This document shows, one piece after another, positions 1 through 64,000 of a DNA stretch of 64,000 nt. This DNA comes from Clostridia bacterium (GTDB lineage Bacteria > Bacillota > Clostridia > Christensenellales > UMGS416), in contig JAFGUF010000031.1 in the NCBI GenBank assembly GCA_016938675.1, forward strand, positions 124,001-188,000, given 5' to 3'. How positions within the stretch are numbered: the stretch's first letter is position 1; every line of letters starts with the position of its first letter. A model generated the notes under the pieces. The model was not told where the DNA came from, did no database searches, and was given only the letters and a program-made list of their open reading frames with translations. The position numbers were made by a program, and so were the translations under genes.

Positions 1-4
1 ATAC

Positions 5-32
5 AAAAAAAGGCCAAATCAATTAGCCTTTT
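5..32 (-). terminator. Intrinsic terminator of the rubredoxin-like gene
   Basis: Read on the minus strand, AAAAGGC and GCCTTTT form a stem around an AT-rich loop, followed directly by a run of T. It lies about 20 bases past the stop codon of the gene at 51-386. Confidence 0.75.
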
Positions 33-50
33 ATGTATTTTATATATTTA

Positions 51-386
51 TTACCATTTTCCTTTGCCGACGTGCCCGGCAATTTCGGCCTTTGACCGCT
101 GCTTGATAACCCATGCTTCATCAACGGCATTTTTAAATAGTGCCACACATGGCGGATCAAGATTTATCTCGATGCCTTCAAGTGCGAGTTTCTGGATTTT
201 TGAAGCCAAAGCTACGATTTCCATATGTATATCATTTGTTCTGTCGGAAGCATATACTTTGTCAGAAGCTTCTTTGTCAAGCTCTGCAAATTTCTCTTTT
301 GGAGCTCCGCATTTTGGGCAGAAATCCGGTGCATCTTCGCCTTCGTGGATATATCCGCATACTGAACATTTAAATAATTTCTTCAT
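51..386 (-). CDS. Rubredoxin-like domain protein
   Basis: This small protein of 111 residues begins with a rubredoxin-type iron-binding knuckle pair: CSVCGY near residue 8 and CPKCGAP near residue 23, separated by a short acidic segment. This is the arrangement seen in rubrerythrin C-terminal domains and short rubredoxin-like proteins. The remaining ~75 residues are predicted helical and have no cysteine apart from one near residue 80; I do not recognise that part. A role in electron transfer or oxygen/peroxide handling in an anaerobe is inferred from the metal site. It has its own strong ribosome site (AAGGAG) and promoter, so it is probably a separate unit downstream of the NifX/MinD cluster. 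The iron-site call is firm; the cellular role is open. Confidence 0.8.
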   Translation of the reverse strand: MKKLFKCSVCGYIHEGEDAPDFCPKCGAPKEKFAELDKEASDKVYASDRTNDIHMEIVALASKIQKLALEGIEINLDPPCVALFKNAVDEAWVIKQRSKAEIAGHVGKGKW

Positions 387-423
387 AATTTTCTCCTTTG
401 TGTATTATTTTTATTTATTCTTA

Positions 424-452
424 ATAATACCATAGGGGAAACTTATTTACAA
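424..452 (-). promoter_or_regulatory. Sigma-A type promoter of the rubredoxin-like gene
   Basis: On the minus strand TTGTAA at 447-452 and TATTAT at 424-429 are separated by 17 bases, with an extended -10 TGG directly before TATTAT. This is close to consensus and well placed before the gene starting at 386. Confidence 0.6.
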
Positions 453-522
453 TAATGACATAGTGCTTTGCAAACGCTTTACGTGCTAATTTTAAATATT
501 TTCTTTCAATTTAAACAAAAAA

Positions 523-861
523 TTAATGATCGCAGGCGTTTTCTCCGTATATAAGCTCACCAGCGAGGTATTTTTTCACTAATTCCTCGGGCTGCATTGA
601 AGGTGCACCCGGGAAAACCTGAATACCTCTTTCCGCAAAAAGTTCCTGTGCTTTCTGCCCCATACCGCCGGTTATAATCACGTTGACATTCCTTTCGTGC
701 AGCCATCGCGGCAGCAAGCCAGGCTCGTGGGGAGGCGGGGTAACAAGCTCATGGGTGACTATTTCTTTCTGCGACTCATTGACCTCACAAATGTAGAATT
801 GCTGGCAGTGCCCAAAGTGCTGGCATAGTAAATTGTTCTGTACAGGTATTGCTATTTTCAT
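523..861 (-). CDS. NifX/NifB-type iron-molybdenum cofactor-binding family protein
   Basis: The 112-residue protein has the single-domain fold signature of the dinitrogenase iron-molybdenum cofactor biosynthesis family (NifX/NafY/ORP type): an N-terminal MKIAIPV strand, an early HFGHCQQF segment, and a central VIITGGMGQKA motif that precedes a helix. The C-terminus ends in ENACDH, a Cys-x-His pair commonly seen in copies from anaerobes. Such proteins bind metal clusters; the orange protein of Desulfovibrio, which carries a Mo-Cu cluster, belongs here. No nif structural gene is visible, so a role in nitrogen fixation is not supported. It is the last gene of the minus-strand cluster, 19 bases after the MinD-type ATPase gene, and probably works with it. 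Confidence 0.85.
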   Translation of the reverse strand: MKIAIPVQNNLLCQHFGHCQQFYICEVNESQKEIVTHELVTPPPHEPGLLPRWLHERNVNVIITGGMGQKAQELFAERGIQVFPGAPSMQPEELVKKYLAGELIYGENACDH

Positions 862-880
862 AAATTGCTCCTTAAAAGTT

Positions 881-1750
881 TTAGTTGCTTATTTCAATGA
901 AGGCCTGCCACATTTCCTTTATAGCTTTTGAAGCAGCCCCATCTGAATACTCTATTATAGTTTTTCCCTCTATCTGCGCTTGAGTTATCTCACTGCTGTA
1001 TGGTATTTGCCCGATGAGTGATACATTTCTGCTTTTGAGAATGTCAGTAATTTTTTTCGCTACCGAGAGATTAATATCGTATTTGTTTATGCAAGCGTAG
1101 GCTTTTATCTGGAAGTGCTCAGCCAAATCAAGCACTCTTTCCATATCATGCAGCCCTGACAATGTAGGTTCAGTTACTATTATTGCAGCGCTTACGCCGG
1201 TCATAGACGCGATTACAGGGCAGCCTATTCCCGGAGGGCCGTCTATTAATATAAATTCGCTTTCCTTGCTCTTGGCAATTTTTCGGGCTTCGTCCCGGAC
1301 CTTGCTGACAAGTTTGCCGGAATTCTCGGCTGCCGCCTTCAGGTTGGAATGTACGAGAGGGCCCAGCCTTGTATCTGAAATGTACCAATGGCCGCATAGA
1401 TTATCATTGAAATCAATAGCTGATGCTGGGCAGGACCATACGCATACGCCGCAGCCCTCGCAGGCAACAGCGTCAACGGAATAATTGCCGTCTCTTATTT
1501 TTATGGCATCAAACTTGCAGTTTTGCTGGCATACTCCGCAGGATAAACAGTTGGATTGGTTGATCTGCGCCAGATGGCCGGATATAAACTCGTTTTCCTC
1601 TTTTATATCAGGGTTTAGAATTAGGTGCATATCCGCTGCGTCCACGTCGCAGTCGGCCATTACTGAATTCTTTGCGATGGAGGCCAGCGCAGCAGTAATG
1701 GATGTCTTTCCCGTGCCGCCTTTGCCGCTGACTATCAGTATTTCTTTCAT
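881..1750 (-). CDS. MinD-superfamily P-loop ATPase with inserted 2[4Fe-4S] ferredoxin domain
   Basis: The 289-residue protein starts with a deviant Walker A motif (GKGGTGKTS, residues ~9-17) as in the MinD/Mrp/NifH superfamily. Between residues ~68 and 112 it carries two ferredoxin-like motifs, CLSCGVCQQNC and CEGCGVCVWSCP, which should bind two 4Fe-4S clusters. A second nucleotide-site element, IDGPPGIGCPV, follows at ~170. This architecture defines the ORP-cluster ATPases of anaerobes, which are thought to deliver or insert metal clusters; the exact substrate is unknown. The start codon overlaps the stop of the upstream paralogue by 4 bases (1747-1750), so the two ATPases are translationally coupled and may act as a heteromer. 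Confidence 0.88.
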   Translation of the reverse strand: MKEILIVSGKGGTGKTSITAALASIAKNSVMADCDVDAADMHLILNPDIKEENEFISGHLAQINQSNCLSCGVCQQNCKFDAIKIRDGNYSVDAVACEGCGVCVWSCPASAIDFNDNLCGHWYISDTRLGPLVHSNLKAAAENSGKLVSKVRDEARKIAKSKESEFILIDGPPGIGCPVIASMTGVSAAIIVTEPTLSGLHDMERVLDLAEHFQIKAYACINKYDINLSVAKKITDILKSRNVSLIGQIPYSSEITQAQIEGKTIIEYSDGAASKAIKEMWQAFIEISN

Positions 1751-2583
1751 AGGCTTTTCTCCATGATACTATCGAGTATCTTTCTGAGCTCAGGCTTTAG
1801 CTGCGGCATGGCATCCAGCAGGCTGCCGCCTTCTGAATAGGATTTTGCAACAGCAACACTTTCAGGTATTTCAAGCAGTATATCAATGTTTTCGTTTTCG
1901 CAGTATTGCTGCACATTTTTGTAGCTATCTGAAGCGCGGTTTATTATTACTCCGAATGGAATGTTTATCTCCCGAATCGCATTGATAGTAATCTTAAGGT
2001 CGTTAAGACCGAAAGGGGATGCTTCCGTCACTAGTACTATGTAATCAGCACCATTTACAGCGGTAATAACAGGGCAGGAGCTGCCGGGTGGGCAGTCGAT
2101 GATATTCAGCATATCATCTTTTTCCTTTGCCTTAACGGCACGTATAAGAGGCGGTGACATAGCCTGGCCTATGTCCAGCCTGCCCTGGAAAAATGAAATA
2201 TTGCTGGATTCAGACGATGATATTGTTCCTATAGGAGAGTTTTTCTCGCTTATTGCATTCTGCGGACAGGCAAGCATACAGCCGCCGCAGCTATGGCACA
2301 ACTCATCAAATATCAGTACTTTGTTTTTAAGCACCGATATTGCATTGAACTGGCATACTTCGCGGCATTTTCCGCAGAAATTGCATTTATCCAATGTTAC
2401 ATAGGGAATTGCGATATTAACTGTTTCCTCATTTTTATTTTTGAGGTTAAGAAATATATCGGTGTTTGGCTCCTCTACGTCGCAGTCGAGCAGATTAACC
2501 TTTTCATCAGCAGACAATGCAAGAGCGACTGAAAGAGTGGTTTTTCCTGTGCCGCCTTTGCCGGAAGCAACGGCAATAATCAT
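1747..2583 (-). CDS. MinD-superfamily P-loop ATPase with inserted 2[4Fe-4S] ferredoxin domain (paralogue)
   Basis: This 278-residue paralogue of the downstream gene has the same order: deviant Walker A GKGGTGKTT at residues ~8-16, an ATP-site aspartate in LLDCDVEEPN, two ferredoxin motifs (CNFCGKCREVC and CHSCGGCMLACP, residues ~68-107), then IDCPPGSSCPV near 163. The two copies are clearly diverged, which suggests distinct roles rather than a recent duplication. It follows the first NifX-like gene by about 40 bases. Family knowledge supports an ATP-driven iron-sulfur or metallocluster handling role; the client protein cannot be read from the sequence, but the two adjacent NifX-type proteins are the obvious candidates. 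Confidence 0.88.
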   Translation of the reverse strand: MIIAVASGKGGTGKTTLSVALALSADEKVNLLDCDVEEPNTDIFLNLKNKNEETVNIAIPYVTLDKCNFCGKCREVCQFNAISVLKNKVLIFDELCHSCGGCMLACPQNAISEKNSPIGTISSSESSNISFFQGRLDIGQAMSPPLIRAVKAKEKDDMLNIIDCPPGSSCPVITAVNGADYIVLVTEASPFGLNDLKITINAIREINIPFGVIINRASDSYKNVQQYCENENIDILLEIPESVAVAKSYSEGGSLLDAMPQLKPELRKILDSIMEKSL

Positions 2584-2625
2584 CTGGCTACCTCCTTATG
2601 TATTATGTAAAATAAAGCTTTCAAT

Positions 2626-2988
2626 TTATACCCAATGGCTCTCCTGATTAGCGTCTTTCATCTCTTCAAGGCTGCCGTTATTGTACGCTTCAATGTTTTC
2701 CTTTGCGCTGCCGTCTATACCTAAGTATATCCTTACACCGGCCTCTGTTAGAACGCGGTATGCCTTCGGTCCGCAGTTAAGCGTAATCAAAATATCGCCG
2801 CCTGCCTGTACGGCAGTCTGGGCAGACTGTATGCCCGCGCCCTGAGCGGAGTCCATATTTTGAGTATTTTCAACTAGCTCATATTTGAATGTGAAAGCAT
2901 CTGCTATTATAAAACTTTGCGCCCTACCGAAGGATTTGCTTATATCGCTTTCCAGCGAGTCTCCGTTGGTTGGAATAACTATCTTCAT
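2626..2988 (-). CDS. NifX/NifB-type iron-molybdenum cofactor-binding family protein
   Basis: The 120-residue protein begins MKIVIPTNGDSLESDISKSFG, the standard opening of the dinitrogenase iron-molybdenum cofactor family, and contains the GGDILITLNCGPKAYRVL core that corresponds to the V-x-x-x-x-x-G-P-x-A segment. Unlike the copy at 523-861 it has no C-terminal Cys-x-His. It is preceded by a good ribosome site (AGGAGAATAA) and lies upstream of the two MinD-type ATPases in the same direction. It could be a cluster-binding carrier or the regulator-like partner of the other NifX copy. Family assignment is secure; cofactor and role are inferred only. Confidence 0.85.
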   Translation of the reverse strand: MKIVIPTNGDSLESDISKSFGRAQSFIIADAFTFKYELVENTQNMDSAQGAGIQSAQTAVQAGGDILITLNCGPKAYRVLTEAGVRIYLGIDGSAKENIEAYNNGSLEEMKDANQESHWV

Positions 2989-3018
2989 TTTTATTCTCCT
3001 GAGTTGTTATTATTTATG

Positions 3019-3051
3019 CAGATAAGCAACTTAAATAAAGCTGCTTATCTG
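3019..3051 (-). other. Stem-loop between the small Gly/Met-rich gene and the NifX gene
   Basis: CAGATAAGCA at 3019-3028 pairs perfectly with TGCTTATCTG at 3042-3051 (10-bp stem, 13-base loop). There is no T run after it on the minus strand, so it is more likely a partial terminator or an mRNA processing/stability element that separates expression of the first gene from the rest of the cluster. Confidence 0.5.
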
Positions 3052-3062
3052 TAAAAGTCTTT

Positions 3063-3323
3063 TTAGAGTTTTTCTATCTGGTCGTTAATGCCTGCTAATT
3101 CTTTTTCTAAAAAAGATTTTCGCTCTGCAAGCATTTCCTTGTGCTGCTCGGGAGTAAGCTCCTGAAAATCATTAAATCTTCTGTAGCCCATTCCTCTGCC
3201 ATGGCCTCTGCCCATGCCGTATCCGTAGTGTGGAGCGACACCTGCTGCAGATGCACATTTGCCCATTCTGCGTCCTGTCATTGGTCCTGACCCTTGTGGT
3301 CCTGTTCCGTTCATTCCTGGCAT
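3063..3323 (-). CDS. Small Gly/Met/Arg-rich DUF5320-type protein
   Basis: The start is taken at the ATG ending at 3323, because CAAGGAGGT lies 7 bases upstream and the protein then opens with MPGMNGTGPQGSGPMTGRR, the typical opening of the DUF5320 family. The upstream in-frame ATG at 3389 would fall in the promoter. The 86-residue product is rich in glycine, methionine and arginine in its first half (GYGMGRGHGRGMGYRR) and ends in a predicted coiled coil (LTPEQHKEMLAERKSFLEKEL). Proteins of this type occur next to NifX-like and Mrp genes in anaerobes. Their function is unknown; a metal-related or scaffolding role is a guess from context. Confidence 0.75.
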   Translation of the reverse strand: MPGMNGTGPQGSGPMTGRRMGKCASAAGVAPHYGYGMGRGHGRGMGYRRFNDFQELTPEQHKEMLAERKSFLEKELAGINDQIEKL

Positions 3324-3346
3324 AATTTTCACCTCCTTGTGGTTTA

Positions 3347-3396
3347 TTGACATATGCCCTTTATGTTTATTATACATATTAATTGACATATGTCAA
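3347..3396 (-). promoter_or_regulatory. Minus-strand promoter with overlapping dyad operator
   Basis: A near-perfect sigma-A promoter reads on the minus strand: TTGACA (3391-3396), 16 bases, TATAAT (3369-3374). The -35 element is embedded in the perfect palindrome TTGACATATGTCAA (3383-3396). A second half-conserved copy, TTGACATATGCCC, lies at 3347-3359 just past the likely transcription start. Operator placement over -35 and +1 suggests repression of the NifX/MinD cluster. Confidence 0.7.
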
Positions 3397-3462
3397 CAAT
3401 AAATTTGAAAATATAGTAGATTGAGATATTGATTTAGCAGTGTTATTATAAACGTCGAAAAT

Positions 3463-3520
3463 GGCATATGCCCGAAAAGATGCTTTATTATGTTGACATG
3501 AAGGTGATTTACCCTATAAT
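3463..3520 (+). promoter_or_regulatory. Plus-strand promoter with upstream CATATG palindrome
   Basis: TTGACA (3493-3498), 16 bases, TATAAT (3515-3520) gives a consensus promoter for the DUF134 and Mrp genes. About 20 bases upstream lies GGCATATGCC (3463-3472), a palindrome with the same CATATG core as the sites over the divergent promoter, so one regulator could serve both directions. Confidence 0.7.
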
Positions 3521-3597
3521 AAGTATATAGATTATTTGGGGATTCGTAATTAACAGACGGCAGGATTGCCTTTTGTGAACCTGTAAAGGAGGACAAA

Positions 3598-3972
3598 ATG
3601 CCAAGACCAACAAAATGGCGCAAAGTATGCTATATGCCTAGCAATACTCTGTATGGGCCCATGGACAGAAATACAGATGCGGGTATAATTACAATGACGG
3701 TAGACGAATATGAGACTATTCGCCTTATAGATATGGAAAACCTGACTCAGGAGGAGTGCGCGGACGCGATGAACGTAGCCCGCACTACAGTGCAGAGGAT
3801 ATATACAAGCGCGAGAGAAAAGCTGGCTAAGTTTCTGGTGAATGGAAACAGGCTGAAAATAGAAGGCGGCGAGTATAAGCTTTGCACCGATGCTGAGAGA
3901 ATGAATGGATGCGGGCAATGCCGCAGAGGAAGGCGCGGTCAGGGGAATATGGGCCAGGCAATCAATAAATAA
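3598..3972 (+). CDS. DUF134 (UPF0251) family HTH DNA-binding protein
   Basis: The 124-residue protein opens [14 protein letters not shown] and carries [19 protein letters not shown], the hallmark of the DUF134/UPF0251 family. Residues ~50-85 ([20 protein letters not shown]) form a helix-turn-helix resembling sigma-70 region 4. The C-terminal tail [13 protein letters not shown] has a Cys pair and is basic. It is preceded by AAAGGAGG. It is transcribed divergently from the NifX/MinD cluster and just ahead of an Mrp ATPase; CATATG-centred palindromes lie between the two promoters. I infer it to be the regulator of this cluster; members of the family are annotated as predicted DNA-binding proteins but few have been studied. 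Confidence 0.85.
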
Positions 3973-3996
3973 TAACAATTGACATAGGAGAAAAAA

Positions 3997-4824
3997 ATGA
4001 GCGACACATGCAACAACGACTGCAGCAGCTGCGGCGAATCCTGTACAGACAGGAAAGAGCAGCAAAATGACTTTTCAGCGAAACTGAATGAATCATCAAA
4101 AGTAAAAAAAGTATACGGCATAATAAGCGGAAAAGGCGGAGTGGGCAAATCACTGGTTACAGCGATGCTGGCAGCCGGAATTAATAAAAAAGGGTTTAGC
4201 ACCGCGGTGCTGGACGCGGATATAACAGGCCCATCTATACCAAAACTTTTTGGAATAACAGAACCAGCCATGCAGAACGATAAAGGGCTGCTGCCGGCTA
4301 TATCAGAAGACGGAGTAAAATTAATGTCCGTTAATCTGCTTCTTCCTAATAACACTGACCCTGTTGTATGGAGAGGCCCGATTATAGCGAATGTGGTAAA
4401 GCAATTCTGGACGGACGTAGTGTGGGGCGATATTGACTATATGTTTATAGATATGCCTCCGGGAACAGGCGATGTTCCGCTGACCATTTTTCAGTCGCTT
4501 CCGGTGGACGGATTGATAGTTGTTACATCTCCGCAGGATTTGGTATCAATGATAGCACGTAAGGCCGTTAGGATGGCTGAAATGATGAATGTGCCTATTG
4601 TTGCGATGGTTGAGAATATGTCATACTTCAAGTGCCCGGACTGCGGAAGCAATCATAATATTTTTGGGGAGAGTAAGGTGGATGCGGTTGCGAAGGAGCA
4701 TTCCATTGAGCTTATTGCAAAGCTGCCCATTGACCCTGAATTTGCGAAGCTATCAGATGAGGGTAAGATAGAGAATTATAATAGCGATGAGCTGAATAAG
4801 ATAATTGATTTTTTAGGGAAGTAA
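3997..4824 (+). CDS. Mrp/NBP35 (ApbC) family iron-sulfur cluster carrier ATPase
   Basis: The 275-residue protein has an N-terminal cysteine cluster (CNNDCSSCGESC, residues ~5-16), a deviant Walker A GKGGVGKS near 46-53, the family motif DADITGPSIPKLFG, IDMPPGTGDVPLT, and the C-terminal CPDC pair in MSYFKCPDCG that bridges a 4Fe-4S cluster between subunits. These features define the Mrp/NBP35 carrier proteins that transfer 4Fe-4S clusters to apo-proteins. Codons and ribosome site (AGGAGAAAAAA) are normal. It follows the DUF134 gene by 24 bases. In the orange-protein operons of Desulfovibrio an Mrp-type protein also accompanies the ferredoxin-ATPases, so it is probably a functional member of the cluster. 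Confidence 0.92.
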   Translation: MSDTCNNDCSSCGESCTDRKEQQNDFSAKLNESSKVKKVYGIISGKGGVGKSLVTAMLAAGINKKGFSTAVLDADITGPSIPKLFGITEPAMQNDKGLLPAISEDGVKLMSVNLLLPNNTDPVVWRGPIIANVVKQFWTDVVWGDIDYMFIDMPPGTGDVPLTIFQSLPVDGLIVVTSPQDLVSMIARKAVRMAEMMNVPIVAMVENMSYFKCPDCGSNHNIFGESKVDAVAKEHSIELIAKLPIDPEFAKLSDEGKIENYNSDELNKIIDFLGK

Positions 4825-4842
4825 ATTTGCGATTTGATTTAT

Positions 4843-4874
4843 AAAGCGCCTGCACGTGTTGTGGGCGTTTTTTG
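4843..4874 (+). terminator. Intrinsic terminator after the Mrp gene
   Basis: AAAGCGCC pairs with GGCGTTTT (one G-T pair) around a short loop and is followed by TTTT, about 20 bases past the Mrp stop codon. Confidence 0.65.
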
Positions 4875-4991
4875 GTTTATCTAACATTTGTCATGAGGTG
4901 GGGATCAGTGCCATCTAATATGCTGATTTTTAGGAGAGTTCAGCAAATAGTGAGAGCATGGACATTTTGAGAAATTTGATGACCATTAGTA

Positions 4992-5942
4992 TTAAACAAA
5001 GAACTCACTTGAGTTTAAATGGGTAAACACATTCTCGAAAAATTGACTGCTTTTTATTTTGCTTATATCATCTTTAATATAATTGAATATTTTTTTACAA
5101 TAAATAAATCCTTCATCATAATACATATTAATTGTTTGTTCCTTATAAGAACTAGAATATTCACTAAGTGCAATGGTTACTGCTCTTATTAAGTTTTCCT
5201 CAAATACTCTTATCCAAGATTCTGCACCTTTGTTCCATGCATATTGATAGCTAAACATATCAGAGTAAACAGGCTCTAATAAATGTATGTTAATTGAGAT
5301 TAACTGCTTATTTGCATTTAATCTCTCTTTAAAAAAATGGTGTAAGCATTCATGAATAATGTCCGTTTCTACTATCCTACTAGATATAATGAATGTTCTA
5401 TCGTCAATTGACACGTAATCAGTTAATTGGCACGCTTGCAATTCATTTATAACAAAAATGATATTATTTTCTGAAATAAGTTCCAGTACAAAGGGATTTT
5501 TTATTTTCATAGAATCTCTAGTTCCATTTGAAAATGATAAGTAATCATTCCAAATATTTTCGAACTGTTCATTATTATAGATTCTATGAACTATTGACTC
5601 AATATTAGCGCACCATTTGCAAACATTCTTGCTAAAGAGAGAGCTGTCTACATTTTCTAATTTGTATACTAATTCTGCAACTAATTTATAAGTTAAGTGT
5701 ATTTGTGTGTTTTCATTATATAGTGCTAAATATGTGATAATAAATCCAAAAGGCCAAAATGGGTTAACTTTACATGAGTCACTTTTTGCAGACTTGAAGT
5801 AATTGATAATATCATCATCGATTTGCAGAGATTTAATTTTTCTAATAAATTCGGCTGATATCTCATCAGATAAATTATAGCCTGAGTGTATCAGGCCAAT
5901 ATATACAGCGAAGACTGATTTGCTATTTATTATCTTAATCAT
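4992..5942 (-). CDS. Unknown protein with HExxH metalloprotease-like motif
   Basis: I do not recognise the family. The product is about 316 residues if started at the internal ATG ending at 5942 (weak GAAGATAGAAG upstream); an in-frame ATG at 5990 would add 16 residues and has no better ribosome site. Near residue 197 it has IIHECLHHFF, an HExxH motif followed by another His, as in zinc-dependent peptidases, and downstream GAESWIRVFEENLIRA offers glutamates that could be a third ligand. There is no signal peptide or membrane segment, so it should be cytoplasmic. The gene is markedly AT-rich and uses A/T-ending codons far more than its neighbours, and sits alone between two operons, which suggests recent acquisition. 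Confidence 0.65.
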   Translation of the reverse strand: MIKIINSKSVFAVYIGLIHSGYNLSDEISAEFIRKIKSLQIDDDIINYFKSAKSDSCKVNPFWPFGFIITYLALYNENTQIHLTYKLVAELVYKLENVDSSLFSKNVCKWCANIESIVHRIYNNEQFENIWNDYLSFSNGTRDSMKIKNPFVLELISENNIIFVINELQACQLTDYVSIDDRTFIISSRIVETDIIHECLHHFFKERLNANKQLISINIHLLEPVYSDMFSYQYAWNKGAESWIRVFEENLIRAVTIALSEYSSSYKEQTINMYYDEGFIYCKKIFNYIKDDISKIKSSQFFENVFTHLNSSEFFV

Positions 5943-6332
5943 ACTTCTATCTTCTTTTCTAATCTTTACTAACTGTTTCCCATATATCATTATTTTTTTG
6001 CCACAAATGTATACTAATGATTATAACATAAGTTAAAATGATAAACGTACTTTTCCGTGAGTTATGATTGTTAAGTGATTAATTTAAGCAGCATTTAGTA
6101 AATCCTGTGATATAGATAAGAAAATAGGGCATATTAATGAAAACAAAATAAACCTCACATATAAAACATCAAGAATTTACCACTAAATAAACATACCAAC
6201 GAATGTTCAATAGGAATGCATTTCTTTATACCTCCAAATGTCATAAAATCAAAGATTTTAGACCTATATCATCATATTAATAACCCCTCAAAAAGTATAT
6301 CATTAACTTACAAACCTAAAGGAGATAAGGAA
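5943..6332. other. Intergenic region without a recognisable gene
   Basis: About 390 AT-rich bases separate the divergent metalloprotease-like and ccdA genes. I see no open frame of convincing length, no RNA motif that I know and no clear stem-loop. It presumably contains both promoters, but I could not pick a strong -35/-10 pair. Confidence 0.4.
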
Positions 6333-7001
6333 ATGACCACAGATATTTTTGTACTTGGAGTATTTATAGGAGGAATATTATCGTTCTTCTCCCCGTGCAT
6401 CGTGCCGGTGCTTCCAGTGTACGTTTCTATATTAACAGGCGACGAAACAAAGGAAAGAGCAAGGCTTAGAGCCGTTGTAAGGACTTTGCTTTTCGTGCTC
6501 GGCTTATCTGTCAGCTTCGTGCTGATGGGATTCGGCGCAGGGGCACTCGGCAATGTACTATACAGCAAAACGTTTTTAATTGTTATGGGCGCCATAGTTA
6601 TTTTACTGGGATTGTACCAGATGGGTCTATTCAAGCTGAAGTTTCTAAACAGGCAGCGCACCATAAACGTAAAAGCAACAAAGACTACAGGGTTTTTCAG
6701 CGTATTTCTGCTGGGCTTGGTTTTCAGCTTCGGCTGGACACCCTGCGTAGGACCGATACTGGCAGCGGTGCTATCTTTGACAGCTAGCTCAGGCAGTGCA
6801 TGGTACGCCGGGCTTATGATGCTGGTGTATTCGCTGGGGCTTGCTATACCGTTTGTAGCGATATCGCTCTTTTCAGCGACAATACTTACAAAGGTAAAAG
6901 CTATAAACAAACACCTTGATAAGATTAAATTTATCGGCGGAATAATAATAGTAATTATGGGTATTCTGCTGATGACTGGCAACTTAAACATACTACTGTG
7001 A
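6333..7001 (+). CDS. ccdA: CcdA/DsbD-type thiol-disulfide transporter
   Basis: The start is placed at ATG 6333, preceded by AAAGGAG at a good distance; the open frame extends upstream but its first 39 residues do not look like CcdA. The 222-residue protein has six predicted membrane helices and the two conserved cysteines of the family in FFSPCIVPVLP (C22) and GWTPCVGP (C138). CcdA carries electrons from cytoplasmic thioredoxin across the membrane. It is followed by a thioredoxin-like lipoprotein (25 bases) and an MsrAB lipoprotein, so here it most likely feeds reducing power to extracytoplasmic methionine-sulfoxide repair rather than cytochrome c maturation, for which no other gene is present. 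Confidence 0.93.
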   Translation: MTTDIFVLGVFIGGILSFFSPCIVPVLPVYVSILTGDETKERARLRAVVRTLLFVLGLSVSFVLMGFGAGALGNVLYSKTFLIVMGAIVILLGLYQMGLFKLKFLNRQRTINVKATKTTGFFSVFLLGLVFSFGWTPCVGPILAAVLSLTASSGSAWYAGLMMLVYSLGLAIPFVAISLFSATILTKVKAINKHLDKIKFIGGIIIVIMGILLMTGNLNILL

Positions 7002-7026
7002 CTTTAGGCAGTAAAGGAGATATAAG

Positions 7027-7626
7027 ATGAAAAAGCTAATGATACTGGCTGTGGCTGCGGCGTTGGTGCTGACAGGCTGCACAGCCGTTAAAACAGATGA
7101 TAATATAATGGACAAGGCATCGGTTGAGGAGCAGAGCATGGAAGATACCACATCTGCCGCAGCTGATACAGAGCAAATGGACAAGAGCATGGAATCGGAA
7201 GAGATGGCAGACAACCTGCTGGATCAAGTGCTATATGACATTGACGGAAACGTGTGGAACCTGGCAAAGCTTAATCAGAAAGCAGTGGTGAAGCTATGGG
7301 CTTCATGGTGCCCCATATGCCTGTCTGGAATGGAAGAATACAATGCTTTCACAGGGGAGTATAAGGACGCACAGGTGCTTACGGTAGTATCGCCGGGATT
7401 ATTAGGCGAAAAGAACAAAGAGGATTTTCTAAAGTGGTATAAATCACTGGAAGACTATGACGACATCATTGTAATACTGGATGAGGAAGGGATTTTGGTT
7501 AATGGCCTGGGTGTACGCGGATTCCCTACATACGTTTATATCGATTCATCAGGATATGTGGAGAGCACAGCTATCGGCCATCAGCAAACCGACGTGGTAA
7601 TAGATCATCTTAACTCAATGGAATAA
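7027..7626 (+). CDS. Thioredoxin-like (TlpA/ResA type) lipoprotein
   Basis: The 199-residue product has a lipoprotein signal peptide with lipobox LTGC (C18), an acidic, low-complexity linker to about residue 60, then a thioredoxin fold. The redox site is WASWCPIC (C95 and C98), and the cis-proline region is [12 protein letters not shown]. Lipid anchoring places it on the outer face of the membrane. It lies between ccdA and the MsrAB gene with an 11-base gap to the latter, so it is the natural relay that takes electrons from CcdA and reduces MsrAB. Comparable CcdA-thioredoxin-MsrAB sets are known from pneumococcus and Fusobacterium. Specificity is inferred from context. Confidence 0.9.
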
Positions 7627-7637
7627 GGAGAGCAAAA

Positions 7638-8750
7638 ATGAAATATTCAATAATCATTGTGCTTGCGATGGCGCTTATGATATTATTTTCGGCGTGTGCT
7701 CCCGTTAACGAGGCTGATATGTCTGCTGAAGATTTGGCAGACGCGGGCTCAGGAGATATGGTTATGCACAACGAAGAAGACCTTCGGGATATCTATCTGG
7801 CAGGCGGCTGCTTCTGGGGTCTGGAGGAATACTTCTCCAGAGTAACAGGAGTTGTTGACGCCACTGTAGGCTACGCCAACGGAAACACAGAAAACCCGAC
7901 ATATAAGGAAGTGTGCTACGAAAATACAGGACATGCGGAAACCGTGCATGTAACATATGACAGCAGCATGATAAACCTGACTGAGATACTTAAATATTAT
8001 TTCCGAGTTGTGGACCCGACCAGCCTGAATAAGCAGGGCAATGACGTGGGCACACAGTACAGATCAGGAATATACTATGTTAACGATGAGGACAGGCAAG
8101 TGATACTATACGCTCTGGAGAGCGAAGCAAAAAAACATGATAAGGAACTGGTTGTAGAGGTAGAGCCTCTGGATGGATACTATCTGGCGGAAGATTATCA
8201 TCAGGATTACCTGAAGAAAAACCCTAACGGATATTGCCACATCAGCGTGGACTACGCGTATGTGCCTCTGGACAAGCCGGTTCTTAAAACGGAGGGCATT
8301 ATGATAGATGAAAACAAATATCCAAAACCAAGCGACGAGGAGCTGAAAGAGAAGTTGACTCCGCTGCAATATGACGTTACACAAACCGGAGAAACGGAGC
8401 GTGCCTTCTCAAATGAATATTGGGACAACCACGAAGAGGGCATATACGTGGATGTAGCTACAGGCGAGCCGCTATTTTCATCAGCCGATAAATACGACTC
8501 CGGCTGCGGCTGGCCAAGCTTTACAAAGCCGATTGTTCCGGAGGTTGTTGAAGAATTTACGGATACATCATATAATATGATAAGAACGGAAGTAAAAAGC
8601 CGTGCAGGCGATTCCCATTTAGGGCATGTATTTGAAGACGGCCCGAAGGATAAGGGCGGATTAAGATACTGCATAAACAGCGCGTCAATAAGGTTTATAC
8701 CGATTGATGAGATGGAAGCCCAGGGATACGGATATCTGCTGGAGGATTGA
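7638..8750 (+). CDS. msrAB: Bifunctional peptide-methionine sulfoxide reductase MsrA-MsrB, lipoprotein
   Basis: The 370-residue protein is a fusion. A lipoprotein signal with lipobox FSAC (C20) is followed by an MsrA domain (residues ~50-205) with catalytic GCFWG (C58) and by an MsrB domain (~225-365) with [19 protein letters not shown] and the catalytic RYCINSAS (C345). MsrA reduces S- and MsrB reduces R-methionine sulfoxide, so the protein can repair both forms in exported proteins. The usual CxxC zinc pairs of many MsrB proteins are absent, as in the zinc-free type. The resolving cysteine of MsrA is probably C200 in NGYCHISV. It ends seven bases before the YesN-type regulator gene. Confidence 0.95.
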
Positions 8751-8757
8751 GGCAATA

Positions 8758-9522
8758 ATGTACAGTCTGTTAATAGTTGATGATGAGCCTATCGTAAGGA
8801 CAGGCATTAAAAACTTAATAGATTATGATTCTTTGAATATCACTCAGGTGCTTGAGGCCGTCAACGGGCTTCAAGCGCTTGAGGCTGTAAAAAGCAATAG
8901 CATTGATATCGTACTTGCGGATATTAATATGCCCAAGATGAACGGGCTGGATTTTGCTAGGAGTGCAAAGCAGCACAATAAAGATATTATAATAGTTCTT
9001 GTTACCGGGTATGATTATTTTGACTATGCTGTGTCCGCTTTGCGCTATGGTGTGGATGAATACCTCCTTAAACCTGTATCAAAAAGCGATATAGAAAAAG
9101 TGCTGAGGCAGATGATAGAAAAGATAGAAGACCGGAAAGTAAAGAGCGAAATAGAGAGTATAGCAAAGGATTCTGACAATGAAGCAGGAACTGACGGAGA
9201 ATACAAAGCGCAGATAGAAGAAATAATTGAAAATAAACTTGCAGAGAGCGATTTTTCGCTTTCCGTGCTTTCTGGTGAAATCAACCTGAGCACAGGATAC
9301 TTAAGCAGGATAATAAAGCAGTATTTCGGGGTTCCTTTCCGAGACTATGTAATGAAGCTAAGGATAGACAAGGCTAAGATTCTGCTCCTTAGCAGCAATA
9401 TGAAAATATATGAAATAAGCGAGTCATTAGGCTTTGAGGACCCTAATTACTTCAGCGCCATGTTCAAAAAGGCGACGGGGTATTCCCCCAACGGATACAG
9501 AAAGCACATAAAGAATGATTAA
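8758..9522 (+). CDS. YesN-type response regulator (receiver + AraC HTH)
   Basis: The start at 8758 (MYSLLIVDDEP) is preceded by GGAGGATTGAGG; the open frame runs further upstream but inside the msrAB gene. The 254-residue protein has a receiver domain (residues ~1-125) with DD at 8-9, phospho-acceptor in VLADINMPKMNG and the conserved Lys in LLKPVSK, then a linker and a C-terminal AraC-type pair of HTH motifs (LSTGYLSRIIKQYFG and GFEDPNYFSAMFKKATGYSP). It pairs with the YesM-type kinase whose gene overlaps it by 8 bases. Placement at the end of the msr operon suggests it controls this oxidative-repair system. Confidence 0.92.
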   Translation: MYSLLIVDDEPIVRTGIKNLIDYDSLNITQVLEAVNGLQALEAVKSNSIDIVLADINMPKMNGLDFARSAKQHNKDIIIVLVTGYDYFDYAVSALRYGVDEYLLKPVSKSDIEKVLRQMIEKIEDRKVKSEIESIAKDSDNEAGTDGEYKAQIEEIIENKLAESDFSLSVLSGEINLSTGYLSRIIKQYFGVPFRDYVMKLRIDKAKILLLSSNMKIYEISESLGFEDPNYFSAMFKKATGYSPNGYRKHIKND

Positions 9523-11218
9523 AAAACTAAGCAAAATAAGAGTGCAGATATCTTTCTTCTATTCGGTAATTGCACTGATAGCCATATCTTTAGTAGGGCT
9601 TGTTCTCTTTTACACTTTTTCAGGCATACTTATCGACCAGTCTCTGGAGGCAGCGCGCACATCCACAGAAAACAGCGGAAGGTATATTAACGCCTATATT
9701 GACAAAATATACGATATTTCATTTTTAATGGCTAACGACACAAAGCTGAAAAAATATATTTCAGAAAACGACCCAGAGCTAAAAGATGAGATATCAAATG
9801 ACATAAATAATATGATGGCAAGTGATGAATTCATAAAGTCTATAATAATAGTTACCCATGACGGCAGAATAATAAGCAATGAAAAAAACCTGACAATGGA
9901 AATGTCTGATGATATGATGCAGCAAGGCTGGTATATAAATGCGGCAAGCTCTATGCCTTATCTTACAGCGACCCGGATGAATGAATTCACGATGAATAAG
10001 GACACTTGGGTAATATCGGTAAGCACTGAGATATCGGATGATTCCAATAATAACCTAGGAGTGCTTTTAATCGACATTGATTATAAGTTCGTTGAGGACC
10101 ATCTCGTAAATATGGATAATAATGAGGACGTAGAAGTATTTATCCTAGACAGCAATAAATGCCTGGTTTATCATAAAGACACTTCGTATTTTTCAGACGG
10201 AGAAAAGAGGGACTGCCTAGTAGAATTTATGCTGGATAACGAGGAGTTCGACAAGGAAACAAACACCGCAACATATAGATACACAATAGATAAGGCTAAC
10301 TGGACATTAACAAGCGTTACGAAGCTAAAGCAGCTTGAAGAAATGAGAGCAACGCTTATCAGAGATATTCTGCTTGTAACGGCAGCTTTGATACTGCTGG
10401 TTATTAGTGCGGGAAGCATTCTCGCGAAGCGTATAACGAAACCTATTAGCAGGCTGGAAGCCGCAATGGAAAAGGAAAGCAGTACAAAGGTTAATCTGGA
10501 TGGTTCTGCCTCCTGCGACGAAGTACGCAGCCTTACAAACCATTATAATGACATGATACAAAGGATAAACGACCTACAGGCGGAAAACGCAGAGAAGGAA
10601 ATGAAAGTGCGTGAGAGCGAAATAGCAGCACTTACCAGCCAGATTAACCCTCATTTCCTTTATAACACGCTGGATACAATATTATGGATGGCAGAATATG
10701 ACGATACAAAGGGCGTTGTTGATATGGTGAAGGCGCTGGGGCACTTCTTCCGGCTTTCTCTAAGCGGAGGCGCATCGCACATTACAATCAGGGAAGAGAT
10801 AGAGCATGTAAAAGAGTATCTCTTTATTCAGAAAAAGCGCTACGGGGACAAGCTGAACTACAGCTTTGACTTGGATGAGAGCATAATGGATATAATGGTG
10901 CCTAAAATAATACTACAGCCTATCGTTGAAAATGCAATATATCACGGAATAAAGGAGCTGGACGGGCCGGGGCACATAGTAATAAAGTCAATTAAGGAAG
11001 ACGGATTTATAAAGTTTGTTATTTCTGATGACGGAGCAGGCTTTGATGTAAACAGTTTAAATGCCGAAAAGGGCAGGCTGAAGCTTTCGGGAGTGGGCAT
11101 TAAAAATGTGGATGAGAGGCTGAAGCTGCACTATTGTGATAAATGCGGGGTCAGCATAGAGAGTGAAAAGAACAAGGGAACTAAGGTTACTCTGCTGATA
11201 AATATTGACGAACAGTAA
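9515..11218 (+). CDS. YesM-type sensor histidine kinase
   Basis: The 567-residue kinase has a first membrane helix at ~13-35, a large extracytoplasmic sensor region resembling dCache/Cache (residues ~36-285), a second helix at ~288-308, a HAMP segment, and a His_kinase domain of the LytS/YesM class: LTSQINPHFLYNTLDTI carries the phospho-accepting His, and the ATPase part has PIVENAIYHGI and SGVGIKNVDERLKLHYG-like motifs. Its first codons overlap the regulator gene by 8 bases, so the two are coupled. The ligand is unknown; adjacency to ccdA-msrAB points to an oxidant or damaged-protein signal at the cell surface. Confidence 0.92.
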   Translation: MIKKLSKIRVQISFFYSVIALIAISLVGLVLFYTFSGILIDQSLEAARTSTENSGRYINAYIDKIYDISFLMANDTKLKKYISENDPELKDEISNDINNMMASDEFIKSIIIVTHDGRIISNEKNLTMEMSDDMMQQGWYINAASSMPYLTATRMNEFTMNKDTWVISVSTEISDDSNNNLGVLLIDIDYKFVEDHLVNMDNNEDVEVFILDSNKCLVYHKDTSYFSDGEKRDCLVEFMLDNEEFDKETNTATYRYTIDKANWTLTSVTKLKQLEEMRATLIRDILLVTAALILLVISAGSILAKRITKPISRLEAAMEKESSTKVNLDGSASCDEVRSLTNHYNDMIQRINDLQAENAEKEMKVRESEIAALTSQINPHFLYNTLDTILWMAEYDDTKGVVDMVKALGHFFRLSLSGGASHITIREEIEHVKEYLFIQKKRYGDKLNYSFDLDESIMDIMVPKIILQPIVENAIYHGIKELDGPGHIVIKSIKEDGFIKFVISDDGAGFDVNSLNAEKGRLKLSGVGIKNVDERLKLHYCDKCGVSIESEKNKGTKVTLLINIDEQ

Positions 11219-11240
11219 AAAATCCAAAAATCTTCTAAAG

Positions 11241-11272
11241 AGGCTGTATGAACAAATGTAATCATACAGCCT
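11241..11272 (+). terminator. Intrinsic terminator after the YesNM pair
   Basis: AGGCTGTATG at 11241-11250 pairs with CATACAGCCT at 11263-11272, a perfect 10-bp stem 22 bases beyond the kinase stop codon, followed by TTATAAT. The T run is weak but the stem is strong. Confidence 0.65.
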
Positions 11273-11337
11273 TTATAATATGCGCAAATAAACATAATGG
11301 AGTATCTGAACTATACAAAATTAGCGTTGAAATATCA

Positions 11338-11391
11338 TTGACACATGTTGTCGGTCGTGTTATACTCGAACTACAGACAGAAGTTGTCGGT
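11338..11391 (+). promoter_or_regulatory. Promoter of the tetR-ABC operon with repeat operator
   Basis: TTGACA (11338-11343), 17 bases, TATACT (11361-11366) gives a strong promoter. GTTGTCGGT occurs twice, at 11347-11355 and 11383-11391, 36 bases apart, flanking the -10 element; the first copy is part of the near-palindrome GACACATGTTGTC. This is a likely TetR autorepression site. Confidence 0.6.
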
Positions 11392-11411
11392 ATTAATATC
11401 GGAGTGATCAC

Positions 11412-12044
11412 ATGGAAGAAAGATTCAAAAATATTGATCCGCAAAAGCGGGACAAAATAATCAATGCTGCAATTGATGAATTTGCGGCGAATGGCTATGA
11501 AAAGGCATCAACAAATGAAATCGTAAAAAATGCCGGCATATCCAGAGGCCTTTTGTACCATTATTTCAAGGACAAAGAGGAATTATATGACGTACTGACA
11601 AAGTACGCAATAGAGACATTTGTTGATAAGATTAATTCGTCCATCGACTGGGATGAACCGGATATATTTGAAAGGCTGAAGCAGATAACATTTGTTAAAA
11701 TTGAGGTATCCAGAGTATACCCAAAGCTTTTTAACTTTGTGGTAAATATATTTCTAAAAGACAAAAACGTGCAGACCATGGAGGACGCATATGCCTTCTA
11801 CGAAAAGATGGGTATAAACATACAGGAGCTTTTTACAAATGTATATCAGAAGAATATAGATTATTCAAAGTTCAGAGAGCCGGAGAAAATCGGAATCAAC
11901 ATGAACATAATCCGCTGGACGATTGAAAAATGGGCCGAAGAGATTATGCAGAAAAGCGGCGGCAATTTTACAGCAGAAGATATGGCAAAATTCGGAGACC
12001 AGATAGACGAGTATATAAGTGTTTTGAAAAAAGCATTTTATTAA
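11412..12044 (+). CDS. TetR/AcrR family transcriptional regulator
   Basis: The 210-residue protein has a TetR-type N-terminal HTH (IINAAIDEFAANGYEKASTNEIV...GISRGLLYHYFKDKEELY, residues ~16-58), the most conserved part of this family, followed by an all-helical ligand-binding domain with no recognisable ligand signature. It heads an operon with an ABC-2 exporter and lies under a promoter with repeated GTTGTCGGT elements, so it is probably a local repressor that responds to a compound exported by the transporter. It starts 21 bases after the second repeat. Confidence 0.92.
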   Translation: MEERFKNIDPQKRDKIINAAIDEFAANGYEKASTNEIVKNAGISRGLLYHYFKDKEELYDVLTKYAIETFVDKINSSIDWDEPDIFERLKQITFVKIEVSRVYPKLFNFVVNIFLKDKNVQTMEDAYAFYEKMGINIQELFTNVYQKNIDYSKFREPEKIGINMNIIRWTIEKWAEEIMQKSGGNFTAEDMAKFGDQIDEYISVLKKAFY

Positions 12045-12095
12045 ACACAGTACTTATAAGTATCATTTTATTTTTTAATTAGGAGGACTGGCATA

Positions 12096-12950
12096 ATGAT
12101 TTCAGTAAAGAACCTTTCTCACTTATATAATAAAGAGGGAAAACCGGCTGTTAACAATATCAGCTTTGAGGTGGAAAAAGGGGAGACCTTCGGTTTCCTT
12201 GGGCCCTCTGGCGCAGGCAAGTCCACAACTCAGGGAGTATTGACCGGGCTTTTGAAGCTGCAGAAGGGTGAAGTAAACGTTGCAGGATATGACGTAAGCC
12301 ATGTACAAAATAAGAGGTTTAATAAAATTGGCGTATCATTTGAGCAGTCAAATGTTTATGGAAAACTGACAGCAAAAGAGAACCTTGAATTCTACGCAAA
12401 GCTATTTGACGTGGAGACGAGGGATGCGCAGGAGCTAATCGACCTTGTAGGCTTAAGCGGCAAGGAAAATGTCCGTGCTGGTGAGTTTTCAAAAGGCATG
12501 AAGCACAGGCTTACATTTGCCCGCTCAATGATAAACAACCCCGAATTATGGTTTTTAGATGAGCCGACAACAGGCCTAGACCCTGCCATAGCGGCAACCA
12601 TAAAGGATATTATAAACGCCCAGAAGGCCAAAGGAACGACTGCGTTTTTGACAACGCACAACATGTATATAGCTGATGAACTTTGCGACAGGGTTGCATT
12701 CATTATAGACGGCGAAATAAAGCTTATCGACACGCCGAAAAACCTGAAGCTTAAGTACGGACAGAAGCTGGTGGATGTGGAGTACCTAGAGGGCGGAAAG
12801 ACAAAGAAGGAAACATTTAAGACAATTGACGAAGCGGACAGGAACAAGCTGGCTGAAGTAATCAAAAAGCATGACATACAAACAATGCACACAAAAGAAG
12901 CGACATTGGAGGAAATATTTATCCAGGTTACCGGAAGGGGGCTTGTATAA
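12096..12950 (+). CDS. ABC-2 type exporter, ATP-binding protein
   Basis: The 284-residue protein is an ABC ATPase: Walker A GPSGAGKST (~37-45), Q-loop FEQSN, signature FSKGMKHRL, Walker B LWFLDEPTTGLDP, and the switch His in LTTHNMYIADEL. The C-terminal ~70 residues form the extension typical of drug/antibiotic exporters of the DrrA/CcmA group, ending in ATLEEIFIQVTGRGLV. It follows the TetR gene by 51 bases with an AGGAGG ribosome site and precedes two permease genes by 2 and 1,200 bases, forming a complete heteromeric exporter. The substrate cannot be read from the sequence. Confidence 0.93.
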   Translation: MISVKNLSHLYNKEGKPAVNNISFEVEKGETFGFLGPSGAGKSTTQGVLTGLLKLQKGEVNVAGYDVSHVQNKRFNKIGVSFEQSNVYGKLTAKENLEFYAKLFDVETRDAQELIDLVGLSGKENVRAGEFSKGMKHRLTFARSMINNPELWFLDEPTTGLDPAIAATIKDIINAQKAKGTTAFLTTHNMYIADELCDRVAFIIDGEIKLIDTPKNLKLKYGQKLVDVEYLEGGKTKKETFKTIDEADRNKLAEVIKKHDIQTMHTKEATLEEIFIQVTGRGLV

Positions 12951-12952
12951 AA

Positions 12953-14140
12953 ATGAAACTGCTTAGCACTTACCTGAAAGAAATGAAGATTGCATTTCGT
13001 GGTTTTTATTTCTATATTGAGGTTGTAATGGCGGCAATAATACTGATAATTCTGCTGGTAGCCGTAAAGGAAAGCCCAGTGAGCAAAGAGAAGGAATTCC
13101 TTTTCTATGACATGGACGAAGAAATCGTGGATACTTTTTTCAAAAAGGCTTTTGAGGATGGCACTATGGTGCGCGTTGACCCAGTAGATTTTGATGTTAA
13201 GGCACAGGAAATCGAAATAACAGATAAAGAGACAGGCGAAACAAAGACTAAGGTTTTCGAAAAAGAAACTATCACTGCGGACGCAATAGAAGTATATAAC
13301 CCCGATACTGGTGAATTGGACAAAACAATGTTCATTACAGACACAGAAGAGGATATGATAAGGCTGGCCTACAGCGAGAAAACAATAGGTGCAAAAATAT
13401 GGCTGGACGATTCATATAAGTCTCATTATGTTTACTATACGCAAGGGTATGAAACCGAAAGAATGCAGAGCCTTCTATACATCCTTCATAATGATGATAT
13501 AAAGGTGCTCAATGATACTGCAGATTCGTTGACAGTTAGGAAGCTCGGCGATGTAGAGGTTCTGAACAACAGGCAGAATCTCGTGCCGCCGTTTATAGTT
13601 CTGATGGGGTCGATGATGGGGTACTTTATAGTGATAGCGTATATCTATCTTGACAAGGGAGAGGGCGTTATCAAGGCATTCGCCGTCAGTCCTTCTGCCG
13701 TGTGGAAGTATCTTCTCAGCAAGGCTTTCGTAATAATGACTACGGTTACTTTCTCATCATCAGTTATTACGATTCCAGTAATGGGACTGCAGCCGAATTA
13801 CCTGCTGTTTTACGTCCTGCTTTGGATTTCAACATTTGCATTCGCAGCATTAGGATTGTTTATTGCAAGCTTCTTTGACAATATGACAAAGGCCTTCGGT
13901 ATCCTTTTTGGCGGAATGATGGTTATGATGCTGCCGGCTCTTTCATACTTCATACCAAGCTTTGATCCTGTATGGATGAGATATGTACCTACATATCCTC
14001 TGATGCAGGGATTCAAGGAGATAATGATGATAAACGGCGACGCAAAGTATGTATTAACACAGTGCGGAATATTCTTAGTGGGCGGAATCATTGTATTCCT
14101 TCTGGCCAATGTAAGATTTAAGAAGACTTTGACGGTGTAG
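12953..14140 (+). CDS. ABC-2 type exporter permease
   Basis: The 395-residue protein has one N-terminal membrane helix (residues ~17-37), a long extracytoplasmic domain of about 170 residues rich in acidic residues and threonine, and five C-terminal helices, which is the ABC2_membrane_3 (YhgE/Pip-like or drug-resistance) topology. It starts two bases after the ATPase stop codon. With the next gene it probably forms the heterodimeric channel. The large outer domain could bind the substrate before release. Confidence 0.88.
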   Translation: MKLLSTYLKEMKIAFRGFYFYIEVVMAAIILIILLVAVKESPVSKEKEFLFYDMDEEIVDTFFKKAFEDGTMVRVDPVDFDVKAQEIEITDKETGETKTKVFEKETITADAIEVYNPDTGELDKTMFITDTEEDMIRLAYSEKTIGAKIWLDDSYKSHYVYYTQGYETERMQSLLYILHNDDIKVLNDTADSLTVRKLGDVEVLNNRQNLVPPFIVLMGSMMGYFIVIAYIYLDKGEGVIKAFAVSPSAVWKYLLSKAFVIMTTVTFSSSVITIPVMGLQPNYLLFYVLLWISTFAFAALGLFIASFFDNMTKAFGILFGGMMVMMLPALSYFIPSFDPVWMRYVPTYPLMQGFKEIMMINGDAKYVLTQCGIFLVGGIIVFLLANVRFKKTLTV

Positions 14141-14152
14141 GGAGGCTATAAA

Positions 14153-15154
14153 ATGATTAAGAAAATATTAAAAGTGCTTCAAAAGGATTTCAAAACCTCA
14201 CGCCGTGACTTTATGGCTGCGTATATAATTATGGCGCCAATACTTATAGCGATAGCGATAGCGGTGTTTACACCGGGGCTAAACGACACCACTGTTAATC
14301 TAGCGATGCTGGAAAGCGACGACGCAGCGCATATAGAATATATGGAGCAGTTTGCAAAGGTAGAGGTCTTTGAAAGCGTGGAGGACATGGAAGCCCGTGT
14401 TGAAAAGCGGGATGACATAGCGGCCCTTGTACCGGCAGGTGACAGCTATGAAATAGTGGTTCAGGGTAACGAGCCGGAGGCAGTGCCGGGCTATACAAAG
14501 GTGCTGGAGGCGCTTTATCAGCTAGGTGCTACAAAGGAAGAGACAACTGCCGAGCTTATGTCCTTCGGGCACACAGTACCGCCATTGAAGACTATGTTTG
14601 TAAACATGATGATATCAATGACTGTAATGCTTGCGGGAATGCTGATAGCAATAAGCATAGTTGAAGAGAAAACAGAGAACACAATTAACGCTGTTAATGT
14701 AACTCCGCTTACGCAGACAGGCTTCGTAATAGGAAAGAGCCTTTTCGGCGGGCTGACGGCATTGGCAGGCATAGTGATAGGGCTCTTTATTACAGGGTAT
14801 GGAGATATCAACTGGATTATGATAATACTTGTGGGATTGTCGTCTATGATATTATCGCTTGTTGTTGGATTCATACAGGGGCTCACCAGTGACGACCTGA
14901 TGGAGGCGGCATCAAATGTAAAGATGCTTTTCCTTCCGATAGCAGGCTCCATAGCAGGATATGAGCTGCTGGCTGATAAGTGGCAGTGGACGATGTACTG
15001 GTCACCTTTCTACTGGTCATATAAGGCGAACCTTCTGATACTTTCAAAAACAGCTGACTGGCCAACTGTGCTTCTATGCACAGGAATGGTAATAGCTCTG
15101 TCACTGGTTGTATATTTCCTGGCACGCCCTAAGATAAGGGAAGGACTGAGCTAA
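14153..15154 (+). CDS. ABC-2 type exporter permease (second subunit)
   Basis: The 333-residue protein has the same plan as its upstream neighbour, with one N-terminal helix (~22-42), a shorter outer domain (~45-135) and a group of five to six helices. Motifs such as EEKTENTINAVNVTPLT before a helix are typical of ABC-2 permeases that expel drugs or peptides. It is spaced 12 bases from the first permease gene and clearly cotranscribed. Confidence 0.88.
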   Translation: MIKKILKVLQKDFKTSRRDFMAAYIIMAPILIAIAIAVFTPGLNDTTVNLAMLESDDAAHIEYMEQFAKVEVFESVEDMEARVEKRDDIAALVPAGDSYEIVVQGNEPEAVPGYTKVLEALYQLGATKEETTAELMSFGHTVPPLKTMFVNMMISMTVMLAGMLIAISIVEEKTENTINAVNVTPLTQTGFVIGKSLFGGLTALAGIVIGLFITGYGDINWIMIILVGLSSMILSLVVGFIQGLTSDDLMEAASNVKMLFLPIAGSIAGYELLADKWQWTMYWSPFYWSYKANLLILSKTADWPTVLLCTGMVIALSLVVYFLARPKIREGLS

Positions 15155-15211
15155 GGATAAATAAGGCTATAATACAAATAACATATTATTATAAGCGAAA
15201 GGAGAAACAAT

Positions 15212-15436
15212 ATGGAAATCGGTTGGTTACTAGGCGGAATAGCATGCTTAGCTTACTTTGCACTTGTGGGATACTTCGGAGCGATTAAGAAATCCCCGGG
15301 ACTTTTGAAGCTGGTTAAGATGAAGCTGAACAAGAACATGAGCGACGAGACCGCAGCGAAAATCTGCGGAGTAATGGCAATAATAATCGGTATTGGCGGC
15401 ATAGTTCTCTTTGTAGTAGGAGCTATGGTAAGCTGA
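15212..15436 (+). CDS. Small two-helix membrane protein
   Basis: The 74-residue product has two predicted membrane helices, ~4-24 and ~50-72, joined by a basic cytoplasmic-looking loop (GAIKKSPGLLKLVKMKLNKN) and a segment DETAAKICGV. It is preceded by AAAGGAG and follows the ABC permease by 57 bases, just before a strong terminator, so it is the last gene of the exporter operon. I do not recognise the family. An accessory or immunity-like subunit for the exporter is possible from position only. Confidence 0.7.
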   Translation: MEIGWLLGGIACLAYFALVGYFGAIKKSPGLLKLVKMKLNKNMSDETAAKICGVMAIIIGIGGIVLFVVGAMVS

Positions 15437-15453
15437 AGAAAGAATTGCATTTT

Positions 15454-15484
15454 AAAAGCGCATCAAAAGATGCGCTTTTTTCAT
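15454..15484. terminator. Bidirectional intrinsic terminator
   Basis: AAAAGCGCATC and GATGCGCTTTT form a perfect 11-bp stem with an AAAA loop, followed by TT on the plus strand and by TTTTAAAA on the minus strand. It lies between the converging exporter operon and trpA and can serve both. Confidence 0.85.
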
Positions 15485-15488
15485 ATAT

Positions 15489-16268
15489 TTAATTGTTGTT
15501 AGTGAGCCCGCTTATAAATGACTTCAGAGCCTCCGGGTCTCCGCCTGTTTCATACACCTGCTTCACTATTGCAGATCCCACTATTACGCCATCTGCATAC
15601 TGAGAGAAAAACTTTACCTTTTCTCTATTGCTTATGCCAAAGCCCACGGCTATGGGCAGATTTGTTTGCCGCTTTACGTCTTTTAAATACTCGGTAACAT
15701 TCTCGTTGAACTCATCTCTGATGCCTGTTACGCCCATTGTGGATACGCAGTATATGAAGCCTGACTTTTCGTGTGCAATTTCTTTAACTCTCTCTTTCGA
15801 TGTGGGTGCGACTAGGGGAACGAGGCAGATATCTGCGGCATCAGTATATACTTTCAGCTCATCTCTCTCCTCCATGGGCAGATCCGGCACAATAAGGCCG
15901 TCTATCCCGACATCTTTGCAACTAGATGTAAATTCCTCATTGCCCGCGTTGAATATTGTATTGTAATACACTAGAAAGAGGAGCGGGATATCGCTCTTTT
16001 CTCTTATTCTCTTTACACAGGCGAATATATCAGCCACACATATACCGCTCTCAAATGCACGCAGCGCCGCGTCCTGTATTACTGGGCCGTCAGCCAATGG
16101 GTCTGAATAGGGTATTCCTATTTCTGCAATGTCCGCTCCGCCCTGCTCCATAGCCAATACTAGCTCTGCTGTTTTTTCAATTTCGGGATCCCCTGCAGTT
16201 ACGTAGCCTATAAAGGCGGTTTTATCTGCTTTTTTCAATTCTTCAAATTTAGCGGTTATTCTGTTCAT
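15489..16268 (-). CDS. trpA: Tryptophan synthase alpha chain
   Basis: The 259-residue protein matches TrpA, which cleaves indole-3-glycerol phosphate to indole and glyceraldehyde-3-phosphate. Family motifs are [21 protein letters not shown] (with the catalytic Glu), the second catalytic Asp in [13 protein letters not shown], and the phosphate-binding [10 protein letters not shown] and GVIVGSAIV. Length is normal. Its ATG overlaps the trpB stop by 4 bases, and a terminator follows, so it is the last gene of the trp operon. Confidence 0.97.
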
Positions 16269-17449
16269 TTGTTTTCCTCCTTTGCAGCGAGGCTTACAAT
16301 GGTATGCATGTCTTTGTCGCCGCGTCCGGAAATATTGATTACAACTATTTCGTCCTTTTTCATATGAGGAATTATTTTTAGTGCGTGTGCTACGGCGTGG
16401 GCGCTCTCTAAGGCCGGTATAATGCCTTCTGAGCGAGATAACTGATAGACCGCGTCAACTGCTTCATCATCAGTTATGCTGACATACTGGGCTCTTTTTG
16501 TATGGTAGAGGTATGAATGCTCCGGGCCAATGCCGGGATAGTCGAGCCCTGCGGAGATAGAGTATACTGGATAGATATTGCCGTCATCATCCTGTATAAG
16601 GTATGTTTTCATGCCGTGGATTATGCCCTTTCTGCCCTTGGCGAATGTAGCCGCGTGCAGTGGAGTGTCTATGCCCTTGCCTGCTGCTTCTACTCCAATG
16701 AGTTTTACATCAGTATCCTCAAGGAAAGGATAAAACATTCCGGCAGCGTTGCTTCCGCCGCCTACACAGGCTACTATGGCATCCGGCAGCTTGCCTTCTT
16801 TCTTAAGGATTTCTTTTTTCGTTTCGTCTCCGATTATCCTCTGGAAGTCCCTTACCATCATGGGATAAGGATGAGGGCCCACAACAGAGCCTATTACATA
16901 GAATGTATCCTCAGCAGTGCGTACCCACTCGCGGATAGCCTCATTGGTTGCATCCTTTAGTGTTTTGGTTCCGCTTAAGGCCGGCACCACCTTCGCCCCC
17001 AGCATTTCCATTCGGAATACATTCAGCCTCTGGCGCTCCATGTCCTCCTCGCCCATGAACACGGTGCATTCCATATTGAATAATGCTGCTCCTGTTGCCG
17101 TTGCCACGCCGTGCTGTCCTGCGCCGGTTTCAGCAATCACCTTTTTTTTGCCCATGCGTTTAGCAAGAAGAACCTGGCCCAATACATTGTTTATCTTGTG
17201 TGCGCCTGTGTGGTTCAGGTCTTCGCGCTTTAAGTATACCTTTGCTCCTCCCAATTTTTCAGTAAGATTTCTGGCAAAGTACAATGGCGATGGGCCGCCG
17301 ACATATTCTTTAATATAGTAATCATATTCTTTTTTGAATTCGGGGTCATTCTTTGCTTCCTCGTAGGCTTTTTCCAAGTCCTTTAAAGGATGCATTAATG
17401 ATTCAGGCACGTACTGACCGCCGAATTCGCCGAACTTTGTGCTGTTCAT
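16265..17449 (-). CDS. trpB: Tryptophan synthase beta chain
   Basis: The 394-residue protein is the PLP enzyme that joins indole and serine. It shows the start [14 protein letters not shown], the PLP lysine in [25 protein letters not shown], the phosphate-binding [12 protein letters not shown], and the C-terminal ISGRGDKD. This is the TrpB1 type that pairs with TrpA. It overlaps trpF and trpA by 4 bases on either side, which implies strict translational coupling of the last three genes. Confidence 0.98.
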
Positions 17450-18075
17450 TTTTTCACCTCACTTACGAGTTTCCGTATTTTCTCTTCGCTTTTCATTGTT
17501 ATTGTGCCTATTGTATGCTCGGCACCGCTAGATATGTCCACAACATGTGGATTTACCGCCTTTATTGCTTCGCCTATGTTGTCCGGGTTTAGTCCGCCGG
17601 CAAGTATAAGGAAAGCATCATTGCGGATATTTTTAAGAAGTTCCCAGTTGAATGTTTGTCCTGTGCCGCCTTCCATTCCCTTTACATAGGAATCTGTAAC
17701 TATTCCAGAAACATTTTTGTATGCAATTGCCTGATTAGCTTCATCTATGCTGTCTGCGTCTTTTATGCTTATGCCGTACCATACGGGTGCTTCTATCTGT
17801 GCAATCATTTCTCTTGTATAGTTTTTATGCACCTGCACTATATCGAGACCAGCTTTATCTATTATCGTGTTTATTTCTTCGATGCTTTTTTGCACAAACA
17901 CTCCGACTCTTTTAATATCTTTTCTCAGTGCGGCTGACAGCACTTTTGCCTGAGCTGCATCTATTTGCCGCCTGCTCTCTGCGAATACAAAGCCTATGTA
18001 GTCTATATCCATATGATTTATGAACTCAATTTCTTCAAGGCTTTTTATGCCGCATATTTTAATCTTTGTATGCAT
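17446..18075 (-). CDS. trpF: Phosphoribosylanthranilate isomerase
   Basis: The 209-residue TIM-barrel protein begins with [13 protein letters not shown] (catalytic Cys) and carries the family's DIVQVHKN, the [17 protein letters not shown] loop with the catalytic Asp, [10 protein letters not shown] and VDISSGAE. It converts phosphoribosylanthranilate to CdRP. Its start lies 17 bases inside the end of trpC, so translation must restart in the overlap. Confidence 0.96.
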
Positions 18076-18850
18076 CTTTGAATTCCTTTGCCTTTGCCGC
18101 TATATTTTCGCTGCGCATAAAGCTCTCTCCTACCAGTATTGCGTTAATTTTTGCTTCTTTAATAATTTGAATGTCATGGCCTGTGTTTATTCCGCTTTCG
18201 CTTACCAGCACAATGTCATCTGGTATTGATTTTGCAATTTGAATGGTTGTATTGATGTCTACTTCAAATGTGTGCAGGTTTCTGTTGTTTATTCCAATTA
18301 TTTTAGCTCCTGCAGCTAAAGCGCTTTTTGCCTCCTCCGAGTTGTGAGTTTCCACCAGAGCATCCAGGTCGAGCGAATGGGCTGTTGCCAAAAAGCTTTT
18401 TATTGTTTCTGTATCAAGCAGAGCAGCAATCAGTAGTATTGCGCTGGCACCGATTGCCTTTGCCTTGTATATCTGATATTCGTCAGCTATGAAATCCTTA
18501 CACAGTATAGGCAGATCAACAGTTTCAGATACTACTGCTAAATAATCATAGCTTCCCAGAAAATAATCTGCTTCCGTTAATACGGAGATAGCGTCAACAC
18601 AGGATGAATACTCCTTTGCTATATCTGCCGGATTAAAGTCTGCCTTTATAAGCCCTTTTGATGGGGACGCTTTTTTTATTTCGCCTATTATCGAAAGGCC
18701 GTCTTTTTTCAGAGCTTCGCAAAAGGAAGGCCTTTGTGGAGCGCTTGCTGCAATGTGCTTTATTTCATCAAGGCTTACAGTGGCCTTTTCCTCCGCGACA
18801 CGGCTTAGTTTATTTTCTGTTATTTCTTTCAGTATGGAAGGTGTGCTCAT
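18059..18850 (-). CDS. trpC: Indole-3-glycerol phosphate synthase
   Basis: The 263-residue protein matches TrpC: SIIGEIKKASPSKG near residue 54 contains the catalytic Lys, followed by the family's ISVLTEADYFLGS, ILCKDFIADEYQI, LVETHNSEE, IGINNRNLHTFEVD and LVSESGI. It makes the indole ring. It follows trpGD by 7 bases and overlaps trpF. Confidence 0.97.
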   Translation of the reverse strand: MSTPSILKEITENKLSRVAEEKATVSLDEIKHIAASAPQRPSFCEALKKDGLSIIGEIKKASPSKGLIKADFNPADIAKEYSSCVDAISVLTEADYFLGSYDYLAVVSETVDLPILCKDFIADEYQIYKAKAIGASAILLIAALLDTETIKSFLATAHSLDLDALVETHNSEEAKSALAAGAKIIGINNRNLHTFEVDINTTIQIAKSIPDDIVLVSESGINTGHDIQIIKEAKINAILVGESFMRSENIAAKAKEFKDAYKD

Positions 18851-18857
18851 CTACAGC

Positions 18858-20453
18858 TCATTTCATTGAGGCAGTCAATTCAGCAAGGCATTGGATTGAT
18901 TCATATGCCTTTTTAGAGGCGATGATATCAGCCGCAAGCTTAATTCCGCTTTCAATGTTGTTTGCTTTTCTGCCGATGTATAGCGCCGCACCCGCATTCA
19001 ATAGCAGGATATCAAGCTTTGGTCCGGTTTCCATGCAGGATAAAAGATTGGTTACGCTTTCGGCGTTCTCCTCTGCTGTACCGCCCTTTATGTCCTCAAT
19101 TGATGCTCTCTTGATCCCATAGGTTTCCGGCGTAATTTCATATGTTTGAATAACTCCGTCCTTGAGCTCGGCTATAAAGGTAGCGTCGGTAGTTGTCAGT
19201 TCATCTAGGCCGTCACGTCCGTGAACTACCATGGCACGCTCTACTCCCAGTGAGCTAAGAACCTCAGCCATAGGTTCAACCAGCTTTTCGTCGAATACCC
19301 CCAGCACCTGGCCGTTGGCTTCAGCGGGATTCGAAAGTGGGCCGAGTATATTGAATATGGTACGGAAGCCAAGGGTTCTTCTTACGCCCATCACATGCTT
19401 CATGGCTTTGTGGAAGGTGGGAGCGAAAAAGAAGCCTATGCCGCATTGATCCACGCATTCCTTAGTCTGTTCAGGTGTAATTGCAATATTTACGCCCAGC
19501 TTTTCCAGGACGTCCGCACTGCCGCATTTGCTGGTTATAGAGCGGTTGCCGTGCTTAGCGACCTTGATTCCGGCTGCTGCGGCAATGAAGGCAACTGCCG
19601 TTGAAATATTATATGTTCCGCTGTTGTCGCCGCCCGTTCCGCAAGTATCGAGAGTATAGTCATCTATGTATATTTTTTCTGCCTTGTCGCGCATAACTTT
19701 TGCGGCGGCGGTTATTTCTCCCACTGTTTCGCCCTTTATCTTAAGCGCTGTCAAAAAGGCGCTGATTTCGATTTCGGAGACCATCCCGCTCATAATGGCG
19801 TCCATTACTTTTATCATCTCGTCGTCTGAAAGGCTGTTTCCTGCGACGATTTTATTTAATTCGGCTTTTATCATGGTTTTACCTCCGGTTGTTATATTCA
19901 TAAAGTTTTCGATTATCTTCATTCCCTCTGGTGTATATATGGATTCCGGGTGAAACTGCAGCCCGTACACGGGGTATTCAGTGTGCTCTACTGCCATTAT
20001 TTCGCCGTCTTCTGTGCGTGCTGTTACCTTTAGGCAGTCGGGCATTGTGTTTTCAATGATAGCCAGGGAATGGTACCTTGCGCCTTTAAAAGGGCTTTGT
20101 AATCCATCAAAAAGCACGCTGTCCTCAAGATTTATCATTGAGTATTTGCCGTGAAAAAGGTTCTTCGCGTAGCTTACTGTCGCGCCGAAGGCTTCGCCTA
20201 TGCACTGATGGCCAAGGCATATGCCGAGAATAGGGATATATTTACCCAGCCTTTTAATAATCTCTATGCTAATTCCTGCATCCTGCGGCGTGCCGGGGCC
20301 GGGGGAGATAATTATTTTTTCAGGCTTCATGTTTATAATTTCATCCACAGTTATTTTATCATTGCGAATCACCTTTACATCTGGGTTTATGCTGCCTAAA
20401 TATTGGTATACATTGTATGTGAAGGAATCATAGTTATCAATCAATAGAATCAT
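18858..20453 (-). CDS. trpGD: Fused anthranilate synthase glutaminase / anthranilate phosphoribosyltransferase
   Basis: The 531-residue protein is a fusion. Residues 1-~190 are the glutamine amidotransferase TrpG with the triad in GICLGHQCIGEAFG (nucleophile Cys) and QFHPESIYTPEG. After a short ITTGGKT linker a TrpD domain begins at about M193, with GTGGDNSGTYNIST, KHGNRSITSKCGSADVLE and GRDGLDELT. The first domain supplies ammonia to TrpE; the second adds the phosphoribosyl group. Such fusions occur in enteric bacteria and in some Clostridia. The gene starts 8 bases before the trpE stop region and 7 bases before trpC. Confidence 0.96.
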   Translation of the reverse strand: MILLIDNYDSFTYNVYQYLGSINPDVKVIRNDKITVDEIINMKPEKIIISPGPGTPQDAGISIEIIKRLGKYIPILGICLGHQCIGEAFGATVSYAKNLFHGKYSMINLEDSVLFDGLQSPFKGARYHSLAIIENTMPDCLKVTARTEDGEIMAVEHTEYPVYGLQFHPESIYTPEGMKIIENFMNITTGGKTMIKAELNKIVAGNSLSDDEMIKVMDAIMSGMVSEIEISAFLTALKIKGETVGEITAAAKVMRDKAEKIYIDDYTLDTCGTGGDNSGTYNISTAVAFIAAAAGIKVAKHGNRSITSKCGSADVLEKLGVNIAITPEQTKECVDQCGIGFFFAPTFHKAMKHVMGVRRTLGFRTIFNILGPLSNPAEANGQVLGVFDEKLVEPMAEVLSSLGVERAMVVHGRDGLDELTTTDATFIAELKDGVIQTYEITPETYGIKRASIEDIKGGTAEENAESVTNLLSCMETGPKLDILLLNAGAALYIGRKANNIESGIKLAADIIASKKAYESIQCLAELTASMK

Positions 20454-20461
20454 AATTGCCC

Positions 20462-21859
20462 CTAGTTCCTGAGCACTTGCATAAGCGCTTCAACTTTATT
20501 TTTTGTTTCAAGGTATTCATTTTCAGGCACAGAGTCCGCCACGATGCCTGCGCCGGCTTGCATATAAACGGTTTTTTCGTTTATCAGCATGGTGCGAATT
20601 GCTATGCACATGTCCATATCGCCGTCGAACCCGAAGTATCCTATTGCGCCGCCATATGTGCCTCTCATGTCCGGCTCTAATTCCTCAATGATCTCCATTG
20701 CGCGTATTTTGGGCGCGCCAGACAATGTGCCTGCAGGAATAAAGGTAGAGAGCACATCAAATGAATCCAAGTCTTCTCTTTTTTCTCCTTCAACCAAAGA
20801 CACCAGATGCATAACGTGAGAGTAATTTTTAACTTCCATTACTGAAGGCACTTTTACTGTGCCAATCTTTGCGACTCTGCCCATATCGTTTCTGCCGAGA
20901 TCCACCAACATTACGTGCTCTGCCTGCTCCTTTGGGTCATCCAAAAGGTCTTGTGCCAGCAGCGCGTCCTCTTCGGCGGTAGCTCCTCTTTTACGTGTGC
21001 CTGCAATGGGGCATGTGGTCACTGTATTGCCGCGTACGCTTACCAGCATTTCAGGTGATGAGCCTGCTATCTGGTAATCACCGAGATTCAAATAGAAAAG
21101 ATATGCGGAGGGGTTAATCTGTCTGAGTTTTCTATATAGTGTGAAAGGGTGTGCGCTGCACTCTATGCTCCAGCGCTGGGACAGTACGACCTGAAAAATG
21201 TCGCCTTCATATATATACTGTTTAGCTTTCTTTACCATCTCATAATAGCGCTCTTCGGATACGTTAGATTTTGGAGTGCCGCAGATAATATCAGATGAGT
21301 TGATGTTGGTAAGTGTCGGCTTCTGATGAAGCGCCGCCTCCATCTCATCAAGCGATTTTTCCGCACGGCTCTTTCCGTCTTCTGTATCTTCTGCAAGCAC
21401 AACAATGTTAATCTGCTGAAATTTGTGATCGAATGCTATCAGTTCTTTTACGAACATTAAATTTGCGTCCGGCAGGCCAAGCACGTCCTGATTTGTGCTT
21501 GGCAGTACTTCATACTGCCTAATAATATCATACCCTATTGTGCCGACAGCGCCGCCTACAAAAGGTATTTCTGAATGGTTGGTTATCTGATATTGGGATA
21601 TAAATTTTCTTGCTACGTCTAATGCCTTGCCATCAAAAATAGACAGTTTGCCTTTTTGCTCGACAACTACCTTTTCATCTTTAGATCGTATTGTTAAAAA
21701 CGGATTTTTCCCTAAAAAGGAATAACGCCCTTTGGGCATTTCTGCGCTCTCTAAAAGAAAGCCTTTGCTTTCGCCTACATATTTGGAATACAGCGTTACA
21801 GGAGTCTCTAAGTCCCCTGAAATGCACCTAATGTAGGGAATCAGTTTCTGGATTCCCAC
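20462..21859 (-). CDS. trpE: Anthranilate synthase component I
   Basis: I place the start at the GTG ending at 21859, 10 bases after GAGGAG; the open frame reaches 21925 but the added residues (MYMHRHVCRL...) do not resemble TrpE and would have no ribosome site. The 465-residue enzyme makes anthranilate from chorismate with ammonia from TrpG. The N-terminal LLESAEMPKGRYSFLG holds the LLES tryptophan feedback site; the chorismate domain has PIAGTRKRG, LVDLGRNDMGRVAK, SLVEGE and PAGTLSGAPKIRAME. It heads the operon. Confidence 0.95.
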   Translation of the reverse strand: MGIQKLIPYIRCISGDLETPVTLYSKYVGESKGFLLESAEMPKGRYSFLGKNPFLTIRSKDEKVVVEQKGKLSIFDGKALDVARKFISQYQITNHSEIPFVGGAVGTIGYDIIRQYEVLPSTNQDVLGLPDANLMFVKELIAFDHKFQQINIVVLAEDTEDGKSRAEKSLDEMEAALHQKPTLTNINSSDIICGTPKSNVSEERYYEMVKKAKQYIYEGDIFQVVLSQRWSIECSAHPFTLYRKLRQINPSAYLFYLNLGDYQIAGSSPEMLVSVRGNTVTTCPIAGTRKRGATAEEDALLAQDLLDDPKEQAEHVMLVDLGRNDMGRVAKIGTVKVPSVMEVKNYSHVMHLVSLVEGEKREDLDSFDVLSTFIPAGTLSGAPKIRAMEIIEELEPDMRGTYGGAIGYFGFDGDMDMCIAIRTMLINEKTVYMQAGAGIVADSVPENEYLETKNKVEALMQVLRN

Positions 21860-21904
21860 CTTGTCTTGTCTCCTCTCGTCTTTGCTAATCTTTTCTAATC
21901 TACA

Positions 21905-21922
21905 TACATGCCTGTGCATGTA
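21905..21922 (-). other. Small hairpin in the trp leader
   Basis: TACATGC and GCATGTA form a 7-bp stem with a 4-base loop about 45 bases before the trpE start. No T run follows, so it is not a terminator; it may hold the leader RNA in shape. Confidence 0.35.
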
Positions 21923-22000
21923 CAACTAAAACGGAATCAAAAACTGCACACAATTATTTTTTATAATTTGTTAATATGCTTCTGTTTTTTGATTTTGACC

Positions 22001-22029
22001 ATGTTACCATAAGATGAATGTTTTGTAAA
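22001..22029 (-). promoter_or_regulatory. Probable promoter of the trp operon
   Basis: On the minus strand TTTACA (22024-22029), 17 bases, TAACAT (22001-22006) with an extended -10 TGG before it. It would give a leader of about 135 bases. I find no T-box motif and no Trp-rich leader peptide in it. Confidence 0.5.
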
Positions 22030-22072
22030 GAGATTTTGCCCTAATATTTTCGCTGGTTGCGGCTAAAATTTT

Positions 22073-22098
22073 AAAAGAGCTCATTTTACTGAGCTCTT
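22073..22098 (-). terminator. Intrinsic terminator of the pst-pho operon
   Basis: AAGAGCTCA and TGAGCTCTT form a perfect 9-bp stem with a 6-base loop, followed on the minus strand by TTTAAAATTTT, six bases beyond the phoR stop. Confidence 0.75.
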
Positions 22099-22104
22099 GG
22101 CTTT

Positions 22105-23847
22105 TTATATAGGGAAGGATATATCAATCCTTGTGCCCTTGCCGGGCTCGCTGTCGATTGATATTTTGCCGTTATGCAAAAGCACAATATGTTTCACTAT
22201 TGAAAGCCCAAGCCCTGTGCCGCCGGTTTCCCTTGACCTGTGCTTATCCACCCGGTAGAATCTTTCAAATATGCGGGAGTGATGCACTTTTTCTATTCCT
22301 ATCCCGGTGTCTGCAACGCTAAGGTTTAGGTTGTTTTCATTTTTATTAAGACCTATTGTTATGCTGCCGCTTTCGGTATGCTTCGCCGAATTGTCCACCA
22401 GATTAATCAGAACCTGTTTTAATTTGTTGCTGTCGCCGGACATGACATAGGACTCATTCTTGTCATATTCCAAATTGAAATTAACGTCTTTTTTATCAGG
22501 GTACTTCTGCTTAATTAGTTCTATTACATCCTGAGCTGTTTTAGTAAGGTCTACTTTTCCTTCAAATACATGTACCTTTGTGCTCTCAAGGCCGGACAAG
22601 GTGAGTATATCATCAATCAGCAGATTGAGTCTTTCGGATTCATCATTTATTATGTTTATAAATCGTGCTGCGTTCTCTTTGTCTTCTAAGGCTCCGTTTA
22701 GCAGCGTCTGGGCATAGCCTGAAATACAGGTAATAGGCGTTTTTAATTCATGTGTCACGTTGGATACGAAAACGCTTCTCATTCTTTCAAGCTTTTGAAT
22801 GTTGGTTACGTCATCCACTACCAAGAGTATGCCTTTCTTCACGTCAAACTTATCTTTTATGAAGCAGCCACTATAATTCCTGAAAGTATCATCTGAGAAA
22901 TGTACATTACTTTTTATGATAAGCTTATCTTCCTTGATGTTTTTCAGCTCTTCCAATATGGCGTATATGTTTTCATCGAAAACATTGTGATATATATTTT
23001 TATTTACAAGGGGAGTCTCGGTTTTTAAAATATTTAGGAACATGTCATTGGTGTACTGCACTTTTCCCTCAATATCACATACAAGTATACCCTGGCTAAG
23101 GCTTTGAAGGATGGCCTCAAGCTGTGCGTTTTTCGTTGATACTTTGTCAAAGGACTTTTTCAGGCTTTTAGAAAGCTTATTAAGGGCTTTGGAAAGCTTT
23201 GTTACCTCATCATAGGAGCTGATATATACGCTTTTTCCGAAGTCGCCTTTCGATATAGACCGTGCAAATTCCGTTATGCTTTCTATCGGCTGTATTACCT
23301 TCCTGTTATACCTGTATGATATAAAGAACGCAATTACAGCTGACAGCAAAATTGCTATTATCATTGATGAGGTTATAGAATTGTATGTTTCTTTTACGGT
23401 ATAGAGCGGAGTAGATGCCCTTATGACCAGCTGCCGGCCATTATACAAAAGCGGCTTTGCATAATAGACAAAGTCAACCTTTTCAGTCTTGGAGTAGCGA
23501 AGGGAGGAGCCTTCTCCTGTTCTTATAGCGGCGCTGACCTCTTCACGGTAGAGATGATTGTCCATGGCTTCTATGTCATTGTAGCTGTCGCCAAGCACCT
23601 CACCGGTTTCCGCGTCAATAATTGTAAGCCTAGTGCCAGTATATATTCCAAAGTCTATGCAGCTTTGCTTAAGGTCTGACTGTGTGTCATTTTCCAGCAT
23701 ATAAATATATCCGTCAAGGCTCTCTTCGATGTCGGCGTATGTTTCGGCTATCAGTGTGTTTTTTATCCTTATATAGCTGAAGATACCGCTGATAATAACG
23801 AGAATCGACAGCGAAATTATAGTGCTTCTAATCAGTGTTTTTCTCAA
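22105..23847 (-). CDS. phoR: PhoR-type phosphate sensor histidine kinase
   Basis: The frame starts with TTG codons inside the end of phoP. I prefer the TTG ending at 23847, which has GTGGGGT six bases upstream; the TTG at 23865 would add six residues. About 580 residues: N-terminal membrane helix, an outer domain (~30-155), a second helix (~160-180), HAMP, a PAS domain (~250-355), HisKA with VSNVTHELKTPITCI (phospho-His) and HATPase with LVDNSAKHTESG and GGTGLGLSIVKHIV. This is the PhoR plan. With phoP it forms the phosphate-starvation switch and is cotranscribed with the transporter it controls. Confidence 0.93.
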   Translation of the reverse strand: MRKTLIRSTIISLSILVIISGIFSYIRIKNTLIAETYADIEESLDGYIYMLENDTQSDLKQSCIDFGIYTGTRLTIIDAETGEVLGDSYNDIEAMDNHLYREEVSAAIRTGEGSSLRYSKTEKVDFVYYAKPLLYNGRQLVIRASTPLYTVKETYNSITSSMIIAILLSAVIAFFISYRYNRKVIQPIESITEFARSISKGDFGKSVYISSYDEVTKLSKALNKLSKSLKKSFDKVSTKNAQLEAILQSLSQGILVCDIEGKVQYTNDMFLNILKTETPLVNKNIYHNVFDENIYAILEELKNIKEDKLIIKSNVHFSDDTFRNYSGCFIKDKFDVKKGILLVVDDVTNIQKLERMRSVFVSNVTHELKTPITCISGYAQTLLNGALEDKENAARFINIINDESERLNLLIDDILTLSGLESTKVHVFEGKVDLTKTAQDVIELIKQKYPDKKDVNFNLEYDKNESYVMSGDSNKLKQVLINLVDNSAKHTESGSITIGLNKNENNLNLSVADTGIGIEKVHHSRIFERFYRVDKHRSRETGGTGLGLSIVKHIVLLHNGKISIDSEPGKGTRIDISFPI

Positions 23848-24523
23848 TTTTATACCCCACGCCAATCATTGTAGTTATTTTGTAGCTGCTTTTTTCGTCA
23901 AATAATTTTTTTCTCAGGCTGCGTATGTGCACATCTACTGTCCTTGTCCCGCCGAAATATTCATATCCCCATATCTGCGATAAAATAGCGTCCCGCGTGC
24001 ATACCTTACCCATCTTTTTAACGAGGTAGACAAGGAGCTCGAATTCTTTGTTTGTAAGCGGAATAATTTCGCCGTCCTTTTGAGCGGTGTAGCTTTCGTT
24101 ATCAATTATTATGCTGCCAAGTTCATACTTTTCAACAGCTTCCGGAGCGTGGGAGCTGCTCTTTCTCAGCTGCACTTTTATGCGCGCCATAAGCTCGTTG
24201 ATATTAAATGGCTTAACGATATAGTCGTCGGCGCCTATCTCAAGGCCCAGCACCACGTCAGAGCCTGTGGACTTTGCAGTCAGCATTATAACTGGCGTAT
24301 TCTTTATCTTATCATTCGATTTGATATATCGTAGTATGCTGAGGCCATCTATTTCAGGCAGCATGATATCAAGCACAACCAAGTCAAATGTCTCTGCCTT
24401 AATAGTATTCAGCGCTGTTTTGCCGTCATAGACTATTTTTGTTTCATAGCCTGCAATCTCCAGATTGTAGTTAATCAGTTCAGCTACATTTTTTTCATCA
24501 TCAACAATTAAAATTCTGCTCAT
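23828..24523 (-). CDS. phoP: PhoP/PhoB-type response regulator
   Basis: The 231-residue OmpR-family regulator has an N-terminal receiver (ILIVDDEKN; phospho-Asp in VVLDIMLPEIDG; Lys in YIVKPFN) and a C-terminal winged helix (LTNKEFELLVYL, GTRTVDVHIRSLRKKL). Its end overlaps phoR by about 20 bases, and it follows phoU by 13 bases. It presumably binds the 11-base-period repeat upstream of pstS. Confidence 0.95.
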   Translation of the reverse strand: MSRILIVDDEKNVAELINYNLEIAGYETKIVYDGKTALNTIKAETFDLVVLDIMLPEIDGLSILRYIKSNDKIKNTPVIMLTAKSTGSDVVLGLEIGADDYIVKPFNINELMARIKVQLRKSSSHAPEAVEKYELGSIIIDNESYTAQKDGEIIPLTNKEFELLVYLVKKMGKVCTRDAILSQIWGYEYFGGTRTVDVHIRSLRKKLFDEKSSYKITTMIGVGYKIEKNTD

Positions 24524-24536
24524 AATTATTTGTCCT

Positions 24537-25181
24537 TTAGTGTGTTCCCGTTATGTTATATATCAGCCAACCAGATATATTTGTAGCGTGGTCTGCAATC
24601 TTCTCTAGGTATTTTACTATTAGTATCAGGTATGTGCACTGGCGCACCGTTTCAGGTTTTTTTGACATTATTTCTATCAGCTCCTCGCGTATGTTCTCGA
24701 AATAATCGTCAATTGTATTATCCATCATCAGCACTTCCTTTGCAAGCTCCAGATCTTTGGAGATGAAGCTTCTGATAGCCATATTTATCATTTTTTCGCA
24801 TTCGATGGCCATCTGGGGGATATCTACCAGCGGCTTTACGTATTCCTCTTGGGAAATCAGCTTAATATATTCGCATATGTCCGCGCACTGGTCGCCTATT
24901 CTTTCAAGGTCTGATATTACCCTGAAAACAGAAGTAACGTCCCGCAGGTCTGAGGCTATGGGCTGGTGCCTTGCTAAAATAAGTATGCAGTCCTTTTCTA
25001 TTTTCAGCTCCATTGCGTCTATCTGCTCGTCGCCTTCTATTACCTCGTCTGCAAGCAGCAGATCCTGCTCTTTTAGCGCTATTATCATATTGTTCAATGA
25101 TTTGCTTATCAGAGCTGTCATCTTTGCCAGTGATTTATGGATTACGTCCAGCTGAGCTGTCATTAATATTCTTTTTGGCAT
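24537..25181 (-). CDS. phoU: Phosphate signalling protein PhoU
   Basis: The 214-residue all-helical protein has two PhoU repeats, each with the metal-binding pattern: first LADEVIEGDEQIDAMELKIE, then AKEVLMMDNTIDDYFENIRE, plus SDLRDVTSVFRVISDLERIGD and CTYLILIVKYLEKIADHATN. PhoU links the Pst transporter to PhoR and damps signalling when phosphate is ample. The first ATG (25181) has AAGGAG at the right distance and is preferred over the ATG six codons later. It sits between pstB and phoP. Confidence 0.96.
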   Translation of the reverse strand: MPKRILMTAQLDVIHKSLAKMTALISKSLNNMIIALKEQDLLLADEVIEGDEQIDAMELKIEKDCILILARHQPIASDLRDVTSVFRVISDLERIGDQCADICEYIKLISQEEYVKPLVDIPQMAIECEKMINMAIRSFISKDLELAKEVLMMDNTIDDYFENIREELIEIMSKKPETVRQCTYLILIVKYLEKIADHATNISGWLIYNITGTH

Positions 25182-25230
25182 ATTTTTCTCCTTGTTTATT
25201 GTGTTTGCGTTTCATATGACTAGAGTCGCA

Positions 25231-26001
25231 TTAACTATATTTACCGGTGATATATTCTTCTGTTTTCGGATTTGAAGGGTTAGAAAATATCGTATCGGTA
25301 TCATCGAATTCGATTACCTCGCCTAAAAGGAAGAAGGCTGTTTTGTCTGATACACGCGCGCCCTGCTGCATATTGTGCGTTACTATAGCTATAGTATAAT
25401 CCTTTTTAAGTTCCGCAATCAAGTCTTCAATTTTCAGGGTGGATATGGGATCCAGTGCTGATGTTGGCTCATCCATCAGCAGAACTTCAGGAGAAACTGC
25501 CAGAGCGCGGGAAATGCACAGCCTCTGCTGCTGTCCGCCTGAAAGGCTTAATGCGTTACTTTGGAGGATGTCCTTTACCTCTCCCCACAATGCCGCTGAG
25601 CGCAGGCTTTGCTCCACTATTTCGTCCAACTGTGATTTGTGCTTAATTCCGTTTAGCTTTGGCCCGTATGCAATGTTTTCATATATGCTCATCGGGAACG
25701 GGTTAGGCTTTTGAAACACCATGCCGACACGTGTTCTCAATGTAGTTACATTATAATTATCCTGATAAATATCTTCATCATCCAGCAGCACTTTTCCTTC
25801 TATCCTTGTGCCTTCTATAAGGTCATTTATCCTGTTCATTGTTCTAAGCAGAGTGGATTTTCCGCATCCGGACGGGCCAATGAACGCTGTAACTTTGTTT
25901 TCCAATATATCGAGGTTGACGTTCTTTAGTGCTTTAAAATCACTATAATAGAAATCTAAGTTCTTTATTTGTATTTTAGGTCTTTTGTTTGTTTTACTCA
26001 T
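25231..26001 (-). CDS. pstB: Phosphate ABC transporter ATP-binding protein
   Basis: The 256-residue ATPase shows Walker [11 protein letters not shown]-loop [16 protein letters not shown] (the PstB-specific form), signature LSGGQQQRL, Walker [14 protein letters not shown] and [11 protein letters not shown]. The [14 protein letters not shown] stretch is diagnostic for PstB. It energises phosphate import through PstC and PstA and starts 10 bases after pstA. Confidence 0.98.
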
Positions 26002-26011
26002 TTCAAGTCTC

Positions 26012-27109
26012 CTATTTGAATTTGCTCATCTTGTCGAATTTTCTGATAATTCCTACAGCGGAATTTACAACTATTATGAGCACAATGGTTACTATGCCCA
26101 TGGCGCATGCAAGAGCAATGTCTCCTGTTTCCTTGGCTACTGTATATGCTTTTACTGTAAGGGTTGAAGCTGACTCAAATACAGTATTCGGTATCAATGC
26201 AACAGTGCCTGCCGTAAGAACTAGAGCGGCCGACTCGGCGACTATTCTTCCCACTGAAAGCAGCACTCCCACTACAATACCGGAAAGAGCATTGGGCAGA
26301 ATCACCTTAAAGATAGTTTGAAGTTTAGTTGCGCCTAATGCAAATGAACCCTCTCTGAATGTGAGCGGAACCCTTCGAACAGCCTCTTCGGACTGCGAAA
26401 TCAAAGTCGGAAGCAGCACAATAGAAAGCGTCAATGCACCGGAAAGCATTGAAAAGCCAAGCTTTAGAGTTGTGACAAAGGCCAGCATTCCGAAAAGCCC
26501 GAACACGATGGATGGTATTCCGGAAAGCGCGCTGGTAGTGAAGCGGATTAAATCCAGCAGCTTGCCTTTTTTTGCGTACTCTGCCAGATATATAGCAGAG
26601 AATAATGAAACCGGAAGAGCGATAAGCAAAGACAGCCCAATTATTGACAGCGTATTTATGATCAATGGGAAAATTCCTTCCCCGGGCCTTGTTACCTTCA
26701 ATCGTATGCTTCCTGAAAGTTGCGAGTCCAGGCTGTTAAATTCATCGACTGTCATTCCTACAGTATTTTTATCTTCTATTCTTCTTAGTATGTCACCTTT
26801 TTTAAGAGGGAAGGATTCCCCGTTGGATATACCAGTCAATACAGACGAACCTGATTCAACGGATGTTATTTTAAGGTAATCTTTCGTATCATATTCAATG
26901 GGAGCAACTTCTATATTCAGCCCATCTACATTCTGAAGGTCAACGTAGACAGTTTTGGCATCAAAATCACCAGTTAAGAAATGCATATCAATAAGGCCGA
27001 TGCCCTTTATCAATACAAACCCTAAAATCAAGAAAAGTAGGCTAAGCACAAGTACAGTACAAAAAAGCATAATTCCCTTAAAAACCTTATCCTGAGTTTT
27101 TGCTTTCAT
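26012..27109 (-). CDS. pstA: Phosphate ABC transporter permease PstA with inserted PDZ-like domain
   Basis: The protein of 365 residues is about 70-80 longer than usual PstA. Helix 1 (~13-36) is followed by an extra segment of about 95 residues, and only then by the PstA core with helices and the EAA-type loop [20 protein letters not shown]. The insert (~75-142) reads like a PDZ domain: ITSVESGSS, then [27 protein letters not shown] and [11 protein letters not shown], matching the usual pattern of a GD-I turn, a helix and a closing strand ending in V-x-R-x-G. Topology puts it outside the membrane, where it could contact PstS or another exported protein. The permease call is certain; the PDZ reading is by eye. 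It abuts pstC with one base between. Confidence 0.93.
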
Positions 27110-27110
27110 A

Positions 27111-28007
27111 TCAGTATTTCCCCATTCTCTTTATTATTCTGCTTAATACAAGGTTGATGCCAATGATAAAGAGCATTAGTATGCTGCCTGTTGCAAAAAG
27201 CATCTCTGAGTGAAGCCCCGTTGCGTAGCTCATTTCCAGCACTACATTGGCTGTTAACGGCCGTATAGGCTCAAAGAGGCTGGTTGGTATGCCTCCGGAT
27301 ACATTGCCCGCAATCAGCACAACTGCCATAGCTTCGCCAATTGCGCGGCCTACACCGAGAATTACACCCACAAGTATTCCCCTTCTGGCGGCAGGTATTA
27401 TAACATGTATTGTTGTATATACTTTTGAAGCGCCGAGTGCGTAGGAAGCGTTCCTGTAGGCGCTGGGGACGCTTGCTATTGCATTTTCCGCTATTACGAT
27501 CATTGTCGGGAGAATCATCATTGTTAGCACAATAATTACTGCCAGAAGCGACTGTCCCTGCGGCATCGGGGATATTTCCTTTATCTTAGGTACTATAAAG
27601 CCAAGGCCGAATACGCCGTATATTACAGAAGGTATACCTGCAAGCAGCATTATGCCGGCCTTGGCAATCTTTTTTACCTTTTCATTTGCCAGCTCAGAAA
27701 GATATCCAGCTGCAAAGATACTTATTGGCACGCCTAATATGATAGCTCCGCCTGTGGCGAACAGGGATCCTACTATCATATATAAAATGCCGTATTGTGC
27801 TTTGTTTATATCATCATTCGGGCGCCACTCCAGGCCGGAAATGAATTTAACGAATGAATAAGTACCTTCCTTATTTGATGAAAGAAAAGGTTGTACGCCT
27901 TTACTAATAATAAACAAAACGATAAACCCCACAGCTACGATTGTCATGACAGAGGATATCCGGAAAATTAATTCAACTAATGGTTCATATTTCTTTGTTT
28001 TTCTCAT
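27111..28007 (-). CDS. pstC: Phosphate ABC transporter permease PstC
   Basis: The start is set at the ATG ending at 28007 (MRKTKKYEP), which has AAGGAT upstream; the longer frame from 28043 lacks a ribosome site. About 298 residues with six membrane helices, the FLSSNKEGTYSFVKFISGLEWRP outer loop found in PstC, and the cytoplasmic EAA loop SVPSAYRNASYALGAS. It forms the phosphate channel with PstA. It follows pstS by about 80 bases. Confidence 0.95.
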   Translation of the reverse strand: MRKTKKYEPLVELIFRISSVMTIVAVGFIVLFIISKGVQPFLSSNKEGTYSFVKFISGLEWRPNDDINKAQYGILYMIVGSLFATGGAIILGVPISIFAAGYLSELANEKVKKIAKAGIMLLAGIPSVIYGVFGLGFIVPKIKEISPMPQGQSLLAVIIVLTMMILPTMIVIAENAIASVPSAYRNASYALGASKVYTTIHVIIPAARRGILVGVILGVGRAIGEAMAVVLIAGNVSGGIPTSLFEPIRPLTANVVLEMSYATGLHSEMLFATGSILMLFIIGINLVLSRIIKRMGKY

Positions 28008-28087
28008 ATTTAAATCCTTAAAATTGCAAAAATATGCAAGCATTAAATGCTCACATATTTTTTGCTGTTATTCAGTGCAAGATTGGG

Positions 28088-28990
28088 TTAGTCAATAGCT
28101 ATGCCGCCCTTTTCCTCGATGATTTCCTTGGCTAAGTCAGTTTTAGTGAATTCAAGAAAAGCTTTTGCAGCGTCTGAAAGATTTGCTTCATGATACACTA
28201 TCATGAAAGGTCTTGATATAGGATATGTTGTGGCCAATACGTTTTCTACTGTAGGCTCAACACCTTCAACAGTTACAGTCTTGACTGCTGAGTCAATGTA
28301 TGTAAATGAGATGTAGCCGATAGCTGATTCGTTTTCGGCAACTGTTGCGTGCACGCCGCCGTTGCCTTCAGAGATGAGAGCGTCAGCTGTTAATGAATCC
28401 TCGAACTCAACCAACTCTTCGAATGCGCCGCGTGTGCCTGATCCGTCTTCACGAGAAACAACAACTATTGCTGTGTCTTCGCCGCCAACCTGTGACCAGT
28501 TTGTAATTTCACCTAAGTAAATTTTCTGGATTTCTTCCATTGTCAGGTTGCTTACTGCAGTGTTAGCTGGGTTAACGACAACTGCTATACCATCATAAGC
28601 CAGTACTTCTTCAGTCATTCCCCATTCTTTTTCGCTATCTTTTATGTTTCTTGATGCTGTGCCAAGCATTGTTACGCCTTCGTTTGCGTTCTTAACGCCT
28701 GCTGAAGAACCGATGCCTTGATAAGTATACTTAACATCAGGATACATTGCCATGAATTCGTCACCTAACGCGATACCTATTTTTTCAACTGATGTTGAAC
28801 CTGAAACTGTTACTTCGCCTGACAATGACATAGGAGCTTCTGGAGCTTCTGTCGCGTCCGATGCAGTCTCGGTGTTGTCTGCTGGTGCCTCAGTTGCATC
28901 TGAAACGGTAGTTTCTGTCTCCTTTTGGCATCCGGCAAAAATAGCCAGTGCTAATACCAGAGCTAATGCTACGATTAATATCTTTTTCAT
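28088..28990 (-). CDS. pstS: Phosphate-binding lipoprotein PstS
   Basis: The 300-residue protein has a lipoprotein signal peptide with lipobox FAGC (C20), a Thr/Ala/Glu-rich linker to ~55, then a periplasmic-binding fold with VSGSTSVEKIG, YQGIGSSAGV, GTASRNIKDSEKEWG, VVSREDGSGTRGAFEEL (the phosphate-contacting SGTR) and ENESAIGYISF. It captures phosphate for PstCAB. First gene of the operon, with a Pho-box-like repeat upstream. Confidence 0.97.
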   Translation of the reverse strand: MKKILIVALALVLALAIFAGCQKETETTVSDATEAPADNTETASDATEAPEAPMSLSGEVTVSGSTSVEKIGIALGDEFMAMYPDVKYTYQGIGSSAGVKNANEGVTMLGTASRNIKDSEKEWGMTEEVLAYDGIAVVVNPANTAVSNLTMEEIQKIYLGEITNWSQVGGEDTAIVVVSREDGSGTRGAFEELVEFEDSLTADALISEGNGGVHATVAENESAIGYISFTYIDSAVKTVTVEGVEPTVENVLATTYPISRPFMIVYHEANLSDAAKAFLEFTKTDLAKEIIEEKGGIAID

Positions 28991-29053
28991 GTTACCTCCA
29001 AGAAAAATTCTAAATTAGTTTACTTTGTAATAATACAAGGGAGAAGTTATAAA

Positions 29054-29084
29054 AGTATACTTGCTGTGTAAAATCCATGTAAAA
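29054..29084 (-). promoter_or_regulatory. Pho-box-like direct repeat and -10 element before pstS
   Basis: On the minus strand TTTTACA occurs at 29078-29084 and again at 29067-29073, an exact 11-base period, followed by TATACT at 29054-29059. This fits the TT(A/T)ACA direct repeats bound by PhoP upstream of a -10 box with no good -35, as at activator-dependent promoters. Confidence 0.65.
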
Positions 29085-29103
29085 TGAAAAATGGTGATAA
29101 AAC

Positions 29104-29134
29104 AAAAAAACAGCCGCCTGTATATTCAGGCGGC
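29104..29134 (-). terminator. Intrinsic terminator of the PAS-GGDEF-EAL gene
   Basis: GCCGCCTG (29113-29120) and CAGGCGGC (29127-29134) form a perfect 8-bp G+C stem, followed on the minus strand by TGTTTTTTTGTT. It separates this gene from pstS. Confidence 0.88.
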
Positions 29135-29161
29135 CGCGAGTAAGTTGTGTAAATCGAGATT

Positions 29162-31171
29162 TTAGATTGTTGAGTTAAATATGTACATAATGTCATTCTT
29201 GCTTATCGGCTTATAGAAATAGTATCCCTGGAAGAGATTGCAGCCATAGTCTGTAAGCAGACGCAGCTGGTCTTCTGTTTCCACGCCTTCTGCTACCAGC
29301 TCATATCCGTTCTTTTCGGATATTTCAACAAGCATCTTGGTTATGGATAAGCTTATTGCACTGGTCATTATGTTATCAACGAAGCTCTTATCCAGCTTGA
29401 TTTCATCAAAGTTGATAGTATGGAGCTTTGAAAGAGTAGAATACTCTGTGCCGAAATCGTCCATGGATATCAGGCATCCTGCTTCCTTTATTTCCTGCAC
29501 AACCTTTAGTGACCGTGTAAAGTCGCCTTCGAAGAAGGACTCTGTAACTTCGATGTTTATTACGCCCCTTGGGATGCTGTAGCGTTTCATAAGCTGCGCA
29601 AGCACTGTTGTAAATTCATCGTCAAACAGTTGCTGCGGTGATACGTTTACGGATATGCTGACCGGGTTATTGACGCAGTATCTTGTTCTCATAAAGTCGT
29701 TGTAGTCTCTGAAAACTGCCTCTATTACCATATATGCAAACTCATGTACTATTGACATGCGCTCAATACGGTTGATAAAATACCACGGTGAGAGTATTCC
29801 CTTTTCTGGATGATTCCATCTAGCCAAGGCTTCAAGCTTAGCTATCTTTTCCTTTTTGAAGTCCACTATTGGCTGATAATACATTATGAATTCATTATCG
29901 TAGAAAGCCTTTTCAATTTCATTTTCCCATCTGTGCTCTTCTACGATATCGTCAATCATCTTCTGGTCGAAAACGCACAGCTCATTTTTGCCTAGCTTTG
30001 ATGCGTTGGTATTGGCGATTTCAGAATACATTATTATTTCATCTACGCTTGCTGAATGCTTAGGCGCATACGCAATTCCGGAGCTTATTGAAAGGTTGTA
30101 TATTCCACCCCTTATAAGGGAGGCTTGCTTGATAAACTTGCGGGATGCGTTCTCTATCTGTGTTTCCACGGTGTATGGCATAACCACCATAAAGTCGCCG
30201 TCGCCTGTTTTGGCTACGAGCGCGTTATTCGGCGAATACTCCTTAAGGATAGTAGCGAATATTTTTACGCAGTCGTCGAAGGCGTTCTGTCCGTATATAT
30301 CCTTGGTATCTTTTATATTTTCAATGGAAAGGGTAATGACACCGTATTGGCTTGATGAAATATCGAGGGATTTCATGCCGTCTATAAGTCCGTCTCTGTT
30401 AAGTAATGTAGTAAGGCGGTCATGGGTAGCCAAATATTGCAGGCGAACTTCGTTTTTCGCCTCTTCTGTTACGTCGCGCAGATATACTATCATTCCCTTA
30501 TCAACATCAGACCTGTCAATAGGACTGATGCTCAGATTCAGCGTAACGGTTTTATTGCTGTCTGTTGTGAGCTTAAGCGGAAGGTTTTTAACGAATATTC
30601 CCTTGCGTGCCTTTGCAACCTCATATGCAACACAGGATGAGAAGTTGCTGGTGTCTGTTATGCTCTTTACGGTGGATGGGAATTCAGAGCGCAGTTCGTT
30701 TTTGGCAGGACATTGTGCATCCAGGCATTTTGTTCCGGATGTCTTAAAGCAAAGCACATTGTGCAGCTTTTTGCCAAGAAGCTCCTGCTCTTTTACTTCA
30801 AATAAGGCCAAAGTCGCAGGATTAACGAAGGTGATGTTGCCGCTCTTGTTCAGGCCGATAATCGGATCGTTTAATGATTGAACTATCTGTGATGAATATG
30901 CGCCGCCGCCCCTGCTTGCGCTTCTCTTTGCTTTTCCGCTGAATATTGAAAGCAGAATAAACAAAAAAGTTATTATTGCAATCATAGGAACAACAATGCT
31001 CAGCGGAACTGGGTCGTTCCAGCTGATTTCCTTAAGCATATCCAGGAATCTGTCAACTGAGAAATCCGGGGCGTATAAGGAGGCAGCATATGCGGCCGAA
31101 CTCACCCCATACGCAGCAAAAAGCGTTAGTGAGAAAATGAAAGCAATTATATACTTTTTACCCTTTTTCAT
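29162..31171 (-). CDS. Membrane PAS - degenerate GGDEF - EAL protein (probable c-di-GMP phosphodiesterase)
   Basis: The 669-residue protein has a signal-anchor helix (~8-29) and a second helix (~55-77), a PAS domain (~92-235), a GGDEF-like domain (~240-405) and an EAL domain (~415-665). The GGDEF motif is TGDGDF (322-327), and the metal-binding region has IENIKDTKDIYG, so cyclase activity is unlikely. The EAL part keeps KLEALARW (446-452), EVTESFF, MDDFGTEYS, DEIKLDKSFVD and VAEGVETE, so it should cleave c-di-GMP. The PAS domain holds Cys at 141, 149, 154 and 180, possibly a metal or redox site. Its own terminator and short promoter region suggest a single-gene unit. It could tune the pilus genes seen at 60-63 kb. 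Confidence 0.9.
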   Translation of the reverse strand: MKKGKKYIIAFIFSLTLFAAYGVSSAAYAASLYAPDFSVDRFLDMLKEISWNDPVPLSIVVPMIAIITFLFILLSIFSGKAKRSASRGGGAYSSQIVQSLNDPIIGLNKSGNITFVNPATLALFEVKEQELLGKKLHNVLCFKTSGTKCLDAQCPAKNELRSEFPSTVKSITDTSNFSSCVAYEVAKARKGIFVKNLPLKLTTDSNKTVTLNLSISPIDRSDVDKGMIVYLRDVTEEAKNEVRLQYLATHDRLTTLLNRDGLIDGMKSLDISSSQYGVITLSIENIKDTKDIYGQNAFDDCVKIFATILKEYSPNNALVAKTGDGDFMVVMPYTVETQIENASRKFIKQASLIRGGIYNLSISSGIAYAPKHSASVDEIIMYSEIANTNASKLGKNELCVFDQKMIDDIVEEHRWENEIEKAFYDNEFIMYYQPIVDFKKEKIAKLEALARWNHPEKGILSPWYFINRIERMSIVHEFAYMVIEAVFRDYNDFMRTRYCVNNPVSISVNVSPQQLFDDEFTTVLAQLMKRYSIPRGVINIEVTESFFEGDFTRSLKVVQEIKEAGCLISMDDFGTEYSTLSKLHTINFDEIKLDKSFVDNIMTSAISLSITKMLVEISEKNGYELVAEGVETEDQLRLLTDYGCNLFQGYYFYKPISKNDIMYIFNSTI

Positions 31172-31280
31172 AATACCCTCTCTCCATGGAATTTTATTTT
31201 AATACACACTTTGTATATAATACACCTATATAATATATATTAAACAATCTAAGCCTTTTATACAATACTTTTTAAGTAAT

Positions 31281-32696
31281 TTAACGGATTATTTCGTCGT
31301 AAGAACCCTGGTAAACATAAGGATTGTATTCGAACTTCCACCATTGGTTTTCAATGGGTGAAAAACCGGCCTGTATCATAAAATCACGCAGAAGCTCACG
31401 GTTATATATCTGCTCTGCGCTAAGCCCATCGCACATATACGAACTATAGTCATCAAATACCATATAGCTGCCGCCCATATCTATTGGATTTCCGCTGATA
31501 TCCACTAAACTTACATTCACGGCCTGTGCGCGGATATATAGCCTGTCGGAATCATAGGTTAAATAATCCTGTTTTAATGCTATTTTATCAATGTCTTTGT
31601 AGTATTCTTCTTTTCCTGTAGTATCCTCTACATTATTGAGCCAGTCTCTTATCTGCTCGAATGCTGCAAGAGGGCGGTATGCTTCATATACTATCAGCTT
31701 TACTCCGTGCTGGCTGAGCATATCATTTGCAGTTACCAGTGCCTTTGCAACATCTGGCTGTGTTATTATCTGGTTGGCTTCGTATCCTTCCAGCGCTTCT
31801 CCTAGAATGTTGTCATCTGTTGCAAATTTTATATCCGCTTTAATATCATAATTATAGTCAGACAAATATACCAGACTGCCGTTTCCGATGCTTTCATATG
31901 GAAGCTGCGCTATCACAGGGTTTTTCGCCGGGTCAAGCCAGGCAATCAGCGTTTCAATGTTTTCTCTGCTTATCGCGGTGCATCCGTTGGTTCCCTTTTT
32001 GGGGCTCGTCCATATATGCAGGAAAATGGCGCTGCCTGCTCCTGATACTCTTTCGGGATTATATCTTATCTCGACGGCTCTTGCAAAGGCCGCGATATTG
32101 AGATTGCTGTATTGTTTCCAGTCCGGGTCTTCAATTGACCCTTCCTTAACATAGGTATTGTAGTATACTGAGTTAGGGTCTTCTACCCATATATCGCCAT
32201 CCTCTGTTGCGCGCCATGGCCACATTGTTCCTACAGGCGGTGTATCTTTTCCGAACGCATAGCCCAGCTCATAGATTCCTTCCGGGCTTTTGCCGTCGCC
32301 TTCAGCTTCCTTGCCGAGCCCGTTTTTGCCAATCTGCACATCAAAAGGGCCGTAAACAATCTGCCACATTCCGTTTTCCTGCTTCTCCATAAGGTACATT
32401 TTTTCGTCACGCTGGCCAACGCCAACAAAAATAAGCTGCGTACTTTCATCAGGGATATCCTGATTTATTAACAATCCGTTAAGTGAATACTTGGAGATTG
32501 AGCCAATGTCGAATACTTCTGGAGCTATTTCGGGTTCGTCAGTTGGCACCGGTGTGGCTTCTTCGGCTTTTTCAGTTGCATCAGTATTCACTGCTGCTGT
32601 ATTTTCAGCGGCAGATTCATCTTCAGCAGATTTATTATTTGTACAACTGCTAACCAGCAATAAAACTGAAAGCAGGATTAATGCAAATTTTTTCAT
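31281..32696 (-). CDS. Lipoprotein: YkuD L,D-transpeptidase fused to a catalytically degenerate VanX-like domain
   Basis: The 471-residue protein has lipobox VSSC (C18), an Ala/Glu/Pro/Thr linker to ~62, and a YkuD domain (~85-270) with KSPEGIYELG and the catalytic region FLHIWTSPKKGTNGC (H227, C239), which cross-links peptidoglycan. Residues ~300-465 resemble D-Ala-D-Ala dipeptidase VanX: YEAYRP keeps the structural Arg (341) and NPIDMGGSYMVFD matches the family. The zinc and catalytic positions are changed: the His and Asp of the SxHxxGxAxD motif become Tyr387 and Asn394, and the EWWH motif is QWWK (451-454). It is therefore probably a peptide-binding module, not a peptidase. Single gene between the c-di-GMP gene and pyrE. 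Confidence 0.85.
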   Translation of the reverse strand: MKKFALILLSVLLLVSSCTNNKSAEDESAAENTAAVNTDATEKAEEATPVPTDEPEIAPEVFDIGSISKYSLNGLLINQDIPDESTQLIFVGVGQRDEKMYLMEKQENGMWQIVYGPFDVQIGKNGLGKEAEGDGKSPEGIYELGYAFGKDTPPVGTMWPWRATEDGDIWVEDPNSVYYNTYVKEGSIEDPDWKQYSNLNIAAFARAVEIRYNPERVSGAGSAIFLHIWTSPKKGTNGCTAISRENIETLIAWLDPAKNPVIAQLPYESIGNGSLVYLSDYNYDIKADIKFATDDNILGEALEGYEANQIITQPDVAKALVTANDMLSQHGVKLIVYEAYRPLAAFEQIRDWLNNVEDTTGKEEYYKDIDKIALKQDYLTYDSDRLYIRAQAVNVSLVDISGNPIDMGGSYMVFDDYSSYMCDGLSAEQIYNRELLRDFMIQAGFSPIENQWWKFEYNPYVYQGSYDEIIR

Positions 32697-32743
32697 ACCC
32701 TTTATTTTAGCAAATACTTATAACTAAGTAAACATGAAATATA

Positions 32744-32768
32744 AAAAAACACACTGATTGTGTGTTTT
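32744..32768 (-). terminator. Intrinsic terminator of the pyr operon
   Basis: AAAACACAC and GTGTGTTTT pair around TGATT; on the minus strand the stem is followed by TTTT. It lies about 60 bases past the pyrE stop codon. Confidence 0.75.
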
Positions 32769-32830
32769 ACAGCGGCATATTCCGCAACATTTAAAAATTG
32801 TTCATAAGTATATTTGAGTAATTTGTCTTT

Positions 32831-33409
32831 TTATTTAGCAGGTGTTCGGCTGCCGGGTTTTTTAAGAGGTATATCTGTCGAGCAGATGGGGCATTCATTG
32901 GCATCATAGCTAATGACTTCCGTCGTAAGCACAGCATGCTGTTTATATCCGAAATCGACCTTGCCGTTGCTTCTATCTACCACCAGGCCTACGCCTGAGA
33001 TATTCGCTCCGGTTTCTTTTACGAGCTCAATCACTTCAAATACTGACCCCCCGGTTGTAACCACGTCTTCTACTATCAGTATGTTTTGCCCGGGTGCCAT
33101 ATCGAATCCTCGCCGTATGGACATTATGCCATCTGTTCTCTCGGCGAATATATTTCGCGCGTTTAGCTTGCGCGCCACTTCATAGCTTAGTATTATACCC
33201 CCCATTGCAGGGCCGATGACTACATCAATATGATCGTCCTTGAATGCTTCGGCTATGTCAGATGCTATTTTTTCGCTGTATTCCGGGTATTCAAAAAGCC
33301 TTGCGCATTGCATATACGTGTCACTGTGCCTTCCTGATGTAAGTAAAAAATGTCCCTTTTGAATAACTTTTATTTCTTCGAATATTTTCAGAACGATGTC
33401 TTTGTCCAT
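32831..33409 (-). CDS. pyrE: Orotate phosphoribosyltransferase
   Basis: The 192-residue protein has the PRPP-binding motif ILIVEDVVTTGGS, the flexible-loop region FAERTDGIMSIRRGF, and LTSGRHSDTYMQCARL typical of the clostridial/thermophile PyrE type. It converts orotate and PRPP to OMP. The C-terminus bears CPICSTDIPLKKPGSRT, including a Cys pair found in this subgroup. It is the last gene of the pyr operon. Confidence 0.95.
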   Translation of the reverse strand: MDKDIVLKIFEEIKVIQKGHFLLTSGRHSDTYMQCARLFEYPEYSEKIASDIAEAFKDDHIDVVIGPAMGGIILSYEVARKLNARNIFAERTDGIMSIRRGFDMAPGQNILIVEDVVTTGGSVFEVIELVKETGANISGVGLVVDRSNGKVDFGYKQHAVLTTEVISYDANECPICSTDIPLKKPGSRTPAK

Positions 33410-33427
33410 GTCAATATGCCTTTCTCT

Positions 33428-34339
33428 TTATTTGGTTTTTAGCTGCCCTATTATATCCGCAATATTCTTGATGCCCATTTTGTCCGAATATTCCTTAAGG
33501 CCTTTAATGACTCTCATTGTGGCATCAGGATATACTAGATTCATAGTGCCTACCATTACTGCGCTTGCCCCGGCCAGCATAAAGGCCGCAGCATCCTCGC
33601 CTGAGGATATTCCGCCCATGCCGATTATAGGTATGTCAATTACCTGTGCTACGCTGTAGACCATGCTTAAGGCGACAGGCATAATAGCAGGGCCTGAAAG
33701 GCCGCCTGTTATATTTGCAAGTATAGGCCTTTGCTTGTATACATCTATTGCCATTCCTTTCAGGGTGTTAATCAGCGATATGCCGTCCGCTCCTGCGTAT
33801 TGCGCGGCGATAGCAGTGGCTGAGATATCAGCAGTATTTGGAGAAAGCTTTACAAACATTGGCTTTTTGCATACGGCTTTGCAGTTGGTCACTATTTCTG
33901 TAACAGCCTGTGGATACATGCCGAAGGATGCACCGCCCTCTGACACATTAGGGCAGGATATATTAAGCTCAATGAAATCTACAGGAGCATCGTTTAGCTT
34001 GTCTAATGCCTGGCAGTATTCATCAATTGTGCTCCCTGCCACATTGGCAAAAAGCACGGTATCCAGGTCTTTTAATTTTGGCATTTCTTCCGCAAGGAAA
34101 TAATCCACGCCCGGGTTTTGAAGGCCTACTGCATTCAGTATTCCGGAGGGTGTCTCTGCTATTCTTGGCGAGGGATTACCCAGCCTTTTTTCCACAGTTA
34201 ATGCCTTCAGTGCTATTCCTCCCAATTCTGAAAGGTTAACATATTGTGAAAATTCCTGCCCGAATCCGAAGCAGCCGGAGGCCGCAATAACAGGATTTTT
34301 TAAGGTTATTCCGCAAAGTTCCGTCTTTAGGTTGACCAT
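33428..34339 (-). CDS. pyrD: Dihydroorotate dehydrogenase B, catalytic subunit
   Basis: The 303-residue FMN barrel protein is class 1B: it has PVIAASGCFGFG, NISCPNVSEGG with the catalytic Cys region, VKLSPNTADI, LINTLKGMAID, TGGLSGPAI and GMGGISSGEDA. It uses NAD through the PyrK subunit. Its ATG ending at 34339 directly abuts the pyrK stop at 34340. Confidence 0.97.
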   Translation of the reverse strand: MVNLKTELCGITLKNPVIAASGCFGFGQEFSQYVNLSELGGIALKALTVEKRLGNPSPRIAETPSGILNAVGLQNPGVDYFLAEEMPKLKDLDTVLFANVAGSTIDEYCQALDKLNDAPVDFIELNISCPNVSEGGASFGMYPQAVTEIVTNCKAVCKKPMFVKLSPNTADISATAIAAQYAGADGISLINTLKGMAIDVYKQRPILANITGGLSGPAIMPVALSMVYSVAQVIDIPIIGMGGISSGEDAAAFMLAGASAVMVGTMNLVYPDATMRVIKGLKEYSDKMGIKNIADIIGQLKTK

Positions 34340-35116
34340 CTACAGCACCACCTTTCCTATATCGAAAACCGGGCCGTCCTGGCAAACCTTTTTGTAGTCT
34401 TCTACGCCATCCTCGACCGTTTTGCATACGCAGGTTTTGCATCCGCCGATGCCGCAGCCCATTCTCTCCTCCATGGATATATAGCACGGTATATCATATT
34501 TGCCCATTATAGACTGGAGCGTGCGGAACATGGGTGTGGGGCCGCAGGCGCATACTGCGTCAAAGTGCTCAGTTTTAAGCATGTTTTCTAGGGTATCAGT
34601 AGCGAACCCCTTTTTGCCTGCAGAGCCGTCGTCTGTATGCAGGTAAAGATCGCTGATAGATTTGAATATGGGAAGCTGGTAGGCATGCTTTTTGCTTCTG
34701 AAGCCTAGGAAAGACGAGAAGTGAATTTCAGGGTACTTTTCGATAAGGTATCTTAATGGAGCAACGCCCAGTCCACCGCCTACGACTGCTACCTTTTTTG
34801 CATCCTTATGCAGAAAGAATCCTCTTCCCACAGGGCCGACTATGTCAAGGATAGTATTGGGCGGAAGGGAGCATAATACTTTTGTTCCCTCTCCGTATGC
34901 CTGTATTATGAGTTTATATGTTGATTCTGATTTGTCTACTGTATTGATGCTGATGGGCCTTCTCATCAAAAGATCCGGCCTTTTAGGCACCTGAATATGA
35001 ATAAACTGCCCGGGAACAACGTTTTTTTTGGCGTTGGATGCCTCAATAACCAGCTCATATGTATCTATAGCTACTTTTTCCGTATAAAGAAGCATTCCCT
35101 GCTCGTGTTTTGTCAT
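34340..35116 (-). CDS. pyrK: Dihydroorotate dehydrogenase B, electron transfer subunit
   Basis: The 258-residue flavoprotein has the FAD-binding LLMRRPISI, nucleotide-binding VGGGLGVAPLRYLIE, CGPTPMF, and the 2Fe-2S site CGIGGCKTCVCKT near the C-terminus. It passes electrons from PyrD to NAD. It starts 45 bases after carB. Confidence 0.97.
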   Translation of the reverse strand: MTKHEQGMLLYTEKVAIDTYELVIEASNAKKNVVPGQFIHIQVPKRPDLLMRRPISINTVDKSESTYKLIIQAYGEGTKVLCSLPPNTILDIVGPVGRGFFLHKDAKKVAVVGGGLGVAPLRYLIEKYPEIHFSSFLGFRSKKHAYQLPIFKSISDLYLHTDDGSAGKKGFATDTLENMLKTEHFDAVCACGPTPMFRTLQSIMGKYDIPCYISMEERMGCGIGGCKTCVCKTVEDGVEDYKKVCQDGPVFDIGKVVL

Positions 35117-35161
35117 TTTAAGCTTCCTTTCTCAATTTATATCTAGAATACACTAAAAGTA

Positions 35162-38100
35162 TTAATCTGTATATATTTCGTTCAGTGCAACGGGTATGAT
35201 ATCTTTTTCCTCCAGATTAAGCTTAAGTGCCTTTATCAGAGCTCCCAAAGTATCCACTGAGGTGATGCAGGGTATCTTGTATTCAACGGCCATTCTGCGC
35301 ACCCTGAATCCGCTGCGCTTATTGTCCCTGCCTTTTGTTGGCGTGTTGACAATCAGCTGTATTTTTTTGTCCTTTATCAGGTCCTGCAGGTTGGGGCTTT
35401 CGTCGAAATAGCATCCTGTAGTGGAGGCGGGCACATAGCCTGCATTAAGTGAGTGCGCTGTTCCTGATGTGCCGTAGAGAGTATAGCCAAGCATTACTAA
35501 ATCCTCAGCCATAGGAATCGACTCCTGCTTGAAGCTGTTGGATATAGAAAGCAGCACACCTCCCGCTTTCGGTATGCTCATTCCGGCAGCAATTAAGCCT
35601 TTGTATACGGCCAGCTCAAATTTTTTGTCCACTCCCAATGCTTCCCCGGTTGATTTCATTTCGGGGCCTAATGATACTTCGAGCTCCGGAAGCTTTTCAA
35701 AGCTGAATACAGGAACCTTGACTGCATAGAAATCTCTCTTAGGGAAAAGCCCTGTTCCGTAGCCGGATGATGCAAGGCTTTTGCCCATCATGCAGTTGGT
35801 CGCAAGCTCTATCATAGGTACGCCGGTTACCTTTGATATATAGGGTACTGTCCTTGACGAACGGGGGTTAACTTCAATTACATAAAGGTCATTTTTGTAC
35901 TCAATGTATTGTATATTAATCATGCCCAGCACATTAAGCGCCCTGCACAGTTTATAAGTCGTATCAATGATCTTTTGTTCCATGGCGTCGGATATTGTGT
36001 GAGCAGGGTATACGGATATAGAATCGCCGGAGTGCACGCCCGCCCGCTCAATATGCTCCATTATGCCGGGAATTAGTATGTCTTTTCCGTCGCATATTGC
36101 GTCAACTTCTATTTCTTTTCCGGTCAGGTATTTATCTACAAGTATGGGGTGCTCTTTGGTGCCGTACCTGTTGATGATGGACATGTATTCCTCTATGTCG
36201 CTGTCTGAGTAGGCTATCTCCATTCCCTGGCCGCCAAGCACGTACGAAGGCCTAACCAGCACAGGGTAGCCCAGCTTCTTCGCGACTGCCAGCGCTTGTT
36301 CGGCAGTGAATACAGTTGTTCCTTCCGGACGTGGTATATTCAGGCTTTCCAGCAGGTTTTCAAACTGCTCTCTGTCCTCTGCGGCGTTTATATCATCAAG
36401 TGATGTGCCTAGGATTTTGTATCCTGCCTGCTGCACGTATTTAGCCAGCTTTATTGCTGTCTGTCCTCCGAACTGCACGACAACGCCCTCGGGCTTCTCC
36501 TGCTCTAATACGTTCCAGACGTATTCAGGGGTCAGCGGCTCGAAATAGAGCCTGTCGGATGTATCAAAGTCTGTGGATACAGTTTCGGGGTTATTGTTTA
36601 TGATTACCGTATCGTAGCCCAACTCTTTCAAGGCCCAAACGGAGTGGACGGAGCAATAGTCAAACTCCACACCCTGGCCAATCCTTATGGGGCCTGAGCC
36701 AAGCACTACAACCGATTTGTTTCTGCCGGTGTCTGCTTCGTTTTCAGCCTGATATGTTGAGTAATAATAGGGGCTTACAGCGTCGAATTCTGCGCCGCAG
36801 GTATCCACCATTTTGTAAGTAGGAATGATATCCCACTCTTTGCGCATATCGCGGATTTTCTGTTCGTCGATTTTGCACCATCTGGCTATTGCGCTGTCGC
36901 TGATGCCGCGCTCCTTCAGTGAACGCAGATATTCTTTATTCAGCAGAGATGCGCCGTCTTTTTTCAGCTTTTCTTCTGTCTTCACCAGCTTTTGCAGTTT
37001 ATATAGATACCATCTGTCAATTTTGGTTATGTCGAATATATAATCCGGGGTGACTCCTCTTCTTAAGGCCTCCGTAACCACAAAAATTCTCTCATCACTT
37101 TTCCAGTGAAGCAGGTTTTTTATTTCTTCATCTGAATATTTTTTTGCGTCTTTAAATTCCAATGAATCAAAATCCAATTCGAGAGAGCATATTGCTTTCA
37201 TAAATGCTGACTCAAAATTCGCGCCGATGCTCATAACCTCGCCCGTTGCCATCATTCGAGTGCCTAGGGTTTTTTGCGCAGTTGTGAATTTGTCAAAAGG
37301 CCATCTGGGGAATTTCGCGACAACATAGTCAAGTGTGGGCTCAAAACTCGCGAATGTTTTACCTGTTACGGAGTTTACTATTTCGTCCAGCCCGTATCCT
37401 ATTGCTATTTTTGTTGCGACCTTGGCTATGGGGTAGCCAGTTGCTTTGGAAGCCAGAGCTGATGACCGGGAAACACGTGGATTAACCTCGATTACGCCGT
37501 ATTTCATGCTGTCGGTGTCCAAAGCATACTGCACATTGCAGCCGCCCTCTATTTTAAGGGAGCTTATTATGTTTATAGCAGATGTCCTAAGCATTTGGTA
37601 CTCGGCGTCGCGAAGTGTCTGCGAAGGCGCAACAACTATGGAATCCCCTGTGTGTATGCCTACTGGGTCGATGTTTTCCATGTTGCAAACCGTTATGCAG
37701 TTGCCCTTGGAGTCCCGCATAACTTCGTATTCTATTTCCTTGTAACCGGATACACTTTTTTCAATAAGGCACTGGGATGTTCTGGAGTAGCGCAGCCCAT
37801 CGCTTGTTATCATGGCCAGCTCCTTGGGGTCTTCCGCTATTCCGCCGCCGCTGCCGCCTAATGTATAGGCCGGGCGTACTATTACAGGGTAGCCCACCTC
37901 GGCTGCAAATTTCAGAGCCTCATCTACATCAAATACTATGTGAGATTCTATTACCGGCTCACCGATTTCAAGCATCGTCTGCTTGAAGGCGTCCCTGTCT
38001 TCGGCCTTGTATATGCTTTCTACATTTGTGCCCAGCAGTTTTACGCCGCTTTGCTCCAGAAAGCCGTCTTCATAGAGCTCCATTGCCAAATTCAGCCCTG

Positions 38101-38380
38101 TCTGTCCACCAAGTGTTGGGAGCATTGAGTCAGGCTTTTCTTTTCTTATTATGTTTTTAATTACTTCCTTTGTAAGGGGTTCTAAGTATACGCTGTCTGC
38201 AATATTCAGGTCAGTCATTATAGTTGCGGGATTGGAGTTGCATAGCACTACTTTTATGCCTTCCTCCTTAAGTGCCCTGCAGGCCTGTGTACCTGCGTAG
38301 TCAAATTCCGCGGCCTGGCCGATGACTATCGGGCCGGAACCTATAACGATGACTTTTTTTATATCTTTATTAAGCGGCAT
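35162..38380 (-). CDS. carB: Carbamoyl-phosphate synthase large chain
   Basis: The 1,072-residue protein has the full internal duplication of CarB: two ATP-grasp units with GSGPIVIGQAAEFDYAGTQA at the start of the first and GSGPIRIGQGVEFDYCSVHS at the start of the second (~residue 550), each with GQTG/GQTA, VRPAYTLGGSGGG or VRPSYVLGGQGME, and VEVNPRVSRSSA or IEVNPRSSRT. The C-terminal allosteric domain (~935-1072) includes GTSGTAHSLNAGYV and NTPTKGRD. It makes carbamoyl phosphate for pyrimidines (and possibly arginine). Confidence 0.98.
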   Translation of the reverse strand: MPLNKDIKKVIVIGSGPIVIGQAAEFDYAGTQACRALKEEGIKVVLCNSNPATIMTDLNIADSVYLEPLTKEVIKNIIRKEKPDSMLPTLGGQTGLNLAMELYEDGFLEQSGVKLLGTNVESIYKAEDRDAFKQTMLEIGEPVIESHIVFDVDEALKFAAEVGYPVIVRPAYTLGGSGGGIAEDPKELAMITSDGLRYSRTSQCLIEKSVSGYKEIEYEVMRDSKGNCITVCNMENIDPVGIHTGDSIVVAPSQTLRDAEYQMLRTSAINIISSLKIEGGCNVQYALDTDSMKYGVIEVNPRVSRSSALASKATGYPIAKVATKIAIGYGLDEIVNSVTGKTFASFEPTLDYVVAKFPRWPFDKFTTAQKTLGTRMMATGEVMSIGANFESAFMKAICSLELDFDSLEFKDAKKYSDEEIKNLLHWKSDERIFVVTEALRRGVTPDYIFDITKIDRWYLYKLQKLVKTEEKLKKDGASLLNKEYLRSLKERGISDSAIARWCKIDEQKIRDMRKEWDIIPTYKMVDTCGAEFDAVSPYYYSTYQAENEADTGRNKSVVVLGSGPIRIGQGVEFDYCSVHSVWALKELGYDTVIINNNPETVSTDFDTSDRLYFEPLTPEYVWNVLEQEKPEGVVVQFGGQTAIKLAKYVQQAGYKILGTSLDDINAAEDREQFENLLESLNIPRPEGTTVFTAEQALAVAKKLGYPVLVRPSYVLGGQGMEIAYSDSDIEEYMSIINRYGTKEHPILVDKYLTGKEIEVDAICDGKDILIPGIMEHIERAGVHSGDSISVYPAHTISDAMEQKIIDTTYKLCRALNVLGMINIQYIEYKNDLYVIEVNPRSSRTVPYISKVTGVPMIELATNCMMGKSLASSGYGTGLFPKRDFYAVKVPVFSFEKLPELEVSLGPEMKSTGEALGVDKKFELAVYKGLIAAGMSIPKAGGVLLSISNSFKQESIPMAEDLVMLGYTLYGTSGTAHSLNAGYVPASTTGCYFDESPNLQDLIKDKKIQLIVNTPTKGRDNKRSGFRVRRMAVEYKIPCITSVDTLGALIKALKLNLEEKDIIPVALNEIYTD

Positions 38381-38399
38381 TTATATCTCCTTGCCTGTA

Positions 38400-39455
38400 C
38401 TATGCTTTGTTCAGCTTGTCTATGAACTCATCAAATAAATACGATGTGTCCTTTGGCCCGGGGGATGCCTCCGGGTGGAACTGCACTGTGAAGGTATCGT
38501 GATTTTTATATTTTATGCCTTCAATGGTCATATCGTTCCAGTTTCTGTGGCTTATTTCCATATCATCGGGCATGGTTTCCTCCACTATGGTGTAGCCGTG
38601 GTTTTGAGATGTTATAAAAATTCTGTCCTTCTCAATATCCTTTACAGGATGGTTTGCTCCTCGGTGTCCATAGCGCAGCTTTTCTGTGTCCGCTCCGCAG
38701 GCTAAGGCCATCAGCTGGTGCCCCAGGCATATGCCGAAAATCGGCTTTTTGCCGATTAATTTCTTCAGTTCTTCTATGACGCCCCCGTTATCTTTTGGGT
38801 CTCCAGGGCCGTTTGTCAGCATTATTCCGTCCACCTTGTCTTCCAGGATTTCCTCCGCCGTTACACTGGCTGGGTAAACAAAGAGGTGGCACTTTCGTTT
38901 TCTCAATGAGGACAATATGGATGCCTTCAGCCCGAAATCGATAACTGCGACTTTAGGCCCTGAGTTCGGCACAACGAATTTTTCGTCGCACGTTACTTGC
39001 TCGACAGGCTTTATATTGATATATGATAAAGCCTTTTTAATATCATCGTCAGTAGGCTCGTTCTGGCATATTACGCCGCGCAGTGTGCCGTGGTCGCGGA
39101 TTTTTCTGGTAAGTGACCGGGTGTCTATGCCCTGTATTCCCACTATATTGTGCTTTTCCATGTAATTATTTAGGCTGCCTTCACTGTGCCAGTTGCTTGG
39201 CACTTCGCAGAGCTCGCGCACGATAAAGCCCTTAACCTGCGGGTGCTGCGATTCGGGGTCTTCCCAGTTGACGCCATAATTGCCTATTAAGGGGTATGTC
39301 ATCATCACTATCTGACCGCAGTATGAAGGGTCGGTTAATACCTCCTGATAGCCTGTCATGCCGGTGTTGAAAACAACCTCTCCGACAGTATCAATTTTGG
39401 CTCCGAATTCCTGACCCTGATATACTGTTGAATCTTCCAGTACCAGATATGCCAT
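38400..39455 (-). CDS. carA: Carbamoyl-phosphate synthase small chain
   Basis: The 351-residue glutaminase has an N-terminal domain with GEVVFNTGMTGYQEVLTDPSY, the substrate loop of CarA, and a C-terminal class I amidotransferase with GICLGHQLMALACGA (nucleophile Cys), SQNHGY and QFHPEASPGPKDT. It provides ammonia to CarB. Its location inside the pyr operon marks it as the pyrimidine enzyme. Confidence 0.97.
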   Translation of the reverse strand: MAYLVLEDSTVYQGQEFGAKIDTVGEVVFNTGMTGYQEVLTDPSYCGQIVMMTYPLIGNYGVNWEDPESQHPQVKGFIVRELCEVPSNWHSEGSLNNYMEKHNIVGIQGIDTRSLTRKIRDHGTLRGVICQNEPTDDDIKKALSYINIKPVEQVTCDEKFVVPNSGPKVAVIDFGLKASILSSLRKRKCHLFVYPASVTAEEILEDKVDGIMLTNGPGDPKDNGGVIEELKKLIGKKPIFGICLGHQLMALACGADTEKLRYGHRGANHPVKDIEKDRIFITSQNHGYTIVEETMPDDMEISHRNWNDMTIEGIKYKNHDTFTVQFHPEASPGPKDTSYLFDEFIDKLNKA

Positions 39456-39469
39456 GTATTTGCTCCTTA

Positions 39470-40360
39470 TTATCCTTTTAGTTTATCCAAAGCGGCTTTT
39501 ATATCCATCTTCATTGATGCAGTGGCATCGTAGGCTGCCTTGGCGAAATCGTCAGTTTTTTCTTTCTGCCATGCTCCAATTATTCCTCTTGATGAATTTA
39601 TTATCCCGCCGATTCCGTTATCGTCGAACATGCCAGCGATGTCTTCAGCGCCGGCGCCCTGCGCTCCGTAGCCAGGGATTAAGAAGAATGTATTTTTCAT
39701 TCTTTTTCTTAAGGATACTCCTTCCTCTTTATGTGTTGCGCCTACTACTGCGCCAATGGAATTGTATCCGTATTTGCCGGGTTTATTGCCCCAGTTTATT
39801 ACAAGGTCTGCACATTTTTCATATATCTTATCCCCGGACTCAGTCACTAAATCCTGCAGTTCAGAGGAGGAAGGGTTTGAAGTCTTTACAAGAACGAAAA
39901 GGCCTTTATCGCTTTTTATGCATTCATCCAGAAAAGGCTGCATGCCGTCGGTGCCGAAGTATGGGTTTACGGTCATAAAGTCAGCATTAAAAATATTACT
40001 GCCAATATGCGCTGATGCGTAGGCTGTGCAGGTTGAGCCGATATCGCCGCGCTTTACATCGGCTATTACAATAAGTCCTGCTTTGTGGGCGTATTCTATT
40101 GTTTTCGCATATGCTTCAATTCCCGGTATACCGTACTTTTCATAGTATGCTATCTGCAGCTTTACACTGGGAACCAAATCGCAGAGAGCGTCTATCAATA
40201 TTTTATTGTATTCATAGATTTTATCTGCGCATTGCTGAAGATTATTTTCATCAATGTCTTTTATAAAGGAGGGCGGCATTATTCCGATGTGGGTATCCAG
40301 CCCTGCGCATATAGGAGCCTCTGTTTTTAGTATTTTATCAATAAGTTTATCTGTGATCAT
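39470..40360 (-). CDS. pyrF: Orotidine 5'-phosphate decarboxylase (type 2)
   Basis: The start at 40360 (MITDKLIDKIL) has AGGAGATACC upstream; the longer frame begins with residues unlike PyrF. The 296-residue length and motifs VIADVKRGDIGSTC (catalytic Lys/Asp), TVNPYFGTDGMQPF, VLVKTSNPSS and LIPGYGAQGA mark the longer type 2 enzyme. It decarboxylates OMP to UMP. Confidence 0.95.
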   Translation of the reverse strand: MITDKLIDKILKTEAPICAGLDTHIGIMPPSFIKDIDENNLQQCADKIYEYNKILIDALCDLVPSVKLQIAYYEKYGIPGIEAYAKTIEYAHKAGLIVIADVKRGDIGSTCTAYASAHIGSNIFNADFMTVNPYFGTDGMQPFLDECIKSDKGLFVLVKTSNPSSSELQDLVTESGDKIYEKCADLVINWGNKPGKYGYNSIGAVVGATHKEEGVSLRKRMKNTFFLIPGYGAQGAGAEDIAGMFDDNGIGGIINSSRGIIGAWQKEKTDDFAKAAYDATASMKMDIKAALDKLKG

Positions 40361-40419
40361 GGTATCTCCTGTAATTTCATACATTATAGCAAATGTATAA
40401 TTATAAATCAAGATGTATA

Positions 40420-41694
40420 TTATGCCTTATATACAATAGTGCCTTTTACTATGGTCGTGTGAACCTGCCCTTTTACTTCCCATCCGTCAAAGGGGTTGTT
40501 TTTGCCTTTTGATACGAATGCGGCTACGTCAATACTGTGCTTTTTGTTTTCGTCGATTATTGTAATATCTGCGTCTGCGCCGATAGACAGCGAACCTTTT
40601 GATATGTTCAGTATTTCTGCCGGTTTTGTGCACATCAGCTCGACCAGTTTGTCCATTGATATTTTTCCGGTTTCTACAAGATTTGTGTAGCATAATGAAA
40701 ACGCCGTTTCAAAGCCGGATATGCCCATGGAGGCCAGCTGATACTCCACCATTTTGTCGTCTATGTGGTGGGGTGCATGGTCTGTTGCTATGGCGTCAAT
40801 TGTGCCATCTGCAATGCCTTCTATTATTGCAAGCCTGTCTTCCTCTGTTCTGAGAGGGGGATTCACCTTGGTTGATGTGTCATATTCTGCTGTCATCTCT
40901 TCCGTTCCTGCTATGTAGTGGGGGCATGTTTCGCAGGTTACTTTTACTCCGCGTTTTTTGGCGTTTCTTATTATGTCCACACTGCCTTTTGTGGATATAT
41001 GGGCTATATGAACGGGTACATTAAGCGCCTCGGAAAGAGACACTTCGCGGAAGAGCATAATCTCCTCAGCTGCTCTGCTTATTCCCGGCAGTCCAAGCCG
41101 GGTGGACATGATTCCTTCGTTTACGCAGCCGCCTTCAGCCAGTTTATCTTCACAGTGGGAAATTACAGGCACTTCGAATTGCTTTGCATACTGCAGCGCG
41201 TTGTACATCATTTTGGATGTTGCTACTCCCTTGCCATCATCGGAGAAGGCGACGCACCCGGCTTCTTTCATAAGGCCCATCTCCACCAGCTCTTTGCCTT
41301 CAAGATTTTTGCTCACCGCGCCGATGGGATATACGTTAACAACGGAGTCTCTTTTTGCCGTTTCGATGATCGCTGTGGTAACAGCAGGATTGTCATTAAC
41401 AGGGTCTGTATTTGCCATGCAGGCAATCGATGTAAACCCTCCCTTTGCGGCTGCTCTTGATCCGGTATATATGTTTTCCTTGTATTCATATCCCGGTTCC
41501 CGCAGATGGCAGTGCATGTCCACCATGCCGGGAATAAGAGTGAGATTTTCTGCATTGATTGTTTCTGCGTTGCCAACTGCTATATTTTCGCCTATTTCTT
41601 TTATCTTTCCATTTTCAATTAGTAGGTCTGCAACCTTATTTATCTTATTTTTCGCGCAGACTATTTTCGCGTTTTTTATTAAAAGCTTTTCCAT
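40420..41694 (-). CDS. pyrC: Dihydroorotase (class I)
   Basis: The 424-residue amidohydrolase has the metal site DMHCHLREPGYEYKE, a central AFSDDGKGVA, histidine ligands in VISHCEDK and VHIAHISTKGS, and the catalytic Asp in AIATDHAPHH. It closes carbamoyl-aspartate to dihydroorotate. It starts 14 bases after pyrB ends. Confidence 0.97.
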   Translation of the reverse strand: MEKLLIKNAKIVCAKNKINKVADLLIENGKIKEIGENIAVGNAETINAENLTLIPGMVDMHCHLREPGYEYKENIYTGSRAAAKGGFTSIACMANTDPVNDNPAVTTAIIETAKRDSVVNVYPIGAVSKNLEGKELVEMGLMKEAGCVAFSDDGKGVATSKMMYNALQYAKQFEVPVISHCEDKLAEGGCVNEGIMSTRLGLPGISRAAEEIMLFREVSLSEALNVPVHIAHISTKGSVDIIRNAKKRGVKVTCETCPHYIAGTEEMTAEYDTSTKVNPPLRTEEDRLAIIEGIADGTIDAIATDHAPHHIDDKMVEYQLASMGISGFETAFSLCYTNLVETGKISMDKLVELMCTKPAEILNISKGSLSIGADADITIIDENKKHSIDVAAFVSKGKNNPFDGWEVKGQVHTTIVKGTIVYKA

Positions 41695-41708
41695 ATCTTT
41701 ATATTCCT

Positions 41709-42626
41709 TTAGTTATTTGCCCTTGTCAGCATAAAGAGAAGTGCCATTCTTATTGCTACTCCGTTGGTTACCTGCTCGTCTATTACGCAGTTGTCGGCGG
41801 CCATAACCATTGAGCTGATTTCTGCGCCTCTGTTTACAGGGCCAGGGTGCATTATTAGCACGTCTTTATCAGCCAGCGCCACACGCCTTTCATCAATGCC
41901 AAAGAATTTGTGGTATTCCCTTATGCTGGGGAATAGCCCTGCAGACTGGCGCTCTTTCTGTATCCGTAAGCCCATAATTACGTTTGCTCCGTCTACGGCT
42001 TCATCAATCGTTCTGTCCACCTTTGCCCCCAGCTGCTCTATGCCGTATGGCATCATGGTCTGCGGCGCTGCAATGTGCACCTCTGCGCCCATTGCGCTCA
42101 TACCATATATATTGCTTCGGGCAACCCTTGAATGGAGTATGTCTCCTGCTATCGCAATTTTCATTCCATCCAGTGGCCCCATCTTTTCTTGTATGGTCAT
42201 TATATCGAGAAGTGCCTGGGTGGGGTGCTCATGCATTCCGTCGCCTGCGTTTATTACGCCTGCTTTCACATGCTTTGCCATCAGATGCGGCGCCCCTCCC
42301 ATTGGATGGCGCATTACCAAAATGTCCACTTCCATTCTGTCCAGTGTTCTTGCAGTATCAAGCAGCGTTTCACCCTTTGATACGGAGGATGAAGATGCCG
42401 ATACATTTGAAGAAGCAGCAGACAGGTATTTGCATGCCAGGTCAAATGATACTCTTGTACGTGTTGAATTTTCATAAAATAATGTGACTACCGATTTTCC
42501 CTGCAGATGCGGGGTTTTCTTGTTGCCAGAAAGCAGTATTTTTTTCATCTGCACTGCCGTCTGCAGTATCTCCTCTATTTCGCTCCGGGAGACACCCTCT
42601 AAGCCTAATAAATCTTTCCTTTGCAT
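41709..42626 (-). CDS. pyrB: Aspartate carbamoyltransferase catalytic subunit
   Basis: The start at 42626 (MQRKDLLGLEG) follows TGGAGGAAAT; the longer frame from 42698 runs into the leader. The 305-residue protein has the carbamoyl-phosphate motif FYENSTRTRVSFD, SSSVSKGETLLDT, RHPMGGAPHL, HPTQALLDI and HPGPVNRGAE. No pyrI gene follows, so it should be the unregulated trimer type common in Firmicutes. Confidence 0.97.
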   Translation of the reverse strand: MQRKDLLGLEGVSRSEIEEILQTAVQMKKILLSGNKKTPHLQGKSVVTLFYENSTRTRVSFDLACKYLSAASSNVSASSSSVSKGETLLDTARTLDRMEVDILVMRHPMGGAPHLMAKHVKAGVINAGDGMHEHPTQALLDIMTIQEKMGPLDGMKIAIAGDILHSRVARSNIYGMSAMGAEVHIAAPQTMMPYGIEQLGAKVDRTIDEAVDGANVIMGLRIQKERQSAGLFPSIREYHKFFGIDERRVALADKDVLIMHPGPVNRGAEISSMVMAADNCVIDEQVTNGVAIRMALLFMLTRANN

Positions 42627-42708
42627 ATTTCCTCCAGAAATTGTTTTCACTAGTTTATAATTCTGCTTAAAAACAGCATTTGGTATTTCTAAGCGCAATT
42701 ATAATAAT

Positions 42709-42730
42709 GGAGGAGGCATTAGCCTCCTCC
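42709..42730 (-). other. Strong stem-loop between pyrP and pyrB
   Basis: GGAGGAGGC (42709-42717) pairs perfectly with GCCTCCTCC (42722-42730) around ATTA. On the minus strand it is followed by ATTATTATAATT rather than a T run, so it may terminate only part of the transcripts leaving pyrP or protect mRNA ends. Confidence 0.6.
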
Positions 42731-42739
42731 GAAAATAAA

Positions 42740-44002
42740 TTATTGATTATCTACATGTTCAGGCAATACTAAGTTTAGTATTATTCCAACAAGTGCAGCC
42801 AATGCAATGCCGGATACTGAGAAGGCATCATTGATTTGGACTGTAACGGCTATACCTGTCACGAGTATTATAGATAGTATCAGCAAGTTACGGCTCTTCG
42901 TGAAGTCGACCTTGGCTTCTGCCATCGTACGGATACCGATAGATGCTATCATACCGAAGAGAACGAAGCTCATTCCGCCGATAACAGGCTGTGGTACAGT
43001 TTTCAGGAATGCACCGAAGAAACCAAATATTGAAAGGATGATTGCATATGTTGCTGCAACTCGAAGAGTTTTTGGGTCGTAGTTTTTAGTAACTGCTAAT
43101 ACACCTGTATTTTCGCCGTATGTTGTGTTTGCAGGGCCGCCGATTAATCCGGCAAACATTGTTGCGAGTCCGTCACCAATTAAGGTTCTGTGAAGGCCTG
43201 GGTCTTCAAAGAAGTCTTGCTTTACTACGGAACCATTTGTTGTAATATCACCTAAGTGCTCCATAAATGTAGCAACTGATATTGGAGCAATTGTTAATAT
43301 TGCGGTCCAAGAGAATGCCGGCAGGTGGAAAGCAGGCAGCTCAAAGAATTTTGCAGTAGCAAATGGCTCGAAACTCATTAATGGCGCAACGCCTTCTGGA
43401 AGAGCAACTGTAAAGTTAAGAAGAACAGCAACTCCATATGAAACAATAAGTCCGAAAAGTATTGGTACAAGTTTAAAGAAACCTTTTGTAAAAATGGATA
43501 CTACTATAACTGTAACAATTGCTGACACTGCAACAACCCATTTTGTCCATAGAACTCCACCAACAAATGATGCAGCTATATCGTTGTAAATAACTGTTGG
43601 AGCTAATGTAAGACCGATTACTACTATAACTGGGCCAGTAACAATTGCAGGGAAGATCTTCCTTATTTTTTCGCTGCCTACCAATTTTACAATTAATGCG
43701 AATACCAAGTACAGTGCACCAGCAACAACAATTGCACCGGTAGCATATTCTTTGCCTTCAGCCTGCACGATATAGGCAATGGCACCCATGAAAGCAAAAC
43801 TTGAGCCTAAGAATACGGGGACTTTCCTTTTTGTTACTAAGTGGAATATCCATGTTCCGGCACCCGCTGCGCATAAAGCAACACCTACATCTAAACCAGT
43901 TAATGCGGGAACAACTATAGTTGCTCCAAACATTGCAAATAGATGCTGTAAGCCAAGAATTAGAATCTTCCAGTCGAACTTGTTTGTGGTTTTTTCACTC
44001 AT
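42740..44002 (-). CDS. pyrP: Uracil permease (nucleobase:cation symporter-2 family)
   Basis: The 420-residue protein has about 12-14 membrane helices and UraA-type motifs: QHLFAMFGATIVVPALTG near the N-terminus, FMEHLGDITTNGSV (with the proton/uracil-binding Glu), LIGDGLATMFAGLIGGPANT and TYGENTGVLAVTKNYDP. It imports uracil. Its position directly after pyrR is the classic Firmicutes order. Confidence 0.96.
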   Translation of the reverse strand: MSEKTTNKFDWKILILGLQHLFAMFGATIVVPALTGLDVGVALCAAGAGTWIFHLVTKRKVPVFLGSSFAFMGAIAYIVQAEGKEYATGAIVVAGALYLVFALIVKLVGSEKIRKIFPAIVTGPVIVVIGLTLAPTVIYNDIAASFVGGVLWTKWVVAVSAIVTVIVVSIFTKGFFKLVPILFGLIVSYGVAVLLNFTVALPEGVAPLMSFEPFATAKFFELPAFHLPAFSWTAILTIAPISVATFMEHLGDITTNGSVVKQDFFEDPGLHRTLIGDGLATMFAGLIGGPANTTYGENTGVLAVTKNYDPKTLRVAATYAIILSIFGFFGAFLKTVPQPVIGGMSFVLFGMIASIGIRTMAEAKVDFTKSRNLLILSIILVTGIAVTVQINDAFSVSGIALAALVGIILNLVLPEHVDNQ

Positions 44003-44034
44003 TGTATACCTCCAAAAATAAATTATGAATAATA

Positions 44035-44612
<578 letters not shown>

Positions 44613-44625
44613 TTACGTACTCCTT

Positions 44626-44770
44626 ATGCAAAAAAACTCTGCCGGAAACGGGCAGAGTTTTGTAATTCAAAACGTAAATGATGATTGCATATAATCTGAC
44701 TATATATTGGAAAATTATAATCTATAGTCTTATTTATCATCACCTTGCCAGCTTCTCGGAACTGATTTAA
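44626..44770 (-). promoter_or_regulatory. PyrR-responsive attenuator in the pyr leader RNA
   Basis: On the minus strand, CAGTTCCGAGAAGCTGGC (within 44743-44766) plus AAGG matches the PyrR binding-loop pattern CAGTCCAGAGAGGCTNNNAAGG. TTGGAAA near its 5' side can pair with TTTTCCAA at 44705-44714. Downstream, AAAACTCTGCC and GGCAGAGTTTT (44631-44661) form a perfect terminator with T7. This order of binding loop and terminator is the classic PyrR attenuator. Confidence 0.85.
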
Positions 44771-44787
44771 AGGTAAATTTCCAATTG

Positions 44788-44816
44788 ATTGTACAACAGA
44801 TTTATTCAAAAGTCAA
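44788..44816 (-). promoter_or_regulatory. Promoter of the pyr operon
   Basis: TTGACT (44811-44816), 17 bases, TACAAT (44788-44793) on the minus strand. Transcription would begin about 15 bases before the PyrR binding loop. Confidence 0.75.
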
Positions 44817-44822
44817 ATAAAA

Positions 44823-44871
44823 AAATACGGACGCTTTAACTTATATGCCTTAAGTGATTTTTAGTGTCCGC
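44823..44871 (-). terminator. Possible terminator of the GNAT gene
   Basis: CGGAC and GTCCG pair around an inner ACTTA/TAAGT stem and are followed by TATTTTTTTA on the minus strand. The outer stem overlaps the GNAT stop codon. The structure has internal loops, so the call is tentative. Confidence 0.4.
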
Positions 44872-45343
44872 CGCAGCCGCCGCAGCTTTTGCATGCATGG
44901 TTAAGAGGAGAATCCTTTTGGGTCACTTTCATAACGGTTCTTATGTCGCCGGGCTCCATTTCATGAGTTTCTTCACATTCTGTAAAGTTAAGCGTCTTGT
45001 AGAAATTGACGCTTTCTTTTCTCGCGTAGACATAAACTTCGTCAGCAAGCAGCTCAAAAGCTTTGTTTAGGAGCATACGCACCAAAAGGTCGCCAATGCC
45101 TTCGCCGCGCACTTCGGGCAGCACGGCGATGCCGCCGATATAGAAGCTGCCGCCTGTTTCATAGAGCCTGCCGGTAGCGACGAACTTATCGTCCTCGCCA
45201 ATCAAAAGGTGAAAAGCTCTTGCGTCATATTCGTCGAACTGGGCTTCCTCGCTAAGGCCTAGGCCAGTCACGAATACTTGCTTGCGTATATTATAGGCTT
45301 CTGAGAAATCGGACTTGCCGAAAAGCCATTTACTGTATATCAT
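44861..45343 (-). CDS. GNAT family N-acetyltransferase with Cys/Gly-rich tail
   Basis: The 160-residue protein has a GNAT fold, with the acetyl-CoA loop VLPEVRGEGIGDLLVRMLL (~75-93) and preceding strand FYIGGIAV. The substrate is not evident. The C-terminus ends in CKSCGGCGGH, four cysteines and a His in a row, which is not part of the GNAT domain and looks like a metal-binding tail. It has its own promoter and lies between the electron-transfer island and the pyr promoter. Confidence 0.88.
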   Translation of the reverse strand: MIYSKWLFGKSDFSEAYNIRKQVFVTGLGLSEEAQFDEYDARAFHLLIGEDDKFVATGRLYETGGSFYIGGIAVLPEVRGEGIGDLLVRMLLNKAFELLADEVYVYARKESVNFYKTLNFTECEETHEMEPGDIRTVMKVTQKDSPLNHACKSCGGCGGH

Positions 45344-45382
45344 AATATGTCCTTTTATAGTTTTCGTTCCGGAGTCCTAATA

Positions 45383-45411
45383 ATTATAAGCAGAAGCGTA
45401 TATTTAGTCAA
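45383..45411 (-). promoter_or_regulatory. Promoter of the GNAT gene
   Basis: TTGACT (45406-45411), 17 bases, TATAAT (45383-45388) on the minus strand, about 40 bases before the start codon. Confidence 0.7.
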
Positions 45412-45482
45412 TAATTATATTATGGCAGCCAGACTGGAAATAAATAATCATGTTTGCAGGGAATAGGCCGCTTGATAAGCAT

Positions 45483-46877
45483 CTAGCACCTAAGCAGAAC
45501 TGTGAATGCTGAGCCTTGGCCTTCTGTGCTTTCCACGCTTATTTTTCCCTGATGGCTGAGGGCTATTTCTTTGGCTATGGCAAGCCCTAGCCCGTACCCT
45601 GAAATAGCCTTTGAACGCGATTCATCCTGACGGGTAAATCTCTCAAAAATCCTGTTTACATCCTCCTGCCGAATGCCTATTCCGGTGTCCTGGACTCTGA
45701 GGTGTATATACCTTTTTTTGTCATAAAGAGTTGTATACCCAGCGCTCACATAAATTTTCCCGTTGTCTTTATTGTACTTTACGGCGTTGTCAATTAGTAT
45801 GGATATAACAGAATCAATCAGCTTTTTATCGCCTTGCATACGAAGGCCATCAGATAACTCCACATGGAAATCAATATCCCTGTCGGAACTTAACAGTTTA
45901 TACTTTTTAACATTGCGCTTTATCAGCTCCGAGACATCAATATCTTCTTTGTTTATTACAAGGGTTCCTTCGTCATTCCTTGCTATAAACAGCAGCTTTT
46001 CGACAAGTCCCTTCATCTTCAGGGCCTCTTGGTTGACATCCTCTATTAGTTCGTTTGCCTCTGCGTTATCCTTTTTCACGGCTCTTTTCAAAGCCTCCAT
46101 AGAGAGCATGATGATACTTATAGGTGTCCTTAGCTCGTGGGAGGCATCACCTAAAAATCTTTCCTTTGCTTTGTAAGCTTCATTTATTGGCTTGATCGCT
46201 TTTCCTGCGAAGATATAGCCGATTCCCAATGCTATAAAGGCGCCGACTATCGTCATTATGATCATGATAGTTTTCAGGTTATCGAGGGTGGAGTAGGCGA
46301 AGGTTACATCCTCGAATATTGTGTAATATCCCACTTGCTGTTCATCTACAATAATGGGCCTTTTAAGTGCAATGTATATGCCATAGCCTTTATCTGCAAG
46401 GTCTGTTATAATCGGATGCTGGTCAATCTCAAGTTCACTGCTTATATCATGCAACTGATTATTTAGTTCAGCATCTGGGCTTTTATATCTTAAAAGTTCG
46501 CCGTCATTGGAGTAAATAAAGTAGTAACTGAACGCATTTATTGCATTCGGTATAATCACATCAAATTTATCTGTGATTTTAATTTCATAATCTTCGTAGC
46601 TGCTGGTTTCGTATTCGCTGCTAGCGTGGTCGTCGTCTTCTTCCTCGGAATCATCTTCGTATTCATAGGAGCCGTCTTTTCTTTCGCTCTCTTCGTATAT
46701 TTCTCTAAGCCATTCAGAGCTCTTGATATCGAAGAGGATCTGCTCTATATCAGATTCCAACTTGTTTGTGTTATATGAGTCCAGAACCAAATAAATGGTG
46801 GCATTTAATATGACAAGAATGATTACCAAAACCAGAGTATAGACAAATGTCAATCTTAGCTGAAGCCGTCTGAACAT
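45483..46877 (-). CDS. Sensor histidine kinase with acidic extracytoplasmic loop
   Basis: The 464-residue kinase has helix 1 (~9-30), an outer region (~31-205), helix 2 (~206-228), a very short linker, HisKA with LGDASHELRTPISII (phospho-His) and HATPase with LIDNAVKYNKDNG, VQDTGIGI and SGYGLGLAIAKEI. Within the outer region residues ~65-97 are extremely acidic (EYEDDSEEEDDDHASSEYE), like a metal-cation-sensing loop. Its ATG overlaps the regulator's stop codon (TAATG). Together with the acidic tail of the neighbouring cytochrome protein this suggests sensing of a metal ion at the surface. Confidence 0.92.
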   Translation of the reverse strand: MFRRLQLRLTFVYTLVLVIILVILNATIYLVLDSYNTNKLESDIEQILFDIKSSEWLREIYEESERKDGSYEYEDDSEEEDDDHASSEYETSSYEDYEIKITDKFDVIIPNAINAFSYYFIYSNDGELLRYKSPDAELNNQLHDISSELEIDQHPIITDLADKGYGIYIALKRPIIVDEQQVGYYTIFEDVTFAYSTLDNLKTIMIIMTIVGAFIALGIGYIFAGKAIKPINEAYKAKERFLGDASHELRTPISIIMLSMEALKRAVKKDNAEANELIEDVNQEALKMKGLVEKLLFIARNDEGTLVINKEDIDVSELIKRNVKKYKLLSSDRDIDFHVELSDGLRMQGDKKLIDSVISILIDNAVKYNKDNGKIYVSAGYTTLYDKKRYIHLRVQDTGIGIRQEDVNRIFERFTRQDESRSKAISGYGLGLAIAKEIALSHQGKISVESTEGQGSAFTVLLRC

Positions 46878-47548
46878 TATACGTCCTCCATCTTATAGCC
46901 GATTCCTCTTACATTGACTATCAGCTTTTTGCCGTTCTTTTCTATTTTCTTTCTCAGCAGGCGTATATGCGCGTCAAGATTATTGGATGTCACCTCGCCG
47001 TCCATTCCCCATACACGGTCTATAAGGACATCACGGGGTATTACCTGCCCGGCATTTTCAAAGAGCATGCTGAATATTTGGTATTCTCGCCTAGAAAGAT
47101 TTGCGTCAATGTTATCTATATATACTGTGTTTGTTGCACGATTCAGCGAAATGTTATCTCTTATTACGATATCATTTTTCAATGTGAGTGTGCTGCGCCG
47201 TGCCAGCACCTTAAGCCTAGCGAGAAGTTCGCGGTATTCAAAGGGCTTAATCAAGTAATCATCAGCACCCGATTCAAGGCCCATTACTTTATCATTCAAT
47301 GTGTCTTTGGCAGTCAGCATCAGTATGGCGCCGCTATAGCCTTTTTCTCTTAATTTTACGCAGGTTTCAAGCCCGTCAAGCACAGGCATCATCCAATCAA
47401 GTATTATGACATCATAGACATTGTTTTCGCAATATAGCAATGCCTCTTCGCCGTCATTGGCATGGTCAACCTGATAGCCGTCCTTTACGAGCAGGCCGAT
47501 AATGAGCTTTGCAATTTTCTGATCATCTTCTGCAAGTAATACTATCAT
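46877..47548 (-). CDS. OmpR-family response regulator
   Basis: The start at 47548 (MIVLLAEDDQKI) follows AGGAGGAAAGAA; the longer frame from 47596 crosses a hairpin. The 223-residue protein has a receiver domain (EDD at 7-9, phospho-Asp in VIILDWMMPVLDG, Lys in YLIKPFEY) and a winged-helix domain (LSRREYQIFSML, SNNLDAHIRLLRKKI). It is coupled to the kinase and lies downstream of the double cytochrome gene. The shared 11-base-period repeats before the cytochrome and flavocytochrome genes are its likely sites. Confidence 0.94.
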   Translation of the reverse strand: MIVLLAEDDQKIAKLIIGLLVKDGYQVDHANDGEEALLYCENNVYDVIILDWMMPVLDGLETCVKLREKGYSGAILMLTAKDTLNDKVMGLESGADDYLIKPFEYRELLARLKVLARRSTLTLKNDIVIRDNISLNRATNTVYIDNIDANLSRREYQIFSMLFENAGQVIPRDVLIDRVWGMDGEVTSNNLDAHIRLLRKKIEKNGKKLIVNVRGIGYKMEDV

Positions 47549-47564
47549 TTCTTTCCTCCTGCTT

Positions 47565-47598
47565 AAATGGCAGAAGCGGATAAACGCTTCTGCCATTT
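47565..47598. other. Perfect 14-bp inverted repeat between the cytochrome gene and the regulator gene
   Basis: AAATGGCAGAAGCG (47565-47578) pairs with CGCTTCTGCCATTT (47585-47598) around GATAAA. There is no T run on the minus strand, and the regulator's ribosome site follows at once. It may reduce read-through from the cytochrome gene or protect mRNA; a protein-binding palindrome is also possible. Confidence 0.6.
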
Positions 47599-47635
47599 TA
47601 TTATCTCATGTTATATATCTTTAGTCACTAATTTT

Positions 47636-48583
47636 TTAGTCGTCGTCATCATCGTCGTCATGCTCATATTCGTGCTCGTCCTCGTGTTCATACTCATCGT
47701 CATCATCATCGTCGTCATAGCTGCTATAGCCTTGGCCTGATGCTTGGGACGATAGCGTTACTGGTGATTGAAGCTTGCCGACTACGGGAGCGCCGTTCAG
47801 TATAGAAAGCGAATGGGGGGAGTTTGCAAAAGCTGCTGTCAAATCTCTTCCTGCCTGATAGCCTTGATGAGACCCGTTGCTCCATGCTCCGATATTTGTT
47901 ACGTCATATATAGTTCCGTTTACGGCTATATATGCGGGGTTTCCGTTTCGACCATCGTATTGGGAGAGCATTTCAAGAGTCCAGCCAGACTGGTTGTCGT
48001 TGGTGCCTGTGCCTGTTCCGGAGCTTGTGCCTCCACTGCTGCCGCTAGGAGAGAGGGGCTCTGCTATGTCGGCTGATGCTGCGGATATTGTATCCGGCTG
48101 CAATCCCGGAGTATCTTCGGGTAAGGGTTCTTGTTGATCTTCCGGATTTTCCAGGGTATTATATTGAGCTTCATTATCCAGCTTACCTACCACAGTCATA
48201 TCATTGAGCATAGACTCAAGGTGCGGTGAATTATTGAATTCCTCTGTCAGGTCCATTCCCGCAGTAAGCCCTTGGTGCTCGCCGTTATACCAATCTTCGT
48301 ATTCTGTTACGTCGTATACTATTCCGTTTACCGCGACGTATGCCGGGCGTCCGCTTTTTCCGTCGTAGAGGCTGAGTTCTGCTTCAGTAAATGAAGCGAT
48401 GTCGTTTCCTGCTGCAGCCACACTTGCATTGCTCTGCAATACTTCACTGCGGCTTTCCTCCTGTTTCAAATTAGCATTAGCTGGGAAATATACTGCTAAA
48501 TATGCAACTTCTAATACAAGAACAGAAACAGCTAGGATAACCATCGTGCCTAATACTATTTTTGCTATACTTTTCTTACTCAT
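47636..48583 (-). CDS. Membrane-anchored protein with two cytochrome-b5-like domains and acidic/His tail
   Basis: The start at 48583 (MSKKSIAKIVLG) follows AAAGGATCAAT. About 315 residues: a single signal-anchor helix (~7-30), a cytochrome b5-like haem/steroid-binding domain (~60-130), a Ser/Gly/Thr/Pro linker, and a second copy (~190-258). Each domain has a Y-DG-x-G-x-PAY-AVNG-YDVT motif, a central H-Q-G and an NSPH, the two His that could hold haem. The end is a tail of Asp, Glu, Tyr and His (EYEHEDEHEYEH flanked by runs of Asp), which should bind cations. It lies outside the membrane. With the flavocytochrome next door it probably carries electrons outward. I know no described protein with this exact plan. 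Confidence 0.85.
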   Translation of the reverse strand: MSKKSIAKIVLGTMVILAVSVLVLEVAYLAVYFPANANLKQEESRSEVLQSNASVAAAGNDIASFTEAELSLYDGKSGRPAYVAVNGIVYDVTEYEDWYNGEHQGLTAGMDLTEEFNNSPHLESMLNDMTVVGKLDNEAQYNTLENPEDQQEPLPEDTPGLQPDTISAASADIAEPLSPSGSSGGTSSGTGTGTNDNQSGWTLEMLSQYDGRNGNPAYIAVNGTIYDVTNIGAWSNGSHQGYQAGRDLTAAFANSPHSLSILNGAPVVGKLQSPVTLSSQASGQGYSSYDDDDDDDEYEHEDEHEYEHDDDDDDD

Positions 48584-48648
48584 TATTGATCCTTTCAAAC
48601 ATATTTTAAATACACCTTTGACCTTATGATAAAATACTACATTCAAAT

Positions 48649-48666
48649 ACTGAAAATAAAATGAAA
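48649..48666 (-). promoter_or_regulatory. Direct-repeat box before the double cytochrome gene
   Basis: The minus strand reads TTTCATTTTATTTTCAGT: two heptamers TTTCATT and TTTCAGT with an 11-base period, 66 bases before the start codon. Sixteen of 18 bases match the box at 50077-50094 before the flavocytochrome gene. Confidence 0.6.
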
Positions 48667-48695
48667 AAGTAAAATATCTAATTTTTTTGATTTAA

Positions 48696-50024
48696 TTATA
48701 GAGAGAACCTTTCGTCATGGACTAAAACTTTTGGCACTCTAAGTGATTTTAATATCTTTCCGGCAGATTTCATCAGCGGAGATGGGCCGCAAAGGTAGTA
48801 CCCTGCGGAATACATGGATATGCCGCTTTTGTCTAGCATCCTGCTGAGCATGTATTTATTAAGGTATCCCTTCTCGCCCTGATAGTCGGGCTCATCAGAC
48901 ACTACAGGTATTATTTTGAGGTTGGGTATTGACCTCATAGCCTGGGTTAGCTCATCTACTCGTATAATGTCAGATTTCTTTCTAACGCCCCATACCAGCA
49001 GCACCCGTCTGCTCTCGTGGGTATCTGCCATGTGCTTTATCATGCTTAAGGCCGGAGTCACGCCTACGCCGCCTACAATGAAAACTATCTGTCTTTCGTA
49101 GGGATAATTAAGATAGCTGAATCTGCCATAGGGGCCTTCCATTATGATCTCGTCGCCGGGCTTAATGTTTCCTATTCCTTTGGTGAAATCCCCCAGTTCC
49201 TTAACAGTGATTGACATTTGTCCCTGCTCAGTAGGAGATGAAGAAATTGTAAATGGGTGAAGCTCTCTGCTTTTGTCGCTTGCAAATCTGAAAAATGCAA
49301 ACTGCCCGGGCATGAAATAAAAATCATCATCTATCTCAAAATCAATCCGCCACATGTCGGCAGCTTCCTGCGTTACGCCCGTTATCTTATGGCGGTCTTC
49401 AGAGGCCACCCAGAGCTTAATAACTTTGTGATAGATATAAAAGCTAGAGGCTAAAATAAAGTAGCTCATGTATCCTACAAATACCGGTAGGCTGTTTTCA
49501 ACAGCAGAGGTCATCAATACGTGAATCAGGACCAGCACTAAAGCTGCTGTACTGATATTATGTATCAGCTTAAGTGACCTGTACTTCAATATACCTATGC
49601 GCGTCGTTACAGACTTTATGGGTTTCAGAATTCTTTCTAGGATTGCAGGCGTTGCCATAAGCACAACGGAGAGCGCACTGACTGCAATAAATATTATAAA
49701 AGCTATCTGACCAATGTTTGTAAGGGTGCTTTCTGAGAATACTTTTAGGTTCATATATCTGTGTATGGCGACAAATACTAGTGACACAATGGCCATCACT
49801 CCGTGGACTCTGTAAAGATGGTCCATGCCGAATATTCTTTCAATGAATTTCGGGCGAGCGCTAATAACGAACTGCCAGCTTAGCCATGTGTAGGCGTATA
49901 CGCCAAGCAGCATGGAGGTAAGCCATGTCATATTTGAGTATTTGTTAGGATTTAATGAAATTAGTAATCCTGCCAGTACCAGAGGGCTTAAGAAGTAGAG
50001 TGATATATATAAGAATTTCTTCAT
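48696..50024 (-). CDS. Ferric-reductase-like flavocytochrome (b-type haem membrane domain + FAD/NAD(P) oxidoreductase)
   Basis: The 442-residue protein has about six N-terminal helices with paired His for two b haems: HGVMAIVSLVFVAIH in one helix and HNISTAALVLVLIH in another. The C-terminal half (~215-442) is a ferredoxin-NADP reductase module with FAD-binding HPFTISSSP, GPYGRFS, NAD(P)-binding VGGVGVTPALSMIKH and YLCGPSPLM. It can move electrons from cytoplasmic NAD(P)H across the membrane to an outer acceptor, as in ferric reductases and NOX-like enzymes. The next gene encodes an exported haem protein, a likely acceptor. Iron(III), another metal or oxygen species are possible final acceptors. 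Confidence 0.9.
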   Translation of the reverse strand: MKKFLYISLYFLSPLVLAGLLISLNPNKYSNMTWLTSMLLGVYAYTWLSWQFVISARPKFIERIFGMDHLYRVHGVMAIVSLVFVAIHRYMNLKVFSESTLTNIGQIAFIIFIAVSALSVVLMATPAILERILKPIKSVTTRIGILKYRSLKLIHNISTAALVLVLIHVLMTSAVENSLPVFVGYMSYFILASSFYIYHKVIKLWVASEDRHKITGVTQEAADMWRIDFEIDDDFYFMPGQFAFFRFASDKSRELHPFTISSSPTEQGQMSITVKELGDFTKGIGNIKPGDEIIMEGPYGRFSYLNYPYERQIVFIVGGVGVTPALSMIKHMADTHESRRVLLVWGVRKKSDIIRVDELTQAMRSIPNLKIIPVVSDEPDYQGEKGYLNKYMLSRMLDKSGISMYSAGYYLCGPSPLMKSAGKILKSLRVPKVLVHDERFSL

Positions 50025-50076
50025 TTAGTCTGCTCCTGATTATGATAATTAGTTTTACTAAAGGATACAGAGCGAA

Positions 50077-50094
50077 AATGAAAATAGAATGAAA
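50077..50094 (-). promoter_or_regulatory. Direct-repeat box before the flavocytochrome gene
   Basis: The minus strand reads TTTCATTCTATTTTCATT, two exact TTTCATT heptamers with an 11-base period, 53 bases before the start codon. TATCCT lies about 9 bases further down as a possible -10. The near-identical box before the cytochrome gene points to one regulator of the OmpR type. Confidence 0.65.
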
Positions 50095-50321
50095 GGATAT
50101 ATTCATAGAAGTACTGGTTATTATTTAATATTATATGTAGTTAAAATTATAATAACCGATTCAAATTGTTATAATATGCTAAGAATAATTATATATCCAA
50201 TATTATGTAAATTTATTGTAATTACCTAGTTTTTCTAATATAATAATATCATTCATTATAATAATATAAATAGGTATTGTTATATAAAGTTTAAATACAC
50301 TACTTAAAAAATGGAGTTCAT
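50095..50321. other. AT-rich intergenic region between divergent genes
   Basis: Very AT-rich stretch with many short TATA and ATAATAT runs. I see no gene, RNA or clear stem-loop. It must contain the promoter of the OLD-family gene, whose ribosome site (AATGGAG) is at its end. Confidence 0.4.
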
Positions 50322-52037
50322 ATGATTTATAAGAAATTTCACATATCAAATTATAAAGCAATCGAGAAAATTGATATAAATATTAACCGTGAAATTGTTC
50401 CCTTAATCGGAATAAATGAATCCGGAAAAACTACAATTTTGCAAGCTATTCTGGCATTTGATAAAAACAAAGACAATCTTTTAAATAAAAGGCATATTGA
50501 TGCAAAAAATATATATGAGCATGAAGAAAAGGAATGCGTTATATCTGCAGAATTAGAATTTAAAAATAAAGAAGAATTCGAGGATTTTGGTAAATCGATT
50601 AGCATCAATATGGATATGCCTCTTTACGATTGGATAAAGGATAAATTTGAAAATCATGAACCAATAACATTAAAAAGAGACTTTGCTAATGGAATTTTAA
50701 CAAAAGAATATTCTCTTGTAGAAAAGTTTGATGAATTCGGTTCGGAACACATGAAAAAGAAGTTTATCTCAGAAATAGTAAAAAGACTTCCTAATATTCT
50801 TTATTTTGATGATTTTAGCGATAGAGTTCCAGAAGCTATTAAGTTTCCACAGAACTATGTAAACGACCAAAAGCTATCAACAGGAAAAGAACGAGAATGG
50901 CAAGAAATATTAGTTGAAGTTTTTGGAAGAGCAATTGATGCGGAATTATCGCTTGTTAAATTTATGAAACTAGACAATGATGACAAAAGAGAGGATTATC
51001 TTTCGGATGTGAATGATAAGCTGAATGAGGAAATTATCACTGACTGGGAGCATTTAAAGAAGCTTTATGAAGGCTTTGATGATGGCGAAGACAAATCTCA
51101 AAACATTGAATTAGCATTAAAGTATGATAATCATGAAAAAACTTTCCAATTCAAAATCAAAGACAGAGAAACAGAACGGAGCAGAACATTTGATATTTTA
51201 GAGAGAAGCAAGGGATTTCAGTGGTTTTTTAATTTTAATATGAAGTTGAAATATAATAGTAAGTATAGCCATCATCCAGACGATGCAATTTACTTACTTG
51301 ACGAGCCAGGATCATATTTGCATTCTGCCGCACAAACTGGTCTATTGAAGAAACTAAAAGAAATAAGCAGTAGAAATACAATTATTTTTTGCACACACTC
51401 TCAATATTTGTTAGAACCTTCTGAGATTAATATTGGTAGTGTAAAAATTGTATCAAAAAATGAAGGCACTATTGATTTAACCGATTTTGGAAGCTCATCT
51501 GTTCAAAAAAGCTTGGGTGCATATACTCCCATAGTACATGCTTTGCACTTAAAATATGGTTTCAATACAAAATTCAAAAAATGTTTGCTAACAGAAGGTA
51601 TTTATGATTACTATTTTTTTAGCATGTTTTTTAATTTGAGAAATATTGATATTATACCTGGACAGGGTGCGAGTCATTTAAAAGATTTGATATCAATATT
51701 AATTTCGTTTTCCGATAAATTTTTAGTAATATTAGATAATGACGAAGAAGGACAAAAAGCAAAGGCGAATTATAGTAAGTATTTCAAGCGAATCTTTGAC
51801 CAAAACAGTTATATTTATGACATTAAACAAGGAGATTTTGTATTAGAAGATATATTGTCAGGATCAGATTGCGAGAAAATAATTAAAAATACCGGATGTA
51901 AAGATGTAAAAAGTGCGTTGCCTATTTTGTTTTTCGATTCTACTGATAATGCTAAATTAATTAAGAAGGAATTCAGTGAAGAAACCAAAGACAATATAAC
52001 TAAAATCGAGGGAATAATCAAAAGCCATTTTAATTAA
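50322..52037 (+). CDS. OLD-family AAA ATPase with C-terminal TOPRIM-like nuclease domain
   Basis: The 571-residue protein begins with an ABC/SMC-type ATPase: IDININREIVPLIGINESGKTT (Walker A GINESGKT near 32) and, after a coiled-coil-rich insert, Walker B AIYLLDEPGSYLHSAAQ followed by FCTHSQYLL (switch His). Residues ~420-500 have LLTEGIYDYYFF and VILDNDEEGQKAK, the Glu and DxD pattern of a TOPRIM domain. This is the OLD plan of class I type, seen in phage-defence and DNA-repair nucleases. No gajB, reverse transcriptase or phage gene flanks it. The gene is far more AT-rich than its neighbours, which suggests transfer. It may be an orphan defence gene. Confidence 0.85.
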   Translation: MIYKKFHISNYKAIEKIDININREIVPLIGINESGKTTILQAILAFDKNKDNLLNKRHIDAKNIYEHEEKECVISAELEFKNKEEFEDFGKSISINMDMPLYDWIKDKFENHEPITLKRDFANGILTKEYSLVEKFDEFGSEHMKKKFISEIVKRLPNILYFDDFSDRVPEAIKFPQNYVNDQKLSTGKEREWQEILVEVFGRAIDAELSLVKFMKLDNDDKREDYLSDVNDKLNEEIITDWEHLKKLYEGFDDGEDKSQNIELALKYDNHEKTFQFKIKDRETERSRTFDILERSKGFQWFFNFNMKLKYNSKYSHHPDDAIYLLDEPGSYLHSAAQTGLLKKLKEISSRNTIIFCTHSQYLLEPSEINIGSVKIVSKNEGTIDLTDFGSSSVQKSLGAYTPIVHALHLKYGFNTKFKKCLLTEGIYDYYFFSMFFNLRNIDIIPGQGASHLKDLISILISFSDKFLVILDNDEEGQKAKANYSKYFKRIFDQNSYIYDIKQGDFVLEDILSGSDCEKIIKNTGCKDVKSALPILFFDSTDNAKLIKKEFSEETKDNITKIEGIIKSHFN

Positions 52038-52108
52038 TTTATAATTTAATTGTAAAATTTGTTGTTACATTTATTTTCTTTTGGGATTTGGTAAACAGGA
52101 AAAATATT

Positions 52109-54169
52109 CTAGCTTCCAGCCATAAACGCCTCATACGATGACAGCTCAAAATAATACTCCTGACCAAGAATAACTGCACATAGCACATCTTCATTATCGA
52201 CAGTCTTAAATGTTATCCGGGCTTTCAGGCTGCCTGTACCGAAATTATATATGACAGTATCGTCCGTTATTTCATAATCCGATGTCTGAAGAGATACCGC
52301 ATAATCCATATAAGTAGTCATCATATCCTCGGTAAATTCTATGGCGTTGCCTTCGGCCTTTACCTCATCGCTTAATGCACCATCAGAACCAATCATCACC
52401 CAAAAGCCAATTGCGACCTGCGAAAGGTCGGCGTTTTTCATGTATTCTTCATATGTGGTCTTCACGAAATGGTAATCCGTTGCGTTGTATGTATATGTCA
52501 TAACATCAACGCCCTCAACGGTTTCGAATTTTATTTGCGCGGTGTACTGAGTGCCATCTGCTCCTTTATAGGATATCGTCCGGCCGTCTATAAAGCTGTA
52601 CTCCACATTCTTGCTGCCCAAGTGATAATTGCTGTATGATGTAAATTTGTTTTCAGTAAATTTATATGCAAAGCCCAGGTTTTTGCTGTCCTCGCTTATT
52701 TCGCCGCCGCTGCCCACCATATACCAAAAGCCCTGCATTTGCTCCTTAGTTTGGGTTATGTACTGCGTCTGATATGCCAGGAACTCTTCATAAGTCACCT
52801 TGATAAAATGGTACTCGGTAGAATAGACAGTGTATGTCATTACGTCAATTCCATCTATCTGCTCGAAAGATATATCAACACTAACAATATCTCCGGTTGA
52901 TGTAGTATATTCAAATGTATCTTCATCAATAAATGCAAATTCCGTATCAAAATTGGTCATTATATAATTATTGTAGGTGTCAAATTCGTTATCCGTGAAT
53001 TCATAAGCAAACCCCAGAGCTTTCTGATCTTCTGTTATCTGTCCTTCTTTACCGACCAGATACCATAGCCCTTGCAGACCTCCCAATGTGTCCGCGCTTA
53101 ATGTCTGGGCGGTCTCCAGCCTGTAGTCTTCCAATGTGGTTTTTTCAAAATGCATTACCGCATCGTCATACTGAAGGGTCATTACGTCAACTCCGTCAAT
53201 CGTCTCGAAAATGATATTCGCTGTCGTCAGTTTGTTTCCGAAGTCATGCTCTATTGTGTCCGCATCAACAAAATCATAAAGCACTCCAAGGGTTGTTGAC
53301 TGCCCGTCTATATAGACGTCAAAATGATAATCCGAGAAATTATAGGCAAGGTCTCTGTATTCATCCCCCAGCTTCCCTCCTGAGCCTACTCTTTGCCAGA
53401 AGCCCTTCATTTTGTTCCATGTTTCATTTATCTGTTTGAAGCTGTCAAGCTCGCTATTTTTAATATGACTAAAATGCTGCGGAGGGTATCCTTCTGCAAG
53501 CATCGTCATCACTTGCGTCCCAGCAATTTCTTCAAATGCTATTTCATATGGCTCGGTAGTGCCTGCCTCGCTCTTTGTGACTATCGTATTATCATCCATA
53601 AAAAATACATAGGTTTCTGAAAGCTCGGAAATGAAATTTTCATAGTACATATATGAATTATCATCTATAGAGTAATACATCCCGCTTCTGTTGAGATATG
53701 AAAATAATTGACCGTCCTGTCCACTGTACATCCAGTTGCCTTGCAGCTTTTCTTTAAGTTCTGTGCTGTCTTGATCGAATTTTACTGTTACTTCAACTAC
53801 TGTGTCATAGTATTTTTTTTCTTTGCCCTCTGCTTCTTCTGCCCTTATTTCAAAATCATAGCAGCTTCCTATTCCTTCGGCGGAGTATTCATGCCTGCCT
53901 TCGTCCTGACTGCTGCATATAAGCTGCAGGCTTTGCATAAGGGCGCCGTAGAATTCAGAGACGTCCTCTATATCATCATCTGTACCATAAAATAGAGTTA
54001 TTTTATTATTTTCTTCCGCTGTTTCAAAAACTATAGCATCATCATATATCTCCAGCTCATCAGGGTAGTCAGCGGGAACATCTATGCCGTTTTTATATCT
54101 GCCCTGGCATCCGGCGGCAAGTAAGGCGAGACTTACTAGTATAGCTGCTGCAAAAATAGCCTTCTTCAT
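52109..54169 (-). CDS. Lipoprotein with five tandem ~110-residue repeats
   Basis: The 686-residue protein has lipobox LAAGC (C21), a non-repeated N-terminal part (~22-140), then five imperfect repeats starting near residues 142, 255, 365, 478 and 588. Each repeat runs G-F/L-W-x-x-V/I-G-S-G-G, a loop, A-x-x-F-T-x-x-x-F-x-T-Y, V/E-Y-x-F-I-D-x-x-T-I, F-E-x-I-D/E-G-V-D-V-M-T and Y-H-F-x-K-x-T-Y-E-E-Y, consistent with small beta-barrel or lipocalin-like units. The repeats differ at many positions, so they are old. I do not recognise the family. It is a surface-exposed protein with its own promoter, near a sigma/ABC operon. Confidence 0.8.
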   Translation of the reverse strand: MKKAIFAAAILVSLALLAAGCQGRYKNGIDVPADYPDELEIYDDAIVFETAEENNKITLFYGTDDDIEDVSEFYGALMQSLQLICSSQDEGRHEYSAEGIGSCYDFEIRAEEAEGKEKKYYDTVVEVTVKFDQDSTELKEKLQGNWMYSGQDGQLFSYLNRSGMYYSIDDNSYMYYENFISELSETYVFFMDDNTIVTKSEAGTTEPYEIAFEEIAGTQVMTMLAEGYPPQHFSHIKNSELDSFKQINETWNKMKGFWQRVGSGGKLGDEYRDLAYNFSDYHFDVYIDGQSTTLGVLYDFVDADTIEHDFGNKLTTANIIFETIDGVDVMTLQYDDAVMHFEKTTLEDYRLETAQTLSADTLGGLQGLWYLVGKEGQITEDQKALGFAYEFTDNEFDTYNNYIMTNFDTEFAFIDEDTFEYTTSTGDIVSVDISFEQIDGIDVMTYTVYSTEYHFIKVTYEEFLAYQTQYITQTKEQMQGFWYMVGSGGEISEDSKNLGFAYKFTENKFTSYSNYHLGSKNVEYSFIDGRTISYKGADGTQYTAQIKFETVEGVDVMTYTYNATDYHFVKTTYEEYMKNADLSQVAIGFWVMIGSDGALSDEVKAEGNAIEFTEDMMTTYMDYAVSLQTSDYEITDDTVIYNFGTGSLKARITFKTVDNEDVLCAVILGQEYYFELSSYEAFMAGS

Positions 54170-54199
54170 CTGTACCTACCTCCTGATATTTATATACTT

Positions 54200-54208
54200 A
54201 TTATACCA
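54200..54208 (-). promoter_or_regulatory. Extended -10 promoter of the repeat lipoprotein gene
   Basis: The minus strand reads TGGTATAAT, an extended -10 (TATAAT at 54200-54205), about 30 bases before the start codon at 54169. No good -35 is visible, as often with TGn promoters. Confidence 0.5.
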
Positions 54209-54316
54209 CTTTTATTTTGATTTATTCATGAAAGTGCTTAATTTCGAGTCGTTGCTTAGCTTTGTATTTTGATTAGTAATGCATGATGTGTCTATTGCTA
54301 TAAAACCGAATAACAT

Positions 54317-54342
54317 ACTAAAAGCGGCCTTTCAGCCACTTT
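54317..54342 (-). terminator. Terminator of the ABC-sigma operon
   Basis: On the minus strand AAAGTGGC and GCCGCTTT pair (one G-T) around a 6-base loop and are followed by TTTAG. It is about 75 bases past the end of the last gene. Confidence 0.55.
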
Positions 54343-54417
54343 CCGGATACATAATTGAACCCGCAGTATTAAAAATTTTATAAAGGATTGCTTACTCTAT
54401 ATTTAGACCTATATTTT

Positions 54418-55002
54418 TTACAGCATGGGCACCTGTATTCCAACACTGAACTCTATAACAATCAGAGCAGTAAATACTGCAGCCGATACGATTGTGTAAA
54501 TTACTATTTCCCGTGGCGTTGTGTCAATTACGAACCTCATAATCATAAAATAAAGTATAGCCTTCCATACAAGAAACATTATAAACAGCGTGCATATTAT
54601 AAAAGCAGCCAAGATGTTTCCGCTATTTATTTCAGGAAATACCATAAGAATAGTATACAAAACAACAGTTAGCAAGTTCGGTATATAGGTGAGGCCCCAT
54701 GCTGCCGCTATGTTTTTGTAGCTGAGGTCTTTTTTGAAGGCTTTCGACAGCAGCCAGAACACTGCACATACAAAGAGCCATGTTGCTATAGATAGTGCTG
54801 TTCTTAAAATTAGGCTCTCAGCATTCAGGCTGATTACGTATCTATCTTTACTTGCATAGAAGTATAAAACAGGTGCAATAACAGAGCCTAAAATTATGGT
54901 CGAGATAACTATTGTTACGGATGCTCCCAGCCGGCCTTTTTTGTCTTGCCTGCTGAAAACTTCAAGCGGGGCGAAGATTGTCTTGTACAATACATTTATC
55001 AT
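54418..55002 (-). CDS. Yip1-like multi-helix membrane protein
   Basis: The start at 55002 (MINVLYKTIFAP) follows AGAGGTGAAATC; the longer frame overlaps the preceding gene. The 194-residue protein has five predicted helices and an N-terminal IFAPLEVFSRQDKKGRLG, which resembles the Yip1/DUF1282-type membrane proteins that open with 'P-x-x-x-F'. No enzyme motif is seen. It is the last gene of the sigma operon and is preceded by the likely anti-sigma gene. Function unknown. Confidence 0.7.
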   Translation of the reverse strand: MINVLYKTIFAPLEVFSRQDKKGRLGASVTIVISTIILGSVIAPVLYFYASKDRYVISLNAESLILRTALSIATWLFVCAVFWLLSKAFKKDLSYKNIAAAWGLTYIPNLLTVVLYTILMVFPEINSGNILAAFIICTLFIMFLVWKAILYFMIMRFVIDTTPREIVIYTIVSAAVFTALIVIEFSVGIQVPML

Positions 55003-55016
55003 TTTGATTTCACCTC

Positions 55017-55274
55017 TTATACTATTAGGCTGCTTAGCATAGCTGCGAAGCTGTTTCCCATAATAGCCCATATTGCTCCTGTAACCGGTAAGGATATAAA
55101 GCATGCTGCCCGTAATGGTTTCTCAAAGAGAAATTTTTCAATCGGCGTCAATATAGGTGCTGCTCTATTTTCCAAACTCATTACTTTGTTAATAAGCTCT
55201 TTTTTCAGCCCTTCAGGCGGGCTTGTATCGGTATCTATTGCTTTTATTAGCTTTTCCATCTCTCTATCATTCAT
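55017..55274 (-). CDS. Small single-helix membrane protein, candidate anti-sigma factor
   Basis: The 85-residue product has a charged N-terminal half (MNDREMEKLIKAIDTDTSPP) with a predicted amphipathic helix and one membrane helix at ~55-80. It overlaps the ECF sigma gene by 4 bases. This size, topology and coupling are typical of small anti-sigma factors that hold an ECF sigma at the membrane, though the zinc-binding HxxxCxxC motif is absent. The role is inferred from context. Confidence 0.65.
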   Translation of the reverse strand: MNDREMEKLIKAIDTDTSPPEGLKKELINKVMSLENRAAPILTPIEKFLFEKPLRAACFISLPVTGAIWAIMGNSFAAMLSSLIV

Positions 55275-55819
55275 TTTTGTTTACGACCTTCCGATTTGTA
55301 ATATTCTTTTTTAAAGGATATCTTTGCCCTCTGCAGTATGCTGTCCACGGCCTTTGGCGTTTTGCCGGATATTCTGGCAATTTCCTTTATACGCATGTCT
55401 TCCATATACTTCATTATGAGCACGTATCTGTATATAGGGTTTATTGCCTTCATCACATCCAGAATTTTGTGCCGGGCTTCACTGTCTATAATTACTTTTT
55501 CTATATCAACGTCGCCTGCAAAGTCAATAAGCTCATCATCAGCCTGCAGTTCATGCTTGCCTTTGCGCATTACTTTGCGGTAGTGCTCGTTTAGCTTGTT
55601 TTTAGCTATGGCGCAGAACCATGTGCGTGAAGAACTTCTTTGGCGGAACGTATTTATAGAAAGCCATGCAGCTGCAAAGGTCTCCTGCACTATATCCTCC
55701 GTCAATTGACTGTTGCCTGCGGTTCTGGCATATATATAGGAATAGACATAGTCAAAATCCTGATTATATAGATTAGTGAAATATTCTTTCTTTTTTTTCT
55801 CATTCATCTGCATACGCAT
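55271..55819 (-). CDS. ECF-type RNA polymerase sigma factor
   Basis: The 182-residue protein has sigma region 2 (FDYVYSYIYARTAGNSQLTEDIVQETFAAAWLS, ~18-55) and region 4 (MKYMEDMRIKEIARISGKTPKAVDSILQRAKISF, ~125-165), as in sigma-70 family ECF factors. The start ATG directly follows the stop of the upstream gene. It is translationally coupled to a small membrane protein and lies in one operon with an ABC-2 transporter, so it may respond to envelope stress or to a compound handled by that transporter. Confidence 0.9.
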   Translation of the reverse strand: MRMQMNEKKKKEYFTNLYNQDFDYVYSYIYARTAGNSQLTEDIVQETFAAAWLSINTFRQRSSSRTWFCAIAKNKLNEHYRKVMRKGKHELQADDELIDFAGDVDIEKVIIDSEARHKILDVMKAINPIYRYVLIMKYMEDMRIKEIARISGKTPKAVDSILQRAKISFKKEYYKSEGRKQK

Positions 55820-56296
55820 TTATTTGACAGAAAAATTCCTCTCAAATACTTTCTTGTCTCCATCATACAGCTCAAAGGTGTAGCTGCCTTTGGCAACTTT
55901 CCCGCCCTCCAGCATATACGATATCACTCCTTCCGGGCCTGTAGAGAGTGTTCCGGTTTCTTCTTTTAGCAGCTCGCCTTCAAAAATCCATTTCCCTGTA
56001 TACTGCGCGCCCTGCGGGCACTCCACAAAATGAACCGATGCGTATAAAGGGCTGCCTTCAGGGATGCTCGTGCTATAGTCCTCTTGGTATTTGTTGAACG
56101 CATTTGACAAGACCAGGTATGTTCCTTCGCTTTGCTCTTGCGCAGATTTGTTATAATCGGCTGTATTTTCGATGGGGTTTTCAGCTAGAATCATTCCCAT
56201 TACTGGGCCATCTCCCTTATTTACAAGCAATAGCCCTAAAAATATTGCCCCGATTATAAAAAGTGTAAGAACAGTTGTAGAGGTTTTCTTATTCAT
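55820..56296 (-). CDS. Membrane-anchored exported protein of unknown function
   Basis: The 158-residue protein has one N-terminal membrane helix (residues ~8-25) and an outer domain of about 130 residues with many predicted beta strands (VHFVECPQGAQYTGKWIFEG, SYTFELYDGDKKVFERNFSV). The pattern suggests an Ig-like or similar beta sandwich, but I do not recognise it. It lies between the ABC permease and the ECF sigma gene and ends directly at the sigma start codon. Confidence 0.65.
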   Translation of the reverse strand: MNKKTSTTVLTLFIIGAIFLGLLLVNKGDGPVMGMILAENPIENTADYNKSAQEQSEGTYLVLSNAFNKYQEDYSTSIPEGSPLYASVHFVECPQGAQYTGKWIFEGELLKEETGTLSTGPEGVISYMLEGGKVAKGSYTFELYDGDKKVFERNFSVK

Positions 56297-56320
56297 ATTG
56301 AATCTCCTTGTAACATTATA

Positions 56321-57097
56321 TTATTCTCCATAGTTAAGTTCGTCCTGAATTATGAATGCACGCATACCTGTAATTATTACAATTGTCAGATAGATAATAA
56401 GCAGGAGTAGGGCCCAGCAAACATAAGTTATTTCCGAATATCCGTTTAAGTAATTCATGATTATTGCCGGCGAAAGCATATATAGAATCTCTGTAGCTTT
56501 TGCGTTCATGCCAAGCATATTGCCAATGCTGTCAACTATCATAATAAACAGCCGCGGCATCACTATGCCTCCGATAATTATTGATGTAATCAGCGAAGTG
56601 TTCGAAGACCTGAAAACAACAGAGAACATCAATCCCATCAGGCTGAATATTGAAAGAAAGGCAGTCAGCGGCAGGACATACCTGAATGTCATAAAACCAA
56701 TATTGAAACTTCCGGACATAGTTATATATATCAGTGCCAGAACCAGCACATAAACCGCAGCAAATATAAATGAAATTACAAAACTCGCAAGTATCTTGCT
56801 GGAATACACCATCTTTTTATCAATGTTTGATGTGAGTATCAGATCAAGAAATTTGGATTTTCTTTCTCTGGATAGCCCATCATGGTTCAGTGTAAGCGCG
56901 ACTATGGAACCAAAAAAATTAAAGGAGAACACAACGGCCATATAGTGCATCATTCCTGTTGCTTTTACTTGCTCCGCGCTGTCTGAACCCAGAATAAACC
57001 AAAATTGAAAAAGAATCATGGCAGCCAGCATAATAACCAATCTTTTGTTAAGGCAGTTTTTAATATCTCTTTTAAATAAAGTGATGAAATTTCTCAA
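56321..57097 (-). CDS. ABC-2 type transporter permease
   Basis: The 258-residue protein has six predicted helices and lacks a large outer domain, as in ABC-2 permeases of the CcmB/NatB type. A short HDGLSRERKSKFLDLILTS segment after helix 2 matches the 'ER...K..D.LL..P' coupling-helix motif of this family. It follows the ATPase gene with no gap. Substrate unknown. Confidence 0.87.
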   Translation of the reverse strand: MRNFITLFKRDIKNCLNKRLVIMLAAMILFQFWFILGSDSAEQVKATGMMHYMAVVFSFNFFGSIVALTLNHDGLSRERKSKFLDLILTSNIDKKMVYSSKILASFVISFIFAAVYVLVLALIYITMSGSFNIGFMTFRYVLPLTAFLSIFSLMGLMFSVVFRSSNTSLITSIIIGGIVMPRLFIMIVDSIGNMLGMNAKATEILYMLSPAIIMNYLNGYSEITYVCWALLLLIIYLTIVIITGMRAFIIQDELNYGE

Positions 57098-57940
57098 TCA
57101 GCTTACCTCCTTAACTACTCGATTGTAGAGCGTTTCTATGCCTTGCCGCTTAACACTGAAAACCTTAACATGTTTCTCGTGAAGGAATCGCAAAACATCG
57201 GGGACTTCACTCCTATTAATTCCCGCAATTAGTAAATTGCCTTCAGCTTCAAAGACATTTTTTCTGGATATAGCCAAAAGGCGGAATACTTCGCTGTCCA
57301 AGCCTCCGGTCTCTATCTCATAGCTGCTGCCGCATGCCCCCTGATAGAGTAGTGTTCCTTTATCAATTACGGCTATGGTGTCGCATAGGTTTTCAAGCTC
57401 TATCAAAACATGCGAGGAAATAAATATTGTGCATCCGTTTTGTTTTAGTTTTTTTACTATTCCCCTTACCTGCTGTACTCCGGAAGGGTCAAGCCCTGCG
57501 GTAGGTTCGTCGAGCAAGAGTATTTCAGGCGCCCCGATTGTAGATATTGCTATCTGCAGCTTTCTTTGCTGGCCCGGAGATAGGCTATTAATTTTTTTTG
57601 CCAAATCAATCTCCATTTCAACTGCGAGCTTTTTGCTTGCATCTGCACTGCAGCCTCTTAACCCGGCAAAAAAGCTCAGTGCTTCGCCGGCATTGATATT
57701 GTCACGAAACCTTACATTCTGCGGAAGAAAACTTATTTGTCCTTTAACAGCCAAAGATCCGCTGCTTTGCTTTATTAGCCCGCTTACTATCCTCATAAAG
57801 GTGGTCTTGCCTGCACCGTTTTTCCCGATAAACCCAAATATATCACCGCATGGAACAGATACAGACATATTGTTCAAAGCTCTGAAGCTGCCGAAATATT
57901 TGCTTATATTGCAAGTTTCAATTGCTTTATTATTGTCCAA
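57098..57940 (-). CDS. ABC transporter ATP-binding protein
   Basis: The 280-residue ATPase has Walker A GKNGAGKTT, signature LSPGQQRKL, Walker B ILLLDEPTAGLDP and switch His in FISSHVLIEL. The C-terminal part (~205-280) is the accessory domain of the CcmA/NatA group. It heads the operon with its permease, an unknown exported protein, the ECF sigma and two membrane proteins. Confidence 0.93.
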   Translation of the reverse strand: MDNNKAIETCNISKYFGSFRALNNMSVSVPCGDIFGFIGKNGAGKTTFMRIVSGLIKQSSGSLAVKGQISFLPQNVRFRDNINAGEALSFFAGLRGCSADASKKLAVEMEIDLAKKINSLSPGQQRKLQIAISTIGAPEILLLDEPTAGLDPSGVQQVRGIVKKLKQNGCTIFISSHVLIELENLCDTIAVIDKGTLLYQGACGSSYEIETGGLDSEVFRLLAISRKNVFEAEGNLLIAGINRSEVPDVLRFLHEKHVKVFSVKRQGIETLYNRVVKEVS

Positions 57941-58496
57941 TTCATCAACTCCTTCATATAGTTAGTTGCATTTATTCAAAAAATCCCCCGCTTATTTAAA
58001 AAATTGTTTTATATGGACAGGTGCTATTTTGCTAGTAAGCATGAAAGAGTATCAAATGAAATTTTATTTTTATAAGCGCATCTAAAAGGTTAAGCCTTTG
58101 AGAAAATACTCTTGGCCTATGCAGCAAAACATAAGAATGCGACATACATTACATAAAGACATATATTATTACCATTTTTGCCCGTAAATATTTATTCAAT
58201 TTCATATTTGACAAAACAATGCTTTGTGTGTAGAATTTATTTGAGGTTATTTATTAAATAGTTTAACTGTGTTTGATTAAGTATTCAGGGCACACTGTGT
58301 ACGCATTTTTATTTACCGTTAGCACACATAGTATAGAAATTTCAAATAATAAGTGAATATAGTATTGATATGCCAGGCGAAAATTGATGCTGCGGCGTGA
58401 TGTTCGTGGTTGGTGCATTATTAAACCCCATTTGAGTACTGTTTTTAAATATCATTGTTAACCCAATAAACCTTCAATTATATATAGGAGAATGAA
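57941..58496 (+). promoter_or_regulatory. Long AT-rich region with rho promoter and leader
   Basis: No gene is visible in these 556 bases. TTGACA (58208-58213), 17 bases, TAGAAT (58231-58236) forms a good plus-strand promoter, giving an untranslated leader of about 255 bases before rho. I see no intrinsic terminator in it. A long leader is consistent with autoregulation of rho by early termination, but I see no specific rut pattern. Confidence 0.5.
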
Positions 58497-60014
58497 ATGA
58501 ACGAAATTAATCTGGAAAGTATGAAAATATCCGAGCTTAAGAAGCTGGCGGAAGAATCCGGCCTGGAGCTGCCGCAGAAAGCGAAAAAACCCGAGATTAT
58601 TGAAATAATTCAGAAAAAAATATCTGAACTGAACGAACAGATAGAAAACGGCGGGATAGTCGTATCCAAAAGCGACACTTCAACAGAAAAAAAGAACTAT
58701 AAAGAGATTGATTTTGATTCAGAATATGACTTTGAAAAAGAAGAAGAAGATTCTGATGAAAATGAAGATATAGAAGCAGTTGTATCTGGCAAAAAGCCAT
58801 CCGGCAAGGGAAAAGGCAAAAAGGCCAAGGACAACGCAAGCGCAGTAAACGAAATGATCAAAAATGAAGACTGCGGAGAAGCATACGGAGTGCTTGATAT
58901 ACAGCAGGATGGATACGGCTTTCTGAGGTCAATTGAAAAAGGTGAAAAGGACGTTTATGTATCAATAAACCAGATACGCAAGTTTAAACTTCGCCAGGGC
59001 GACCTGGTTAAGGGCCTGACTAGGCCGGAAAAAGAAAACGAACGGTACCTTGCCATGCTCTACATTTCCGAAGTTAACGGCAGGACACCAGGAGAAATAC
59101 AAAAGCGCAAGCATTTTGAAGACCTTATACCGGTGTTTCCCGATGAAAAGTTGGTTTTAGAACGCATAGAGCACCCAAATCAGATAGCTCTGAGGCTGGT
59201 TGACCTGGTTGCGCCCGTTGGCAAGGGCCAGCGCGGCATGATAGTATCACCGCCAAAAGCAGGAAAAACCACATTGCTTAAAAATATAGCAAATGCAATT
59301 TCTTCAAATTACCCTGATATACATCTTATAATTTTGCTGATTGATGAGCGCCCGGAGGAAGTAACCGATATGCAGCGCTCGACAAAAGGAGAAGTTGTAT
59401 CGTCTACATTTGATGAGCGTCCCGAAAACCACTGCAGGATAGCGGAGATGGTTTTGGAAAGAGCAAAAAGACTCGTAGAGCAGGACAGGGATGTTGTTAT
59501 ACTGCTGGATTCAATAACAAGGCTTGCAAGGGCATATAATCTTACCGTTCCGCCATCAGGAAGGACGTTATCAGGCGGTCTTGACCCGACAGCACTTTTC
59601 AAGCCGAAGAGATTTTTCGGAGCGGCAAGAAACATAGAGGAGGGCGGCTCGTTGACTATACTTGCTACAGCCCTTGTTGATACAGGTTCTCGTATGGATG
59701 ATATCGTATATGAAGAATTTAAAGGAACAGGAAATATGGAGCTGCACCTTGACAGGAAACTTCAGGAAAGGCGCATATTCCCGGCAATAGATTTGTATAA
59801 GAGCGGCACACGCAGAGAAGAAGTACTGATGACAAAAGATGAAGTTGAAACCATCTGGAAGGTAAGAAAAATGCTTGCCGGAAATCAGGAAACAGCGACG
59901 GAACAGCTGGTTGATATGATGACTAAAACTGCATCAAATGAGGAGTTTGTAATTAAGCTTAATCAGTGGCTCAGCCTAATGGAGAAGGACGGATTCAGGC
60001 AGCCTAGCAGGTAG
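58497..60014 (+). CDS. rho: Transcription termination factor Rho
   Basis: The 505-residue protein has a Rho_N (SAP-like) domain (LESMKISELKKLAEESG, ~6-40), an inserted charged stretch rich in Glu, Asp and Lys (~55-118), the RNA-binding cold-shock-like domain with DGYGFLRS (~137-210), and the RecA-type motor with PPKAGKTTLLKNI (Walker A), IDERPEEVTDMQRS, VILLDSITRLARAYN (Walker B) and GGLDPTALFKPKRFFGAARN. Length is above the usual ~420 because of the insert. It stops transcription of untranslated RNA. Confidence 0.98.
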   Translation: MNEINLESMKISELKKLAEESGLELPQKAKKPEIIEIIQKKISELNEQIENGGIVVSKSDTSTEKKNYKEIDFDSEYDFEKEEEDSDENEDIEAVVSGKKPSGKGKGKKAKDNASAVNEMIKNEDCGEAYGVLDIQQDGYGFLRSIEKGEKDVYVSINQIRKFKLRQGDLVKGLTRPEKENERYLAMLYISEVNGRTPGEIQKRKHFEDLIPVFPDEKLVLERIEHPNQIALRLVDLVAPVGKGQRGMIVSPPKAGKTTLLKNIANAISSNYPDIHLIILLIDERPEEVTDMQRSTKGEVVSSTFDERPENHCRIAEMVLERAKRLVEQDRDVVILLDSITRLARAYNLTVPPSGRTLSGGLDPTALFKPKRFFGAARNIEEGGSLTILATALVDTGSRMDDIVYEEFKGTGNMELHLDRKLQERRIFPAIDLYKSGTRREEVLMTKDEVETIWKVRKMLAGNQETATEQLVDMMTKTASNEEFVIKLNQWLSLMEKDGFRQPSR

Positions 60015-60091
60015 AAATGCAAAACGAGAGTGAACAAAAGTGAACAAAAAAGTAAATAGAGATAAAATGCATATATTAATATAAATTATGT

Positions 60092-60118
60092 TTGAAATAA
60101 ATGGTATTGTGATATAAT
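60092..60118 (+). promoter_or_regulatory. Extended -10 promoter before pilB
   Basis: TGATATAAT forms an extended -10 (TATAAT at 60113-60118) with TTGAAA at 60092-60097, a 15-base spacing. It lies 60 bases before pilB and separates it from rho, which has no visible terminator. Confidence 0.5.
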
Positions 60119-60177
60119 ATTATTGTTATACATTGAGGGGTTTATTAATAATTCGATTAAATTAAGAAGGTGAGGCT

Positions 60178-61869
60178 ATGGCGAGACACAAGAAGTATTT
60201 GGGTGAAATGCTTGTTGAAGCTGGTATTATCACGAATATGCAGCTGGAAGAGGCGCTGGATATTCAGCGGAAGACCACGGGTAAAAGGCTGGGTACAATT
60301 CTTAGGGAACTGAACTATGCTGACGACCAGATAATAATGAGTGTGCTGGAGGCGCAGCTGGGCGTTCCGTTCATTGACTTAAGCAGTGTAAATATACCGC
60401 AGGAGATGATAAAGCTTGTTCCTGTTAATATTGCAAAAAAACACAAACTAATCCCTATTAAAGTAGAAAACGACCTTCTATATGTGGCTATGGAGGATCC
60501 GTTCTCATTCCTAGCTATTGAGGACGTGCGTCGTGTTGCCCGTATGGAGGTAAAAACTTTCCTTGCTAAAGCGGAGCAGATAATGACCGCCATTGAGAAA
60601 CTATACAGCAGGGAACATACCGAAAAAGCTCTTAAAGATTTGTCCGTAAGCACATCTCAGGAAGAAATTGTTGATGATGTAAGCGTATCAGAAAATGATG
60701 TTGTAGGAAATGCTCCTGTTGTTAGGCTGGTTAATTCAATTATTGAAGAGGCTATAAACACGGGTGCGAGCGACATACATATTGAGCCGATGGAAGACAT
60801 AGTAAGAGTACGCAATAGGACAGACGGAACTCTGCGCAAGGTGCTCGACACGCCGAAATATCTGCTGCCTTCCATTATTGCAAGAATAAAGATCATGGGA
60901 GCTATGAATATAGCGGAAAAAAGAGTGCCGCAGGACGGCCGTACTCAAGTGCACCTTTCTGGCAAGGAAATTGATATCCGTATTTCAACTCTTCCCACAA
61001 TTCACGGCGAAAAGGCTGTTATGCGTCTTTTAGACAGGTCATCTTTCCTGAGGCCGAAGGCAGAACTGGGATTCACAAAGAAAAATGATGTTCTCTTTGA
61101 AGAGCTGTTGCACAACCCGCATGGGATCATTCTTGTTACCGGTCCAACAGGTTCCGGTAAGTCGACTACTCTTTACACAATGCTTTCAGAGCTTAACAAA
61201 GAAAAAGACAATATAATAACAGTTGAAGACCCGGTTGAATATCAGATAGCGGGACTTAATCAGGTTCACGTAAACATGAAGGCAGGGCTTGACTTCCCTA
61301 CAGCTCTTAAATCTATCCTGCGCCAGGACCCTGATATTATAATGATCGGTGAGATTCGTGACTCGGAAACAGTTGAGATAGCGACAAGAGCAGCTATCAC
61401 AGGCCATCTTGTTCTTTCGACAATCCATACAAACGACTCAGTGTCCACAATATCTCGTCTTAGCGATATGGGAATTGAGGAATTTATGCTTGCTGCTTCG
61501 CTGGTTGGCATAATAGCCCAGAGGCTGGTAAAACTTAATTGCAAATTTTGCAGCCAGCCAATACAGCTAAGCCAGAAGGAGCTGGATTACTGTAAAATAA
61601 AAGACCCTGAAAACTATACCTTTACAAAAGGCGTCGGCTGCCCTAACTGCAGCGGAACCGGCATGAAGGGGCGTACCGCTGTTCATGAAGTGCTGATGAT
61701 TGACAGGCACTTAAGGGATATGATATCGAATAAGAGCTCTGTTGACTCAATGAGAGACTACGCAGTCTCAAAAGGCCTTAGCACACTGCAGGATGAATGC
61801 ATAAGGCTGCTAAAAGAAGGCAGAGTAACAATAGACGAAGTATACAGGGTTGCATATTCCGGAGAGTAA
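60178..61869 (+). CDS. pilB: Type IV pilus assembly ATPase PilB
   Basis: The 563-residue protein has an N-terminal GspE-N domain (LGEMLVEAGIITNMQLEEAL, ~6-150), then the secretion ATPase core with GPTGSGKSTTLYTML (Walker A), the Asp box ITVEDPVEYQI, Walker B DPDIIMIGEIRDSET and the His box HLVLSTIHTNDS. A zinc site follows with CKFC and CPNC (~458-488). It powers pilus extension. It lies 38 bases ahead of pilT, forming a pilus motor unit; other pilus genes are not in the window. Confidence 0.96.
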   Translation: MARHKKYLGEMLVEAGIITNMQLEEALDIQRKTTGKRLGTILRELNYADDQIIMSVLEAQLGVPFIDLSSVNIPQEMIKLVPVNIAKKHKLIPIKVENDLLYVAMEDPFSFLAIEDVRRVARMEVKTFLAKAEQIMTAIEKLYSREHTEKALKDLSVSTSQEEIVDDVSVSENDVVGNAPVVRLVNSIIEEAINTGASDIHIEPMEDIVRVRNRTDGTLRKVLDTPKYLLPSIIARIKIMGAMNIAEKRVPQDGRTQVHLSGKEIDIRISTLPTIHGEKAVMRLLDRSSFLRPKAELGFTKKNDVLFEELLHNPHGIILVTGPTGSGKSTTLYTMLSELNKEKDNIITVEDPVEYQIAGLNQVHVNMKAGLDFPTALKSILRQDPDIIMIGEIRDSETVEIATRAAITGHLVLSTIHTNDSVSTISRLSDMGIEEFMLAASLVGIIAQRLVKLNCKFCSQPIQLSQKELDYCKIKDPENYTFTKGVGCPNCSGTGMKGRTAVHEVLMIDRHLRDMISNKSSVDSMRDYAVSKGLSTLQDECIRLLKEGRVTIDEVYRVAYSGE

Positions 61870-61906
61870 AGGCTTTGAGCATGGACAGCAGCCATAAGGA
61901 GACAAC

Positions 61907-62956
61907 ATGGATACACAGGAATTACTGATTCATACTGCCACAATAGGTGCATCAGACCTTCATATAACGGTAGGTTCGCCGCCTATATGCAGACTGCACG
62001 GAAAGCTTCATCCTCTTTCAGATCAGATGATGATGCCGGCGGATACAAGGAAATTTGCAACCGATATACTGGATAGAGAGCAGTGGGAAGAGCTCAACAA
62101 AGTAGGGGAAATTGACCTTTCAATATCCGCTTCAGGAAAATTCCGTTACAGGGTAAACGTATATAAGCAAAGGGATTGCTATGCTGCTGCACTGAGGCTT
62201 GTTAAGAGCGATATTCCAAATGCGGTGGATCTTGGATTGCCCCAGACAGTTATGGACCTTACCAATAATACAAGAGGGCTGGTTTTGGTTACGGGGCCTA
62301 CAGGTTCTGGTAAATCGACTACTCTTGCAGCAATGATAAATTTGATTAATTCAACAAGAGGCGAGCATATTATCACAATTGAAGACCCGATAGAATATCT
62401 GCATAAGCACAAGAAAAGCGTAATAAACCAAAGGGAAGTAGGAAGAGACACGCATTCATATGCTAACGCTCTGCGTGCTGCTCTGCGCCAGGATCCGGAT
62501 ATTATACTTATCGGTGAGATGCGCGACCTTGAGACAATAGAAATTGCCCTCAGAGCGGCAGAAACAGGACACTTGGTTTTCTCAACATTGCATACTACCG
62601 GAGCTGCAAAGACCATTGACCGTATAGTGGACGTTTTTCCGCCGCACCAGCAGACCCAGGTAAGAATGCAGCTTTCTACATCCATTCAGGGAATAGTTTC
62701 CCAGCAGCTTATCCCTAGAGCTGACAAGGATGGCCGCTGCTGCTCAATAGAGATACTGAAAAGGTCGCCTGCAGTAAGCAACATGATTCGCGAAGGAAAG
62801 ACCTCACAGGTTAACAATATTATGATGACTTCAGGCCAGCAGGGAATGATGCTTATGGATTATTCTATAGCAGGATTGTATAAGCAGGGCAAAATCTCCA
62901 GAGAGAACGCAGTGAAGTATTCTCAGGACATTGATTACCTCAATAGGCTGATGTAA
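61907..62956 (+). CDS. pilT: Twitching motility / pilus retraction ATPase PilT
   Basis: The 349-residue ATPase has the PilT N-terminal domain (GASDLHITVGSPPICRLHGKL), Walker A GPTGSGKSTTLAAM, Asp box ITIEDPIEYLH, Walker B DPDIILIGEMRDLET and His box HLVFSTLHTTGAAKTIDRI followed by DVFPPHQQ. The usual C-terminal AIRNLIRE is here PAVSNMIREGK. It disassembles pili and drives retraction. It is 37 bases from pilB. Confidence 0.96.
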   Translation: MDTQELLIHTATIGASDLHITVGSPPICRLHGKLHPLSDQMMMPADTRKFATDILDREQWEELNKVGEIDLSISASGKFRYRVNVYKQRDCYAAALRLVKSDIPNAVDLGLPQTVMDLTNNTRGLVLVTGPTGSGKSTTLAAMINLINSTRGEHIITIEDPIEYLHKHKKSVINQREVGRDTHSYANALRAALRQDPDIILIGEMRDLETIEIALRAAETGHLVFSTLHTTGAAKTIDRIVDVFPPHQQTQVRMQLSTSIQGIVSQQLIPRADKDGRCCSIEILKRSPAVSNMIREGKTSQVNNIMMTSGQQGMMLMDYSIAGLYKQGKISRENAVKYSQDIDYLNRLM

Positions 62957-63059
62957 TATAGCGCCTTGTCATGATATCTGGCAAAGAGAAACAAGGGTAT
63001 TTTAGAGCTTTGTGTTTTAAGATATCCTTTTTGATTTTTTCATGCAGGAAGGAAACAAC

Positions 63060-64000
63060 ATGAAAAAATGGCAAAATGAAGAGCTCTCATTTGAAGAGAG
63101 AGCCGTGCATCTGACCAATGCCATGTCGCTGAAGGAAAAGGCGGGCCGGATGAATACAGTTTCAGAAGCTATACCAAACCTCGGAATTGCGGAGAAGAAC
63201 TGGGGTTTATTTGAATTGAGTGAAATGCAGAATATAGGTTTCCCATCAAGCATTAATATGGCTGCGACATTTAATGAGGAGCTGGTGCAGGATGTATCAG
63301 GGATCACAGATGGAGAGCAATTAGGATATGATGATTATAAAGAATGCAGCGCAATAATAAGGACTGAAAAGCTGAGCGATATATTAAAAAGATATGGCGA
63401 AGATAAATGCCTTGCAGCCAAAATCGCTGCAGCTCTAAGAGCAGGAAGTACGGAATACAAAAAAAACAGCGAAGCTGCTTATGCCATTCATATAGATATG
63501 GGGCATCATATTTTAGAAGATGACATATCAAAAAGACAGCTTTATGAAATGCTTTATTCCGCAATCGAGAACTTCAAAGAAAGCCTCGCAGCATTTATAG
63601 TTGATATCAACGCTAAGGATACAGACAGCAAAAACAGTGAAGTATTGACTATTTTAGCGAATATAGCAAGCGAAACGCAATTCCAAGGACTGATTATCGG
63701 AAAGTTGAATAACGTAGATAACAGCATATTATATGCCGCATGGGCAGTTAATAATGGCTGCCATATGTTAGCAGGCGCAGAAGAAGGTGCAATCTATAGT
63801 GCGGCGAAGAAAGGGCTGATAAAAGAGGAACTGATCAACAGCGCTGCACGCCGAGTGATGCTTGCTGAGATGCGCATTGAAAGCATGAAGCCAGATAACG
63901 GATTAACTGAAGCAAAGAAGAACGAGACAAACAAAAGGCTGGCAGCGGAAAGCCTAGTGCTGCTTAAAAATAAAAAACTGCTGCCGCTTCTGAGGGAAAA
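63060..64000 (+). CDS. Reduced glycoside hydrolase family 3-like protein (partial)
   Basis: An open frame starts at ATG 63060 behind AGGAAGGAAACAAC and stays open to the window end (313 codons seen). It has landmarks of GH3: LTNAMSLKEKAGRM, GFPSSINMAATFNEELVQ, RYGEDKCLAAKIAAALRAGS and, at the start of the second domain, RLAAESLVLLKNKKLLPL. The barrel is cut down: only ~40 residues lie between the AATFN and YGED motifs, the K-H-F/Y substrate motif is missing, and the nucleophile region (usually SDW) reads IIGKLNNVDN. It is therefore probably not an active beta-glucosidase in the usual sense. It follows pilT by about 100 bases. A non-catalytic or divergent enzyme is possible. Confidence 0.75.
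   Translation, partial: MKKWQNEELSFEERAVHLTNAMSLKEKAGRMNTVSEAIPNLGIAEKNWGLFELSEMQNIGFPSSINMAATFNEELVQDVSGITDGEQLGYDDYKECSAIIRTEKLSDILKRYGEDKCLAAKIAAALRAGSTEYKKNSEAAYAIHIDMGHHILEDDISKRQLYEMLYSAIENFKESLAAFIVDINAKDTDSKNSEVLTILANIASETQFQGLIIGKLNNVDNSILYAAWAVNNGCHMLAGAEEGAIYSAAKKGLIKEELINSAARRVMLAEMRIESMKPDNGLTEAKKNETNKRLAAESLVLLKNKKLLPLLRE

Follow-up and report, generated by a model that had tools for sequence, protein, structure and literature searches.

A Clostridia lipoprotein that joins a YkuD domain to a VanX-type domain lacking the zinc site

Why would a YkuD protein keep a whole VanX-like domain whose zinc ligands and catalytic residues are gone? The question is raised by a gene in the window, as we call the whole 64,000-nucleotide stretch of a Clostridia bacterium contig that was analysed. 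The original prediction placed a YkuD and VanX-like fusion at 31281-32696; both the coordinates and the two domains (by Pfam) stood, with the gene on the minus strand; the plus strand at 31281-32696 contains stops throughout. The features of the locus are as follows.

31281..32696, minus strand: whole gene, 471-aa YkuD-M15 lipoprotein (ORF, translation, Pfam)
32643..32696, minus strand: lipoprotein signal peptide with lipobox V-S-S-C18 (sequence, lipobox rule; NCBIfam lipoprotein-signal matches only weak)
31914..32402, minus strand: YkuD domain, residues 99-261, with H227 and C239 (Pfam, subfamily profile)
31299..31874, minus strand: VanX-type Peptidase_M15 pseudo-domain, residues 275-466 (Pfam, phmmer, structure alignment)
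31515..31538, minus strand: degenerate first zinc motif Y387-I-R-A-Q-A-V-N394, VanX H116 to D123 (phmmer)
31335..31346, minus strand: degenerate EWWH motif Q451-W-W-K454, VanX E181 and H184 (phmmer)
32746..32768, minus strand: terminator-like hairpin that separates the YkuD-M15 gene from the upstream ORF 32831-33409 (consensus scan)
32704..32732, minus strand: promoter-like site immediately 5' of the YkuD-M15 start codon, with TG before the second hexamer (consensus scan)

The lipobox rule, by which V-S-S-C18 reads as a lipoprotein signal, would make the product a membrane-anchored, extracytoplasmic protein. The promoter-like site is weak, as the consensus scan found seven such sites against 5.5 expected; terminator-like sites numbered four against 1.8 expected. 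The upstream ORF (32831-33409, same strand) resembles by eye an orotate phosphoribosyltransferase, and a PAS-GGDEF-EAL gene (29162-31171 of the window) follows downstream on the same strand. In another genome of the family (G002), a GGDEF-type gene (L094:1123-2709), by eye a sensor with GGDEF, likewise lies 3' of the gene with the dead VanX domain, in the same orientation. This shared position is probably a coincidence, and a conserved operon was rejected because the two GGDEF genes differ in build and the other fusions have other neighbours.

Both domains score above the Pfam gathering cut-offs (YkuD, E 9.8e-10; Peptidase_M15, E 6e-27). The NCBIfam dipept_VanX model also matches (1.3e-32, 113 bits), below its equivalog cut-off of 320, and phmmer aligns the C-terminal domain over its length with VanX 1r44 (E 9.9e-26), covering both catalytic motifs. 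In this alignment the zinc ligands of VanX, which we take to be His116, Asp123 and His184, become Y387, N394 and K454, the catalytic Glu E181 becomes Q451 (EWWH to QWWK), and Arg R71 is retained as R341, all as the original prediction had read them by eye. Functional roles were also assigned, on our assumption, to VanX Y35, S114, D68, Y21 and D142, the last being presumably the contact to the amine of D-Ala-D-Ala. The stretch DMGGSYMVFD, proposed as a VanX-like motif, does align with VanX, but the counterpart of Asp142 is lost within it (M412); this residue is Q in the G002 orthologue and D in 56 of 56 relatives. PMC5778951 describes the roles of VanX Arg71 and Glu181, and PMC4087270 does so for Ser151 and Arg120 of the VanX-related LdcB; from the motifs, the LdcB pair would correspond to S383 and R341 of the window protein.

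The M15 domain has a single histidine in the window protein (H330) and none in the orthologue, against at least two in all 73 other domains counted, which makes a VanX-type zinc site impossible. The AlphaFold model of the window protein (mean pLDDT 67.7, pTM 0.55, loop 382-390 below pLDDT 50) superposes over residues 277-469 on VanX 7-197 (Z 12.7, rmsd 4.2, 178 residues aligned), so that the structural comparison proposed as a check suggests no other register for the zinc ligands; a model of the M15 domain by itself was poorer (mean pLDDT 60.1, 4 sequences) and was set aside. Losses are enriched at the four catalytic columns in the window protein (Fisher p 0.019) and non-significantly so in the orthologue (p 0.11). 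The loss of the metalloenzyme is well supported. A pseudogene or a sequencing error was rejected, as the frame is intact, there is no frameshift and the orthologue is altered at three of the same four positions.

The M15 survey used loci from the best 8 to 30 matches per search, dropping duplicates and domains of <150 residues; its queries derive from the window protein, so the sample is biased to the relatives of that protein. A scan of genome contigs with the window protein alone gave no relative, a second one with a two-row alignment as query gave 11 loci, and a scan of viral contigs gave two distant M15 loci. Among the 100 distinct M15 domains from these best matches, the five key residues (R/H/D/E/H) are complete in 94, a contig end truncates one, and three differ at one or two of these residues; only the window protein (RYNQK) and the G002 orthologue (RYDFS) have lost at least three. 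Changes at single loci include E181 to Arg in L023 of G033 (RWWH), a double change in L025 of G011 (R71 to Cys, H116 to Asn), and Lys for the catalytic Glu, with zinc ligands retained, in a 683-aa phage-contig protein ending in an M15 domain (L113:558-2609, IMGVR_UViG_3300007177_000328; NKWWH). At L033 and L057, domains of the M15 and YkuD subfamilies studied here follow a domain that, judged only by eye, resembles a HAD-type phosphatase.

At least 15 YkuD/M15 fusions occur among the matches examined, in both orders (five YkuD-M15, ten M15-YkuD), and they lie at several places in the M15 and YkuD trees, so that fusion must have arisen more than once. The active ones, found in the same phylum and in a Selenomonas ruminantium MAG (L054), share with the window protein the two domains in one chain and differ in having all M15 catalytic residues intact. 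The proposed search for the same fusion with the same substitutions therefore gave a divided answer: the five key residues are intact in 13 of the 15 (three with the YkuD-M15 order of the window protein) and lost in the window protein and the G002 orthologue, the latter partly different in its substitutions. In the window's family the fusion is present in two of eight genomes searched; in G477 the YkuD and M15 domains are encoded by neighbouring genes rather than in one chain, and 398 genomes drawn from the phylum gave no further YkuD-M15 fusion among the matches listed.

The YkuD half retains the catalytic H227 and C239, as had been stated, while the L,D-transpeptidase label probably assigns it to the wrong side of that family. 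At E<0.001 a profile of 23 subfamily members found in the PDB only Bd1075 (7o21, 7.5e-12), Csd6 (4xzz, 5.6e-8) and Pgp2 (6xj6 and 6xj7, 6e-7), all named L,D-carboxypeptidases in PMC10653827. According to that paper, many LD-TPases have Arg at the second residue after the Cys, and DpaA has Ala there (Ala145). The window protein reads C239-T240-A241, without this C-x-R pattern, and 21 of the 23 subfamily members have Ala at that position; C-x-R is present in two of the three other YkuD proteins of the window genome, L144 being outside that count. Fold scores against the model did not separate the groups (Bd1075 Z 12.3, Pgp2 11.0, Csd6 10.5, transpeptidases up to 10.9), and NCBIfam made no carboxypeptidase call for the window YkuD domain. 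The His-Cys spacing is also shorter than in the Csd6/Pgp2/Bd1075 group: the YkuD catalytic motif published in PMC4599014 is H(S/G/D)X14-19C, and H227-I-X10-C239 does not match it, so the activity is predicted by homology only. Taken together, the sequence features indicate that this half is probably of L,D-carboxypeptidase rather than L,D-transpeptidase type. Within the same family, a YkuD lipoprotein of this subfamily in G006 (L108:4762-5325) has Gly at the catalytic Cys column and is thus a dead YkuD.

The G002 orthologue comes from a metagenome assembly of another genus of the window's family and reads the same as L053 on contig JAGLOK010000129.1 of a Clostridiales MAG. It is 40% identical to the window protein (M15 37%, YkuD 46%) and shares the loss of the zinc site, which is therefore neither a one-off nor a sequencing error. 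In the YkuD tree the two proteins are sisters (support 98/81), joined (95/94) by a YkuD protein of G004, a genome of the same family in which that protein has no M15 domain and an intact M15 is a separate protein. As the M15 tree was a quick build in which two long branches meet, we base this sisterhood on the YkuD tree and on 14 derived M15 residues common to the pair, including Y387. A whole domain in two genera, shared derived residues and a single clade indicate that both proteins inherited a domain already dead and that its breakdown is not recent. The catalytic substitutions are Y/N/Q/K in the window protein and Y/D/F/S in the orthologue, with only His to Tyr in common; to judge by these residues, loss of the first His probably preceded the divergence of the two genera, and the other positions changed separately.

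The two halves have since evolved at different rates, the acceleration being specific to the M15 domain. For the window-G002 pair the M15/YkuD path ratio comes to 2.00, compared with 0.22-1.51 (median 0.81) in 55 intact pairs and 0.56-2.36 in 22 mixed pairs, and the M15 branches of the two dead members measure 1.86 and 1.34, where the median is 0.17. The YkuD half is near-intact: from 26 columns conserved in at least 90% of 21 relatives, the window protein keeps 24 and the orthologue 25, whereas from the 43 M15 columns conserved in at least 95% of 56 relatives they keep 26 and 28. Both members retain 20 of the 39 non-catalytic conserved M15 columns, W452 and W453 included. The substrate-side residues R341, S383 and Y305 are also kept in both (probability of all three by chance ~0.12), which is no more than expected given those 20 of 39 columns, and no pocket residues of the M15 domain were kept beyond expectation in the pair.

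With about even confidence, we see the protein as an active stem-peptide trimmer carrying a dead VanX domain as a positioning or regulatory module. The YkuD half, probably an active L,D-carboxypeptidase-type cysteine peptidase, would remove the D-Ala at position four of peptidoglycan stem peptides, and the C-terminal half would be a VanX-fold pseudopeptidase without catalytic zinc. The protein would descend from a fusion of two enzymes, a kind of fusion that persists with both active sites elsewhere in the class; in the window lineage the M15 half would then have lost catalysis and become an in-cis accessory module, which could position the trimming domain on peptidoglycan or regulate it, comparable to the unrelated NTF2 domain of Pgp2. 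The L,D-carboxypeptidase activity, the accessory role and any bound ligand are what we infer. PMC4599014 and PMC8038945 describe Csd6 and Pgp2 as L,D-carboxypeptidases that carry an NTF2 domain at the C-terminus; that of Pgp2 binds peptidoglycan, and the full activity of the enzyme depends on it (PMC8038945). They share with the window protein the YkuD subfamily, as does Bd1075 by profile. Csd6 and Pgp2, at least, also resemble it in having an accessory domain at the C-terminus, but theirs is NTF2-like and not a dead peptidase. The window domain matches VanX in its M15 fold, whole-length alignment and Arg71 (R341), and differs from it in lacking the three zinc ligands, Glu181 and Asp142 and in being part of a lipoprotein fusion. 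Stem-peptide binding by the dead VanX domain is no more than plausible, and a binding-only module is the best single reading because Pgp2 has a peptidoglycan-binding accessory domain in the same place (PMC8038945). A narrower idea, which we consider quite unlikely, is that the dead domain acts as an in-cis reader of peptidoglycan ends, which might bind stems that still end in D-Ala-D-Ala and in this way position or gate the adjacent YkuD trimmer; it arises because the domain keeps the substrate-side Arg, Ser and Tyr but has lost the zinc and the presumed amine contact Asp142, and since the penultimate residue of such a stem has no free amine, the loss of Asp142 would be compatible with holding it.

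The original prediction went further and took the consistent loss as a sign of selection for binding only. The loss is real and shared with the orthologue, but the substitutions differ by residue beyond the common His to Tyr and the M15 domain evolves faster than YkuD, so relaxed catalytic constraint fits at least as well. Slow decay is a serious rival, although on balance an improbable one: the M15 half would have lost its job and be drifting, kept only because it folds and is harmless. The differing substitutions, the two long M15 branches with their ratio of 2.0, and an intact SH3-M15 paralogue on contig C40 of the window genome all agree with this, but the domain is complete in both genera, has acquired no stop, frameshift or truncation over 3.2 changes per column, and holds on to half of its other conserved columns (the 20 of 39 above, with both tryptophans). 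Docking of a partner protein, or of the protein's own YkuD domain, in the degenerate groove would make it a regulatory pseudopeptidase, which we regard as unlikely. Here the model is the degenerate LytM domains of EnvC, NlpD and DipM, LAS superfamily cell-wall peptidase domains that also lack zinc and catalysis; in DipM the groove around the dead site docks autolysins, according to PMC10336132. Those domains, however, belong to M23 and usually act on amidases in trans, whereas Pfam finds only M15 in the window domain, where a regulatory role would follow by analogy only, and no gene neighbour is conserved across the fusions. That the M15 domain is still an enzyme, through another metal site or a metal-free mechanism, seems very improbable: the fold is retained and C422 and Asp and Glu residues could in principle be ligands, but histidine is wholly absent from the orthologue's domain and Q or F replaces the catalytic Glu, which rules out His-based chemistry.

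The YkuD/M15 fusion itself is not new, having been found repeatedly in either order, and it links two stem-peptide trimming chemistries. As far as our searches of genomes and papers can tell, the retention across two genera of a fused VanX-type domain that lacks its zinc site is new; searches of open-licence papers found neither such a fusion nor a dead VanX. To annotate the window protein as "VanX" or "dipeptidase" would be a mistake. The 15 fusions, 13 with a live VanX half and two with a dead one, would form a natural before-and-after series in which the conversion of a peptidase into a binding or regulatory module could be tested directly.

Follow-up and report, generated by a model that had tools for sequence, protein, structure and literature searches.

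Four genes on the reverse strand at positions 45483-50024 of the window (the whole 64,000-nucleotide stretch of clostridial DNA analysed here) raise the question of whether they form a single unit that passes electrons across the membrane to the cell surface, and of what would receive them. They stand in the order FC-b5-RR-HK, encoding a flavocytochrome (FC), an exported protein with two cytochrome b5 domains, a response regulator (RR), and a histidine kinase (HK) (Table 1). The starts chosen here for the b5 and RR genes differ from those of the mechanical ORFs: ATG 48583 is preferred over TTG 48646 for b5 because the predicted -10 box (48639-48634) falls downstream of the TTG codon, and ATG 47548 matches the starts of RR orthologues. 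The HK gene and the RR stop overlap by 1 base. The domains, paired histidines, and acidic segments that a preliminary description reported in these genes are all present in Pfam searches and alignments.

Table 1. Coordinates of the cassette genes, their main features, and the candidate control sites in the window.
Feature	Position	Strand	Evidence or remark
FC: transmembrane flavocytochrome of NOX type with a TM bundle that binds haem and an FAD/NAD(P)H domain, 442 aa	48696..50024	-	Pfam, PDB match, AF2/Foldseek
FC first bis-His pair, H74...H88 (H-X13-H)	49761..49805	-	invariant in 27 FC homologues
FC second bis-His pair, H155...H168 (H-X12-H)	49521..49562	-	invariant in 27 FC homologues
b5 protein: exported, anchored by an N-terminal TM helix, with two cytochrome b5 domains of cytb5M type and an acidic tail, 315 aa	47636..48583	-	PF00173 x2, AF2, Foldseek
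b5 domain 1	48176..48400	-	both haem His present (GEH, SPH)
b5 domain 2	47765..47989	-	both haem His present (GSH, SPH)
b5 acidic D/E/H(Y) C-terminal tail	47639..47716	-	in all six cassettes and none of 21 other b5 proteins
RR: OmpR/PhoB-type response regulator, 223 aa	46877..47548	-	PF00072 + PF00486
HK: HisKA histidine kinase, two TM helices, H-box His247	45483..46877	-	PF00512 + PF02518
HK acidic stretch, aa 60-97, outer domain, adjoining TM1	46587..46700	-	same position in six cassette kinases
Operator 1 (candidate), TTTCATTCTATTTTCA, upstream of FC	50079..50094	-	
Predicted -10 box TATCCT, FC promoter	50062..50067	-	TAnnnT at operator +28
Operator 2 (candidate), TTTCATTTTATTTTCA, upstream of b5 gene	48651..48666	-	
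Predicted -10 box TAGTAT, b5 promoter	48634..48639	-	TAnnnT at operator +28

The same gene order is kept in all five genomes of the family of Fusibacter bizertensis that contain an FC orthologue (F. bizertensis and four further genomes, among 41 searched), giving six cassettes with that of the window. The orthologues are 35-64% identical to the window's proteins, and RR identities are 55-64%. These cassettes were detected by an alignment-based scan; a single-protein scan of the genome contigs found no close FC relatives. The cassette FCs, including the window's, form one clade (SH-aLRT 97) in a tree that left out the FC of one cassette (G1026/L206), which is interrupted by in-frame stops. The four-gene set is a conserved unit across distantly related, presumably anaerobic bacteria, and the kept order, together with the shared candidate operator described below, supports the proposed linkage of the genes. 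Outside this genome the cassette has been seen only in Fusibacter's family, and it is not widespread in Clostridia. Within the order to which the window belongs, a search of 248 genomes for proteins close to the FC gave, among the matches listed, only ones to its dehydrogenase part. No further cassettes are present in 247 genomes of Fusibacter's order, and the FC of [Clostridium] fimetarium, whose neighbour is a b5 lipoprotein, is missing from the others of 150 genomes taken from its family. On plasmids, the only FC relatives were 26% identical and came from lactic acid bacteria. Because FC homologues of other phyla are mostly without b5 or two-component neighbours, the link to these genes is specific to one FC clade.

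The FC passes the Pfam cut-off for PF00175, PF08022, and PF00970; its PF01794 match stays below (18.3 bits, cut-off 28). Its best PDB match by sequence is SpNOX (8qt6; E 8.5e-19), which is also the top Foldseek match (TM-score to target 0.82, E 4e-24) of an AF2 model with a pLDDT of 89.5. The NOX family has been defined by a pair of His-X12/14-His haem motifs separated by 20 or more residues within a TM domain (Hajjar et al. 2017, PMC5676040), and the FC has the haem-motif spacing, the FAD/NAD(P)H-binding motifs (HPFTIS, GGVGVTP, and CGP, all conserved), and, in its predicted structure, the NOX fold. It shares with SpNOX the fold, the FAD and NAD(P)H modules, and both bis-His pairs at the spacing that defines the family, and differs in sequence (22% identity in the structural alignment) and in its fixed place beside the genes of a b5 carrier and a kinase-regulator pair. 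The role in transmembrane electron transfer assigned to it earlier is supported by the SpNOX fold, but the protein, labelled 'ferric-reductase-like' there, is closer to the NOX branch than to the classical ferric-reductase branch.

The b5 protein contains two PF00173 stretches (Pfam, E 9e-19), modelled by AF2 as two domains with pLDDT ~95, a TM helix at residues 3-32, and a low-confidence linker and tail. The closest structures to these domains in Foldseek are the cytb5M proteins 6NZX (Hadesarchaea) and 6VZ6 (Methanococcoides burtonii), with TM-scores to target of 0.90-0.91, 45-50% identity, a short haem loop, and both histidines, whereas the scores against rat and bovine b5 (~0.66) and PGRMC1 (0.55) are lower, which points to the short cytb5M fold. 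In cytb5M the haem plane is rotated relative to classical b5. The cassette proteins are unlike 6NZX and 6VZ6 in being membrane-anchored, in having an acidic tail, and in carrying tandem domains, whose number varies from 1 to 4 per cassette. Both haem histidines are present in 16/16 cassette b5 domains; in a wider alignment the first is conserved in 40/40 and the second also in 40/40, in either of two adjacent columns, and tyrosinate ligation is absent from all 40 domains, each having His at both ligand positions. The retention of both ligands in every copy and the modelled cytb5M fold support the earlier proposal that the domains are haem-competent. Two outcomes that the preliminary description had named as refuting, a gene neighbourhood that is not conserved and b5 domains unable to hold haem, thereby did not occur. 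In eukaryotes cytochrome b5 feeds desaturases and P450s, and related single-domain b5 proteins of the class are mostly found in [NiFe]-hydrogenase operons, immediately before hydrogenase subunits. A role in such an operon was rejected for the window's b5 protein, as its genes lie outside them. A literature search for tandem b5 proteins, or for b5 with hydrogenase, found nothing.

The b5 tail is DDDDDDDEYEHEDEHEYEHDDDDDDD, in which 24 of the 26 residues are D, E, or H. Tails of the cassette b5 proteins differ strongly in length and composition, and that of one orthologue consists of 41 Asp and 1 Glu with no His, so a specific metal site appears unlikely from the tail sequences. RR and HK are typical OmpR and HisKA proteins by Pfam; RppA/RppB and CzcR/CopR-type models are among the best in NCBIfam, yet fall below cut-off. 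The HK acidic stretch is likewise variable in sequence and length across the six cassettes, and the outer domain reaches a peak of 16 D/E per 30 residues, compared with 5-8 in six other two-TM kinases of the same genome. An acidic proteome was ruled out as its source, none of these six kinases being acidic. Since both acidic segments occur in every cassette (6/6) and a comparable tail in 0/21 other b5 proteins, neither is attributable to chance.

An 11-bp direct repeat, TTTCAN6TTTCA, that lies before the FC and b5 genes is new in this analysis. It is found upstream of FC in 6/6 cassettes and of b5 in 5/6, and never upstream of RR; a -10-like TAnnnT stands at operator +28 in all 11 promoters. 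The 64 kb contain only these two copies, where 0.3 are expected, and the shuffle frequency per region is at most 0.0125. All 11 sites have the repeat at a fixed distance from the -10 box and in place of a -35 box, as in promoters activated by OmpR/PhoB-type regulators, for which the pho box offers a comparison. Because repeat and -10 box precede both genes at constant distance, the RR very probably activates exactly the FC and b5 genes via these predicted operators. Elsewhere in the six genomes, most TTTCANNNTATTTTCA sites look like chance occurrences, and none is convincing as a further regulon member.

A related gene set has been described in CPR bacteria: besides cytb5MY and two other cytochrome b5 proteins, the reconstructed operon encodes TSPO, a putative ferric reductase, and an element of a two-component system (PMC10093951). 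Like the cassette, it unites a ferric-reductase-like enzyme with b5 proteins and two-component signalling. The cassette differs in having its b5 domains fused in tandem, in His/His rather than the tyrosinate haem ligation of CPR cytb5MY and eukaryotic MAPR, in its acidic tails and candidate operator, neither of which is mentioned in the passage describing that operon, and in lacking TSPO, none being found by Pfam in the four genes and the scanned genes on either side. No b5 gene lies beside the CPR relatives of the FC among those fetched. The cassette is a different variant of such a set. In MsrQ-like flavinylation-associated clusters, too, a flavocytochrome with a NAD-binding domain passes electrons to a redox carrier outside the cytosol, and multi-cofactor carriers have been proposed there for longer reach (Meheust et al. 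2021, PMC8238504). Unlike these, the cassette has b-type haem rather than ApbE-attached FMN as carrier, and no ApbE or FMN-binding gene is present in the four genes and immediate flanks (Pfam) or in the relatives' cassette genes. The membrane protein family of those clusters, PF01794, is matched by the FC only below cut-off.

The conserved order, the FC clade, the SpNOX and cytb5M folds, the haem histidines, the b5 anchor, the paired acidic segments, and the shared promoter layout argue with moderate confidence for a self-regulated electron-export cassette, in which the FC would supply surface b5 haems ending in an acidic tail and RR/HK would control their own cassette. Electrons would pass from cytosolic NAD(P)H via FAD and the two membrane haems of the FC to the outer face, and from there to the membrane-anchored array of one to four b-type haem domains, a carrier or short wire through the cell-wall zone in a role that elsewhere falls to c-cytochromes with many haems or to proteins carrying FMN. 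The polyanionic tail, being flexible, may keep cations or an oxidised mineral surface close to the last haem; a metal such as iron is a plausible acceptor, and the terminal acceptor or ligand would most likely be Fe(III) or some other hard cation. The polyanionic outer stretch of HK could sense the same kind of ligand and signal via the RR, which would activate the FC and b5 promoters at the direct repeats overlapping the -35 position. Several observations count against this reading: the FC of one cassette is split, the tail of one orthologue has no His and makes a specific metal site unlikely, and the cassette includes neither a metal transporter nor a c-type cytochrome nor a known terminal reductase. 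As regards metal reduction, the nearest relative of solved structure, SpNOX, is an NADPH oxidase producing superoxide; it reduces O2, and iron only indirectly, and is reported not to be a true ferric reductase (PMC5676040).

This last point invites an unlikely alternative, in which the FC, having the same fold, reduces O2 as SpNOX does, the b5 haems serve at the surface as a superoxide oxidase or an auto-oxidising sink, and HK/RR sense redox or envelope stress. The carriers, presumably anaerobes, could gain from O2 removal, but the matched polyanionic tail and HK insert of all six cassettes are left unexplained, and 0/4 genes encode a known superoxide or peroxide detoxifying enzyme. Equally improbable is assimilatory metal reduction or cation homeostasis, with FC and b5 reducing tail-bound Fe(III) or Cu(II) for uptake and HK acting like the Fe(III)-sensing PmrB, which responds to Fe3+ and Al3+ and needs periplasmic Glu for mild-acid sensing (PMC1804205). 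Some MsrQ-like clusters do carry iron transporters (PMC8238504), whereas a transporter gene is part of 0/6 cassettes, and no other convincing operator-regulon member was seen. Least probable is that b5 feeds a separate surface enzyme, the tail being a mere electrostatic docking arm or slippage-prone low-complexity end: the hydrogenase-associated relatives suggest that the fold serves partner enzymes, and the tails are strongly variable, but no partner-enzyme gene is conserved with the six cassettes, and drift alone is not expected to keep tail and HK insert together in every one.

Returning to electron export, a bolder and more doubtful form of it is that the cassette represents a new class of extracellular conduit with non-covalently held b haems, in which NOX-fed tandem cytb5M arrays of varying domain number would end in a metal- or mineral-binding polyanion and be controlled by a dedicated sensor with a like polyanion in its outer domain. 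The electron-export routes known so far rely on multihaem c-type cytochromes or on proteins with covalently attached flavin. If the proposal is true, repeated cytochrome b5 domains in a compact four-gene unit would be a third solution, one needing neither c-type maturation nor flavin-attachment machinery, and the shared candidate operator and paired acidic segments make its regulation and signal directly testable. The NOX-like enzymes of anaerobes, in which O2 reduction makes little sense, would then gain a partner and a testable job.

Each part of the cassette belongs to a known family: a NOX-type flavocytochrome (FC), an exported cytochrome b5 protein with an acidic tail (b5), an OmpR-type response regulator (RR) and a histidine kinase with an acidic outer stretch (HK). 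Among the matches listed from 248 genomes of the window's order there is no full-length FC relative, and a single-protein scan of genome contigs did not find one. An alignment-based FC scan returned 80 named loci, including one in Fusibacter bizertensis with all four genes ordered as in the window (identities of 42% for FC, 62% for RR and 39% for HK); some loci from MAGs stop near FC, and a missing b5 neighbour there is not always informative. An FC orthologue is present in five of 41 genomes of the F. bizertensis family, all five with the full cassette, and a 247-genome sample of the F. bizertensis order yielded no further cassettes. The window FC and the four intact family FCs form one clade (SH-aLRT 97) in a quick tree that leaves out the split FC of genome G1026, which is broken by in-frame stops (L206:9921-11291) in a cassette where b5, RR and HK are open.

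Genes of the window's cassette and its neighbours
Gene	Coordinates	Strand	Description
FC	48696-50024	minus	First cassette gene
b5	47636-48583	minus	Second cassette gene
RR	46877-47548	minus	Third cassette gene
HK	45483-46877	minus	Fourth cassette gene
GNAT acetyltransferase	44861-45343		Just downstream of the cassette; C-terminal end HACKSCGGCGGH, a possible metal-binding tail
OLD-family type protein	50322-52037		Divergent from FC; AAA_15 + TOPRIM-like; perhaps with a role in defence or repair
Predicted lipoprotein	52109-54169		686 aa, ~90-residue repeat units; no Pfam/NCBIfam match

Pfam recognises FAD- and NAD-binding domains in FC above its cut-offs and gives a weak match to a ferric-reductase transmembrane region. 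Its nearest solved relative by full-length sequence is SpNOX, the pneumococcal NADPH oxidase, which is also the top Foldseek match (E 4e-24, TM 0.82 to target) of an AlphaFold2 model predicted without haem (mean pLDDT 89.5). The His pairs H74/H88 and H155/H168 do not vary among 27 homologues, and have the spacing by which bacterial NOX proteins are defined (PMC5676040).

The b5 protein, likewise modelled without haem, has an N-terminal membrane helix and two confident b5 domains (pLDDT ~95), with linkers and tail at low confidence. It best matches structures 6VZ6 and 6NZX of the prokaryotic cytb5M group (TM to target 0.90-0.91), and more weakly classical b5 (~0.66) and PGRMC1 (0.55). According to a review (PMC7096707), 6NZX is a b-type cytochrome from Hadesarchaea that contains haem. 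The two axial histidines are found in every one of the 16 cassette b5 domains and throughout the 40 domains aligned, the second being displaced by one alignment column in the hydrogenase-type group. Domain number varies, with one in F. bizertensis, two in the window and G1026, three in G1048 and four in G1036 and G1037, which suggests selection on reach or electron capacity rather than a fixed stoichiometry. All six cassette b5 proteins end in an acidic tail (24 of 26 residues D, E or H in the window, and 41 Asp in one relative), as does none of the 21 non-cassette b5 proteins compared.

Other b5 architectures were encountered. A second b5 protein of the window's genome (L094:8811-9176) is a single-domain lipoprotein without an acidic tail, and L114:4416-5138 encodes a 240-aa protein in which a b5 domain is fused to a membrane segment of several helices. 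[Clostridium] fimetarium has a b5 lipoprotein gene divergent from an FC homologue, ~225 bp apart (L119:7389-9320), possibly a second, separate FC-b5 pairing without a two-component system. Single-domain cytb5M genes directly adjoin [NiFe]-hydrogenase subunit and maturation genes in the window's bacterial class (L098, L099, L100, L103-L106, L108, L112, L115), suggesting a b5-type electron partner of those hydrogenases; no paper on this association was found among open-access papers. At L101:4796-6118 a b5 domain and a [NiFe]-hydrogenase small subunit share one 440-aa open frame, which looks like a gene fusion.

The operator, an 11-bp direct repeat TTTCA-N6-TTTCA, lies upstream of FC in all six cassettes and of b5 in five, and is absent before RR in all six; in the cassette with no copy before b5, 9 bp separate that gene from FC, and a single promoter could serve both. 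The two copies are the only ones in the window (0.3 expected), and each relative's locus (12-18 kb) also has two (0.03-0.23 expected), both at promoters in four loci and one of the two in the remaining locus, L208. A -10-like TAnnnT starts at +28 from the repeat start at 11/11 promoter sites, and pairwise identity is 0.67 from operator to -10, compared with 0.32 upstream and 0.39 downstream. In PhoB/OmpR-type activation, promoters are known to have an 11-bp direct repeat where the -35 element would otherwise stand. Among the proteins compared, RR shows the highest conservation (55-64%) and includes a region, NNLDA-I-LLRKKI, that hardly varies; because of this conservation and the promoter architecture it very probably activates FC and b5. 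Matches to a stricter operator pattern elsewhere in the six genomes, considered as further regulon members, mostly look like chance, and RR thus apparently activates little else.

The 171-residue outer domain of HK contains 43 D/E, densest at residues 60-97, and reaches at most 16 per 30 residues versus 5-8 in the six further two-TM kinases of this genome that were measured. All six cassette kinases have an acidic insert, variable in length but fixed in position, that separates the juxtamembrane helix from a conserved outer domain. PmrB, a kinase that responds to Fe3+ and whose outer domain has functional acidic residues, offers a precedent (PMC1804205).

The nearest described set is a reconstructed CPR operon mentioned in PMC10093951, there comprising a tyrosinate-type cytb5MY, two other b5 proteins, TSPO, a putative ferric reductase and a two-component element. 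Relative to the operon as outlined there, the cassette is without TSPO, its tandem-fused b5 domains have His/His rather than tyrosinate-type ligation, and it carries the paired acidic segments. MsrQ-like flavinylation clusters follow the same principle, but their carriers are FMN (PMC8238504); the cassette has no ApbE or FMN-binding gene.

Parts, folds, haem ligands, gene order and common promoter architecture are computed observations; the electron path draws on family knowledge and context. By analogy with the family, electrons would pass from NAD(P)H to FAD and through two haems across the membrane, and then, as the gene context suggests, from FC to the b5 haems on its outer side. The weakest step is what the tail binds; being polyanionic and containing little or no His, it is better suited to hard cations or mineral surfaces than to a specific Cu/Zn site. 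That a metal serves as both acceptor and signal is a tentative proposal, to which we give somewhat less than even weight, and as a whole the cassette is read, with moderate confidence, as a system for electron export.
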